A stretch of 64,000 nucleotides of DNA from Escallonia rubra (lineage: Eukaryota; Streptophyta; Magnoliopsida; Escalloniales; Escalloniaceae), in the NCBI GenBank assembly GCA_033065855.1, contig JAVXUO010002686.1, positions 62,001 through 126,000 on the forward strand, given 5' to 3'. Both the position numbers and the translations under genes were made by a program. Positions 1 to 64,000 of this stretch are shown here, one piece after another. Positions within the stretch are counted from its first letter, which is position 1. Each line of letters begins with the position of its first letter. Below the pieces are notes generated by a model, which saw only the letters and a list, made by a program, of their open reading frames with translations, did not search any database and had not been told where the DNA came from.

Positions 1-1464
1 AAAGTTACATTATTCAAGCAGTTGATTCATACTTCTTTTCGTGCCACCCACGTGGAATCCAAATCATTCACGGATAGTTTTTTTTTTTTTTCCCCCTTCT
101 CTATTTTGATAAACAAGTGAGATTTTATTGAGATTTGGGAGGGAGAGGAATCGTGTAGAATGATTGGCGTTACAAAATTTCGTGCGCCTTCCATTGAAGT
201 CAGCTAGTCATTAATTAGAAATGTGCGTTGTGCAAATTTTTGAGCTGTTACATATTCTATTCACTTTACCTAATTTACCTCATAATGACTAAACTTGGTA
301 TTACCTAAAGTTTTAACCACGTTTGCTGAGTTGCCTTCTAGTTTTACGCTTGTAAGCATCTTTTTCTACGCTCAGAGCATCTTTTATGTTGGTTTTTTGA
401 AATAAGTACCTTCATTGACACGTGAACAAAATTACATCCATTAGCTAAGGCTTTTCTTACTTGAACAAAATTACATCCATTAGCTAAGGCTTTTCTTACT
501 TGTTTTTTTTTTTTTTGGTTCAAGGCTTTTCTTACTTGTTCATGAGCCTTGGGTAGCTGATGTCAGGGTACATAGTGCCAGATATTAATCTTTGAAGAAA
601 AATAAGTTGTGGGCAAGCTTATGCTGACGTAAATATAGACATCCTCAGAGTTTTTTTTTTCCTTTTTTTTTTCTTCCCCTGTTTTGAGTAAGTTGATCCC
701 CGACCAGCCTCCATGAATTCAGTCCAACTACTGCCACTACCATTAACTTACTACAAAAGGGGTATCTCACCACCCAAAAAAGGTCAATTACGGACAAACT
801 TAACAGGCAACTTATCTTACGCTCCCACAGCATTACAGTCCATACGCATATCCTCGAGTTTAGCACCTATTTTGCTTGAAAATGGCAGGCAGTAATGCTT
901 GATCCGTATCCCGACTCAGATATTTGTCACGGCCACCAAGCCTTTTTCTGGATTTCGCAATGACAACTGAGCAATTCCTTCGTGTCAGCTGAAAGCTTCA
1001 CCCATCTGAAATAAATGAAGGCTGATCACAAAATATCTTGTTTCTCAAGAACATATTTCGATAAGTATTGGAACTGGCAATGCTGACAAGCTTAATGAGC
1101 ACAATCTAATTGATAATACTANTGTAGAAGAAAAACTCCATTGGTTAGAGACTTGCAGGGTTTCAACTATAGTACAACAAACGTCTGAATCTGTATAACA
1201 TGGGCTAAATTGTGTTCTTTGGTGTCTTAGGCATTTGTTGCATCAAATATACAAGAACACCTTACGAGGATCAAGGGACTTGAGAATGGGCCCAGACCTA
1301 CGGACTTTTACCAAGCGTTGATGGTATGGCCGCTGCTACGTGGATTTAGCCCCCTCGTACAGTTGTGGAAGCCATAATACAAAACGTGGAAGTGGCAGAA
1401 GCTATGAAGCAGAACTCTAACAATTTGCAGCAAATTTCCTGCAGCAGAGTTGGAGGAGTCCTGC
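1..1464. other. Non-coding flank downstream of the SCD2-like gene
   Basis: No gene is recognised here. The stretch is AT-rich, with T runs near 80-91 and 503-518 and a short tandem repeat (annotated separately). The part next to 1464 should be the 3' UTR of the minus-strand SCD2-like gene. One undetermined base (n) sits at 1122, so this edge is draft-quality sequence. Short open frames at 645-895 on both strands look like chance. Confidence 0.6.
424..540. repeat. Tandem 39-bp repeat with a partial third copy
   Basis: A 39-bp unit beginning GAACAAAATTACATCC occupies 424-462 and is repeated exactly at 463-501. After a T run, the last part of the unit (GGCTTTTCTTACTTG) reappears near 525-540. 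Near-perfect identity suggests a recent slippage or local duplication. Confidence 0.85.
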
Positions 1465-4400
1465 TCAATTTCCTTGCGAGTTGCGAGATGCTTCCCAAAG
1501 ACGTTGCTCAATACCCAATTCTTTTAGCTCCACTAGACCTTGCTCAACTGAAATGCAAAACTTACGGTAAAGTAACACTTAAATTCTCTAACATTTAGAA
1601 GACATATATCTTCATGTAAAAGAACACAAAGTAAGGAACTGCCAGAAAAAAAGTGAAGTGCCAAAACGATGTCGGTTAAGGCCATAAAATGACATAATAA
1701 TTTTATGATTAACTTACAATTAGGTTTTACAAAGAGCTATTACCAAAATGAAATAGAAATAAATTTACTGCCAAGAATTTTAAGTTAACAGTGAGCTTTA
1801 ATGCAACAGAGGTAGCTCCTCGACAGGTTGGAAACATGGAAACAGCCTCTCCAAAGTCGGGGAGGTAAGGCTGCATATAACAACCCTTCCAAGACCTGCA
1901 ATGGTGGGACTCGGGAGCCTTGTCCACGGGCACCACCTCAATTATATGGTTTCAGATTGACAACTAACTTAATAATAAAGTCCGCCTCACAATTTAACAC
2001 AAAGGAGGACGGACTTAATTAAATCAAAGAGCACAGGATGTGTATTAAGTAAAAAGACTCAACTCACTATTAGTATTTTATCTCTAGCATTTGTTCTTTC
2101 AAGTTAAGCAAGTCAGCTTGATTGCTGGAAGACGAGCAGAAAAGGCTTTACTGCACTACGAGATATCAAGTCTTTGAACTAGAAGAAGGAGGTATTAGTA
2201 AAAAATTACCATCAACGACATCGTGTGAAGTCGGAGACTGTGCACTACGGCTAATCCAAAACTGAAGTCGTTTTTTGGCAACGTCCTCCTCTATACCATG
2301 GGCTTTGGCTCTTCCCCAAAAGTAAGTAAGCCATGCCTGTACAAGTTAAACGCGATCTGAAGTGCAATGGTAGAAAATAAATAAACAAGTGCAGTTGTAT
2401 AAGGCTGACACAATACCCAATGTCCAACATTACGCAGACTGTCTAACTGCATGTTGTATTCACCAGTAAATTCTTATACTGCAGAACTAACACTTCAACA
2501 AAATTCTGTAGAGATGAGTAACGAAAACAAAAATAGAAAGAAAGAGAAGAATACTTTTTATGCGTGTAACACATGATATTATTTTAAAATTTAGGACAAG
2601 TTGGGGCTGTATGAAGATACTCGTGATTTAAAGTTTGACATTCATAATTTACAGCCAGAATAAGTAAGTTGTCTCCAGACCAACAGTAGAGTTAATAAAT
2701 TTGCTAGACAATAAGCTTAATGATATCATCAGATGACAAAGGACCATAAACTTCTAAAAAAATTTAAAGTTGGTAGAAAAGCAAAACAAATATTTGTGCC
2801 AGGGGAAACTATGAAGAAAATGCCATACCTCTTTAAAAAGAACATCCTCAGACTCCTCTGGACTCAGTTCTGCAGAAAGTTGAAAAATGCATTCCAATGT
2901 TATGCTTGAGTTTATAAATGATAATCAATATTCTGTAAGCATACAAGTCAAGAAAGTTTCAAATAGTCAGAAAAAAGTGAAATAGGACAAATCGATGAAG
3001 TAGGGTGTTTAGCTCGTGAAAAGCCCAGTAATTCACCTGTCATCACACGTGGAATTATCAAAAAAGGAGGAGAAAGGACTTCAGATTCAACTTACCGATT
3101 GCATCCATAAACTTTGGGTCTCCAGGTGACTTGATATCTGCTTGCAGAACGTACCACAAGAGAAAAGGAGGAGAAAGAAGGACTTCAGATTGCATGATTG
3201 TAAAATTTACAGTGCAAGCATTAGTCTGCACCAACAGAGATAGCTAATGCTAACTTTTGATCCATAGGACATCTTGACTTTAACAGACAGGAATAACAAA
3301 CGTTAAAACCTTCAGAATGTACAATTAGAGTTGAAAAGCCAAATTCTTTGTGGTTTTCTAACTCTGTTCACCCCATTCAAGACAATAGCACTTACCTCAC
3401 ACCTTAAGTGTTTCAGAAGTCTACTACTCTTGGTTAATTTTCAAAAATATGAACCACCAGATTGTCTTCTAAATGCTATCACCACTTATTGTTAGGTTAT
3501 TGGTTGGTTTTTTCAAAACGAAGCAGTTTTAGAAAAACTGACAGACGCATACACACCCAGTTTTGCTATTAAGCTAGGGAAGGTACGTGATCAATGTGGA
3601 CCATATATCGATAAAAATGAGAGTTTCTTATGTAGACCACAATCGAGTCATCCCACCTTTGCAAGATACAGTAATATGGATGACCATAACCTGTTAGAGC
3701 CTAGCTGAAGATATGTCAATTTTGATTTTAAGTACCAAATTCAAAAAACAGCGAATGTTCAATTAGGCAAATTGTTGAACATAGCATGCATCAAAAGAGA
3801 ATTAAATGATGCATGCTAGCAACATTTAGAAAACAAACCAGAGATGGATTGTCGAACAGAGTTTGGGCGCCGTTGCTGGGCCAAAGCAAGCACAATGCCG
3901 TCCTCAACCTTCAATGCCAGAATCACAAAGCACCTCAAAGTCCAGAAACACTTCCCAAAAACCCAATACTAAAACATCATAAGCTCAGCACATGGTTATA
4001 ACAATGAGCATTAGCACAGGGGCATTAACTTAAAATGTCGAGATGTAAAAGTGGAAGACATGAATCATAAATGAAACAAAGTTTGGTATTGACCAAAACC
4101 TTCAAAGAAGCAAGCTCCTTCAAACCCATTTCAACTGAAAGCATATTCTCTATATTTCCTTCTCCAGTTAGATCACTCAAGTCCTGAACAAGTTTGCTCC
4201 TTGTCTCTGGATTGTCATCACCTGTTCAATGTTGTAGACATGAAAGGTTCATGAGTTGGTTGCAATGGACGATAATATACATGCTAAGACCTATTTTTGC
4301 TGCACTAGAAAAGCAGAAGAGATAATAAATTAACTTGGAAAGACCCGTTACTAGCCTTTTTCCCAGCATTCCTCCTTAGCTTTTTGCCCAGCAGACATGA

Positions 4401-7400
4401 CAACTTCAAAAGGAAGAGGTGCTAAGGATGACCAATACTCATGCTTAGACACTGCAATATCTGCACAAATGCCTGGAAAGCAAGAAATAATAGCTAGATA
4501 AATGATGCGCGGGTAATCAAGTGCAAGACAGATACATGTCATTCAAGAAAACAAAACGTTCTAAATCATGCTCCTCATAATACAATCATTAGCAGAAATA
4601 TACTCAAGGGGTAAATTAAACTTTTAGCCATTTTAGGTATTAGTGTGAGTTGAAATGCCAATGTCTATTATATCTCAAGGATATATTTTTTATCCTACAG
4701 AGTTTCTATTGACAACAACTAAGTTATTGAAGTCAAATAAGCTTCTCAAGTTCAAGTTAAGATACCAAAAAGTTAATCTATGCACGCCCCATGTGCAAGT
4801 ATATAAGGATTAAAGAACAAACAACTATATCCCAACAGCTGGGAACCTGGGCGTGTAAGTGAACAAGGACATTTAAAGGAAAAACAAAAAAGAAAATCCA
4901 CTAGAAGAATAAACAACTTAGTCTGCCTAAAATGAAATAAATAAAAGCAACACGTAGATTACCGTGCCGCACAGCCAAACCCCAGTAACGTGCGAGCCAA
5001 CACCGCTTAAGAACAACTTCCTCCTGCAAGGTTATTATAGTTATGAATTAATCTGGTCGTGATAATACATGCAACTGCATATAGACATACCATTTCATTC
5101 TGTGTTAAAACCATTCTTTGTGTCATCAACTGAAGAGCTTTGACTTCGGACTCCATTGCCTCAAACTGGTCGACAGCAGCTAGAGCCTCATCTTTGGCTT
5201 TCTGATTGAAGGTTATATGCAAGCATGATATTAGAAATATGCAGCAAGAAGAGAACCTTCGCCACTAATTTTAGCAAATAAAATTGCGTAGATGGTGACG
5301 CTTCGTTGTAATTTACCTTAACTTCAGATCGAAGGGACAGAATCTCGTCATCTACTACATCTTTTGCTTGTTTTCTCTCTTTAAGTGCAGCCTGTGAAAG
5401 TACTAATATTACATTTTCTTTAAGAGGGTAGCAGGATAAAAAATGGTTACACCATGCCATAGGATAGACGCATTAATCTGTTCCTCCTTGCCGTCCGGTA
5501 GTAGTGAATCGTCATGGCTCAGAAGCCTCAGTAAATAGAAGCCAGTGATGATTAATAACGACTGAAGAACAATTCAAACTACCTCCCTTTGACGCAGTGC
5601 AGCCTCCTTTCTGAAATGAACAGAATGGTGTGTCATGATCAGAAGATGATTTAAGACATAAGGGCAGTTGTTAACTACCTGCTTAACAATTTAGCTTCTA
5701 AAGATACTCCTTCTCCAAGAGCAGCTACCTGAATAATAAGCAAAAATGGTTGAATGTCATGTAAGATAATGGCAGGGGAACAAAGTAAAGTTGCTAGTGC
5801 TGTCATTTTATTAGCTCCCAAAACTAAAAAGCAAATCCGTTTTTTGTGAATACAACAGGCTTCCTCATCTCTACACCACCATCTAATGAAGACCTCCGCC
5901 ATCACCCATCACACAGATAAACCAACCTCCGCCTCTAATCCCAGGACCACCCATAAACCCAGAATTTACCCCCCATATAAAACCCAGAATTCAACCCCCA
6001 TGATACAGAGACTTAATCTGTGTTTATAAATTTTGATTGGGTGATAGAACATTTTACACTGAAAAGAAAACAGAAGTTTAAAGCCCTATTCCTTGTTGGT
6101 CTCAAAATAAGCTTGAATTTGGAAAAGGAGAGTGAAGAAATTAGTGGAGTGTAGGGAGATGATAAGATGGTCGAGGAAGACATAGCTCCACAGTTGGTTG
6201 TACACAATCTAGCTCACGTCGATCTAAACGGGTTTCTGCTCATTTCTCAATGTCCGTGTTCTTTTGGCCAGTGAATCCACCGTCATCCTCCGTTGTGTTA
6301 AGTGACCCGACCTCTCCCCCATCGTCCCTATCGGCAACCTCTACTGTATCTCTCTCTGGTTCTGAAACTCAAAGATCTTTTTAGATTGGTATTTCTATTA
6401 TCTCTCAATTATTAAGGGTGATTTAGGTAGTTAAGCGTTGAATAATATGACCTGATCACTTTTTGGGGTCAAGTGTCGGAAGAAACCAAACCTCAATGAG
6501 TGGAGTGCAATTTCTCAAACCTAGCATGGTTGAGTGTAATAATATCGAACCTCATGTAGCTTGAGTGTAATTAACTGAGGGGCTGATCCCAGCACTAGAA
6601 AAAGCGCAATTTTTCTAGCTCATCTGGGGCCGTCCACGTGGACGGTCCACATCAACGTGTTTCTTTTTTCTCTTCGCCAAACCGCCCTTGCAAGGGGTGG
6701 GGTAAGCAAACTTACCAAAATGCCCTTACACATAAGAGCACCCCCACCGACACATCCGCCAACCTCTAACCCCCCCAACCCTGTCGTGAGCAATGAGTGT
6801 GTGTTATGTCGATGACTGCGTTTGTGCTGTGTATATGTGTGTGGGGGTGTTGGTCTGTGTGTGTGCACGTGTGGGGTGGGTGAAGTGGCACGATAGTGTG
6901 TGTGGGAGTGGTGGGAGGATGGCGAGGGGAGAGGTAGGCTGGGTGGTGCGAGCAATGGGATAAGGCCCCGACCGGGGGGGGGGGGGAGAAGAGGAAGATG
7001 AGAAGAAAGAAGGAAAAAAAATGTTAGAGGGAGGGGCAGAGACATTTCTTTTCACAAAAAATATAAGATTACTACAAATCGCTCATTTTGGGCGGTTTTG
7101 CACAGAGAGAGAAGAAATGGGAATCACACAGGGTGTTTGGGGGGGGTAACAGGGGGCCCACAGTTGGTCGTTTGTGCGAGGGTATGGGGGGAAGGGAGTT
7201 GGTGGATGGGTAAACGGGGGACCGATCGTGTGTGTGTGTGTGTGTGTGTCTCTGTCTGTCTCCGTGGGGGTGTGTAGGTGTGATTGTGGGTGGGTGTGGG
7301 GGGGCAACAGGGTGCATGCACGCGCACGTGTGCGGGGATATGTGTAGGGTTGAGAAGAGTGGTGCGATGGTGTGCTGGTGGAGGATCTGGGAGTGGGAAG

Positions 7401-8970
7401 TGGGGATGGGACAAATGGAGTTTCTTTTTTCATGCACAACCGCCCAAAACAGGGGTGGTTTGTGCTGAACTCGTTCTTTTGTAGAGTAAGGTTATTTGGA
7501 TAAATTAGCACACACCGTCCAAAAGAAAGACCATTTAGCGAATTTAAAAACATAAAAGAGCGATGTCTACCGTCCACGAATTGGCATGGGCGGCCGCAGA
7601 TTAGCTAGATAAAATGCAATATTTCTAGCGCTATATTTTGGATCAGCCCTCATATATGTGTAGTTATCTAGCTGCGGTCCATCTTCCTAATATTCCAAAA
7701 AAGTCCTTGCCTCTCCTTCAGTAAAAAAAGAGTCCCATGCAGGTTGTCTGGAATTTTTTTTGCCTTTCTTCTTTGTCTCCTTGTACCTTTTCTTTTCCCC
7801 CCTCCCCCTCCCTCGTCGCCACCACCACAATCCTCCACACGCAAACCCACCACCCACACCTCACCTGTCACACAGAAAAAAACACACACAAACCTACGAA
7901 CTGCACACCCACAGACACACACGACACACCACCACAACACACATTCTTCTTTGGGGGGGGGGGGGGGGTTGGTTTGCGTGCACGCGCAACTGTGTGCTTG
8001 TATGCCGGTCTGCGTGTGACGGTGTGTGTGGGGTGGGTGGATTGGTGCGGAGGGAAAGTAGGGGAAGGAAGAAGAGAAATGAAAGAAAATGAAGTCCTAG
8101 CAACCCGTTTGTTGCAGGAGCGGGCTGCATGAATTTTTCTTTTTTTGCACTAAAGGTCAGGGCAAGGGTATTTTGAGAATATTGAGAAAATGGATAGCCA
8201 GTTAGTTCAAGAGCAAGCTATCGAGAAGCAAAAAAAAAAAAAAAGTGTGATCTCCGTCGTCCGCTACATTGTGTAGCTTGACAGTACTTTAGACTAAAAT
8301 GCCGGAGGGAAGCACGGACAAGTAGGGGAGGGCAAATTAGTAAACTTAACCATCCGCAACATAATGTAGCAAACGTTGAAATTTGGCTAAAAAAAATTGT
8401 AGTCTGGCCCGTCCAAGTTAACAGCAAGGACAGCCAAATACTGCAGGCAATTTAAGCTAAGTTGCCAGCGGTGGAATTTGATCAGCTCCCAACATATGTA
8501 TGTGTATACATGCATACACGCATACATATCGTCATCTAAGCCTTTGTTCCAAGCTTGGCTACATGAATCCTTTTCTCCAGTCCTCCCCTATTAAAGCACA
8601 TATTCTCGTGTTAACTCCTAATCAAGTCTCTTCCCACTGGTTCTGACTATGTTATTTTCGATCCACCCCTACCTCGTCTTACCACATCAACTAGGCACAA
8701 GGCATCTAAAAAGTGTTTTTTCACCTTTTCCTAAGTTGTTGTCATCCCTGCCTTCTTGTTAAGATACTCATCTTTCATTCTATCCCTCCTCGTGTGGCCC
8801 GTTCATCCACCTAAGCATTCGGATTTCAGCTATTCTCATTTTATGTGTACGATGGTTTTGTTGCCCAACATTCTAAACTATATAGCATAGCTTGCCTCAC
8901 CGCGGCCAAATAGAACTTTCCATTCATCTGGGGTAGATGTTACGATCCCAGATCACTGCAGATGCACACC

Positions 8971-9017
<47 letters not shown>

Positions 9018-12000
9018 GTAGTACTTCAAGACACCCATCCATAACTATTACACCCTCAAACTCCCAGTGTTACTAAAATTGCATTCCAAGTACTCTTTAG
9101 TGATCGTACTTAACCTACTCAACAACTATTTTATCTCATCAATCCACACTTCATCATCTGCAAATAAGAAACACCATGTTACCTTATTCTGAATATTCTT
9201 ACTAATCTCATTAATTGCACATTTACTGGCCCTACCATCATTTGTTCTCACACTAGTTACCACTCCATCATACATCAATCACATCCACACACTTGGTAGA
9301 ACTCACCACGAGTGTCTTTTTGGCAGTTTACACCCTAAAATCTTTACAACCATGTAAAAATATTTTCTTTGCCTCAACCTGTAATTCTCTTCATCAAGAA
9401 ATTTTATATTGGATCTCCCAGCATAAAACCCAACTGATTCTCAAATACCTTAGGCTCCTCCCTTAGTCTATATTCTTACCTTGCCTATTAAGCTTGATCC
9501 CTCTATAGTTGTTGCAACTATGGATATTCCCTTTATGCTGATGTATAGGTGTCAAAGTACTTTTCTTCGACTCATCAGGCGGTCTTAGAATCTAATACCT
9601 TGTTAGGCAACTTCGTTGACTTAAAATTAAATAAGTAATATGTGTGTCTGTGTGCATATATTGTAATACCAATATCTGAGCTTGTAAATGCATAATAAGT
9701 TGTACAACTGCAACACAGGAACAAGGAAATTCAACAGGTAGAGAATGTAGGAAAACATCATCATGAAGTGGAAAAAAACAACTGTTATTCTCACAATGAT
9801 CCTAATATAAAAGAAGGTAATAGGTGAATATTGCATCACACTTGGAACAGGATGGACTTTGGCATTCGAAAGGAGGGGGATGGCCTATGACCACAAGACC
9901 CCTAGATATTACGTAGTTTCTCAAAATGTCAAGTACTTGTCTATTGGATTAGTGATCAAAATTAGAAGCATGGAGGCCTCAAAATACAATATTCCAATTA
10001 GTTATCACTACACCCTATCATATTCTAGTGAACTTTACAAAATGATTTCAAAATGACCTGTTTCTCAAGCTCCTTAACTCGAGCTTCTGCTTCCTGGGAA
10101 CTCTCTTCTTCTTTTCTTAGCTGTAAAACAGGTTTTGGAATACATATCACATACTACAAGTGTCCATTGGGGTATTTAAGAAGCGAAGAGAAAAATAAGA
10201 AATAAGCATGCACCTTCTCAAGGATATTCTCATTTTCTTCTTGTAGCATATCAAGCTGCACCATAAGCACGTATTAGCTTGACAATGAGAATTGAGGACA
10301 AAAAAAAAATTATACCTTCTTCTTGTAAACCCAATCAGAAGTCTGCGGATGCAGATACACACACAGAGAGATAGTTAACATACTTCATCTCGAAGTGCAG
10401 AAGCCCCTCGCTGATCTCCTGTATCTTTCAAGTTTGTTTGCCCCATATCTGACAAGAATCTGCAATTTATGATTTGAATCATAATTGCCACACAATGTAT
10501 GAGTGTCCGAAGGCAGTTCAACAACACAGATCTCTCTCTCTCTCCCCTCCCCCCCCCCTCCCCTCCCCCCGCCCCGCGGCGTGCATAGGAGTACAGACAA
10601 ATGCATAAGAACGAAGCCAATGGGTAAACATTCAACTTTGACATCTACAAATGCTTTGTTTTATTTGTTCTGAGAGGTTAAAGGGCTCTCAGAACAATGA
10701 AGTTTAATGGTTCCTCACATCTACGGTGCATTGTAGCAGTTGCAATTTTAATGAAACTGTAGTCAAAGCAACCCAAAGAATACCAACTTTTCACATGTTA
10801 ATTTATTTAGAAAAGAAATTAGGCTAACGCTATACTAAAATCAAAAGAGTGGGATCCCTTTTACCTTTTTTCTCGGTGCACATTGGTAGGAGGATCAATT
10901 GGGGGCATAGACAATGGGGTCCTGAGTGATGTTCTGCTAGGTGGTACTGAAGGTGTTGTCCGAATTGACATTGATGGCCTTCCTGTCGATGTTGAGTGAA
11001 CCGAAGGAGTTTCCTCTACAAAGTTCTGAGCTAACTAAGTAAAGTACGACATCAACCAGTCAGCATTCATGTTTTTGTAAACAAAACTCTCGAACACCAT
11101 GTATAACAAACTTACTTCACGTGTAAGCTCACATGTAGACTCTTTTATGAATTGCAAAAATTTAGTCCGCTAATACAATCCTAAACGGTTAGGACGACTC
11201 CAAAACCAACTATCTACATATACCTTAATTTCAATTATCTCATCCAAACAATGATGATCCTGCATTGTACAGAGTAGCTAAGTAGCTCCCCCAATTCTAT
11301 TTTTATCTGTTTAGCTTCAATAAAAATTTTTGAACTGAACTGATGGAAAGGGCATGAGAAAACAAAGGGACTACCAACGTTTATGTCGTTTAGGATTGTG
11401 AAACCTCCTTATCTCTTGGACCAAGACCTAAAAAATCTCCTTATTTAACAACAAGAAAATCAGTCAATATGACTCAAAATTTGGTCATTTTTTGTACTTA
11501 AGACATGGAAGCCAAACAATACCAAGTGACATGAAAAATAGGTATGTCGATCTAATTTTTGTGTTTTTTCCATCCATAAAGACAGTTGTAAATTTTGAAG
11601 CGACAAATGGAGTAACTTGTGGAGTTACTAGGTTGACGCTAAATGATCCATTTCCGCAATGCACTCCATTCTACATTTTGATGTAGCATTCCACTAAGGA
11701 TCATGCAACCAAACATTATCTCGCGAATGTAGCTGATAACCTTGCTTGACACTCAACTTAGCAGCAGCTAAATCAAGCTCAGTATATTTATTATCGAAAA
11801 TGCAGTGGAAAAAACAAAGATCGAGCAGTGGTAAAATTACCGCAGGCGAAGAAGATCTAGTGATCTTACTGGACGGAATCGAAGGCCTATTATTGCCATT
11901 GCTGTTACTGTTAATGACCGGCCTGGTCAGTGGAGGAGCAGCGAAGCCGAACGCCAGGTCATCGTCGTCGTCGTCATTGCCTGCCGCCTGTGACGCCATC

Positions 12001-12200
12001 ACCTGAGCGAGCCGCTGGGCGGCGGCTTTGGCGGCGAAGTTCTGCGCGCGCTTGACGCTCGAAATGCCGGCGGCGGAGGACGACCGGGAGTGGTGGTGGC
12101 GCCCGGGGGACATCGCCGGAGCGGAGGAGCCGGCGGTGGCGCTCGACTCGCTGCTCCATTGACGGCCATAGACCGGGCTGCCGGTTCGCCTCCGGTCCAT
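1465..12200 (-). CDS. SCD2: SCD2-like coiled-coil protein (STOMATAL CYTOKINESIS DEFECTIVE 2), 18 exons
   Basis: Family role: in Arabidopsis SCD2 partners SCD1 in a cytosolic complex for clathrin-linked traffic and cytokinesis. Exons: 12200-11841, 11025-10865, 10459-10384, 10342-10316, 10255-10214, 10120-10058, 5728-5679, 5610-5583, 5391-5317, 5201-5091, 5023-4963, 4472-4356, 4221-4100, 3908-3839, 3137-3096, 2869-2829, 2336-2210, 1547-1465; 551 aa in one frame. The N-terminus has the family start [15 protein letters not shown], a Ser-rich disordered part and [16 protein letters not shown]. Residues ~200-330 are charged heptad-like coiled coil ([20 protein letters not shown]). The C-terminal part holds [23 protein letters not shown] and [16 protein letters not shown]. 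An ATG 15 bases upstream is possible but MDRRR fits the family. Oddities: one intron needs a GC donor (4355-4354), and the last exon carries a 7-bp direct repeat that changes the C-terminus. Identity is a family-level recollection. Confidence 0.85.
1830..1940 (+). mobile_element. Au-type SINE fragment in SCD2 intron 17
   Basis: The segment reads GGAAACAGCCTCTCC, then GGAGGTAAGGCTGC, then ATGGTGGGACTCGGGAGCC. This order of blocks is what I know as the 3' body of the widespread plant Au SINE. The tRNA-like 5' head is missing or too eroded to see, and I see no clear target duplication, so this is an old truncated copy. Confidence 0.65.
6576..7652. mobile_element. Non-autonomous DNA element with ~100-bp imperfect terminal inverted repeats
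   Basis: The left end (TGAGGGGCTGATCC, then CTAGAAA, TCTAGCTCATCTGGGGCCG, GTGGACGGT) matches the reverse complement of the right end (TGAGGGCTGATCC, GCGCTAGAAA, TCTAGCTAATCTGCGGCCG, GTGGACGGT) over about 100 bp with small gaps. No transposase frame is present. The interior is G/T-rich simple sequence with a (TG)n run at 7228-7249. No convincing target duplication was found. Long TIRs without coding capacity suggest a Mutator-like MITE. It sits in SCD2 intron 6. Confidence 0.65.
7086..7450. repeat. Internal inverted repeat nested in the 6.6-7.7 kb element
   Basis: TTTTGGGCGGTTTTGCACA at 7086-7104 faces its near-complement TGCACAACCGCCCAAAA at 7434-7450. A related ACCGCCCTTG block lies near 6683. 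It is either a sub-terminal repeat of the host element or a second element nested in it. The sequence between the arms is GT/GGGT-rich and not coding. Confidence 0.55.
7666..8208. mobile_element. Second TIR element, ~540 bp, in SCD2 intron 6
   Basis: The left arm (CTAGCTGCGGTCCATC, AATATTCC, CCTTGCC, AAAAAAAGAG, CATGCAGG) pairs with the reverse complement of the right arm (CTAACTGGCTATCCAT, AATATTCTC, CCTTGCC, AAAAAAAGA, CATGCAG) over ~80 bp. The interior is C/A-rich simple sequence with a G13 run near 7954. There is no transposase. It lies 14 bp from the preceding element and shares its style, so the two may belong to one family. Confidence 0.55.
8560..9590 (-). pseudogene. Decayed RTE-type LINE reverse transcriptase
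   Basis: On the minus strand, blocks of a plant non-LTR reverse transcriptase can be read in order, in shifting frames with stops: [12 protein letters not shown] (near 9500-9535), [11 protein letters not shown] (near 9425-9455), [10 protein letters not shown] with the catalytic FADD motif (near 9145-9170), [14 protein letters not shown] (near 9055-9100), [13 protein letters not shown] (near 8810-8850) and [17 protein letters not shown] (near 8750-8800). The order matches the second half of RT plus the C-terminal tail of plant RTE LINEs. Many frameshifts make it inactive. It is inserted in SCD2 intron 6 in the same orientation as the gene. Confidence 0.8.
8974..9015. repeat. (CT)n microsatellite
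   Basis: An uninterrupted CT dinucleotide run of about 42 bases inside the LINE remnant in SCD2 intron 6; a likely polymorphic marker. Confidence 0.95.
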
Positions 12201-13200
12201 ATACAAAATTTTCAAGCGGGGCAGAAAGAAAAGAAGCCAGAGATCTTGGTGCGAGGAGGAGGTGAGACAGAAGGCAGGAGTGCGTGGGACTTTCTTTGGG
12301 GCGGAGAGATTAAAGGAGATCAGTGTGTTTTCTGGAGTAGTAGTAGGAGTCTCTTTAAGCTGCCATTAGTGTGTAACTAAATGCTTCCTTTATGAACTTT
12401 AAAACCTCTTTGTGAGTCCTAAAGGAGTGAGAAGAAGATAAGAGAAGACAGAAGAGGCCATGATTACTCCGCAAATTTAGCAGAAAAGCAAATAAAAAAA
12501 ATACGATATTATTAAGATACTTTTATATTCCTTAAGTATTACCATTTTATAATTTTAATAAAGACTATAAAAGTACAATCCCGCGAAAAGCATAATTCTA
12601 ACCAAAAAAAAATTAATCATCAAGGACATTTTTTGGCATTTGTGCTTAATGTATTGAACTAATTTATCTCGTATTATTTACTTTTTTTTTACATGTTTCT
12701 CTCGGCTTTTCCTACCTATTTTTACAACTTCTCCTCGACGCATAATGGAAGTAACGACATGACATAACGCTTTAGTCGCAATTATTTGTTGGCTTTTTAT
12801 TATCATCCTAAATTCAATTATGTCCTGAATCTGTTGGATATTCATCTACAACTCCATACAAGATCGGAAAACTTTATCTTTATCCGAAGCCCAAAAACAT
12901 AAGGAAAATGGTGCAATGTTTGTATAATTTTTACACTAAATGATGCAATGTCCCATAATTTTTACGCTTAAGTAAGAAGGGGAACTAAAATGAAGATCGA
13001 TATTTTTTTGTATTACTACCGTGTAATTTATATTGATTCCTTTTTTTTTTTAACTCCTCGATAATTTTAAGTATCTCCAGAAGTTTATATTGCCTATCGT
13101 AAGAGGAAGGGGCAGAAGGGATAAGTATACGTAGCATGAGTGACATAAAAAGAGCCTGACCAGCTGCTTATGTCCACAATCTACACGCAAAAAATGACCA

Positions 13201-13410
13201 ATCATGGTCATTTTTTTTTTTTTATCGAAAAAAAAGCGATAAGGTTTGTCACACCTTTCGAGTCGGATAGGACCACGTGGGCGGCAAAGTTCTCCCTACC
13301 AAGTTTTAACGCAGCTGCATTCCCAGGGCTTGAAACCGAGACCTCTGGTTAAGTTATGACAGCCCTGTGCCAGCTGACCTATGCGCTTTGTGGTAACCGA
13401 TCATGGTCAT
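13201..13410 (-). mobile_element. tRNA-derived SINE with 11-bp target site duplication
   Basis: The direct repeat ATCATGGTCAT at 13201-13211 and 13400-13410 brackets a 188-bp insert. Read on the minus strand, the insert starts with a tRNA-like head, with an A-box-like TAGGTCAGCTGGCA followed ~40 bp later by a B-box-like GGTTTCAAGCC. It ends in an A-rich tail (the T run after 13211 on the plus strand). Together these are the hallmarks of a SINE inserted on the minus strand. The family is not one I can name. Confidence 0.8.
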
Positions 13411-15389
13411 GAAGCCTCCATTTTTGCCCCAACTCTGTTATTTCCCTTGTTTGTAAGTAAATGGTAAGTTTTTGTATTGAAATATCCTAGTATCCAGAAG
13501 TCATTAAAATTTAGATTTCATAATCTCAAGGGTAATATAGACATTATAAAAATATTACTTACGGGCGCTTTCTTTCTCTCAATCTCTTATCAATTTTTTA
13601 GAAGAAAGGTTTAGTTTTCTCTTTTTTTCGGCTCCTAGAAAAACTCAAACAAGAGAAAAGAGAACGAGTCACTTTTGTTTCATTTGCTCTCTGTCTCTCC
13701 TAAAAAAAACTCACAAACAAACCGGGTGCAAAGGAGGGAAGAAATATTTAGTTAGTCTGTTAATCAATAACAAGTTGTATGATAGTTGTCCTATAGAAAG
13801 CATTTTTATGACATGGCAATGTATTAAACTTTTTTTTTTTTTTTAGCTATAATAATGTGTAGATTACAAGATGTTGCTAAGGTAGGAGTAAACGAGGATC
13901 TGCAACTACACAGTGAATTTTGGTAGATGATTGTGGGGCAGAGGATCCAAATCCAACAAATTGGGCCAGTGGGAGAGTATGGGCTTCATTAGCTGTGGTT
14001 TTAGGGATGTTTGTAATGGGAATTGGGCGAGTACGGTGAAGACCAGCTTCAGGGAGGCCCGTCATATTCTATATTGGATTTTGGACATGTGAAGGAATTT
14101 AGAGGGTCCAGCCCACTTAACTTGTGTGGCGTCGAGAGAACCGGCCCATCTAATGAGGATGATGCAGTGAGACACGAAGTTTGACAGTCACCACATTCCT
14201 TGGTCCCTCCCACCTGGGGACTGACCCTTAACTACTGTTACAATCTGCATATCTTGATTTTGGTTTAGGTTTTCAAAATAAGTAGGAGACAACGGTTTTA
14301 CGTCTCTTTGAAATTACTTAAAGTTTTAATTTTTTATTTTAAAAAAAATTAAAATCAGCTTAATTTTTATATTTTACAAAAACAAATTGGTGTTTGATTA
14401 CGCAGTTTTTTATTTTGAGTGTTTGATTACCCTTTATTTTGAGTTTTTTCTTTGCTGGTGATTACGGTGGTGTTGGTGGGGCCACGGCCAACAATGGCCG
14501 GTAGTGGGGGGTGGCCTCAAAACAAAAATCAAAACTGGAAACGCAGATCCTCCTAACATAATAAAATTATTCATCGAATTCAATGTTTTATTGGAAAGAA
14601 CGGTAACTCCAGGTCTCTATACCGGCGCATGTGTTACAAGACCGTTATTTTCATTCACTAATTATGGTGAAGTGGATTGGTAACATATTTCGGCGGCGGT
14701 GGAAAAGAATCGGCAGAATTTGCATGATAAAATCCGTCTTCCATGTTATTGTGATTAGTCAAATTGGAACGGTGTTCCTCCACTGGATAATTTGTCCCCT
14801 TCTTCAAGATTGAAATCTTAGAGATTTTTCGCAAAATTATTATCGTTTAAAATTGCATATCCTATAAAATCTTCCATGCCTTATGCGTTAAGTTGGGGTC
14901 CTGGATCTTGCTCCATGTATTTCTAGACTTCATTTGCATGTCCGTCCTCCTAAGGCTTTCTGGGCTCATCTACTGGTGCTTCCGACTTCGCGACTGGAAT
15001 GAAGAATTAGGTGTCGAACTGTGAATCCTTACTTGACGTAATAGATGTTGTTGGTGAATATGCGTCATAAGCATGCGTAAGGTGGATACTTATGACATAT
15101 GTGGAAGTAGAAATTCTAGATGTTCTATTCCAATCAGAGTTGGGTAAAGCTTTAAGATTTTTGAAGAACATAGGTTGTCCATTAACAAATAAGGTGTCAT
15201 ATAATTGAGCATCATGGATATGCTCCTTACGTCGGGTTAAAGATTCCAGCACCTCAACAAGGGAAGATTTGCAGTGGATATAATCATGGTCGAGGCAAGG
15301 AATAAGGAAAATCAGTGAGGATACAGATTTTGGTACGAAAATAATCCAAGTTACTGACTCGCCATTCAGACCAATCAATTTCCAGGAGA

Positions 15390-15660
15390 CTTAAGGCCGC
15401 CCAACCAATTTTCTCAGGTACATATGATGGCAGTCATTAAGTATACGAGAAACTTGCATCCAGAGATCGGCAATATGAAATTGCACCGTTGCATGAATGA
15501 CATGGAACGTCCAAGATTCGAGTAGGTGTAAAGCACCGAAGATGTTCCAAGGCCCATAGTTCATCTGGTGTGATAAGCATCCTCGACAAAGGTGAATGAA
15601 AAGAGAAAAATCGAAGGAACTTCTTGAACAATCACGGGTCCTCGTAGATTCGAACATTCA
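15390..15660 (-). pseudogene. Possible DUF4283-type retroelement remnant
   Basis: The minus-strand frame contains GPWNIFGALHLLESW followed by FHIADLWMQVSRI and KLVGRP. This resembles the plant DUF4283 pattern (GPW-x-GxLLxLxxW ... LWVQVHxLP ... GxxLG) found in LINE-derived proteins. A further open frame at 15007-15378 follows after a stop. No zinc knuckle or endonuclease block was seen, so the call rests on one motif block. Confidence 0.35.
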
Positions 15661-16845
15661 TTTTTCCGTTTCTGTATTTTTCGTTTGCAGAATATTTGGG
15701 TACCTAGAAACTTACATAGCGACCACTTTTGCTTTTGTGTAATGTGGTGCTGATATTCTATGTAATTCAAATTTTCACTTTAAAATTCTCCTTTTTTTTT
15801 ATGAGCCACGCGATCATCATTTAATATTTTCTGTAAGGTCATAATATTTACTCTCCTTATTATACGAGAAAAACAATAAAATACTTGAGAAAAACAAGTG
15901 TCCTTGATCCGCTGCAAAGCCCAGCTAGATGCAGAAGGTATGGTACCATTTGGACCAGACATGAGCTTTTTATTTCCTTGTGTTCTTCATTGGTCAAGAA
16001 AACAATTATAACATCACAGCAATCGGATATATGTTCGGGTGTTCCCTGTACACGATTGGTTATTTCCCATTCTTAACAGTTAGTTTCATTTTGGAGTATA
16101 ATAGCAATAGTTAGTTTTATATAAATTAGTCATCTTGAAAAGTAGACTAAAAAGACAACTCTCGTTAATTTGTATTAATGTCTCCGGATTAACCAAAAAA
16201 AAAATACAGCAATCACATATAATTTTCTTTTTAAATGCCCCAAAAGAAAAATAAGACAAAATGTAAAATCCGTTTGACAGTACTGGGATCCCCTCGTCTT
16301 TTTGATTTAATTATCCTCTCATGTTTCCTCCATAAGACCCCTTTATATAAAGTGTCTCACCATGTCATATTAGAAGGTTGTATTAAGGAATGCAAATTTT
16401 ATCTTCTCCAACTGATGCCCCAATCTTAATTGATTCGATTCGATTAGATGATACTTCGCCCAGGAAATTTTTGATAACTTCGTTGTTGCCTGTGGGCGCT
16501 CCTGGGTTTCCTCCAATGCCACCCCCAACGCCTTCCACGTCCATCAATGCTACCCCAAAACCAATCACCCATCCGGTTTCGTCTACGGCTCCTTTTCATC
16601 CCCAAAATTGCCTAAACCAAATGGACCTGCTGAGCTCGTGTAACCAGGTCAAGGAACTCCGTTTAACTGGCATTATGATTTGCAAAGTGCGAGCTATGAT
16701 TTGGGTGGTAAAAGACAGCTAGGCAATTCTATCCCAAGTTTTGGCCAGCCCTGACCTGGTTTGCTGGGTTTGGGTTCCTTTACCAATGGTGCTCGAATTA
16801 TGCTTGGGTCACACATCTTTACCGAGGTAAAGGAGTGGTTACTGT

Positions 16846-19800
16846 TCACGATTTGATGGCAAAATCATGCTCATTGGCTCTCCGGTAAAGCAAAGCTGAT
16901 GCTTCCACCCTGAGGTAGATTTTTGATTGAGAAAACAGAGAACATGTTAAATTCAGATTAAAAAACCGATCACAGAAAACCATGTTTAGAATTGCAAACA
17001 CTAAGTTAGTATTGCTTACCAGCCAGGATGTACAACATATCTTCCTGTGGAAAGCGCCCAATTCACCTGTTTGAGAGAAGAAAACATGCCAAAATCAAAC
17101 AAGCGCCGTAATCTAGACCTGATCAAGGACAACACCGAGGACCTAGACACCAAGACTGAACTTGTTCAAAAACGAGGACATTTCCTGTTACCTCTAGTTT
17201 ATCATTCACTAAGAAATACAAACTACGAGCTATTCTAAAAGGTAGAATGGTTGAAGTTGAAAAGACTGTCAGGCTACTAAACAGATACAGCAAAAATTAC
17301 CTTATCAGTCCCAAGAGAATTAGCAACAACATGGGTGACCTGCTCATCTATCTGATTAGTGCACACGGCACCAAACTGTTCAGCTGTCTGCCACAATGGA
17401 TGTAAATGTGGTTGGATTTCTCCAACCGGAAACACCCTGCTGAAGACAATACGGCAACCGGAGAGAATATTCCGCTGAACTGATGCTAGAATGTTTCTAA
17501 CATCAGCTTCATCCAAGGACACGTGTGAGAAGAAGTTCTGATGTATCCTTTCAATGACCTATATGTCAGGCAACAAAACAGATTTAGGAGGGAAATGTCA
17601 ATTATACGAAATCGCAAAACAAGCTAAACTCAGCTCACCGCCAAACAAGATGCCAAAGTCCCATCTTCTGACCTCTCATCATGATCAATCTCAAGGAGAG
17701 AAGGGCCTGGAAGCCCGAACTGTCGTCTACTACAAGGGAAAAATATGTACCTGAAAAGAAGTTGAACATAAGAATAAAGCTTCGAAGGCAATGTCCAAAA
17801 GAATTTCAACTTGGAAAATGCTTACCTTTCTACGGCTATCAAGTTTAGTTTGTTATGCGGCCAGACTCTTACAGAATCATCTATAATTACAACTGCCGAC
17901 TCCATACCCAGAACCCCCTCCAAATCCTTACTTTTACCGTCAATAAGATCCCCATCATCACCCTTAGAAATAACTCGTCCAGCAAACAAAACTCCCTTGG
18001 GATCAAGAACTTTCGCCATCTCAGTAGCATACAGCTTGTTTCCCATTGTGTAAAGATGCATCTCAAAAAGCTTACTAGCCTATAATGAGAAACCAAAAGC
18101 ATTTAAAGCTTACCATAAAACTTAACTACCAATTAGCTCAAAATACAAACTCACGGTTTACCTTCTCCAAAAAATTCCATATCCCAGGTCGCAACTTGGT
18201 CCACATTCCCATGTGAGGAAAGCGAAAGAGATGCCTGTATGACTTATCACGGTCTTGTTCTTCTTTACTTCTCAAGAGCTCATCGTGCACTGGGTCTATT
18301 TCCACAAACTGCGTGTACAATTCTTGCAAATTATTAGTAAAAATGTTTCCTGGATTAGCAGTACCAAATATATCTCCACACACAGATCGCATACCTTAGC
18401 TGAATTTAGAAGAGTATGATCAAGATCCAAAACGAGGCAAAGCTTGCGTGCAGCAAACATTTTCTTCTGTTCTTCAATCCTCCTCACCCTCTCCCTTTGT
18501 ATAGCAGCTCTCTGCTGATCATCAAATCCCTCAAATAGATGCTCAACATCTCCCCAACTGTTCTGGGATTGGGAGGGACCAGCAACTTCTTCAGATGCTG
18601 AGCCAGTCCCGCTCTGTAGGTGGCTTGACTCTGAAAGTACTCCTTTTATATCCACCCAACTTGGATGTACTTGTGTTGGTTGTGATGAAGGTATTACTGG
18701 TTGGGATGAAGGAATCAGAGAAACTGCTGGTGGAGGAAGAGATGCTTGGGAAACAGACATCATACTAGCGATGTTTTTCAAATTCTTGGTGAACTGATGA
18801 GCAATATCTGGTGGTATAACTGAGTCGGAGGACACTGACTTTTTATCCAACTGCTCCTCTTGCTTTTGGGAAGTCAAGTTATCCTTCACCTGAGCAATAG
18901 ATGCATTTGTTTTGGATTGATCAGATTCCAAACTCCCACCTTTATGCAATGGGTTGCTATGGAGAGCACGGCGAGGGTCGCGAGGCTTCATGCGAATTTT
19001 CTCATCCTGCAAGTTATATGCAAATTGTAAGTCCCCAGAAAAGAATCTAAACTTGAATTTAAAATTCTTAGTGTTCAATAAAAGAAACACCAATAACATT
19101 CTTATTCAGTTTAATTACGTAATTAGGTATAATATGGTTTAATGTGCACATGAAGATCTAAAAACCAATATTATATCAGTGATTCCATATCCACGGCAAA
19201 ACCCACGCTTCAAAACATAGAATAAGCAACATACTCCAATACTTATTTGTTCCACTCTTTCGAAGTACTTGTTTATTAGGATCTACTACAGGACACTAAC
19301 CCCACATGGTGATATAAGATCTAGAACCTCACAAGCTACTCTCATCAGTTGCAAGCCGACAAATCACATACATAATTACAGAAAAAGCTCGGACCTTAAG
19401 AGAGGCTATAAGAATTGGACCTTGACGGGCTACTTCTAAAGCAGTTCTATGAATTCTAAACCTTGACAGCCGTGTGGGGCTAAAAAAACCAGATCCTGGA
19501 AACCCTGGCCAACCCTCCGATGATCAGACTCAATGAACTAGAATTTTCAACAAGGAAAAGAACGGCATTCTGATGGCAAATATATTTGTCAACAGACAGA
19601 ATAAAACAGAAAGATAACAGAGATTTACAGCAAAGGGAAAAGATAAGAATGCACTGCAAAGGCATAAAAAAAAAATCACTTTGAAGAGAACCTGTGCTAT
19701 TAAGTTTATAGTTTCATAATATCGTACTTTAGTCGTGGCTAGATGCTCACCGTCAGAGCTGTTTGAGGAGTCTGAAGTAGTCCCCCGGATCTCTGTCCGA

Positions 19801-22488
19801 GGACCAAGGAGATAGACGGAGCAACACTAGTCTTAGGTGGAGCAACACTCGTTGGTGGTACTGCTCCCAGAATAGAATTTGAGCTTGGAGGTTGGAGAGG
19901 ACTTGTCAAAGGTTCAACTGACTTCTGCTGTTCCATCTTTATTAAATTCATCCACATAGATGGATTAACAGCAATATCCTTCAGCAGAGAATGCAAGGAA
20001 GGTGTAGTGTTGGCACCAGTGACTGGGAAGCGCTCACTATCACTGGTTGCAACGTTGGTCCAACCGCTGTTAGTACCAGAAGAGATCATTATATCATCCA
20101 GTTTCATGGAATCACTTCCCGGGTTCACTACCATATGGTTTTGGTTTGTAACCTGATATCCAACTGTACCTCTATCCTCCAACCAACCACCACTTCCAGA
20201 CACAGCTCCCACATCCGCAAAAAACCCAGAATTTTTCACCTCACTTTTGTGCCTTTTACGGACAGGACCATCCAGAAAAGGTTCTTCACCAGGTTTCTGC
20301 TTCCTTGAACTTGTTATTCCCCCAAGAGGTTCCACTTTGAGCTCATTGTTCACTACATGCAAGGGGCGTTGATTAAGGTCCAAAGCAAGTACATCCGAAT
20401 TGGCACCTCGGAGCCTGGGGTCCCTACTTTTTGCTGGTCTTGACATTGAATTGGACCCAGAACTCGCAGAGCTAGCATTCCTCAAATTTATCAGTCCCTG
20501 CCCACAAGCAATGTCCATCTGGGGCACAGAAAACCCAATTGATTGTGCAAAAGTTGGCCCATTTACAGAATTGGCATTTCGAACAATTGAAACACTGGAA
20601 ACCTCTCCACCAGTATCAGTATCACCATCTCCATCACCACCTTCTTCTGAGGGGGTTGGGCTTGGAAGCCTATTAGTCATAAAAAATGAATTTCGACCAA
20701 ATTTTTGTTGATAGGTAGAAACGGCTTTAACTGCATCAGTTTCATAAGGATGCATCACAACTCTTCCTGTCTCAAGGTCTTCCCTTGGACCAGGGTACTC
20801 GGGTCTTACCACTCCCCCTCCAACTGTCAATGCTTTGTCTACTGGCAAACAAGACGGAATTTCACGCGTGGGTGATGGAAGAGTGTCTACATCATGATCC
20901 TTATGAAGGTCTAGCAACGGAAGCAACATTCCTCTACCCTTAGAACTAGCTACTCCCATTTTCAAAGATTCCAACAACACGCGGGGATCATTATGATTCA
21001 TAGACTCAACACTTGTGGAATCAAACACACACTTCTTTAGAGAACTTATATCTTGATTGCCAATCTGAACTGAAACATCGGAATCATCCCGATTCACCCT
21101 CTCTTTGACCTCAATCTCCTTTTCCTCCATATGATTGTCTTTTGTACTGGAAGAAAGAACCTTGGTCTCTTCAGAAAGGGTCATTACTTCTATCTGTGAC
21201 GATGAACACCACATTAAGTTTATCACAGCAAAATGAACTCAACCAAAGTTAATTCTAACATGACATGCTCAAAACCACACCTCTTTCATCTTCTCATGGG
21301 TGAACAGTGGAGGCTTCTGGCTAGTTACATGAGCAAGCAACCTGTACACCAATTCCAATAAACAATGTATAATTAACCCACTCATATGGAAGCACAAATA
21401 GAAGAGAAAACACGCATATCCGAAAGCATGATGCAGCAGGCACGATTAAAACCTCGCCAGTATGTCACGACTCTGATCCTTCTCATTTTGGTTCATAGAG
21501 CAGAACACCTGCGAAAAAGCTAAACTCTCAGCTGACACAACGAACAATATGCAACTAATGAACCAAAAATTTGTGGAATATCTTACAGAATGCATAATTT
21601 GAATGGCTGAAAATGACAATTGAACCAGATGATCCCGACTAGAAAAAGAAGTTTCCGAAACCATTTCCTGTAAACTGTCCAGCGAATTCTGTAATCTGGA
21701 ACAGACTTCTTCATAAGATCTACACAAACAAACAAACAAACATATCAACAACATAAATACACCCCAAATCCATCAACAACTCCAACGTTCAAAATCAACC
21801 GTTTTTCCAATCAATCAAATCCGTATTTCACTTACTTCTCCGCATTACTCCAAGTCACACTCCCAATCCCTTCGCGAATCGACTTCACCCGCTCCTCCAC
21901 CTCATTCCCCAATTTATCAGCATCCATGTCATCGTTTTTCGGATCCCCGGAGTAAAAATCAATCTCACCTTCCTCCAATTCCCCCTCTTCTTTCTCACCA
22001 GCCACCTCCACCTTAGCACGTTCAGCCTCCTCATCACCGCTCACATCGGTCACAACCTTACTGCTATCACTGTCCTTACTGTCAACAAGTTTATTGGACG
22101 AATCCTCCGCGCCATCGTCGTTGGCCGCCCCCGGCTGCGAGTCCTTAACCTCCATCACGAAAACCTCGTCCAACGGCTTGTTCTGCACCGCCTGCGCCCA
22201 CGCCAGGTTGTACAGGCCGGACGCGTAGTTATTGCCCCTCGACTGGTACTTGTTCTGGTAATTATACAGATCCCTCATCGTCCAAACCCTAGGTTTTGGA
22301 TTCGGATTCGGAATCGGAGCCGGAGTCGGATCCGGATTTGAGTTGGGCACCGTCTTAGCCCCGGGCTTTACAACAAAATCCTTCTCAGTGATCTCCTCAA
22401 CCGACGCCGTATCGGAAATCTCCCCCTCTTCCACATCCATCTTGGTGTTATTAAATACTACGAATAAATTCGGATCGTCTACAAGCAT
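16846..22488 (-). CDS. CPL3: RNA polymerase II C-terminal domain phosphatase-like 3 (CPL3-like), 12 exons
   Basis: Nuclear FCP1-family phosphatase that dephosphorylates the CTD of RNA polymerase II; in Arabidopsis CPL3 tempers ABA and defence responses. Exons: 22488-21836, 21719-21587, 21508-21453, 21341-21281, 21193-19751, 19006-18395, 18308-18162, 18079-17826, 17750-17639, 17558-17301, 17066-17020, 16909-16846; all GT-AG, 1279 aa, close to the family length. The N-terminus has EEGEISDTASVEEI, RVWTMRDLYNYQ and LYNLAWAQAVQNKPLDEVFV. A long Ser-rich middle lies in exon 5. The catalytic DxDxT motif (LVLDLDHTLLNSAK) is at about residues 972-986, followed by LFRFPHMGMWTKLRPG, LYTMGNKLYATEMAKVLDP and VVIIDDSVRVWPHN. 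A C-terminal BRCT domain contains TNQIDEQVTHVVA and VHPGWVEAS. The start MLVDD (22488) is chosen; an in-frame ATG at 22500 is an alternative. Confidence 0.95.
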
Positions 22489-23157
22489 AAGTTCTATCAA
22501 GAGAAATTAATGCACAAAGATTTTGTTCGTATAAAAACAGAAATTTCGAAAATTAGGGTTTCAAACTTTTCACTAATGTTCTTTTTTTTTGTTGCTGTCG
22601 CGCTAAGGATCTGAGAGATGATTATACGGCGAGATTTCCAAGTCTTTGTTCCGGAAGTTCGACCGTTGACTGGCTTGATTTGCGGCCGGTGATTGCAGAA
22701 TCGAAGATACGACGGCGTTAGGTGGGGATCTGCAGGAGGGGAGAGATTTATGATGACGATGATGGGGGAAGACTGAGGAGAGAGAAGTTATAAATGGGTG
22801 GATTTCAAAATCTAGGGAGTGCATGGGGAGGGTGGATCTGGGACGTACACGTAGCCAATCATGTGACTGAGGTTGATTTTTGGTAAACGACTGCTTGCCA
22901 AGGCAGAGGTTGTCATGGACTGTGATGTCATGGCTGGACTTTACCTTAAAATTAAATTATTTTCATGTTTTTCTTTTACAAAGTCTGTGTCTAGGAAGAT
23001 AGCGCAGCCGTGGTGAAGTGGGAGGAGCATGGAAGTCTTGAGTCTTGACCTTGGTATCTACTCTATGAACTTCTATTGTTGTTCTCGTTGCATATTTCAA
23101 TTTCTAAAAATGTCTTTCTACATTTGTAGGTAGTTGATGTGTGTGTTTTTTTTTAAA

Positions 23158-23583
23158 TGCAATTTCTCTCGGTTAAAACAGTTTAAATTTTGACACGTTC
23201 CGTTTTTAGAGTATGTGATTCAAAGTAAGGAAGATCCGTAAAAATGTAAATGGTAAGTGATAAATTTAAAAGTGGTTAAATGTTAAAAATGATTATGTCA
23301 GTCTTTGTGATTATAGGTTTTGATTATTGACACGCGTTGTTTTTAGGGTGAATGTTGTTAGATAATAAATTTAGAACATTAGTGTTAGTATAATCATATT
23401 ATGCAATTTAATAGAATAATATTATGGGGGTAATCGGCCTGTGAAACTTCATAGGCGTATTATCTAGTAAAAGGGCACCACATTCGAGATGATTTTGCAA
23501 AAAAATTAAGAATCTTCTACCTCTCTTTCTTCCAGGTCCCGCGTCCCAAATGTTGTCACCAATTGATACAACAAAACTTGACA
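23158..23583. repeat. Direct repeat copy 1 (LTR-like, ~426 bp)
   Basis: Begins TGCAATTTCTCTCGG and ends ACCAATTGATAC...TTGACA. It aligns along its whole length with 24052-24485 with frequent substitutions and small indels. TG...CA ends fit an LTR. It carries an imperfect hairpin, GGCCTGTGAAACTTCATAGG. Confidence 0.75.
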
Positions 23584-24051
23584 GTTGTCAGCTGCTGTCA
23601 CCACCGTCATTTGTTGCCATCACCATTGCAAACACCATAGTCCTCCTTCCGCCACTGCCTCCAAAACCTCACTACCCATCCATCGATTAAACCACACGAC
23701 GAACTGGGAAGGTGGCGATGAAATTCGATATGGGCAAGGGAAATGGTAGCGGAGGGCAGGTGGAGAGGACATGATCCGACAAGAAAACTTGAATCATTTA
23801 CGTGTTTAGCCTCAGTATATGCTTTCATTGAGCTTTAACAATAACAACTTATTGAACATAGCACCACTTCTACGGTGCTTTTATTGTTCTTCTCTTTGGC
23901 AAAAAAGGGTGGTAGGCTTTAATTTCAATTCTCTCTTCCCCCACAACTTCTTCTCTTACACAGGCGCGTCTTCGTCGCCACCGCTGGTTTCCGCCGGCTG
24001 AGAAGGGGGTGGGGGTGAGGTGGCGTGGTAAAGTTAGATTTTTTCCTTATA

Positions 24052-24485
24052 TGCAGTTCCTCACGATTAAAATAATTTATTGACACATGCCGTTTTAAGA
24101 GTATCTGATTCAAAACAAAGTAGATCCGTGAAAACATAAATGGTAAGTGATAAATTTAGAAGTGGATAAACATTACTCATTTTACTTGATAATGTCAAGT
24201 CTTTGTGATTATAGCGTTTTTATTATTGACGCATGTTGTTTTTAGGATGAACATTGCTACGTGATAAATTTAGAAGGCTGGTGTTAATATAATCGTATTA
24301 CAAGATTTAACATAATAATATTATGGGGTAATCAGGCCTGTGAAACTTCACAGGCGTATTATCTGTTAAAGAGCACCACATTTGAGATGATTTTGCACCA
24401 AAAAACAAAAAGAGTCTTCCGCTTCACTCTCCCGCAGATCCCCTTCCCCTAGAGTTGTCACCAATTGATACCATAAAACCTCACA
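24052..24485. repeat. Direct repeat copy 2 (LTR-like, ~434 bp)
   Basis: Begins TGCAGTTCCTCACG and ends ACCAATTGATAC...CTCACA, same orientation as copy 1. It contains a perfect hairpin, GCCTGTGAA-AC-TTCACAGGC. The 468 bp between the copies have no Gag or Pol coding. A purine-rich tract (near 24001-24020) precedes copy 2. I see neither a clear primer-binding site nor a target duplication, so a miniature LTR (TRIM-like) element and two copies of a MITE remain alternatives. Confidence 0.7.
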
Positions 24486-26187
24486 AATTTCCATATCTGA
24501 TTTTTCCTAATCTCACATCCATTTATTACGGACAAAAGGTAGTGTTGGGTAAACTTCACCATTAGTTCAACCCTAATGCAAATGTTTCCATGCTTGCAAA
24601 AGATCGCTTACAATATTGAAGGCCGTCTATACGTTATTTATTTTTACTTCCTCAGACACGGAGCGGTTCAAAGCCAAGCTTCCTTGTACATGCGAAAGCA
24701 GCAAAATAATAAATGACTTCAACACCAAGTAACCCTTTTCTGCATAAAGGAATAATGTACTCTTATATGAACTAAGACACTAACTATAAAAAAGGACAAA
24801 AACACTGTCTTGAGGTGCCTAACACAACTGAAAAATACTAAAACAGTCCATACGGCATACACCAAGCCAATAAATTACACGTCAACCGGAAAAAAAGAGA
24901 GAATAAAGCCAATAACTTTGCCCTGATAAAGCCCACCCCTGGCAACTCCAAGACTACAAGTGCCCCAAAAAATTCAAAGTAGCCGCGCCATACACCACGC
25001 ACATCAGGGTTGCCATCGACCACAGAGCAGCCTGAAGCCAACACCACTGCTGTCAACCATGGGCTACACCGCCGTCCACCGCAGGACGCCATCAACAACC
25101 TAAATAACCTTCAACCGTCAGACGATCTGAACAACCACAAAGCTACTTCACCCTCGCCTTTGAGCACCACCACGCAAATTACAGCTCCCACCAACACCAC
25201 CCTCCACTAAACCATCATGCCAGACCAATGCACCACCAATCAAGCTGCACACGAGACCCAAATGATAGCAATCACACCAACAATTAAAATGTCCGAAATT
25301 GGGGGAGGGGGACCCAACTAGGGAGGGGAGGAGAAGGGAGAGGGCACCGTAGCAGGAGAAAACCTTAAATCGGGCCATGCTATCACCACCACCGCAGAGC
25401 ATCGTACCCAACGACCGGTAACCAGCACAACATGGACCATACACCACAAATCAGAAGAACGGGGTGATGACAACCGAACCTAAATGCAAACCCATCAACA
25501 CAGGAGACAAGCAAAGAAGAGAGATCGAATCACCACCACCACTGTCAAACTTTCAACACGTGTGCCTGCCCAAATCACAAGAAGAGCGAGGGCAGAATCG
25601 AGCCCTAACCAAGGCACCTGTCACGATTGTAGCCAACCAAAATCATAAAAAGCACCACAAAACCCAATTAAACCCTAGACCTAAAACACCATACGTATAA
25701 ACTAGTACCAACCCGTACGTGCAGGGGAAACCGGCGATGGCGCTTGGTGTCGCGAATCTAGCAGCCGAGGACAGTATCGTGAAGAGAGATGGGAGAGGAG
25801 AAGTCAGTATGTTTTGAAACGGTATCATTTACATTCTAAGAAACTAATTTACCTGCAAATATATTTTGGGCATGTTTGGGTTCAAGTTGTCTACCAGAAG
25901 GAAGATAATTTCGGTATTCCGTCCGGACATTGTTTTAAATAAACTTTTGACCAAAGCCTAACGGGAATTTTGACTGGTGTTAAAATGTAAGCAAGGTATG
26001 ATAAACAAACAACAAAGGCACAAAAGAGAAAATACAAGAACAGAAAAGGAAAACTGGATATGTACAAAACAAGAGGTAAGTCAATTCAACAGCAAAAAAA
26101 ATTCACCTCAGAACTGGAAGAAAAATGGTATTTAGGTAATGACCACAATGATGGATCATAGTATAAGCGACTAAGACACCACCTCTT

Positions 26188-29100
26188 TCACTTCGAAGAA
26201 TTTCCGTTTAAAGAATAGTTTCCCCTCTTCAGTTCTGGAGGGTATACAGTATCAAAAACAATCCTCGCAAACATACGTCTGATTTCTTGCAGTTGCCCTA
26301 ACGCCAATGACTCATAGTCAATCTCATTCCTTGGTTTTGTTACAAATCCCTTCACCTTACCCCTTCTCACGCAATCAAATATCGTGGATACCTTCAGTGT
26401 CAATGCCAATGAAATAAAGACCTGAAAAAGGTAAGGCAACATTCTTACTTTCGAACCTAGCAAGAAACTCAAAAAAAAAAAAAGTATGGTGGTAATTGGC
26501 AAAAGAAACGTTGCTACAAGGGTATAATTGACATTTAGCTACAGGAAAAAGCCCGGAAAGAAAGGTGAATCTCCAAAGCATGTTTTTTTATATGCATGGG
26601 GAAATGCTGTGATCATGTTGAGGTTGTCTAATTGGTTATCAAATTAGTAAGGCATATTTGACTAGAATGGGACCATTAGATGCATGACTAGAACCTATCT
26701 GTTTATTATCCAGAGTGATTTGGTGCAACTCCCTTGCTCTATCCCATTTCCCCTTGCGCGGACGCAGAACTGATTCACAACATGAAGGATATGCCCAAAA
26801 ATAATAGCTATAATGATCTACAGCTCTTCTGAAGTCGATGAAAACAAAAGTAAACATAGCTAGAATGACTTCTTGAATTTTGCTTATATGAGATATCTCA
26901 CTTTGATTAAACATTTAAACATGCCCACCACATCTTAAATGCATTACTAGGTCAAGTTTGTCAAGTGCATATGACAGCCCACCGGTGTCAACCGACTTTG
27001 ACAAACGATAACAAAGGAATCTTTACCCAAAAAGACAGGTGCGTAGCTGACTTGAAAAAACAGTACTGATTCGAAAGTTATTCAGGGATTCAGCTAATCA
27101 AGATGGAGGTCACAAGTTACCCTGACCTGGATGCCTAACTTAATGCTTAACAACCCATTTTAATTGCATTCAGGTCAAGTCTGTCGAGTGTATTTGACAA
27201 CCTAAGTTGTCACTTTGATAAACAATTACAAAAGATACCTTTACCCAAAAAGACGGGTACATAACTGACTTGCAAAAACAGCACAGATACAAGATTATTC
27301 AGGCATTCAGCAAATGAAGATGGAGGTCGACTCAAGTTGGATCCTTACCAGATCTGAGTGTGGTGCTTGTGGGTACTTGATTAATGCTCGGGAAACATAA
27401 CGCTCATCCGCCAGCTTTTGTAGTGCATCTTTGACAGAAGCCGCCAAATCTATGACCTCATCCATCAACGCAGCATCCGAGTCTAAACCCCCAGGTTCTG
27501 ATAGTTCAAGGAAGCTCGTGTCATGTGGTTGCGAGATCCTCCATGCAACTTTCACAGCATCAGACAATGATCCACCACTGTGTACAGCAAGGCTGAAAGC
27601 AGCAACCACCAAAGGATCTCGAGGTTGGTCTACCAACGCTTTATGAAATGCTAAGACACAAACCCTGCGAGCATAAATCTCATGTAAAGATTTTAAGACC
27701 TGGTATTGCAGGAACCAGATGTACAGAAGAAAAAATAAAGCAATAATAAGGCATCAAAGCCTGATGAATCTGCTCAACTAAACTCCGCAAGGGGGCCTAA
27801 AAAGAAAATTTTACATTCTAGTGAACAAAAAGATCTGACAGCTTAATCAGATTGGCATCGATGCAATCGGGCAGCTAGAAGCAGCTAACTTACTTTGTGC
27901 ATGATAAACAAAAAGAAAATTACAATCACAGACCCTGACCCGGAGGTCAAGGGCTTCAAAAGCGGAACAGCCTCTCTGCAATAGCAGGGGAAGGATGCAT
28001 CTAACCCTACCCAGTCCTTGTGAACTAGGTTGCAACCTAAATTATATAGCACCGAGCACGTTGCATGTTGAGCTGTTTGAGATTTAATTGATATTGATTC
28101 TGTCAGACACTTTGATGGAGCAAACAGATTTCAACAGCTGATCGAATTTTCTTACCACAGGCAACAATGGCATGGCCGGTCAGGTGCGAGATATTTATCC
28201 AGACTAGAAAACAAAGACTGCAAAACACCGAAACCAGCAAAATATTACTATGATGCAACTTGATACTGAATGAAAGCACAAAGGCCTTGGTTTCTGTTAA
28301 CATTGTGAAACTGCAGGATGACAAGAGGTATAGTACAGATGCAGAGACTAAATGAAAATATACCAATATTTGCTAAGGATGCAAACACTTCAATTTTAGA
28401 TGGCTAGTGAAATAACACTGAAACATTAGCTTTCCTAAGCCACAACCATGTTAACCACAGTAAACAAGATAAGAGAGCAGCAAAAACATAAGTATAATGC
28501 CATTGGTGCAGTTGAAGTGTAAGCATTTGAACTAACCAGAAGCATATTAGACCTCTCATCACGCCTACGAAAACCCCGGGAAACAAAGTATGCTGCCTGT
28601 ATTTCAAGATACTGTAAGAAAACGTGCATGGAGAGAGTGCAGTACAAACATGTTATAAACAAAGAGGAAAACATCGACGTACTTGGATAGGTAGAAGAAT
28701 CTCCAAGAGTCCAAATTTCCATAATAATCTCAGAGAAGCTTCTGCAGACCCATAAGCTAGCATATAGTTCATTTCCATGAGAAACCTTCCCTACAGTTTA
28801 TAGAAGCCAAACAGGATGGGGCAAAGAAAAAAGAATGATGTGATAAATTTAAAAGCCAAGAGGCCCAAGAAACTCTGAGTAAGACTAGAAATTAACTTAC
28901 CCTGTCCAGTCTTGACAGCAAATAAGACAATTCTTTTACAGAATGAGCTGTTTCTTTAGCAAAACGAAACCCTAAACGGGCTGCAATCCTCACTCCACGC
29001 AGGATGCGAGCTGTACAAATTTTACACAACAAGATTAGACGCTCAAATACATAAATAAACCACAGTGATTCTGAAGAACTAATCAATAAATGACCAAAAA

Positions 29101-31282
29101 AAAACTGAAGACAAACACAGAAAACTCACCACAATCTTCAGTAAAAGAAGTGCTTGCAGTGATCACACAACGAACCTGTGTATAAACAATAAGAACATGA
29201 GCATGAACAAAGGACAAGTGTTAAAGCAACAGTTTAAGCAAATCTATAAAAGATACATGCACACTTTAGCCTTCCTGATATCCTCCATTCCACCGACGTA
29301 GTCATACACAATCTTGGCATAAGGATCAAACATGAGTCTGCAAAGATTATGGAGATTGACAGATTGTTAATGTCCTTCGGACATCTAAATGATAGATAAA
29401 GCCTGTAGTAAGATCAATTATCAATCCAAACCAGCCAAGTACTTAACCCATTGATTGTAAAATCCCTCCGCAAACAATTTCTCCACCGTCTGAAATCGGA
29501 TTCATCACAACCACGAGGTTTTCTGACACCAAAACTAGACTTCCTTCCAAAGGTCCTTCCACAGGTGCTAAAACTTGAAACCTGTTCCAAAAATAAAATT
29601 ATAAAGTAAAGCATCGACGTGGCAGCGTGATGCTTGCTGACAAAAACAGCAGTCAGTAGTCAACCAAATGGTACATAGATAGAGAGCCAGACAACCAACC
29701 TCTACAATGGTATCATCCACATGCACATGGCATATTGGAAATCGCCTCCCAACTACTTCACATCGAGGAAATGTTCTTAGTACCTGTAAAAGATCGAAAA
29801 GGTCCATGACAATGAGATACAGGTACTTATAAGGTTTCTAGTCACTAAACAATGAAAGTTGTAGTGCCTTCACCACAGCAAAAATATAACACGGCTACGA
29901 GCAGAAACTAAAATAAAGCTTTATTTCTATAAGATGAAATAACTCATAGTACAGTGGCACAAGATGTTGGACATGGAACTATGGAAGTAAACACCAAAAT
30001 TCTAAGAAGATAAATTTTATAAGCCAAACTTGTATTGTAATCCATATGATATTATCAAAAACATATACACAATATAAAGGTCCGCCTGCGACTTCATGTT
30101 GTATACAGGGTCCATGTAGGTCCCATAATTCTAAAGTTAACTTTCCATAACAACTAATAAGAAAGACAGTGAACATAAAGAAAACCTCTTTAAGTTCTGC
30201 CGATGTAATAATGTCAAAATCTTTGGGAGTTCTCTTTAGGAGAAGATCTCTTACGCAACCCCCAACAAGGTAGACTTCGTATCCTACGAACAAAACATAA
30301 ATACGATCAAGTTTGATAGAAGATATTACTCAAAGGGAGATAGATCAAAGCAGTACAAACCAAGTCAATGTACTTGTATAAACATACCATTTTTCTTAAG
30401 AACATTTAACACCAATCTCGTCGGCTTTGTAATCTTTGAGGTCCTAATTCCAAGTTCTTTTGAGCTCAACTTCTTCCACTCATGTGGCTTGAAATCATCA
30501 TCACCTACTTCATAACAAATACAGTTCACCAACTGCCAAATGTAACAAAACTACAATGTCGCAAATCTTAAAGGAAAAAATACTCCCTTCATTCCATAAT
30601 TGAAGTCCCCTTTGAGGCTTTGACCTTTTGAGATGCTAGAATAGAATTCGAATGTGTAAACATTGGCTTTACTAGTTATTTTTGCCCTAGTTTGGCTTGT
30701 CAGACATCATTTTGGTCAATACTTACTAATCTCTGCATTTCATAACTCTGTCTCTCTTCACTTTTTGCAAATTCCTAGAACACATTTAAATGTCTAACTA
30801 GTGTTTCAAACTAGCGCAAATGAAATGAGCAAAGTTGATAGGGCAAATACAATGGGCAAAGATGATGTTAAAGTTACTAAACTCGCAAAATGTCAAAGGG
30901 ACAAAAGTTAGGAAGCAACGGAAGTATTTTGGTCCAAGTCAATAATGTTGAAATCATATTTTAACTAACAGCATTAACTTATTTACAAAACAACCTCAAT
31001 TAGGCAGCTAGTAAAATACCTTTTGCATGAGAAGCAGTCGCGTTTTGAGCCTCTATGACACCACTCACCGGTTCAACCAGCGATTCAATTGCTGCAACAG
31101 AGCTGCTTTGCTGCACCTGCAGTTAAAAAAGCAACCGAATCATCGGAGAAATGAGCGGTAAAAGAACAATAACAACCTTATCAACTAACTAAAATCAGCA
31201 CCTTGCGGGCACAGTGGATGAGAGGGCCACGGAAAGTGAAGTGGTTTCTACAGGCAAAGCCTTGAACTGCAGCGATTGCCAT
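26188..31282 (-). CDS. tRNA nucleotidyltransferase/poly(A) polymerase family protein, 14 exons
   Basis: Class II nucleotidyltransferase, a family that adds CCA to tRNA or short A tails to RNA. Exons: 31282-31202, 31116-31020, 30504-30388, 30283-30186, 29783-29700, 29581-29448, 29337-29265, 29175-29130, 29010-28901, 28790-28683, 28596-28537, 28217-28156, 27664-27349, 26421-26188; 539 aa, phases consistent. The N-terminal ~30 residues ([20 protein letters not shown]) look like an organelle transit peptide. Head-domain motifs: [10 protein letters not shown] and PKDFDI (metal-binding DxD) at ~103-122, [18 protein letters not shown] and [29 protein letters not shown] and [21 protein letters not shown] follow. 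It resembles Arabidopsis At3g48830/At5g23690, annotated as polynucleotide adenylyltransferases. Motifs cannot tell CCA addition from poly(A) activity. Confidence 0.93.
27940..28035 (+). mobile_element. Degenerate Au-type SINE fragment in intron 12
   Basis: GGTCAAGGGCTTCAAAAGC, then GGAACAGCCTCTCTGC, AGCAGGGGAAGGATGC and CTAACCCTACCCAGTCC resemble the B-box-to-body part of the Au SINE (the usual core reads GGTTCGAA, GAAACAGCCTCTTGC, GCAGGGTAAGGCTGC). It is more eroded than the copy at 1.83 kb. Confidence 0.5.
30581..30926. mobile_element. Stowaway-type MITE (Tc1/mariner-like) in intron 2
   Basis: A 342-bp element (30583-30924) begins CTCCCTTCATTCCATAATTG and ends with the reverse complement of CTTCCGTTGCTTCCTAAC. 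The arms continue to AAGTCCC / TTGTCCC. It is flanked by TA on both sides (30581-30582 and 30925-30926). CTCCCT ends and TA duplication are diagnostic of Stowaway. It is non-coding and lies in the second intron of the nucleotidyltransferase gene. Confidence 0.85.
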
Positions 31283-33229
31283 TGACGAAGTATAGAATCG
31301 AGCATGTCATGTCATGTCATCACACCAAATGAAATTTAGGGTTTTGAACTGAGAAATTATCTGCCCTGGAAATTGGCTGCAGAGGGAAAAATCGGTAGAA
31401 GAAGATAGACGAATATTCATCTGGAGTGGGCCCATGGATACAGAGGCTCGTTACATTGGGCTCTTCAGTAACAAATGAGCCTAGTTTTGTTGGGTATCGG
31501 CCGACGAAGCAAAGGGTTGGGCTTATATGCAAGACCAAAAGGTCTCCCAAGTCCTAAAGAATGAGACTGGTAGCTCAATTGTAGCCCACATATGGGGAAC
31601 AGGTAAAGGAAGCAACAAAATGAAAACGAGACGTAATGCGCGTGTAAAAATAAAATTAATAATATAAATTTTATTAAAAAAATTAAACATCATGTATAAG
31701 TGTTTGTTTGTTATCACATTCGGTATAATAAATTTTAAATTGTGGAAACTAAATACGTCCTTATAACTTTTTATTTCTATCCAAAAAAAATTATAGAAAG
31801 CCAAGTGTAAATATTACGCAATGCGTATGCAAAAAATTAAGTTAGTAATATGATACTTTTATAAAAGCAAGCTTGACCTTTTAAATATATTTGGACTATA
31901 TTTTTCAATGAATCTTAAATGCGCTACAATAAAGTTGTTAGAAATTTGTTAAAAAATCAAGCATGAAATATAAGTGTTTTAAAATGTGAAAAGTGAACAT
32001 GTCCTTAAAGTAGTTATTTAGGGGCCGTTTGACAGGGGTTTTTTTTGCTCTTTTTTTTTCAGTTTTGAAAATTGGAAAAAATAGGAGTGTTTGGTACCAC
32101 TTTTTTTTTCAATTTAAAAAGTGGCTTTTTAAATTGTAGAGTAAAAAAAAAAAGAGGAAAAAGCTCTTTTCGTTTTCACTTTAAATTTTTTTCTGAGACC
32201 TCCACCACAACTCACCCACCGCCGCCCGGCAGCCATCGCCACCCAACAGCCACCTCCGGCCGCCGGCAACCACCACCGTGCGGCAATTGGCCTCCGGCCA
32301 CCACCACCGCCCGACAGCCACTGTCGCCAACCGGCATCCACCACCGCCGGGCGACAGCCACCTCCGGCCACCACCGCCGGCAGTCACTGCCGGCGACAAC
32401 CACCGCCGGCCACCACCACCGTCGACCACCGCTACGCCCCACCATCGCCACCGCAAACCACCACAAAAAAAAAGTCAAAATAAAAAGGGTTACCAAACAC
32501 CAAAAAAAAAAAACTAAAAAAAAAAAGGGTTATCAAACACCCACTTGTTTTTGTAAAAAAAAAAAACTCTGTCAAACAGAGCTACTAGTGTATTTAATAT
32601 TTTTATTTTGTGTCATTTTTTAAGAAATTTCTCATAGTGCCAAGTATCTCATATTTTAAATAGTTAGTTATGTAATACCAAGTAAGTATTCTCTTTATAT
32701 TAACACCAAAGACGTACCTTGGAGGGTCAATTTCTTTTTATTTCTTTTTTAAAACTAATATATACAAAAATAAAAATAAAACAACTATAAAAGGAAAAAT
32801 ATGCGGTCTCCCTTCAAGGCTTTTGCAGGGTTTTTGTTCTAGTTTGAAACTCCGTTATCAAGTTACTGCTTAGTAGAAATGTTAACAGGCTACTTGGTTA
32901 CTCTTGAATAACATATCTGCTCAAGTGCCATAAGGAGATTCAGGTACATATACCAAAACAAAGTAATCAAAAACAAAGCAGGAGTGAATCAAAAAAAATT
33001 ATGTTGTGTCTGCGACACTGGGAGCTTCCTCCAGAACTGGATCAGATGAGCAGAATTTATTGGCTTATCCCTCACTCATATCACTCGGATACAACCCGGA
33101 CTATGTAATACCAAAGGACAGACTGGCTAATGGTGCACTTGGAGCAAAATCAGTTGGAAACAAGGAAGACAGCTTTAACGAAAAAAATCAGATGAATTTG
33201 CTCGTCAGTTCTGCCAAAGAGAACCTTGA
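31283..33229. other. Spacer between the nucleotidyltransferase promoter and the 3-beta-HSD/reticulon 3' end
   Basis: Contains the promoter of the nucleotidyltransferase gene (a CATGT pentamer run near 31304-31320 lies in its 5' leader), a TIR element at 32021-32583, and AT-rich sequence. No further gene was seen. 33001-33229 is probably the 3' UTR of the next gene. Confidence 0.55.
32021..32583. mobile_element. Non-autonomous TIR element with (CCACCG)-rich interior
   Basis: Left end GGGGCCGTTTGACAGGGG and right end (reverse complement) GCTCTGTTTGACAGAG are inverted repeats followed by long T/A runs. Sub-terminal inverted motifs AGTGTTTGGTACCAC (near 32085) and GGGTTACCAAACACC (near 32486) support a hairpin-like MITE. 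The middle (32200-32460) is a degenerate CCACCG repeat that opens His/Pro-rich frames without domains. The end sequence suggests a hAT-like origin; no target duplication is clear. Confidence 0.6.
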
Positions 33230-36200
33230 TCACTCGATCTTGCCGAGTCCCTTGCTTTTGAACTTCCTGAGTACATCGGTTTTCAGTTTGCACCCAAAAG
33301 ATAAAATGTCAAGGACAAGGCCATCAATTTCATCTTCCTTCCTCTCATATATGACAAAAGCAACGAACGCAATGGGAAGTACTGCAAAGGGTAAGAAGAA
33401 TGCATTAGATATGAGAACCCAAAGCAGTGTCAAAATTTCTGGAACTGATTGAAACTGGAAAGGACGTCGAATGTGCTAAATCATGCAAGTGAGTGGTGGC
33501 GGTGGTGGTGGTGGTGGTGTGTGGGTGTGGGGGAGGGGGGGTGCAAACAAACCTGTGACAAATAAACTTTGCAGGGAAATAGCTCCAAGGAAGCTAAGAA
33601 TCAATAGAGAGAAAGCCACCTGTTTAGCATCAGAACAGAAATGGAAATTGTTATTGACGTCAAGGATAGCATAATTTACGTGTCTCGGGGGTTTCTACTT
33701 ACATGTTTGTACAAACTTGAGATATATTGAGACTGCATGGATATTAATAAAGAAGTCAAGAGTGCTAATCAGTATGTTGTCCCTACCAAAGCCCTTATAA
33801 AATCCATCCACTTCTCTGCTTCAGGAATCACTTGAAGAAGGGATATAGACTGTAAGGATAACTTAATTCTGGGATCTTGAAGTGGAAACTTGTGCATTGG
33901 CAGCACCTCCGGTTACAGATTCATGGATATTATCCAGTAGAGTAGCTCAAACTCCTAGTTCTCTTTCTATTAAACCCTAGCTCTGGCCGACTGGGAATTA
34001 CCCCCACCCCACCCCAACCCAAAAAAGGGAAGCAGTCAAATTATTCTACCTCACTTTCTGGTCATTTCCTTTACTTTCTTTTGATCAATGACGAGCTTTT
34101 CTTACAATCTACTAAGATATCAAGAATAGGGCTTGTGAATCTATGACTCATTGACTAGTAGAAGACAAGAAGGAAGGAGTTTGATAAGTAGACAAGAATA
34201 TCCATTTTCAGCACTCTCTGCTTCTGATCTAAAAATTCACAAGTGAAAGCACAAAAAAGATGATGAAAACTTGCAGAAAAATTACCTTGGCGAAAAGTGC
34301 CGAATCATTTCCTTTGCAAAGAGATTTCAAACCATTAACTGCAGAATTCCATGATGAGGCGACTGATAAAGCAACTCGGTGTGACATCTCTTCTGAGAAA
34401 TGAAAACTTGACTCCGGAAGTTTCTCAATTGTGTATCCCAATCTGCACCATAAGAAACCCATAAGCTAGATCTCTTTTTTTCTTGTAATTGTGCAAGAGA
34501 AATTCTCAAAGTTTAAACTGCATATTTGTAACTAAGAGAGAGTAGTCATCATACATTTTCCCAGGTAATTTTCCATGGACGAACAAAAAGACTGATAACA
34601 CCAAGAGAAACTTGGAAACTGCAGTGATCATTGTATATCCAGGTGCTATGAAGTTAAAATAAAGTGCAACCAGAACTAGCACCGCAGTGAGTGTCTGTTT
34701 ACTATTTCTCCAGAGAAGTGTGTTCGCAACTGCAAAATATTGCTAATTAATACGACTAGAGATGTATAAAAAATCATCATTTTATGCATAGCATCACTAA
34801 TGTATGCGGCTGCAAGTAATTACATGAATGCATATCACCGTAAATGATTTAAAAAGTGGGTTCCAGTTAAAAAACTGGTCAACTTTACTTTACCCCTTCC
34901 ACTTCCGAGATATATAGAGGCTTTCGATGGCCGTTCCTTTTTAGGTCGCACTTCAGCCTTTAAATGTGAGTACGATTCAATTGTCCTCCTAAGACCCTCC
35001 TGCAGAAAATCAACATAAGGACTCGGCATATCATAAGTGATTCTAGCACACCATTCGTTTAAGACCCAAATTTTCTAAGCAACGATTGGGATTTTTTCAT
35101 ATGGATGTCCAATTAGGACTTCTTTGGCATATGGGTGCAAGGACAAAAGAAAAAAATACCAGGATATATCGAAAGGGGAGGAAACACTTTCATAGTGCAT
35201 TTGAACAGGATGACATTGACCTTGGCCCCACCCCTCCGGCCGGCAAAACATACACAAAAATTTAAAAATAGTAAAGGGAAACCAATCCAATTATGCTGGC
35301 ATACCCAAGGGTTTGCATTTATGCCCAAAATCACCCAACGTATATGCATACGCTCTCTCATAAACATTTGCTCAATACTAGTTCATTGTTGGTATAATGT
35401 TACTGTAAGATTTTCTTGGCCACTGAGCCAACCTCATTAAATACCTGTAAAACGTGGCCAGTACTTGGATGCTAAAAAGTGACTTTCTTTAAACACGGAA
35501 ACCTTGTTGAAAGAGTTGGCATGGGAAAAAAGAGTAATCATCGTAATGTACACAAGAAAACTACATGAACATATACCAATATGCACATAGATATATTGTT
35601 GGTTTACATAAAATGGGTACTTATTGCTTACTACGATTCATAAGGGGCAAATTTCACCTTTCAGCCGTATGATGATGTTATATTCCTTAACCCTTATTCA
35701 AGATATATTTGTTAAACATACTTCTACAATGTATATTTCCTTGTGATGTATCCAATGTGTTTGTGCCCTTTTCTTATGGATTTTTCATGATGGCGTGTAC
35801 ATGTCGTACTGTATCTACGTCCATGTACAATGCTAAACAATCATCTCAGGGAATTATATACTCGTTTTATGGGACATGGAGGTACCTGAAATGGCACAAT
35901 TGGTGTATAGCCAAGTCGATCGTTTGCTTTTGAACAACTAAACGTTCTGCTGCAAGAAAGGAGTCTGATTCTTGAAGGTGTCAACTGCGGTACCTTCATT
36001 CCATATGGAGCTAACAGCTTATACGTCTGCTCCACCAAATGTGCAATAGGCAACATGACAGGGGCAGGAATCTTAATACTTGGCCTGCAAACTACATACA
36101 ATTAGAAATAAAATAACAGGCATCAACTGTTACATAACCCCATTATGTGATCCCTGACTCCTGGATGATGAAAAGAATTTAAATAAAAGAGACATACAGG

Positions 36201-39200
36201 TCTTATGCATCGCTACATGCTTATAACATTTCACATAGTAACAAGGCAAAAACAGATGCATGACCTTATTATTATCTTCTAAAACAAATGGATGAAAATC
36301 TACTAGTTTTCGGTATCTCCTGCATTCTATGGGATAGTTGTAGGTTCAAGACCAAGTGATGACGTCAGTGAGGGTATTGTTGATTATCAGTTTTAGAAGT
36401 GCGCTGGCACTTGTTTACGCAGATAAAGGCAAAGAGATTTCTTGCCTACAATTTCCTGCGTAGCTCTATGCCAAAAGCCATCACCCATAACCTAAGTGAC
36501 CTGATGACAAGGCAAATGATAAGTGAATAGTTGTCTTACACTACCGTCCTCAAAAAACGGCTACGGTCGGCATGGTCTTTACAATATCATACACAGTCGC
36601 AGGGAAACTTTCAATGTAAAGGGGAAAGATGCAAGAACAGTCACTCCACTCAGTTACCTGCTAATTAAAATTTCTCTACATACTTCATTCAGATGATCAG
36701 GTATGCCATATTCCCTAATCTGTTATGTCATAGCGTTAACATCTTACAGCTCTTTCAGACTTCTTTCTCCTAATAGTTCAAGATACTTACTTAGCTCAGT
36801 AAGGTTGAGAACTGAAAAGATTGGGAAGAACACCAAGGGCACAACTAAGAGGCCAGATTAAAAACAACTAAGAACAACTGTCGATCCGAATACTCTGTAC
36901 TCTCTAGATAACCCAAACTTTAAAGGATATAGAGAAAAGCTATTGAACGATGAAAGCTCTTTGCTGACAATAGAGAATAAGGATACCTTCCATAGCCAAG
37001 ACCTTCAAGAATAAGTGATACGAACTCCCAAAACTTGATCGGTTCCCCATTAGTTATAAAGTATGCCTGCAAGTCCAGGATTGCCATTTTATTAATCAAA
37101 ATTCAGAGCCAAGAGGTAGCATCCAATGCTTGACCAATACTTACCCACTTGAAATGACAGTCGGTCAAGTCACTCAAACAATATTAATGTACTATACTAG
37201 ATGTTTAACTGGGAATCTTTGTACCCTTAATAAAAGCTCACGATTCACGTGAAAGAAAAGAAGATAATACGATGACAATGACAGCTGAAGCTCTGTAAAT
37301 TGTATTTATACAGGATTTTAAAGTGAGAAAACTTGGTCAAGTAAACTATACAAGACTCTAGGTTGTCACCTCAACAATGGAAGCCTATATAAAATGTCAA
37401 AAGTCAGTTAATTTATATAGTGCTGATCAATGAGCATACACTTGTCAATAATGTGCTTACTACCACAGTTATCAGATCTGAACAGGACAGGCCTCTACAC
37501 CGGTTCAGTTCTCTGTTTCGATCGAATCTGCAGCTGAACCGGTCAACACAGGATGAATCAGCTTTATTTTGGAGAGGGATGGACGAGGGGCGGGTGAACC
37601 GGATCTAATAAGCCGAGCCCATCAATTTAGCAACTTAAAAATAAATGTGCTGCTACCAAGTTTCGAGGTGATGGAATCTGATGCGTTTAGCCGCTGCGGG
37701 CGCTGAACCAACCATGAGGATGCAATTAAATCAGAAGTATATACTGAATATACATATACGTAATTGATACGAAACCTATTAGAATAATAGTTATTTATCA
37801 AAAAGGGTTGTCGGTTGAACAAGCAGCTCGGTCCTGACAAAATATGCTTACTACACCAAGCACGCCAGAAGTAGTTTCAGGTTACAGTACTAGTGTAGGT
37901 GATCAATTTCTCAATTGAAACAACTATCACGAAACGAATAATCTATCAGCAATTGATCTTTTTAGAGAGTCTCTTTCCTCTTCTTGTATGCTCCGTCCTT
38001 TTGTAAAACTAACCATGACTTACCTTTTGCAATCGCTTTCGAATTGTTGGATCAAATCAACTGCTTTAATGAAGGAAAACCTTAAATCTTATCAGAAGCT
38101 TTTGATATCAACTGCTTTAATGAAGGAAAACCTTAAATTCTTATCAGAAACTTTTGATATAACTTTCTGTATAAAATCATTCTCTGGCCTAGCTTTGCCT
38201 GTCCAAGACTCTGTAATGTTAAATCTAGATGCATTCTGTAGCATTTTCAGCTAATACCTTTCAACAAACATGAACTAATATTGAAGTGCACAACGGGAGT
38301 TTAAGGTGACAGAAGCAACTAACATGATGAATATACTGGATCTTATTCAAAAGAATACCCACCAAGCTGTAACGAAGAATTGTAAACAGCCTCATGCAGT
38401 AGGAAGAAAAAGCACAGCTATGATTGAATTGAGACTAATAATATCTAACAAATAATTAAACTTGAAAAGAACCGAGCATTACCTCGCCTGCAGCTCTCTC
38501 AGAAACTGTCCCCTCTGATGCTAGGGCTCGCTCAGCACAAACATGACCATGTGCCACATTTTCCACATAAGTGAAATCATACATGTTATTGCCGTCGCCA
38601 ATGATAAACTGATCATCCAGAGTAGAAAAAGATTAATATACGCTACAATATATACTTAATGGAGGGAATCCCCCTCACTTATGGAGGAGATTGGTTACAG
38701 GATCCCACTTTATTGGCTGACGAGCTTCCTATCGCTCTATTAAAAGGTGCCAAGTTGAGCCCCGTTTTCCTTCCTCGAGAAAAGAAGGAGGAGAGCTCAT
38801 CAGCTGGTGGTAAAACATCTAAAAGTTTTGATTTCATATGCACTTTTACAACTTTAAGCTGACGGGTTGACAATAAGAGCCGGGATATAAGGCACACATA
38901 TTATTGCTCTTTTCTAAAACATAAATTGTGCACCACTTCTGCACCATGCCTCAGCAGCTCATCTTTTATGTCTTAAGAAAAGGTGCAACAATTAAAAATT
39001 GTGCCGGATGACACGCAGATCTATAACATGTTTTTAGTGAGATCCATGATGTTGGACAACCTACTTATCCTTCACCCTTTGAAAAAATGTAATAATATGA
39101 ACAAAGTAGTGATGCAATCAGCAGTAAAGAAATTAAGGACGATGTTACCTTCGACTTCCCTGCCCTCGCAGCAGTAACTAAAGAAGGAACAAGCAACCTA

Positions 39201-40698
39201 TCACCGGGACCGAAAATGCTACTAGGACGAATGCAGCATGTGAGAAGCCCATTGATACCATTTGACTTAAGAACTAGTGCCTCTCCTTCAGCTTTAGTTG
39301 CAGAGTATGAATCATTGTGCTGTAACGTTATAAGCTTAGCCTTAGACATTAATCTAGTTTTCCTTGAGTAAGCTTTCATAACTAAGTACAGAAAAAATAA
39401 ATTGTCTTCCTACATTACTGCTAATAAAGGAACTATAATGAGATATAAAAAGGAATGTTATGCCGATGAATATTCATATGTTTATGGTGAGGCTATTAAA
39501 AATTGTTAACCAATACAAAACCTTACAGTATTTTTGTCACCAAATGTAGGTATAGCAACAAAAGAATGCATCTTTAGAGACAGCCGAAAAATAAAAGGCG
39601 TGTAAATGGCAGTTGAAAATTAACTGCTACTGGTTGCTCTTTTAAACTATGTGTCAAATTAACTGCTACTGGTTGCTCTTTTTTGCTTAATTCTTTAAGG
39701 AATTGGTGATCTGCAAGTATACTTCTTGTGGGTATATCCTTCTGCCGGCTTTTAACCCTCCAATAAAATCTTACTTACCAAAATTACAAACTTAAATGTA
39801 GATGATATCGAGAGTGACTTGTGATCAGGTCAGTACCTTAGCAGGATAAGGCAATGACTCATCCCCATTAATAATTCCATGTACTCCATCAAACACCACA
39901 CTGGGAGAGCTAGTGTAGATAAGTCTCTTCACTTTCAACTCAACACAAGCGTCAATTATGTTCTTGGTTCCTGCAGGCAGGTTGTAATTTTAGTAACACA
40001 TCAAGACACAGTCAACTTTTCTTTTGTGTGTGTGGGTGGGTGGGGGGTTGGGTTGCACCTCCCAAAGCATGAGAAAGTTAGAACTCTGATGATGTGCAAT
40101 ATGTGGCCACTGCCTTTACCTTGCACGTTTACTGAATGGTGGAGCTGGTGGTTGTTAATGGATGAATCTGGAGCAGCCATGTGGAAGACAACCTCAGCTC
40201 CTTCGCAAGCTGCAGCACGGAAATATTATGCAAGACAAGATCAATATAGTAAAAACCACTGCATTGAGCAATTGCACCTGTATATCCGTCTAACCACAGA
40301 ACCAGACACAAAACTTTGAACTTTCGAGACTCAATAACAGAAAAGAATAAAATCTAGTCTCACATTCAACTAAAAAATCTAATTAAAAGTTCACCAGGAC
40401 TATATTCTGTGCTATGTCCAGAAACAAAATTAAGAAATAAACTGGAAATAAGCGGATTGATGAGACCTTTGAGTACTTGGGACTTGTCCCGTAGATCGGC
40501 CGATACATATTGAGCGTGGCCTGACCGTAAAGCTTCGCCGACGGTTCCCTTCTCCTCCTCGGGCTCTAGCTTGATAGAGGGGCCCAAGTCGGCAATACGA
40601 ACGGAAAACATCTCATAACGGATGAGCATTTCCACCAAATGTCGTGCGGCGAAGCCTCTTCCCCCAGTCACCACACACCACCTCTCTTTGCCAGCCAT
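33230..40698 (-). CDS. 3-beta-hydroxysteroid dehydrogenase/decarboxylase with C-terminal reticulon domain, 12 exons
   Basis: Predicted ER membrane protein joining a sterol C-4 demethylation-type SDR (NAD-dependent sterol-4alpha-carboxylate 3-dehydrogenase) to a reticulon membrane domain, as in Arabidopsis At2g43420. Exons: 40698-40467, 40209-40120, 39970-39837, 39319-39149, 38608-38483, 37066-36987, 36084-35886, 34999-34894, 34729-34555, 34442-34286, 33619-33553, 33381-33230; 562 aa. The Rossmann motif VVTGGRGFAARHL is at ~9-21; its third glycine position is Ala. FHMAAPDSS and the catalytic YSATK (Tyr157, Lys161) follow, then IRPSSIFGPGD and YDFTYVENVAHGH. The reticulon part (~370-562) has hydrophobic hairpins (TLTAVLVLVALYFNFIAPGY, VAFSLLILSFLGAISLQSLF) and the ending AFVIYERKEDEIDGL. 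A TIR element ends 232 bp before the ATG. Confidence 0.93.
37454..37854. mobile_element. MITE-like 381-bp insertion with 10-bp direct flanks, intron 5
   Basis: TGCTTACTAC occurs at 37454-37463 and again at 37845-37854, as a target duplication would. The insert begins CACAGTTATCAGATC and contains several ACCGGTTC-like blocks (ACCGGTTCAG, GAACCGGTC, GAACCGG) known from a common plant MITE type. Terminal inverted repeats are weak (TCAGATCTGAACAGGAC against TCAGGACCGAGC). A 9-10-bp duplication points to a Mutator-type source. Confidence 0.6.
38056..38158. repeat. Tandem duplication, 51-bp unit
   Basis: The unit beginning ATCAACTGCTTTAATG at 38056 is repeated from 38107 with two or three differences (AATCTT against AATTCTT, AGCTTT against AACTTT). 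It lies in an intron of the 3-beta-HSD/reticulon gene. A 27-bp block (AAATTAACTGCTACTGG...) is likewise duplicated near 39616 and 39656. Confidence 0.85.
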
Positions 40699-40930
40699 TT
40701 CTTGTTATGCACCTGTTAGCAAAAGCAGATCAAATGGGTGTGTATCAAACATATATTTCTGGAACAAAAATATTGATCTTGTCTCCCTCACCTGAGATGA
40801 GCCTCCTCTCGACCCAACCCTTCGGAGATTTGGATTTCAAATTGGAAATTGAATTTGGAATTCACCTTTTGTTGTTTGGAGCAAATAAATTTTAATCACA
40901 CAAGTTTTATTTTGTGTTTGGAACACGGAA

Positions 40931-41050
40931 GGTAAATGCACTTTACCCCTCTATACTTTAAGGCGGTTAATGCGGTTGTACTATGGCCCCTCCCATTTTA
41001 AAAAGTTGAACTAAACCCTCCTGAACTCATCAAAATTGGGCAAAATGAAA
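40931..41050 (+). repeat. Left TIR of the Mutator-like element
   Basis: About 120 bp, inverted relative to 42824-42932. Outermost shared block GGTAAATGCACTTTACCCC, innermost shared block TTGGGCAAAATG. Confidence 0.85.
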
Positions 41051-41192
41051 CGGCCGTAACTGAGATTGTTGAAATGTCACAATTACCCTTGTATTAAACT
41101 CAACATCGAAGATTGTATCCACCGTTTTCAAACCATTCATTTTCCAAATTTCTCAAACTCTCGGTCTCCCAAATCTCTCTGCCGATTGAAGA

Positions 41193-41625
41193 TCAAGTGA
41201 TCATCATCGAGTAATCGCCGTTCACGTACCGCTTTTGGCCGTATCTGTGCTTACGGTCGGAGGTCCAGGAGCCGCGATAGGTGTCGCCGTCGGATCCAGT
41301 GAAGGTGTCGAAGCCCTTCATCCGACCCGACTTGAACTCGCCCTCGAAGGTGGCGCCCGAGGGCCAGGAGAACTTGCCCTTGCCGGAGGCCTTGCCGCGC
41401 TTCCAGTCACCCTGGTACATGCATCCGTCGCCCAGAGGTACTTGCCCGATCCGTGAGGCACGTGGCCCGAGAAGCTCCCGATGTACAGATCCCCGTTCTG
41501 GAGGTGTTTCTCCAGCGCCGCCGGAGAGGAGGCGGAGGCGACGGTGGCAAGAGTGACTCGGCGGGTGGTGGATTGGGATCTGGGTCGGGTCACAATAACG
41601 GGCTTGGGCTCTGTTTCTCTCTCTT
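41193..41625 (-). pseudogene. Truncated, frameshifted MORN-repeat fragment of a phosphatidylinositol 4-phosphate 5-kinase gene
   Basis: PIP5K makes PtdIns(4,5)P2 at the plasma membrane; the plant enzymes have N-terminal MORN repeats. Here the minus strand encodes [17 protein letters not shown], then [53 protein letters not shown] and [11 protein letters not shown]. That is the N-terminal part with about four MORN units and nothing of the kinase domain. A one-base loss near 41430 (after GKYLW) shifts the frame, and the sequence stops right after NGDY. Conserved glycines are changed (GFDTF, KHRYG where family members have GFGTF, KHGYG). It lies wholly between the TIRs at 40931 and 42932, so it was probably carried there by the element. 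Confidence 0.85.
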
Positions 41626-42823
41626 CCTCGGATCTCTCCCCGAGACCCAGATTGTCACCTCTCTCTTTCCCCGACACACCCAATCGGCAGTCAGCCAATC
41701 CCCAGACCAGACGGTAGACGGCAGTGACTCCCGTGAGTCCGTGACCCGTCCATGATGTCGATGACGGCGGGCCACTGGCCCGAGCAGATTCAGATCTAGA
41801 GACGACCTAACTGAGACACTGGACGACGGCGATGGCCGGACGGACGGACGGACAGACGACCGATTCGTTCAGATATGGAAGACCGGAACATGTCTCGAGC
41901 TGTGCAAGTGTGGATGTGCAGGCGAAGGGGAGGACTCTAATCCATTATGCCAAATAGGCGTCGGCGACGACGACAACGACAACGAGGACCAGCAACAGCG
42001 AGGACTTCCGGCGACGGCGTCAACAACAGTGAACAACTGTCTGCCTTAATTTCTTGAGCTTTTCTCTGCTTGGCTAATTTCAATTTCAAGTAATCTGATT
42101 GATTCTAGTTTAATTTCAGAAACAATATTTACATTCTAGTTTAATTTCTATTAATTGATTATATTTCAAAAATTCAAAAAACATGTTTGGTTATGGTTTA
42201 TTGGTGATTTGGTGGCACAATCTGCTTGATTCAATTTCAGAAATTATTCGTGATTTGATGGAACACCTTAATGGTTCGATTAATTTGCTTTGTTAATCCT
42301 TAATTGGCTAATTGTTTTTATAATTCATAATTTTCCTGGTTTCGCCCCTGGCGGTGTCTTCACTAAACGGTGTGGTCGAGGGGATGGGTTCAGGCATGTT
42401 TTGGGTCGAGGGGATGGGTTCACACACAAAAAAATACAACAAATAAATACCTTGTACGTAACATTGATTAATTTTAAAAAACATTGCTCACAAATTACAT
42501 CCAAAGTACATCATTTTTAGGTTACAAAATGCCTAAGACAGTTTGCCCCCTGTACTTTTATGTGCTTACTAACAACATTAACATTAACTAAGTCTTAAGC
42601 ATACTCTAGCACCTAAAACATCCATGCGACCACGACTCTCTTCCATTTGCAGGTTTTCTAAGGTTTGTAAAACAAGATAAAATGAAGTGGGTGGTTTTTT
42701 GGGTTTTTTTTCCAAGTCTTAAGCACTTTATTAGGTCAAATGGGTAGTTTCGTCCTAAAAATGCAAGATCTGGGCGCCAAACACTTCCCGCCTAAAAACT
42801 GTGTTAACTTGGATGGAAACCGT

Positions 42824-42932
42824 CCATTTTGCCCAATTTTGATGAGTTCAGGGGGGTTTAGTTCAACTTTTTAAAGTAGGCGGGGGCCACAATACAACCG
42901 CCTTAAAGTATAGGGGTAAAGTGCATTTACCC
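42824..42932 (-). repeat. Right TIR of the Mutator-like element
   Basis: About 109 bp, reverse complement of the left TIR without the 8-bp insertion. Direct GGTCGAGGGGATGGGTTCA copies lie inside the element near 42372 and 42403. Confidence 0.85.
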
Positions 42933-42959
42933 CTAAATTGGTGGACAATTATGTACTTG

Positions 42960-43940
42960 ATCTACGGTGAAAGATAAATTATCGTAAGTGATTTCACATG
43001 TGCCGGTGACATGTGTGAATAGCAGCAATGTAAGTGATTGTTTAGCGGCATTGACAGTAAAAGTGATGGGTGGTGAAGTGATGGTAACGATGATAATAGT
43101 GGTGGTGATGATATTGATGTATAACTAATGGTATGGACGATGACACCGGTGATTGCTGGCATCGACGGCGGCGGTGGTGGTGATGTAGCATCAGCGATGG
43201 TGTTGTACTTTGACATATGTGGCAATTGACAACGACAGCAGTGGTGGTGTACTTTGGCATCAACAATGACATCAACCGTGATGGAGGTGGTGGAGCGGTC
43301 TAATAATGGTACCGGTAGTAGTGGTGCTAGTGGCACCAAGGTGTGACTTCTGATTATATTGGTGGCATAAGTTACGGTAACAGCAGCAGAGACGGTAGTG
43401 ATAGTGGTGTTATGACATCAACAATGGCGGTGGCGGTGTGGCATCAACCACTGTGGTGATGAGCGGTATAATGATTGTAACGATGGTGGTCGTGGTGGTG
43501 GTAACCAAGTGTCACTAGTTGTATGTCGACGAGTGGTGCTGGTGGTGGTGCCAACAAACACATTGATTGTGACAAAGTTGATTAATTGCACCAACTGTAA
43601 TGGTGGTTACATTGGCAGTGGTGGTCGCGTTGATGATAGTACTGGTGGTAGTAATGATGCAGCGACAAATGTCGATGACAACGCTATTGACGATAATGGT
43701 GGTCGTAATGATGATGTAACACGCTTGACAGCATCGGTGACAGTGGTGTTGGGGGTGGTGTCACGTCGTGCGATGATGATAATGTATGGTATTTTGGTGG
43801 TGGGTGTAACTGTCCAGTAATGGCTATAGCACGTTGGTGGTGGTAGTAACAATAACGTGATAGTTGCAGTAATGGCAGCTGCAATAGTGATAGTAAAGGT
43901 GGTGTGGTAGTAGCAGTAACGAAAGACAATGGGTCATTGG
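42960..43940. repeat. Degenerate GGT/GAT/GTA simple-sequence block (~1 kb)
   Basis: Nearly 1 kb of interrupted trinucleotide-like sequence (GGTGGT, GATGAT, GTAGTG and similar) on the plus strand. It opens frames on both strands (for example 43509-43820 plus, 43607-43852 minus) whose proteins follow the repeat and show no domain. No precise repeat unit is kept, which fits an old expanded and eroded microsatellite. Confidence 0.7.
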
Positions 43941-46784
43941 GTATAAAGGTTCAGGAAAATGTGAGATAGGTAAATCATTATTTTAGTTCATGCTAACCCA
44001 AATCCCACGAAAACTGATCATTTCTCGTTAGATTTCACCTTATAGAAACATATTCTGTCAATTCCTATAAAATTCAATTCTAATTCATTTTCTTAATGTT
44101 TCAAACAACTAAATTTGGGTATTTGAAATAAAATTCATATGATTTCGTGCTTCCAAACACATTGTAGGTTACATTGTCTACAACAAATCCACCTTACATC
44201 TTCCTAATCAACGTAAATTGATGCCATGTTGCCTAGTAGGTGTTAAGTTACCATATGTTCAAAAAGCTTAAACTATTAGAGAATATGTCCAATAATGTTT
44301 ATCATGCTTTAACACTCCACCTCACGTACAAGCCTTGATTGCACAAAGAGAGTTAAATAATCAAGGTTCACTACCACCATGTGCACAAAATATGAAGAAT
44401 AATAAAAATGGGACCAAGTGTAAGAAGGAAGAATCAAACTCAAAATCTTACATAATAAGAACTCTGATATCATGTAAGTTAGCACATGCTTTAAAAGTTT
44501 ATTATGTTAAAGAATGTGCCCAACAATATATATCATACTTTAACAACAAGTCAGCACCAAAGAGTCAAATTTCATGATTTGTAAAAATATCAAGGGCTAA
44601 TTACACTTATGTCCCTGACGTTAGGGTATAATTACAGTCAAGGACATTAAGTTTAAAAATGTAACATACCGTGACCAAAACCTTTTCAAATGTATCAGCC
44701 GTGTACATCCGTCACAGATCCGTTAAAAAATTGTACTTTTTGGCTGTTGTCACTCATACGTATTTTTTTAATGCCAATACTACCCTTATACCGTATTTAT
44801 ACATATACACTATATAAAGATTAAAAATCCTGATTTAAAAAATTAAAGTTTCAACCTAATTCTCTTTCTTTCCAAATTAAAGTCTTAACCCTCATTTGCA
44901 AATTAGGTTATTTTTTCACTTTTTATTATTTTAGATCCTTTGTTTTTTCTTTTCTTTCTCTATTTTAAAATTTTTAAATTTTCACTTTTCCTAAATGCAA
45001 AATCTCTTCTTCTTCACCCCAGTCATCATTAATTTCCATCCAACCACAACAGCGATGGAGTCGGCGCCACCACCACTCCCGACGGGTCTCCATCTAAGCT
45101 ATTTCACCCCTTCGTACATCACCGGCGACCGATCAACCAACACCATCGCCGCCGACCAGATCCACCAACCATATCTAACCCGCGGCAAACCAAGATGAAC
45201 AACCGCACTTCACGTACAAAAACACGCGGGGAAAAATGGTTCTAGAATGGCACAAGCAAATCTGGCATTTTACAACCACCATGGCTTCGAAGTGCCATCC
45301 TTGTACTTATACGGACTATGATTACTAGAACCAAACACAATGTAGTCCATCTCTTTGGGCAACTTACCAGGAAGGCTGAACAAGAGAACGCAAAAATGGT
45401 CAAGGAGATGGAAGAAAAAACTACATAGTCACCAAACTTTTCAGCAAAGTTCTAATGTCATCTGCAATTTAATAAAACTGCACAGTAATAAAGGAGATCT
45501 AGAAAACAAAAGTGAAAACTGACAAGTTTGTGTCTACTAATAAAAAAGAAGTGGAAGCTGACAGGGTAGAGCTCAACATGCCCTGAAGATTATTTGGGAA
45601 AAACATGGATTAATTAACTGATAGATGAAGTAAAAACAAATGGATCAATTCAAATATGAAACAGCTAACCAACAATAACGAGAGTTCACATCAAATTTAA
45701 CTAGGAACACATGGTTAACAAACTATGGACTCGTATAGAAAGCATGGATTCATAGCATTTATTTTCTCGCTTCCAATGTACTTTAACAAATTCAGTAGAA
45801 TCTAACATACTCTTATGAGAGCTGATCAATTGACAATATTGGTAACTTAAGTTAAGTTGTCACCACTATCTGATTGTCCATCTATTACGGATGAATGAAC
45901 AATATTTATTTAGTTTAAAGTTAACTTCACTATCCGCTACATTATGTAGCGTACGGCGAAGTGGACCGTGTCAAGTATAGTGCTTAGTTTTTTTTTTCTC
46001 TTTTTTTGTAATCACCAAACATAATGTCTTTCGGAATTGTGATTCATCTTTCCAAAGGGACCCAAATGGTACTTGCACCTGCTGTTCTGGCTAGTAGTTA
46101 TAAAGACTTGTGATTTTTGAAGAAATCAGTGAGTAGTTCCAATTATTTGGGCCCTGGTGAATGTGTTAAGCGTCGTGGGCATAAAGGCAAGGGCAGCAGA
46201 GAGGCTGATGGCTGTGGTTAAGAGGAGAAGGCTGGTGGTGGTCGTTCTTGGTTAGGTGGTAGGTGACGGTTGGTGGTGATGAATGAAAGAAAGACGTTGA
46301 TGTGTTTAACTAGAGAGACCCAAGTATTTAGGATATACTTTTTTTTTCCTTATTTTTTAAGTGATGTTTCTAACTTATCCCTTTCAATTTTCTACTGCTT
46401 ATTGCTTTAACGCCTTTCGCCCCAAATAGTTGACGAAAGGTTTCACCAGACACATTTTCTTTATAATAGGGACTTATTCGCACACAATAAAATGAAAAGA
46501 ACTTGAAGGTTAGAAAGTGAAAACTTAAGGGCGGTATATGAAATTACTCTCTGATTCAATTATAACAAAAAAGAAAAAGAAAGAAAATTCGTACAAACTG
46601 ATTTTCAAAGGAAGAAGTGGGGAACTGAAGCTGACGTAGTGACGTGAACTCAGCTGAAACAGAACTGAATCTAACCTTGTACGTACTACTTATTACAACT
46701 AGATTCTCTCTCTCTCTCCGCTTCCTCTTTACCCCCCGTTTAGTTACTATTCTACTACCAGTTAATTCAATTCAACTTTTACCA
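43941..46784. other. Spacer upstream of the SAM-domain gene
   Basis: AT-rich. At 44590-44640 the sequence GGGCTAATTACACTTATGTCC followed by CCTGACGTTAGGG has the style of a transposon terminus, but no matching inverted end was found. A 67-aa frame at 44995-45198 has no recognised domain. A CT run (46706-46719) lies in the likely 5' UTR of the SAM gene; the in-frame upstream ATG at 46644 is probably non-coding leader. Confidence 0.5.
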
Positions 46785-47579
46785 ATGGCGGAGTTACAGC
46801 CACCAGAACCCCCAGTCACCACCACCACCACCACCACCGCACCACCACCGCCGCCGCCGCCTCCAACCACCATCAACATCGCCAACAACCTCGCCCCAAG
46901 CCTAGCCCCCAAGCGCCAGCGCCGCCCCAGCGTCCGCCTCGGCGAGATCGGCGATCACCCCCGCCGCCACAAATCGCCGTGGCGCTTCCACCGGCATCCC
47001 ACCCTGGCCTCCAAATCATCCAAAACCCGCCCCCTCACCAACCTCGTCAACAACGGCGGGGGCAACCTTAACAATTACACCGAAACCCTAGAATCCGAAG
47101 ACAATCTCGAATTTGGCCACCAAAAGCCGAAACTAAGGCGATCGGTTAAACGCGTCAGAACTAACTGGCCGGTCTTAAGAGCCGGTAACGGAGTCGATAA
47201 CAGCGAAGAGAACAGGGATTTTGAAGCGGAGGGCTCGGAAAGTCCGTTAAAAGAAGCGAGTCCGGTGAATTCTATCGACAATGTGGGGTTGGATTCGTCG
47301 TGGCACGGGCAGCGGAGAACGATTAGGGCTACGGTTTCGGAGAGCAGGGAGGATGGACTGCCCGAATCGAATAAATGCGGGACCAGTGACGGGGTGAGGG
47401 AGTGGTTGATTGGGCTGGGGCTGGGGCGATACGCTGCAGTTTTCGAGATACACGAGGTGGATGACGAGGTGCTGCCGATGCTGACGCTCGAGGATCTCAA
47501 GGACATGGGGATAAACGCGGTTGGCTCGAGGCGGAAAATGTACACTTCGATTTTGAAGCTTCGCAAGGGGTTTTCGTGA
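46785..47579 (+). CDS. SAM (sterile alpha motif) domain protein, single exon
   Basis: Intronless 264-aa frame. Starting at MAELQPPEPP, the protein has a Thr/Pro-rich low-complexity segment, a basic stretch (APKRQRRPSVRLGEIGDHP, then HKSPWRF) typical of a plant SAM family, a Ser/Asn-rich middle, and a C-terminal SAM domain (~200-264): VREWLIGLGLGRYAAVFEIH, DDEVLPMLTLEDLKDMGI and GSRRKMYTSILKLRKGF. SAM domains form homo- or hetero-oligomers; this plant group (Arabidopsis At3g48800/At5g23680-like, from memory) has no defined biochemical role. The basic RQRRPSVRLGEIG block suggests nuclear location or nucleic-acid binding, which is inference. The start at 46785 is chosen over 46644 because upstream residues look like translated leader. 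It is the only plus-strand gene in the window. Confidence 0.92.
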   Translation: MAELQPPEPPVTTTTTTTAPPPPPPPPTTINIANNLAPSLAPKRQRRPSVRLGEIGDHPRRHKSPWRFHRHPTLASKSSKTRPLTNLVNNGGGNLNNYTETLESEDNLEFGHQKPKLRRSVKRVRTNWPVLRAGNGVDNSEENRDFEAEGSESPLKEASPVNSIDNVGLDSSWHGQRRTIRATVSESREDGLPESNKCGTSDGVREWLIGLGLGRYAAVFEIHEVDDEVLPMLTLEDLKDMGINAVGSRRKMYTSILKLRKGFS

Positions 47580-49604
47580 GTTGTTCTTTTGTGGATTTCA
47601 TTTTTGTTTTCGTCTAGTTTTAATTGAGTTAGAACACTCTGGCCATTGCAGAGATGGATATGGATATGCATGTCTGAAATGGCTTGAGTTCTTTTTGTCT
47701 TGTTATTTGTATTTTGTTATGAATAATGATCATATATCTCTAATGGTAATTAGTTTGGCAGTCAAATTGATTACGTTTTACAATTGCCTTGAGCATGCTC
47801 TTACTCCCTATGAAAACATTGTTGTTGATATGGAAAATGAGTTGATATAAAAAGAAAGCCAGTTGCTTGGTTAATTCTTATCAGGTTTTCTTAGTATTCA
47901 ACTCCATATACATTCCGGAGAGAATTGCTTGATGATTTTAGGAATGTCAGACTTGAATATGTACTAAACTTGGGTCAGAGTTATGTAGCCCCCTACTTAT
48001 TTTATGTCTTTGTTTCCTATGCTAATATGGTGAGAAGAATCTAAAGCTTTAATGCGATTTTTAGTTGCTTGTCATACTTTCTCCAGAGATTTGCTTAACA
48101 ACCGTAATACTACGTCAGACTTTGGTTTTATTGTTTGTTCTCTGTTCAGCCCTTTACTGTTTATTCAGACTATCCACCTTCTTGTTTTTGTTTTGAGGAA
48201 TTTAAAGTATTGCGTGTTATACTTAACTTGGTTTGACGCTCTCTGTTATACAAACCCCTTTCCTGAATCATTTACAACTCATCTTCTTAGTTGTTCCTCT
48301 AAAGATGCGTTGGCTTCTCTTTTCGTAAATAGTCTGTAACTCTGCAGTCTAAAGCAGCATGAACATGGAAGTAGTAGTTTGAGGAAATTTGGGCTCACAA
48401 ACTAAGAATAATGACTCATCAGCACAGGATAGGAATTTTGAGTAGAATTTGGTCAAGGACATGTGCCGTGATCAGAACATTTCTTATTCATGTCATGACT
48501 TGCAGGTTGCAATAGATTAATTGGATGAACTTGATTTAGAGCTCGTTTGATACACCCCACAAACTTATCATAGAATATATATATGTTTTACCTACAAGTG
48601 CTAGAATGTGTGACCTCTGGAGTTTCAGATTTTGTTCATGTAGTTCTTCTTAAAACATGAATTGATTTGAAAACTATCCCAATTGAAATACTAAATGAAG
48701 TTCTGCCCTGCTTGCTGATTTTTTGTAATGTAAGATAGTGATAAGTATATACGTTTTACTGGTATCCTTTTCAATATTTTGGACAGCTTTGGTAGTTGTA
48801 TAGTTTTTTAGGTAGCTGCTAGTCTTTCTGTAATTTAGGGTTCGCCTTCTTGGCAGTTTTAAATAGAACTTCAGTTCTCAAAAAGAGAAAAAAGGAAAGA
48901 AAAAAAATTCTCTAAAGACATTTTGAAGCTCCTGACTGACTGCAATCATACGATCTTTATTATGCCAGAGACAGCAATTTGGGCTTCTAAGGGTGTTTAA
49001 CAGATATTACTTGCGACCTTGATGATTCATGAAATACTTGTTAGTATGAGTATAATGTAACTCATATAGTCGTTGAGCTACTGTGGAGCAACATGTAATT
49101 AACTGCTGAATCTTAAATTTCAGCTGAAAAACTAGATATAAAAGCTTATGGTAGTAGGCGAAGTTTGTTTCTGATTTTATATGAAAGAATAATCTAGTTG
49201 AAGGAGGAAGACTTAATGGTTGAAGACATTGACATTCGGATAGTTTATGCTTTTTGCAATGATGGCGTGAAGGTTGGATTTTTGTTTAGAAACTTTGCTT
49301 TAAATTTTGATCCATTACTTGTTTGCTCATAAGTTCATAGTTCCTCTGATCCCTAACTAGGTGATCACAAGCTTTAAACAATAGGTCATGGAAAATGGCT
49401 TAGTATGGGAGGCCTTCTTGGACTAAGAGTTCCTGAGAAGTTGATATATTCTGGTGATCTTCTAAAGCAAGAAACTACTTTAAAGTGCCATAGTGAACAT
49501 TGAGTTCTTAATATGTTGGCAACTTAAAAGTTGGACAAAGTTCCACTATGTCTTCTTTGGTTAGAATGGGTGAGTTGAAAGGAGAAGGAAGAGAAATAGA
49601 AGTG

Positions 49605-49713
49605 TTTAATATCTATATATGTACTAGATTTACTTTCTAATTGGGGTATGCACTGTAGAAATATTTAATATCTATATATGTACTAGATTTACTTTCTAAC
49701 TGGGGTATGCACG
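49605..49713. repeat. Tandem 59-bp repeat
   Basis: TTTAATATCTATATATGTAC...GGGGTATGCAC (about 49 bp) occurs at 49605 and again at 49664 with a single visible difference (TAATTGG against TAACTGG), joined by a short GTAGAAATA linker. Confidence 0.85.
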
Positions 49714-51434
49714 GGAGAGAACGCGAAGTAAAGGAATCTGGAAAAGTTATTAGGGACTTGGGGGTGTTTAGCATATAGACCTCGTGACGTTAAGGATTTA
49801 TGGAGTACCAAGTATTACGGGGCTGGTATATTCTTTGAGGAGCTAATGTTGAGCAAGATTTGTGAGTTGGATTATGCAAAATAAGCAGATATATGAATGG
49901 AAGAAAAGGGTTCATGTACCGGATCCGAACTAGTTTGGTGATGATGAACCAGATATATGAATGTTTGCTTTTCCTGGTTATTAGGGCTTCCTCTGGCACT
50001 GCTTATCAAAAGAGAAATATTTCCTTCCTATCATGGGAGGGGAGAACTTTTGAAGTTTCAAACCTCGATGGTATTACTTACATTCAAGACGGAGGAGTTA
50101 GGTGTGGTGTTATGTTTGCTAATCCTCCCTCCACCGCCCCTCTCTCTCAATTACTCACTCAAAGGTGAATTCCAATTCCTTCAATGTCTTTCCTTGATTC
50201 TAGTACCTGAACAGCTTTAAAAAATTTGGGAATGCTCTTTCTATTTTAAGTGGGGTGCGTGTGGGTTTTTTTTTTTTGGGGGTTTGGGGAGGGGGGTGCC
50301 CAACCCCAACGCACACAGAAAAACTAGAGCAATATGAAAGCCATTTGCATGGTACAGTCAAGTAGGTGTTGCATATATCACTGGAAAACATGCATAACAC
50401 ATTATCAGTGTTCAGTTTGTTTGTTGGTCGATAAGAGTCGACGGTGTTGAGTTATCTAGATACAGAGGAGCGGTAAATATACAGCTTGGCAGTAGAAGTC
50501 AATCTGTTCTAGGTCTGGACCTGAACGGGTTTAGGGCACTTAGTTCCTTTTCCTCTTTTCTAATAATTTAGTTGAATACCCACGCTGGACAATGTCGGGG
50601 GAGTTCAATCAGCTTGGGACATGCTTTCACATTTCAAAGTTAGGCGGAATGGAAAATATACCTGTCCTATATATGAGGTATAAACATTTGTGTACGTATC
50701 TTGCTTGTCGAGATGGTAGACCTCATTTTGTTACTCTGCAATAATCATGGTCAAATTACGGGAGTCACATTGTTCTTTTCTATTTGTGCATAAATTCTGC
50801 ACATGTTTTTGGCTTATTATCTTTGACTTGTAGGACTTCTAGATAAGTTTTGTCCATTTTTCTTGTTACTATCATCGCTACTCCTAATAAGCTGCTGAAT
50901 CTATTCTCAACTTCCTTAACTTTTATGGATTCTTTATTTTCGGAGACAATTTCTTCTTTTTTTTAAGCATCAACGGCTTTAGTCAGTATTGGTTCCTCCT
51001 TTTTACAACCTCCTGTTTTATAGCATGTCATTGACTCAATTTTGCATGGAGAACGTGCTTTGGAGCAGCAGCACATTGTTCCCCGAACTAAGGTTCCATG
51101 TCCTCCTGCAGCTCTCTTCTTTGGCAATTCATCTCTAGTTATTAGTCATCTGTTTGTTTCATTAGTGAGACTCTTACTTCTCTCCTGCACCTGCTCTGAG
51201 GCAGTTGGATGCACTCTGTTTGTTCAGTTTTCTAAAGCTAACTGGTGGATGGTCTCGGTGTTTCTTATTCAGGAGGCTCCTTTGTGCGATCTAGTTTTGT
51301 AGAAATAGCAAGTTAGGTAGAAGATAGACGGATCTAAAGGTGGGTAAAGAAAGAGGATGCAATTTTGGTGTGCAGATTTTTGTGCTACCGATCTGAATAT
51401 CTGCCTTCAGAACTGTGGCCTAGCCTCCTGAGGC

Positions 51435-51715
51435 GATCCAGTCCATCAGTGTATATAGATAGAAGATGCATTTCATGCTAACCTTATTTTTTTTAATCAG
51501 GAAATGTGCATTGGCAACGAACGTAAACTAAAACAGACTAAATATGTATTGCAGAAGCAGGAGATCCACTGATCCAGTCCAGCAGTATGAAATGCATCTA
51601 CTTTTTTTAGTCAGCAACAAAACCTAATGTAGTCCTGAGGTGATCCAGTCCAGCCGTGTAGATAGATAGAAGATGCATATCAAGCTTACTTTTGTTTTTT
51701 AATCAGGTCATACAA
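51435..51715. repeat. Direct ~70-bp repeat
   Basis: GATCCAGTCCA...GTGTA, then AGATAGAAGATGCAT, CAAGCTTAC/CATGCTAAC and TTTTTAATCAGG occur near 51437-51502 and 51641-51707. A third partial motif (CTGATCCAGTCCAGCAG) lies near 51571. Confidence 0.7.
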
Positions 51716-52860
51716 ACCTAATGTAGCTCATTTTGCAATAAAACAATATCAGTGTCCTTCCTCAGATCAAGGCCCTGTGCCGGAAGTAACCATGGTGGCC
51801 TAATAATTTGGAGCTGTTACCCTGGTGTGTCACTTTCCTCTGAAGCTGAAGCTCTGGTTGAAGTTTCTACTTGCAGGAAAAATAGTATCCTGAAAAGGTT
51901 TCTACTTGCAATGAAGTCGCTTCTGAGAGGCCCAAAAGGGAACCAGTTGTGGTACCGAAGTGGTACGCTCCCCAATAGTCGAATATACTCGGGCTAAAAG
52001 GCTATCACGGGCTTTGCTAATGGCCCCAAGTGGGCTTGAGGCCTTGGCAACCTTTATGGTAGAGTGGAGAAAGTCTTTCTGGAGTGTTACCAGTATAGCT
52101 TAATTACCATAAATGGTGTCTGTTGCTGCAGATTTCCTTTGCCCATGTGAAAATGGGGGGCAAAATGAGAAGAGCAGCTGCCTTGAAGGGCCAAACCGTT
52201 TTCTCTAAAGGTATTTCACTGCTCAAATATCACGAGTCCCCCAAAATAGAACCCATGAACAAAAACAGATACATATGCAGAACAAAATGAAGTTTGTGCT
52301 AATGCTTACAAGGGTGACCATACTAGATAACGGTTTCGTGGGCATAAATTCATGTCTTGTTCCTTTCCTAGTTCACTCTCCAAGGGCCACCAAAGGTGCA
52401 TTATATTCAAAATCTGATGTTATCCTTTAGTGACACTTAGAACGCGAATGCATCATATGTAAAAGAATATAAATTTAATCGCACGTAGAAGAGTGTGAGA
52501 TGCTAAGAAAAAGTATATACGAATAACCACAATTTCTTACGGATTGGAGAGATAAATACGAAGCATCTTGAAATAAGAGGCTATAATGAAAATACAATAG
52601 CCCCTTGGTTAAGGTCTACCATGCATATCACAAAAACAGAGACATGATCACAGTATCTTGGGGGTGTATGGATCCGATCCCAACTATTTCCTCTCTCCAT
52701 CAACCTAAATTAAATAGAAGGTTAAACAACAAAACCCACTTGGAAAAAGGGGAAAATTTAAAGAAAGAAAGTGTTGTTCATAACTTAACAATGATACATA
52801 GTGTGGGGAGAGGATTGATTTCAGAATATGAATATATTATGATATATGATGATGAATAAC

Positions 52861-55800
52861 TTAAGCCCTCCTGGCGTAGTGCAGCACCATGACATGATCA
52901 GCGGTTGACGAGTCTGGAAGCAAAGTGACCGCGTCTCTCGGACTCCATACATTATCCCGTACATGCTGCAACGTCAAGAATGGCAGCAGAAGTTGCCCTC
53001 TGCATGTTATCTCTATCTGCTTCATTTCCATCAACCCACACGTCCACGTCCACACGCATCAAAACATGTTAGAAATATATATTGTGAATGATGATGATGA
53101 TGCACCAAGCAAGATGATAATTTGGAATGTTAGGTAATGGGATGAAAAGTTAGTACTACACCATGGAAACATCAATTATTCATTATAAGCTCGATCATTT
53201 GCATGAATTCAACTTCAAAAAACACCGATCTTAGAAATGATGAAAGAAATTAAAGATTAGATCTCGTTCTTCCACTTTGCAACGGCAAATATTATTTTGT
53301 GTAAAAAATTTCATGATAATATAAGTAGTACTTGTACTGATGTACACGTGTTAGTAATGTGGTTACGAAATTATAAGATGACAATTTCTTTAGGCATGTA
53401 TAAATTAATACTATGGAAATATTATAAGAATTCAAACACAAAAAGAAAGCTAACCTTAATGTGTTTTTTTTTTCTTTTGTAATATAGAGATTTTGAACTT
53501 GGAAAAATACAGATGGAATGGTGGAAAGAAAAGATAAAGAGTCTGACGGCTGGCGCACAAACAGTCAAAAAACTCAACAGAAAGGAACCATAATACATTA
53601 ATATTACCTTATAGTGACGTTTTTGTAAATATATTAAGTATGAGTACCCATTATATAAAAATGCTAAAAAAAGGGTCTCCCCGAGTACATACATAGACCA
53701 TCAAAACATCAATTATTCGTTATAATAAGCTCATGGGCATGAACCGAACTTTGGAAACACTAGTCGTAGAAATAACGTGGTAGAAACGATGAACGAATTA
53801 AAGATTTGATCTTGTCTGTCCATTTTACCACGACAAATACTATTTTACGTAAAAAAAGAAAAAAGAAAATAGATTCATGATAACAGTGATGGAATTTTTT
53901 TTCACTATTACAATGAAATCCTGTTCGCAATTATGAAGGTAGAGTGCATGTCATGAAGATCACTTGGACAACCGTGTGAATCATCTTATAATGATTATCA
54001 TTTCAGACATGATTTTGACACTGCTTCTTTATTAACTCATGTGTAAATAGTTCTCCTACAGTAATAATTTCCGATTTTCCCTTTAATTTTTTTGTCTACT
54101 TTGTTCACCCCAACTTGCCTATCTAGCATAATAATAAAACATTATTTACTTTCTCTACCTTTACTTTATTTTGTTTGGGTCAATATAAAGTTACTTATAA
54201 GCATATGAGATATTACGTTGTCTAATATTATAAGTAGTAAACTATTTTGTCTTGCTGATCGGAGGACACGACATAAGATGCAACACTCGATCGATAAGAT
54301 AACTGTAATATTATATGTTAACGGATTGCTTTAGCTATAAAGAATAATCGCTAAAAATGCTCGGTTGCTTTTGTTAAATTTTAAAGCAATAAAATATTAT
54401 CAATATATTCAACTACTTTTCGTTTGGCCAATACTAGCTACTGTACAACACAATAGAAAGTCGTGATTCCAGGTTAAAATAAAACATCCGAGAGCAATAC
54501 AATAAAGTAATCGCTAAAAATATGTGTTGTTATCGTCAAACTTTGGTCGTCAGCTAAGGCAGTATTGAAGTCATGCTTTGTCACACACACAGGCTCACGT
54601 CTTCCTTCATTCTACAGCTTCCTCTGTATGTATGTGTAACGTCTACTTTTGCCGCACGATTGAACTCTACTCGACTTTAATCATTTATCCCCAGACCCAC
54701 CCACCCAGACTTTCCTCCTAAGCCACCATCATTACACCTTAGACTTTCCTTTTTAATAACATTAAAACCCTAAAGAAAAAGGTTCATTATTTATATATAT
54801 ATGCATTTACATACGACGTTTCCAAAATGTACGGCGAGGTAACCGGCAGCAGCACTATCTTAATAAAACCTGTAAACATGTCATCGTCGTCCCACGCCAA
54901 TCGCATGCACGTCTCCTTCAAGTTAAACAAACCCTAAACTACCAGTCTTAATAAACCTACGTTTCGAGCATTAATTATTCCTTACCAGTTACCACTCCCC
55001 AATATAAAACCCAGGAAAAATCTTCTTCAAACCTTTAAGAACAGTATGAATCTGCCTTTCCTGGGTGTTTTTCAATTGTGCATGCATCCCATTCACACAC
55101 GTTAGGGGTATTCATTATTAAGGAAACTCTTATGTATCTATCTATCTATCTATCTACTGATCTATCAAATCAGTGCTTTTTTTTCTCTATTTGATTCTTT
55201 TGTACAACTTGGAATGATTCTGTTGTGGATTTATCACTCATGCATTGCTTTCCTTCGACGTAAACTGTGGATTTGTTTTTCAAAAGAAAGATTTCTTGGT
55301 TGGTGTTGGGAGTGTGTGTATTGAGATGATGATGGATGGGGGGGCTTTTATATTTTCAATCACGAGTGCACCACTTAGTGTTCTTGATGGAACGTCTTTG
55401 CGCAGGATCCGTGCGAAGGCTGAGAAGGAACTTGCGAAAGCATGACGACGAGGCATGCAGAAGGGTTTCGAGAGAACGACCACAGGGTCCACGTGTGGCT
55501 TTCGTGGCCCTACGATGATATGATTTTTGATCTGTTAGCATCAACTTTATAACATGGTAATGAGTGTCAACTAGGACAAGATCATCCGAGTTGATAAAGA
55601 TTGATGTTTTCTCATCTTAAAGTCAATGCACTCCATGAAATTATATATATCATGTTCATGACATCCCCTCTCTCTATTTTTTTGCCTTCCCCCCCATTGA
55701 TTATTGCCTAAAAGACCATTATTCTGGTCGCGCTAAACAACCAACAAACATGTATACTAATTTATGATAGTCAAGTCTCGCTAAACCATAGTTTCTCATC

Positions 55801-58800
55801 CTAATTAAATTAGACATATGGAGAAAAATGGTGATCGTAACCAAAATTATATAAATTAAAATAAACTGTACGTGTTGATGTCAACTAGTATAAGAAATAA
55901 ATTTTTTTTTTTTGATATGGTACAAAAATAGTTGAGACTGATCGTGTAATAACCAAGCTTGTTGCCTTCGATGGACCAACAAGATCTTTTGTTCTATTTG
56001 CAAGTTTTCGGACTAGCTATGGTCTTGCTACCCATTCATTCATAAACCTAATCATTGGCTACACATATAGCTGCATGCCATGAGCGGAACGTGAGATTTG
56101 ACATTTCAAGAAAATGGAATTGGTTTCCACAACAAACAATAATATTATTCACTTGACAATCAATCCTAACACCTGGGCGGTGGATCCAAAAACAAAAACT
56201 CCCTAGCTTAGCATGTTCATGGCACAAGGTTGACCTCAATATATCAAAATAAACCGAAGGTTTTGATTAGAAAAAACCAAGGAGAATGTCGAGCTTCACA
56301 CATCTTAAACAGATTGATTACTTTATGGAACATGCAACTGTCATATATGTAATCATTTCAGTATGTGTATAGACGTTCTAGGTGAAGAATACAACGTATA
56401 CCTATCATTCTAGAGAGAGAGACAGAGGGGTTGTTGCATAGAGCTGTTTACTTGAGCACGATAGTTATGATAAGATAGTGACTTAATCTCTTCTCTCCTT
56501 TCTTCATGGCATGTTTTAAGGGAATTTTCTGGGTGGTATGTGCGTCCAAATTATGGTACAAGGGTTGACTTCAATCCTAAAAAATATGGTATATGGTGGA
56601 ATGCTGTTGCTTGCATTCTGTCTGCTTTAGTTAGAATTCTTGAAATACAGTTGGGAGATGGTGTGATGGAAGTTGAACTAGCAATTCATGCATCTATTTT
56701 AAAGCAAAATGCAGGCACGTAAATCCATTAAATATACCGTAACGCTATTTTTCGCGGCAAAGGGCGGTCTAAAGTGTCGCTAGAAACACATTTAAAAATT
56801 GCTCACATGCAACATGCTTTGTCGGACCAAGCATAGTACCATTACATACCGGATATGTACTGCAGCAAGTAACACAGAAATGAACTTTGTTTATTTTTAT
56901 TTGTTTCTTAAAGCTCATCTAGTGTGTGAGATAAATCAAATCAAAGGATTTTCGTCAAAGGTTGGAATGATATCCGTCATATACAGCAGAGCAAGGTTTG
57001 CTGGCATTCCATAACTCATCGGCTTTGACCTAGGATATTTCTTAGTATAAGAATCTTGTTGTTTATGACCGTAGTTACTTGGATGAAACTGAAGACATCT
57101 TCACTTCTATCGTAAACTTAGTTTTTGACAATGGCAGTATTATCCTTTTGGATCGGAAACTGTACATTGAACTAAATATTAAAATTTTGTGTATCATGAA
57201 GCCATGCCACTCTTATTACGATACACATACTTCATAGCTAATATATACTACCTGTAGAGTCTGTTCCCGAATGAGTTTCAGCTAAAAGTTATAACAATTA
57301 TCGCTTATTCAGAAGTCCAAGCATGTGAATTAGTTGTTCAGTTCCATTTCAAATGTGACTCAGCCACTGCAAATTGGGATTATACGGAAAATTTTCCAAC
57401 GTATAAAGTGGACTAATTACGTTATGATGGGAGGGCAATTACTCCATTTCGAAACCTACGTGGGATGATCGGGAGGGGTTGCAAATAAAACCTTAAGCAA
57501 ACCATGTGGGGTTAGAAACAAAATATTCGACCTTATTAAAGTGTGTCCAACCCAAAATGTTCGAAGCGTGTCCAATCCAAACGCATACTCAAAAGGATGA
57601 AAAACCCGTCAGGTATAGAACCAATTTTAAACCCTATATATAGACGATGTAGGACTTAAAATACACTTGCACGCACAGCGCGGAATATGAGTTGATCCTG
57701 TCAAGCAGAGAGAAGCGTTGAGAAAGCGACTTAAGGACCATGGGGCGGCATGATCACGGTTGGGCTTAAGCTTTGATGATACCGTATTAACGTCTGTTGT
57801 CCAACCCAAAAAAGGATGCTCAAGAAACGGAAAAATCCACCACCAAATATAAGAGCAAATCCCAAACCACATACACAATAGATGTGAGGCTTTAACAGGA
57901 CCTTTTGTTAAGATAACTTACTCCCCACATTATCATTCTCATCTAGTTTAACCCTAAAAAGAAGCAGCCAAATTTAGTACGAGAAGTGGATTTAAGAGCA
58001 GAAGTTGGAAAAGAGAATTCAGATCGAGTTGATCCAACAATGCGAGGACAAAAAACAAAGGAAAAAACCTTAGACAAGTAGAGTGACACCCCAAGATGCC
58101 AAAATTTGAATTTAGTCAAGGAAATGAGCGAACCTTCTTGCCACCGGTTCAATCCCTTGGGCTTGAAAGTTGGAATAATTAGTCAATTTATAAGACGCAG
58201 TTAAGAGTATCTAACAACTATTAATTGTCACTACATGGGGAGTAGGAGGAAGATTCCTTCAACCACCGGGTAGCAGCCAAATTTTTGCCCGGTTAAGAAC
58301 CTTAAGAGTTTCTAATTGGCCAGCTTTTAAGGGGAAAGCCTCAAATACTCGAGGCAGGTTCATCCACTCGTTGATGGCATCGCGAAAGTAAGGGGAGGCC
58401 TGAATAATTCCTACGTCAAGGACGAAGTGGGGGAAAACAAAGAGGCAGTACGTTCTGATAATTTCCACATCTGCTGGAAATGGAGTTTAGCAGGTATAAA
58501 CCCGGATCACCCGAATCTATACGACTAAGACCCTTCTTCAACATGACTCTACTGTCACCGAGCTTGCCGCTATGAAATGTGAGCCTCTTCAGGCTACTTC
58601 CTCCACCAGAAAAACTGAATTACATGTCTTTTTCTAACAAAATGAGTAGTATTAGGCTCTACATAGTTGAATTTAGAAACCAGAAGTATTCAATCACAGA
58701 CAGAAGACTTATGTGGTTTCTATCTCGTTGTTTGTATAAAGAATGTGTCTTACTGCAAGCTCTCTGAGGAAATTAGTGTATCCCAACATTCCCAATAGGT

Positions 58801-61328
58801 TTTGACAACTTAAAAAAAAGTTCGAAGAAGGGACCTTCTAACGTTGCCTTCAGTTGAAATGAACTGACACAAAGACTACAAAAGAATGTTCATAGCAACT
58901 CCAAAACCTAAAGAGCTGAAATTTCCTCAAGGAAATACAAGGCATCGGGTATAGTCTCCTTGTCTTGGTTCCATCAAGGGTAGAGGAGATACAGAACTGA
59001 ATGTGTCAGGCGCAAGTAAGTTAAGATGAATGGTAGATAAATCAAACTAAAGGGAAAATGGTAATGTATCATCCAAGAAAAAGAAAAGGTTATCTCTGGT
59101 TGTAAGCAAACAGGTGCAAAGTGAAAGGCTATGATTGTCAACTATTTCCTATACCTCTTAGGAAGTCGACCTTAAGACTGCATGAGTTTTGGCAAAATTA
59201 ACTCTCTCTCTCTCTCTCTCTCTCTACACACTCACGCACGCACCACACACACACACATACCACCTATCTTTAGTTTTTGTTTTCCTCGACCATTGAAGGG
59301 AAGTTACGTGCCAGATAATTGAAGTGTTCCTTTCATGGAGTTACAAGGAAGAAAGGCTCTTACTTTGGATTTACTTCGGGGTCTGTGAGCAAGATGGTGG
59401 CACGTAGTTTTCTGATTTATCCTCACTAGCTCTAAGCCTTGTAAATATATTACTCTAAGATGAGAGATTAATAACTAACTTAACACGAGGCTTATGGGAG
59501 ATAGTCATTGTTCACGAGGCTAATTTCCTTGATTAGGCAAAGCACTTTCTTTGAGTTGGTTCCTAGGCTACGTACTTTGCAGAAACGGATTAATATGAGA
59601 TTATGAAGCTAACTCTAGTGAAACAAAACGAGACTTTAGAAGGCTACCTCTCTAGAAGTATACTTCATACCTAATCTGATGTTGTCGAAAGATATAAAAA
59701 AATGTTTATAACTACGCGAAGCCATTTTTGTTCTGCTGTTTCTGTCATATGTTTCTCACACCAACCATGTCCCGAGTTGGCTAGTCGAAAATCGGGCCTT
59801 TTCATTTTCCTCTTTGGGGTTTGTTCTATAACATGGTTGAGTTTTGTCGACATTTCATTGGTGACTTGTAAGACAATATCCACAAGGAATTGAAGGTGAA
59901 GGCTTTGTGTTAATTAGTTTTACTTGAAATGTAAACAATAAACCAAGGAGCTGACTTAAGTAATTAATGGTAGTGAACACACCTCTGATTCGCTGTCCAG
60001 CCTGAGTTTATTAACCAGGTACTTCATTAGCAATCGAACAGTCATGCTTCCATTTCTGAAAGCAAAAAAACAAATACTTGAAACTACAAAAACACATTTT
60101 GGAGAGATTAAAGAAATGTTCTTGAATATAGAAAGAGCGAAAAGTCATTTAAGGACTGGAAATAGAAGAAGAAAATAGGTTAGAATGACTTACTTGATTC
60201 TCAGGTAACTCTTCGGTATTTGTGGCAAGAATGGTTCTTTTGCTCTGCATTAACAAGGTAGTGCAAATACATTAGTACAGTATTCGACCAAAATTGTGTG
60301 TAAGAAAAAAGAAATTAAGGGTGCAAGAGGGGACCAATAAACTAAGGAGAGAGGCAAAAGAAATAAGCTAGAAGGAATATAAGCAAATACAAGTATGCAG
60401 GTTTCTACAAATTGCTTTCCCTTTCTTGCACTTACTGAATTGGGGAAGCTTGTAGCATAAACCATACGCCGGAATGGGGCCTCCGAGGAGGATCAATGAC
60501 CCTGAAATCTAGACTTGGCCGGCCGCCATGGAGTAGTTGATGAAATGGCGGGTTGAAATAGGACCCAGCCGTGGGTGGCACTGAACTCGAAGATAAACAT
60601 AGAGACGAAGGTGGTGTTGGGGCTGCTGCTGCTATGGTATTAATCAGTGGCGGAATCATGGGCCTATATGCCCAGTTATAATTAGTCCCTTGATGATGCT
60701 GACCAAAACTAGTGAAACTACTAGTTCCTGGCTGGAAGAACAAGCCTGGTGTAGTCAAATTTGAAACCAGTGATTGATGAGCCTCTGGGAAATGGAAGAT
60801 AGGGGATGCGAATGATGGCCTCATTACCGGAGTACTCCTACCACCATCACCACCACCACCACCGCTAGGCCCCGGTAGAAGATCAAGCTCTACAAGTCCT
60901 CCGTGCCCCGCTCTGCCTCTCTGTTCATGTTCTGCATTCTTGTCGTGGCTGGCCGCCGTAGCCTGAAAACTGTCACCAGCAGCAGCGGCACCACCAATAC
61001 TTAACTGAAGCCACCCAGCTTGATCGTAAGCGTCATCTTTCGCGCTTGAGGCGGCGGCTTCATTCATGTTGCTACTCTCGGTTCTTGAATCTTCTCCGTC
61101 ATCAGCCATTGGAGTAGGGCTCCCAAACAGTGCAAGATCAGATCCTAACAAACAGTTACTATTATTAGCTTCGCTAGTCCTACAACAATAATCATTATAC
61201 TCGTATCCTCCTCCACCGTTCATATGACCAAAGGCACCGCCGCAACCACCACCACCACCTCCCCCGTAGCTATGCTGCAGCTGAGAGATGATCAGACGGT
61301 TATGATCAGCAGGAGGAATCATGGTCAT
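52861..61328 (-). CDS. LAX2: LAX PANICLE 2-like protein (axillary meristem regulator), 4 exons
   Basis: Rice LAX2 (maize barren stalk2) is a nuclear protein needed for axillary meristem formation, working with the bHLH protein LAX1. Exons: 61328-60436, 60244-60194, 60055-59983, 53016-52861; 390 aa, phases exact. The N-terminal half is Gly/Ser/Asn-rich and disordered with the block QAGWLQLSIGG. The conserved end reads IDPPRRPHSGVWFMLQAS, then KEPFLPQIPKSYLRIKNG, MTVRLLMKYLVNKLRLDSE, IEITCRGQLLLPFLTLQHVR and LLPDSSTADHVMVLHYARRA, a RAWUL-like (ubiquitin-fold) region seen in this family. MTMIPPADH is taken as start; an upstream in-frame ATG is at 61349. The last intron is 6966 bp. Exon 4 is required, as it completes the conserved domain in phase. 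Confidence 0.87.
53017..59982 (-). other. Last intron of the LAX2-like gene (~7 kb)
   Basis: The donor GAG|GTGTGT at 59982 and the acceptor before 53016 (GAAGCAG|ATAGAG) join the conserved domain in frame. The interior is AT-rich. It has a (TATC)n run near 55137-55158, a CT/CA compound microsatellite at 59202-59258 and short frames without domains (55245-55445 plus, 56540-56722 plus). No recognisable gene or intact transposon was found. Confidence 0.75.
59202..59258. repeat. Compound (CT)n/(CA)n microsatellite
   Basis: CT run at 59202-59225 followed by ACACAC/CGCACG variants and a CA run ending near 59258, inside the last LAX2 intron. Confidence 0.95.
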
Positions 61329-62131
61329 CTTGAAAACCCCGAGAACCAAAACCCCCAGCTTTCGTTTGTCTTCCTAATCATCAGCTGTGCGTTCTCCTTC
61401 ATGATCAAACGTCTTGATAAATCATGGGTTCCTCCTCACTAAATTGGAGATGAAAAGGATCTGCACCCATTGACCAGCTGATGATTTGGAAGAGCACGTT
61501 TCAATAATTATGTGTTTGTGAAATACTATTGCAGATATGCATGTAACATATCTCAGAGGAGGATGGGGTTGGCAGCAAAGAGAATATTACTAATAAACGG
61601 CTCAAGAATCTCACTTTCCATTGAAATTCTCTTTGTTTGGAAGCTTGTGAAGGATGAAATAGTTGCAGGAAAGAGAGAGGCAACGATAGATGGTGGTCTG
61701 TCAGTTACATATTTTACTTTTTTTTAATACGTATACTGACGAGGTCGAACAGTATTATTCTTTCTTGACTTTATTAAGACGAAATACATGCTCCACCTGT
61801 TTTGTTTCAATTAACATTTTGATAAACAAATCTTATACTGGGGGTGTTCCAGCTAACAACTTTAGGGCATATGTCCCGAGGACCGAAATGACCATAAAGC
61901 AGCCCCTTTTTCCAGATTTCACGTAAAGGTCCTTTTCCAAGCAAGGCCTTCACTGAAAACTTCTCGATCTTCTCCGGTCAATTTCGTGAGTCGTTGAAAA
62001 TAGAACGGACTAACACCAGAGAAGCAATTCTAGGAGAAAAGAAGACCCTTTTGGATTTACTGAGCAAGGACTAGACAACCATGTGAATGGTAAATTTTCC
62101 TTTTTTGTTTTGGTGCATATGGTAAATTGTA

Positions 62132-62407
62132 TTGGTATAGAGCGTTTTTTTTTTTGGGAAGCAAAATGGCCTACTCTGATATAACTGGTAGGGAGTAATT
62201 CGCCTCAGGGACCTACAAGGCCACCACGTACATCTGAGCCCCGATTCTCGCATCTATGTCCGGGCCGAACGTACGGAAAACTCGTGTGTGAAGCACATGC
62301 AGGACGAGAACGTAGAAGCGACAGACAGGAAATTCGAACTCAGGTGGTGTGCTTAAATTGAGACTCCCTGAAAATCGCTGCACCAACTCCTTGTTGATTT
62401 GGTATAG
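62132..62407 (-). mobile_element. tRNA-derived SINE with 9-bp target site duplication
   Basis: TTGGTATAG at 62132-62140 and 62399-62407 brackets a 258-bp insert. Read on the minus strand, the insert has an A-box-like AGTTGGTGCAGCG, a B-box GAGTTCGAATTTC ~45 bp downstream, a non-coding body and an A11-type tail (T run at 62145-62155 on the plus strand). Orientation, promoter boxes, tail and duplication all agree. The body differs from the 13.2-kb SINE, so this is a different family. Confidence 0.85.
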
Positions 62408-62750
62408 CTTGCAACATTTAAGCTAGTGGTAATTCTCGTAAGAAAGGGTAGTGCCCAAAGTGTACTTGGGATAGCATGATGATATTAGTACACCTGTGTC
62501 TACAAGATTAAGTTATGGTAGAATAATAATCAGCACATAATACAATGTAATTGGTGGGAAGGGGTAATTATAAACAAATAAATGGGCTGGGATCGATGTG
62601 CATGATGGTGTTTCCTGAGAAATCCCAAGAATCGAAACCAACAGGGCCAGAGCGACGCTTGCCTTGTTGTAGTGTTTGGACATTTTCTTTTGCCAAGCAT
62701 GTGCCTCCCACCCTCCCTGCATCACTGTACGGCCACTCTATTGTCAAATT

Positions 62751-62753
<3 letters not shown>

Positions 62754-62793
<40 letters not shown>
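62754..62793. repeat. (CT)n microsatellite
   Basis: Uninterrupted CT run of about 40 bases upstream of the LAX2-like gene. Confidence 0.95.
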
Positions 62794-62797
<4 letters not shown>

Positions 62798-64000
62798 AGT
62801 TGTTGATGTTGAAATTAGTGACTTTAAATTTCAACTTTTCAAGTCTATAAAGTAATTTTAGAAGCACTTTCAGTTTCATAATTGAAGTCCTCAACCGTTC
62901 ATATATGAGTGACTTTTTTGCAATACAACTTGCATGGTGAGTAACATGATATTTTTGGGAATGTCGTCTAGTGGGAGGTTGCAGACTCAACAAAAGATGG
63001 GCAATTGTAATTAGATGAGACTCAAATGTTTGTACAGTCTTATTTTTTTTGTTTGGATGACGATCTGTCATTAATTTTCTTATTGAGAACTCTCCACCTA
63101 ACTAAGTATATATTACTTCTACATGGTTCACCAAGTCTCCAAGGTTAAAAATGAAATAGGTGTCATTATATAGCAAAATGTCGGAAAAGAGGTTCAAGAT
63201 TTTGAAGCAACTCAAATGAAGAGAGGAATCCAAGTTTTCAATGCAAAGGGTGATATGCATGGCTCACTCCATGTGTGTGAGAAAGGCCAAGTTGTCGAGG
63301 TCTTTTTGGTGAATATATTGTTGAAACATTCTTTTATAATTAAGAGGGTTTCACAGAGTCGTTCCAACCGTTTATCAGTTTACAAAAATACCTACCAAAA
63401 TTGATTCGAGGAGTTATCAACTGTCTACATAACACGCTAGATCAACAAATATCTATCTAATAGGAGTTTTGCACATAAGCACCATTAGTCTTGCTTTGCG
63501 CGCAAAAGTAGCTAGTGAAAATGCTTCAAGGAGAAGCTTGTTGTTTTCTAAAATTATCTTGCAAAACCTCTTAGTATACATTCAACGGTGATTTTTGTTC
63601 AGCAGAAGTGCTGCGCAACCCATGGCAAGGATACATGTATCATTACTGCTTTGTTCACCTTAAGTTTGAAATTTTTTGCATTGAGGTGAAGTTTTTTATA
63701 CCATAATTACTAATTTTGACTTCATCACTGGTGCAACAGAGATTTCTGATCATAGTTTCTTTCTAGTGCCGTCGCATGATTAATTTTGTTGAGAGTATAA
63801 CTTGGGGGTTAATTACCGTAAACTTATATATTGGTGGTTATGGGAAAGCTTGGAATTTTATTTTGGTTGAGCAGGAAAAGCTGTTGCCAAGTGTATATAA
63901 AAAAAAAGGTGCATAAGTAAAATGATGAGCTTCTAAAAAAGGACGAGCATGAAAAGAGAGGCGTGGCCTCTGGTGACAGTGCATGGGCATGGAATGACTT

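Follow-up and report, generated by a model that had tools for sequence, protein, structure and literature searches.

Pack-MULEs, in which the terminal inverted repeats (TIRs) of a Mutator-like element (MULE) enclose a piece of a host gene, are mentioned for rice, maize and Arabidopsis in the report on PM-ZIBP of tomato, itself an amplified Pack-MULE family with 14 copies of one captured fragment (PMC3310237, 2012). Capture by MULEs in Oryza is described as favouring GC-rich sequence (PMC4858842), Pack-TYPE elements have been surveyed (PMC8903248, 2022), and a review of gene capture cites work in maize on the silencing of donor genes by small RNAs that arise from captured pieces (PMC13317346). 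The case presented here agrees with these published descriptions, as far as the cited passages go. A literature search for Pack-MULEs together with phosphatidylinositol or MORN gave none among the matches listed, which is no claim that the family is unpublished.

An element of this kind occupies positions 40931-42933 of the window, the 64,000-nucleotide stretch of Escallonia rubra DNA analysed here. Like PM-ZIBP in the relevant passages of its report, it belongs to a dicot Pack-MULE family in which a fragment of one identified host gene, here a PIP5K gene, is present in 14 copies with its parent in the same genome; it differs in that tandem TIRs are found in 13 of the 14 copies of PM-ZIBP (PMC3310237), whereas TIRs of the present family are single as far as examined, and in that the fragment is one of PIP5K and some copies carry a nested hAT-like element along with them. 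With the rice Pack-MULEs, as the cited passages present them, it has in common a non-autonomous MULE, a GC-rich coding fragment and an insertion near the 5' end of a gene, but the captured gene is a different one and the insertion lies within another repeat (PMC8903248, PMC4858842). Pack-TYPE elements are likewise TIR transposons that carry host coding DNA and no transposase; their survey, in the part cited, includes other superfamilies, whereas its ends and a transposase-bearing relative identify the present element as a MULE (PMC8903248). The phenomenon is thus a known one, well documented here, and knowledge of Pack-MULEs is unchanged by it. The whole account, in which a MULE captured part of PIP5K, spread, took in a hAT-like transposon and inserted into an older repeat (X), is in our judgement very probably correct.

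The features of the locus are as follows, in window coordinates.

40366-40698, minus strand: ORF with the first coding exon of a 3-beta-HSD/reticulon gene, ATG at 40698 (the span is that of the ORF).
40811-40930, plus strand: left part of repeat X, the older repeat that the MULE entered.
40931-41050, plus strand: left TIR of about 120 bp, exceeding the TIR of other copies by about 10 bp, outermost GG changed to AA.
41051-41209, plus strand: left subterminal MULE DNA; together with the TIR, 89% identical to one end of L061.
41210-41635, minus strand: captured PIP5K exon piece, the part coding for MORN repeats, in which one base of the parent gene is deleted.
41636-42350, no strand given: remnant of the nested hAT-like transposon, which has lost its left end and inner part but retains its right end, TTTCGCCCCTG.
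42351-42404, minus strand: captured PIP5K piece with the start of the coding region, ATG at 42397-42395.
42405-42420, no strand given: short filler where the capture ends on the right, duplicating PIP5K sequence close by.
42421-42823, plus strand: right subterminal MULE DNA, 91-92% identical to L061, about 355 bp of which are absent mid-way.
42824-42933, minus strand: right TIR, about 110 bp.
42934-44166, plus strand: right part of repeat X, on the other side of the MULE.

The preliminary description of the locus had recognised long inverted repeats around a PIP5K fragment with no transposase between them, and the layout above upholds most of this. The TIR arms pair in three blocks (40931-40953 with 42909-42931 at 96%, 40948-40968 with 42896-42916 at 95%, and 40987-41047 with 42825-42885 at 93%); the right end is at 42933 rather than 42932, with CCCC at 42930-42933, and the left end reads AAGG where most copies have GGGG. 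The five element ORFs submitted (shorter ones lay outside that set, and a sixth protein was the exon of the host gene) gave no Pfam match to a transposase, and all matches between the element and L061 fall outside the transposase ORF of the latter. The fragment is indeed of PIP5K, with MORN repeats (Pfam, 7.7e-13), but it was found to be split, into 41210-41635 and 42351-42404, by a transposon that had been missed.

The proposed history begins with a Mutator-like family whose TIRs measure about 110 bp; its transposase-bearing form, of about 5.8 kb, is represented by L061. This locus (contig C2873, 317 to 6149) has the same TIRs and an exact 9-bp target duplication, AAGAATGAA, and its 805-aa ORF matches MULE (PF10551, 2.1e-16), DBD_Tnp_Mut (PF03108, 1.9e-11) and Transposase_mut (3.1e-8). 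From its left end to 41210 the window element shows 89% identity to L061, and from 42421 to its right end 91-92%, with the 355-bp gap on that side. At the left limit this similarity stops where the PIP5K match starts; at the right limit the 16-bp filler lies between the two. By these sequence comparisons L061 is taken to be the transposase-bearing form of the family. Further TIR pairs about 5.8 kb apart occur on C1041, C1278, C1633 and C2833, and an 8.4-kb pair on C1750; L061 alone among these was examined. Near one end of L061 (533-775), an 80-aa ORF has a weak match to a GRF zinc finger (23.4 bits, below the cut-off of 25.9).

The genome searched was the window's own assembly, 566,129,122 bases in 3,222 contigs. 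The left TIR arm as query gave at least 40 matches (the best 40 of 273 candidates), and a pattern of the outer TIR bases occurs at 47 exact places genome-wide, 23 forward and 24 reverse, the left arm of the window included; the reversed control of this pattern occurs at none, so the recurrence is not due to chance. Several of the places form facing pairs, and the idea that the TIRs are unrelated, unpaired repeats accordingly falls. A query of 41180-42080 gave 43 matches (all 35 candidates scored), in which the PIP5K part is matched by 14 elements, the window copy included, and by one gene, L038; the other matches concern the nested transposon only. All 14 PIP5K-carrying elements have two TIRs. 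Exact target duplications of 9-10 bp flank 10 of the 13 siblings and an exact one of 8 bp flanks another (L047). In L041 and L043 the exact duplication is 5 bp only, extending to 9-10 bp with one mismatch, that of L043 within a run of T. Mispaired flanks served as a control (n = 182), with a longest duplication of 6 bp. The window copy has 2 bp, a background level that amounts to no duplication; this and the short exact matches of L041 and L043 weigh against the account. Such a duplication supports identity as a Pack-MULE, but decay can erase it and it need not be present at every copy.

Duplications of the 9-11 bp expected of Pack-MULEs are therefore present at the level of the family, in siblings and in L061, and it is at that level that identity as a Pack-MULE, proposed from the beginning, is well supported: the element is non-autonomous, its TIRs are common to a transposase-bearing relative, its donor lies elsewhere and no transposase was found in it. 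The genome search recommended earlier has supplied both the 13 siblings and the transposase-bearing L061, and spread by transposition gains from the exact 8-10 bp duplications at 11 of the 13; TIRs and 9-bp duplications suggest that the derivative would have been moved by transposase acting in trans. Members of the TIR family without a PIP5K piece were examined in three cases, L061, L070 and L071. The last two (C988:649930-651260 and C1389:1753205-1754500) are short elements with the same MULE ends and no match to the PIP5K gene, and their interiors, 90% alike, may be a second captured sequence.

The larger block of the window piece is 96.3% identical to L038 over 427 bp; the start codon falls in a second, short block. 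L038, on contig C2385, has a 398-aa ORF with seven MORN stretches, and the kinase domain of PIP5K (PF01504) is matched by four of six further ORFs submitted from the same strand; the 8 kb of this locus yielded no TIR. On the evidence of the alignments this PIP5K gene on another contig is the donor, the captured stretch corresponding approximately to L038 3432-3937, as the alignments read, from about 10 bases 5' of the ATG to about codon 165. The larger captured block has 62% G+C, against 40% for the window. The possibility that the fragment is the remnant of an ancestral PIP5K gene at this locus does not hold in this genome, where a TIR-free PIP5K gene with kinase exons exists elsewhere. With donor, transposase-bearing form and 14 copies of the derivative all found, one genome offers these together with the capture junctions, and the copies record later events, namely a nested insertion, two different deletions and remobilisation.

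The junctions show that the transposase region has been replaced by a stretch of about 506 bp, taken from the 5' end of the PIP5K coding sequence, presumably through a repair mechanism. The left junction is identical in all 14 copies except for point differences. On the right, the filler is present in eight of the 14, L032 is joined without it and L034 is joined elsewhere in the MULE; in L031, L041, L043 and L044 the search words did not find the right junction. A single capture followed by later changes is the simplest account of these junctions.

The captured piece lies upstream of the 3-beta-HSD/reticulon gene and on its strand, none of the 14 copies reaches a pN/pS of 1 relative to the parent (values go up to 0.66, with 0.21 for the window copy), and some copies retain long open frames despite a one-base deletion; these points would favour expression or selection of the piece, either as a new gene or within the 3-beta-HSD/reticulon transcript as a chimeric exon. 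That reading is nevertheless extremely improbable. A one-base deletion relative to the parent, counted irrespective of its position, affects 12 of the 14 copies (all but L034 and L044), and the PIP5K piece of several copies has further indels. Changes relative to the majority of copies number 139 (115 distinct), of which 84 alter an amino acid, where the same mix of mutation types would give 89.2 if there were no selection; selection as a reading of the low pN/pS was therefore rejected, the signal being gone once mutation types are considered. A chimeric ORF running from the element into the neighbouring gene is likewise ruled out unless splicing intervenes, for each of the three frames meets a stop on the way from the piece to the ATG. 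Given the deletion, the indels and the near-neutral number of altering changes, the piece is not maintained as a gene: the captured PIP5K copies decay neutrally and are no working gene.

The parent and the majority of copies differ at six positions, and the family is a clean case for gauging the decay of captured gene pieces. Most of the changes (108 of 139) are C>T or G>A, at rates of 57/1272 (4.5%) in CG, 26/792 (3.3%) in CHG and 25/1821 (1.4%) in CHH. DNA methylation in plants predicts the order CG > CHG > CHH, and the pattern in the copies suggests that it reflects DNA methylation.

The block between the two PIP5K parts, about 715 bp or about one third of the element, was found again at six fetched loci without TIRs (L039, L040, L042, L045, L046 and L048). 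At L039, L040, L045 and L046 it lies within a contiguous unit of about 1.4-1.5 kb with the ends CATGGGCGGAACC...GGTTCCGCCCCTG or near variants; the unit is interrupted in L042 and incomplete in L048. Both ends of the unit are present inside the PIP5K piece of L036, with GCGGTGTC on either side, an exact 8-bp duplication, and the unit in L039 has CCTTCAAC on either side, again an exact 8-bp duplication. The flanks match only partly in L042, L045 and L046, and not at all by eye in L040. Elements of the hAT superfamily have short TIRs and 8-bp target duplications, a rule by which we take the unit to be hAT-like. The recurrence of 41633-42345 outside TIR-bounded elements had made it a candidate for a second captured gene, which was rejected because the stretch is part of this transposon. 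L045 and L046, 97.6% alike over about 6.4 kb, are perhaps two haplotypes.

The copies of the Pack-MULE differ in the state of this insertion, L044 standing outside the grouping. Four (L032, L033, L034 and L047) read through an unfilled PIP5K site, three (L035, L036 and L037) have the left end of the unit, one deletion breakpoint is common to the window copy, L029, L030 and L031, and another to L041 and L043. Since L029 and L030, which have the breakpoint of the window copy, are each flanked by their own exact 9-bp duplications, the composite moved after the nested insertion. The common breakpoint, in copies with duplications of their own, shows that a hAT-like transposon entered the PIP5K piece in part of the family and that the composite then continued to move. 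A tree of 13 of the 14 copies (L047 was omitted for an internal duplication) had none of its 11 inner branches well supported, placed L031 with the outgroup (89/86) and did not group the four breakpoint-sharing copies, the label requiring three changes and a single change sufficing in none of 200 bootstrap trees. This weighs against the account but may reflect exchange between copies or too few sites. The tree being of no help, it is the shared breakpoint that gives the order of events.

The site that the window composite entered is repeat X, upstream of the 3-beta-HSD/reticulon gene. From 42944 the right flank is a repeat of about 1.2 kb with at least 48 matches, mostly at 65-77% (the best 40 of 657 candidates scored); the left flank, too, is similar to this repeat from 40811 onwards. 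Among the matches listed, both flanks are found in order and on the same strand on six contigs, with raw gaps between the flank matches of 28 bp (C433), 28 bp (C2357), 29 bp (C2418), 109 bp (C1857, where the right match begins 68 bases later), 29 bp (C3179) and 17 bp (C1314). C433 and C2357, whose scores are identical, may represent a single locus assembled twice. Four fetched, paralogous copies of X (L066-L069, on C433, C2610, C1712 and C2418) read through the insertion point free of any MULE; L068 differs from the other copies in its first part. The interior of X (window 42944-44166) is rich in GTGGTGGTG-type runs and has many diverged copies.

A clean insertion would add 9 bp, whereas at this site 14-15 bp of X are missing from the window. 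Loss of the left target duplication in a small deletion, either as the element inserted or afterwards, would account for the missing bases, and the alignments with X suggest that the window copy lost its duplication in this way. Alternatively, the window copy could be a recombinant of two family members rather than a single insertion, which would account for the missing duplication and sits well with TIRs that differ in their identity to those of other copies (80-88% on the left, 87-96% on the right). Such an exchange is very unlikely: if unlinked, it would not give flanks that correspond, in order, to both sides of a single repeat X with only 14-15 bp missing, and the internal breakpoint is identical to that of L029, L030 and L031. 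A single insertion with a small deletion is preferred.

The neighbouring gene, identified on the minus strand by 3Beta_HSD matches in three ORFs (E values of 8.3e-7, 2.1e-15 and 4.7e-8) and by one match to Reticulon (2.5e-10), has its ATG at 40698, and the left end of the element is 232 bp away; the preliminary description was correct on both points, and had placed the element in the promoter of this gene. The distance stands, but the element landed in an older repeat that was already before the gene. X begins about 113 bp upstream of the ATG, and a paralogue of the first exon (C1321, 77%) is similar only as far as window 40738; since X spans the insertion point and this similarity ends where it does, the MULE split a repeat and no demonstrable promoter. 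At 40700-40725, shortly before the ATG when the minus strand is read, TTTTGCTAACAG resembles a 3' splice site when read by eye, and a 5' UTR intron spanning the insertions could exist.

It is possible, though doubtful, that the element alters expression of the neighbouring gene, through promoter activity of a TIR, spread of methylation or a location within a 5' UTR intron. Its short distance from the ATG, the splice-site-like sequence and the methylation-type gradient of mutation in the copies are in keeping with such an effect, which is weakened by the prior presence of X before the gene. Small RNAs could in principle cross-match the parent, as 209 of the 21-base words of the window element are exactly present in the parent piece. 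A broader reading, in which a compound hAT-like/Pack-MULE unit moves and the 14-copy family would act as a source of small RNAs on the donor PIP5K gene while methylation spreads onto the 3-beta-HSD/reticulon gene, is unlikely as a whole; movement of the composite is the supported part of it, and the regulatory part is putative. The plus strand has an ORF with a SAM domain at 46635-47579, oriented divergently to the 3-beta-HSD/reticulon gene.
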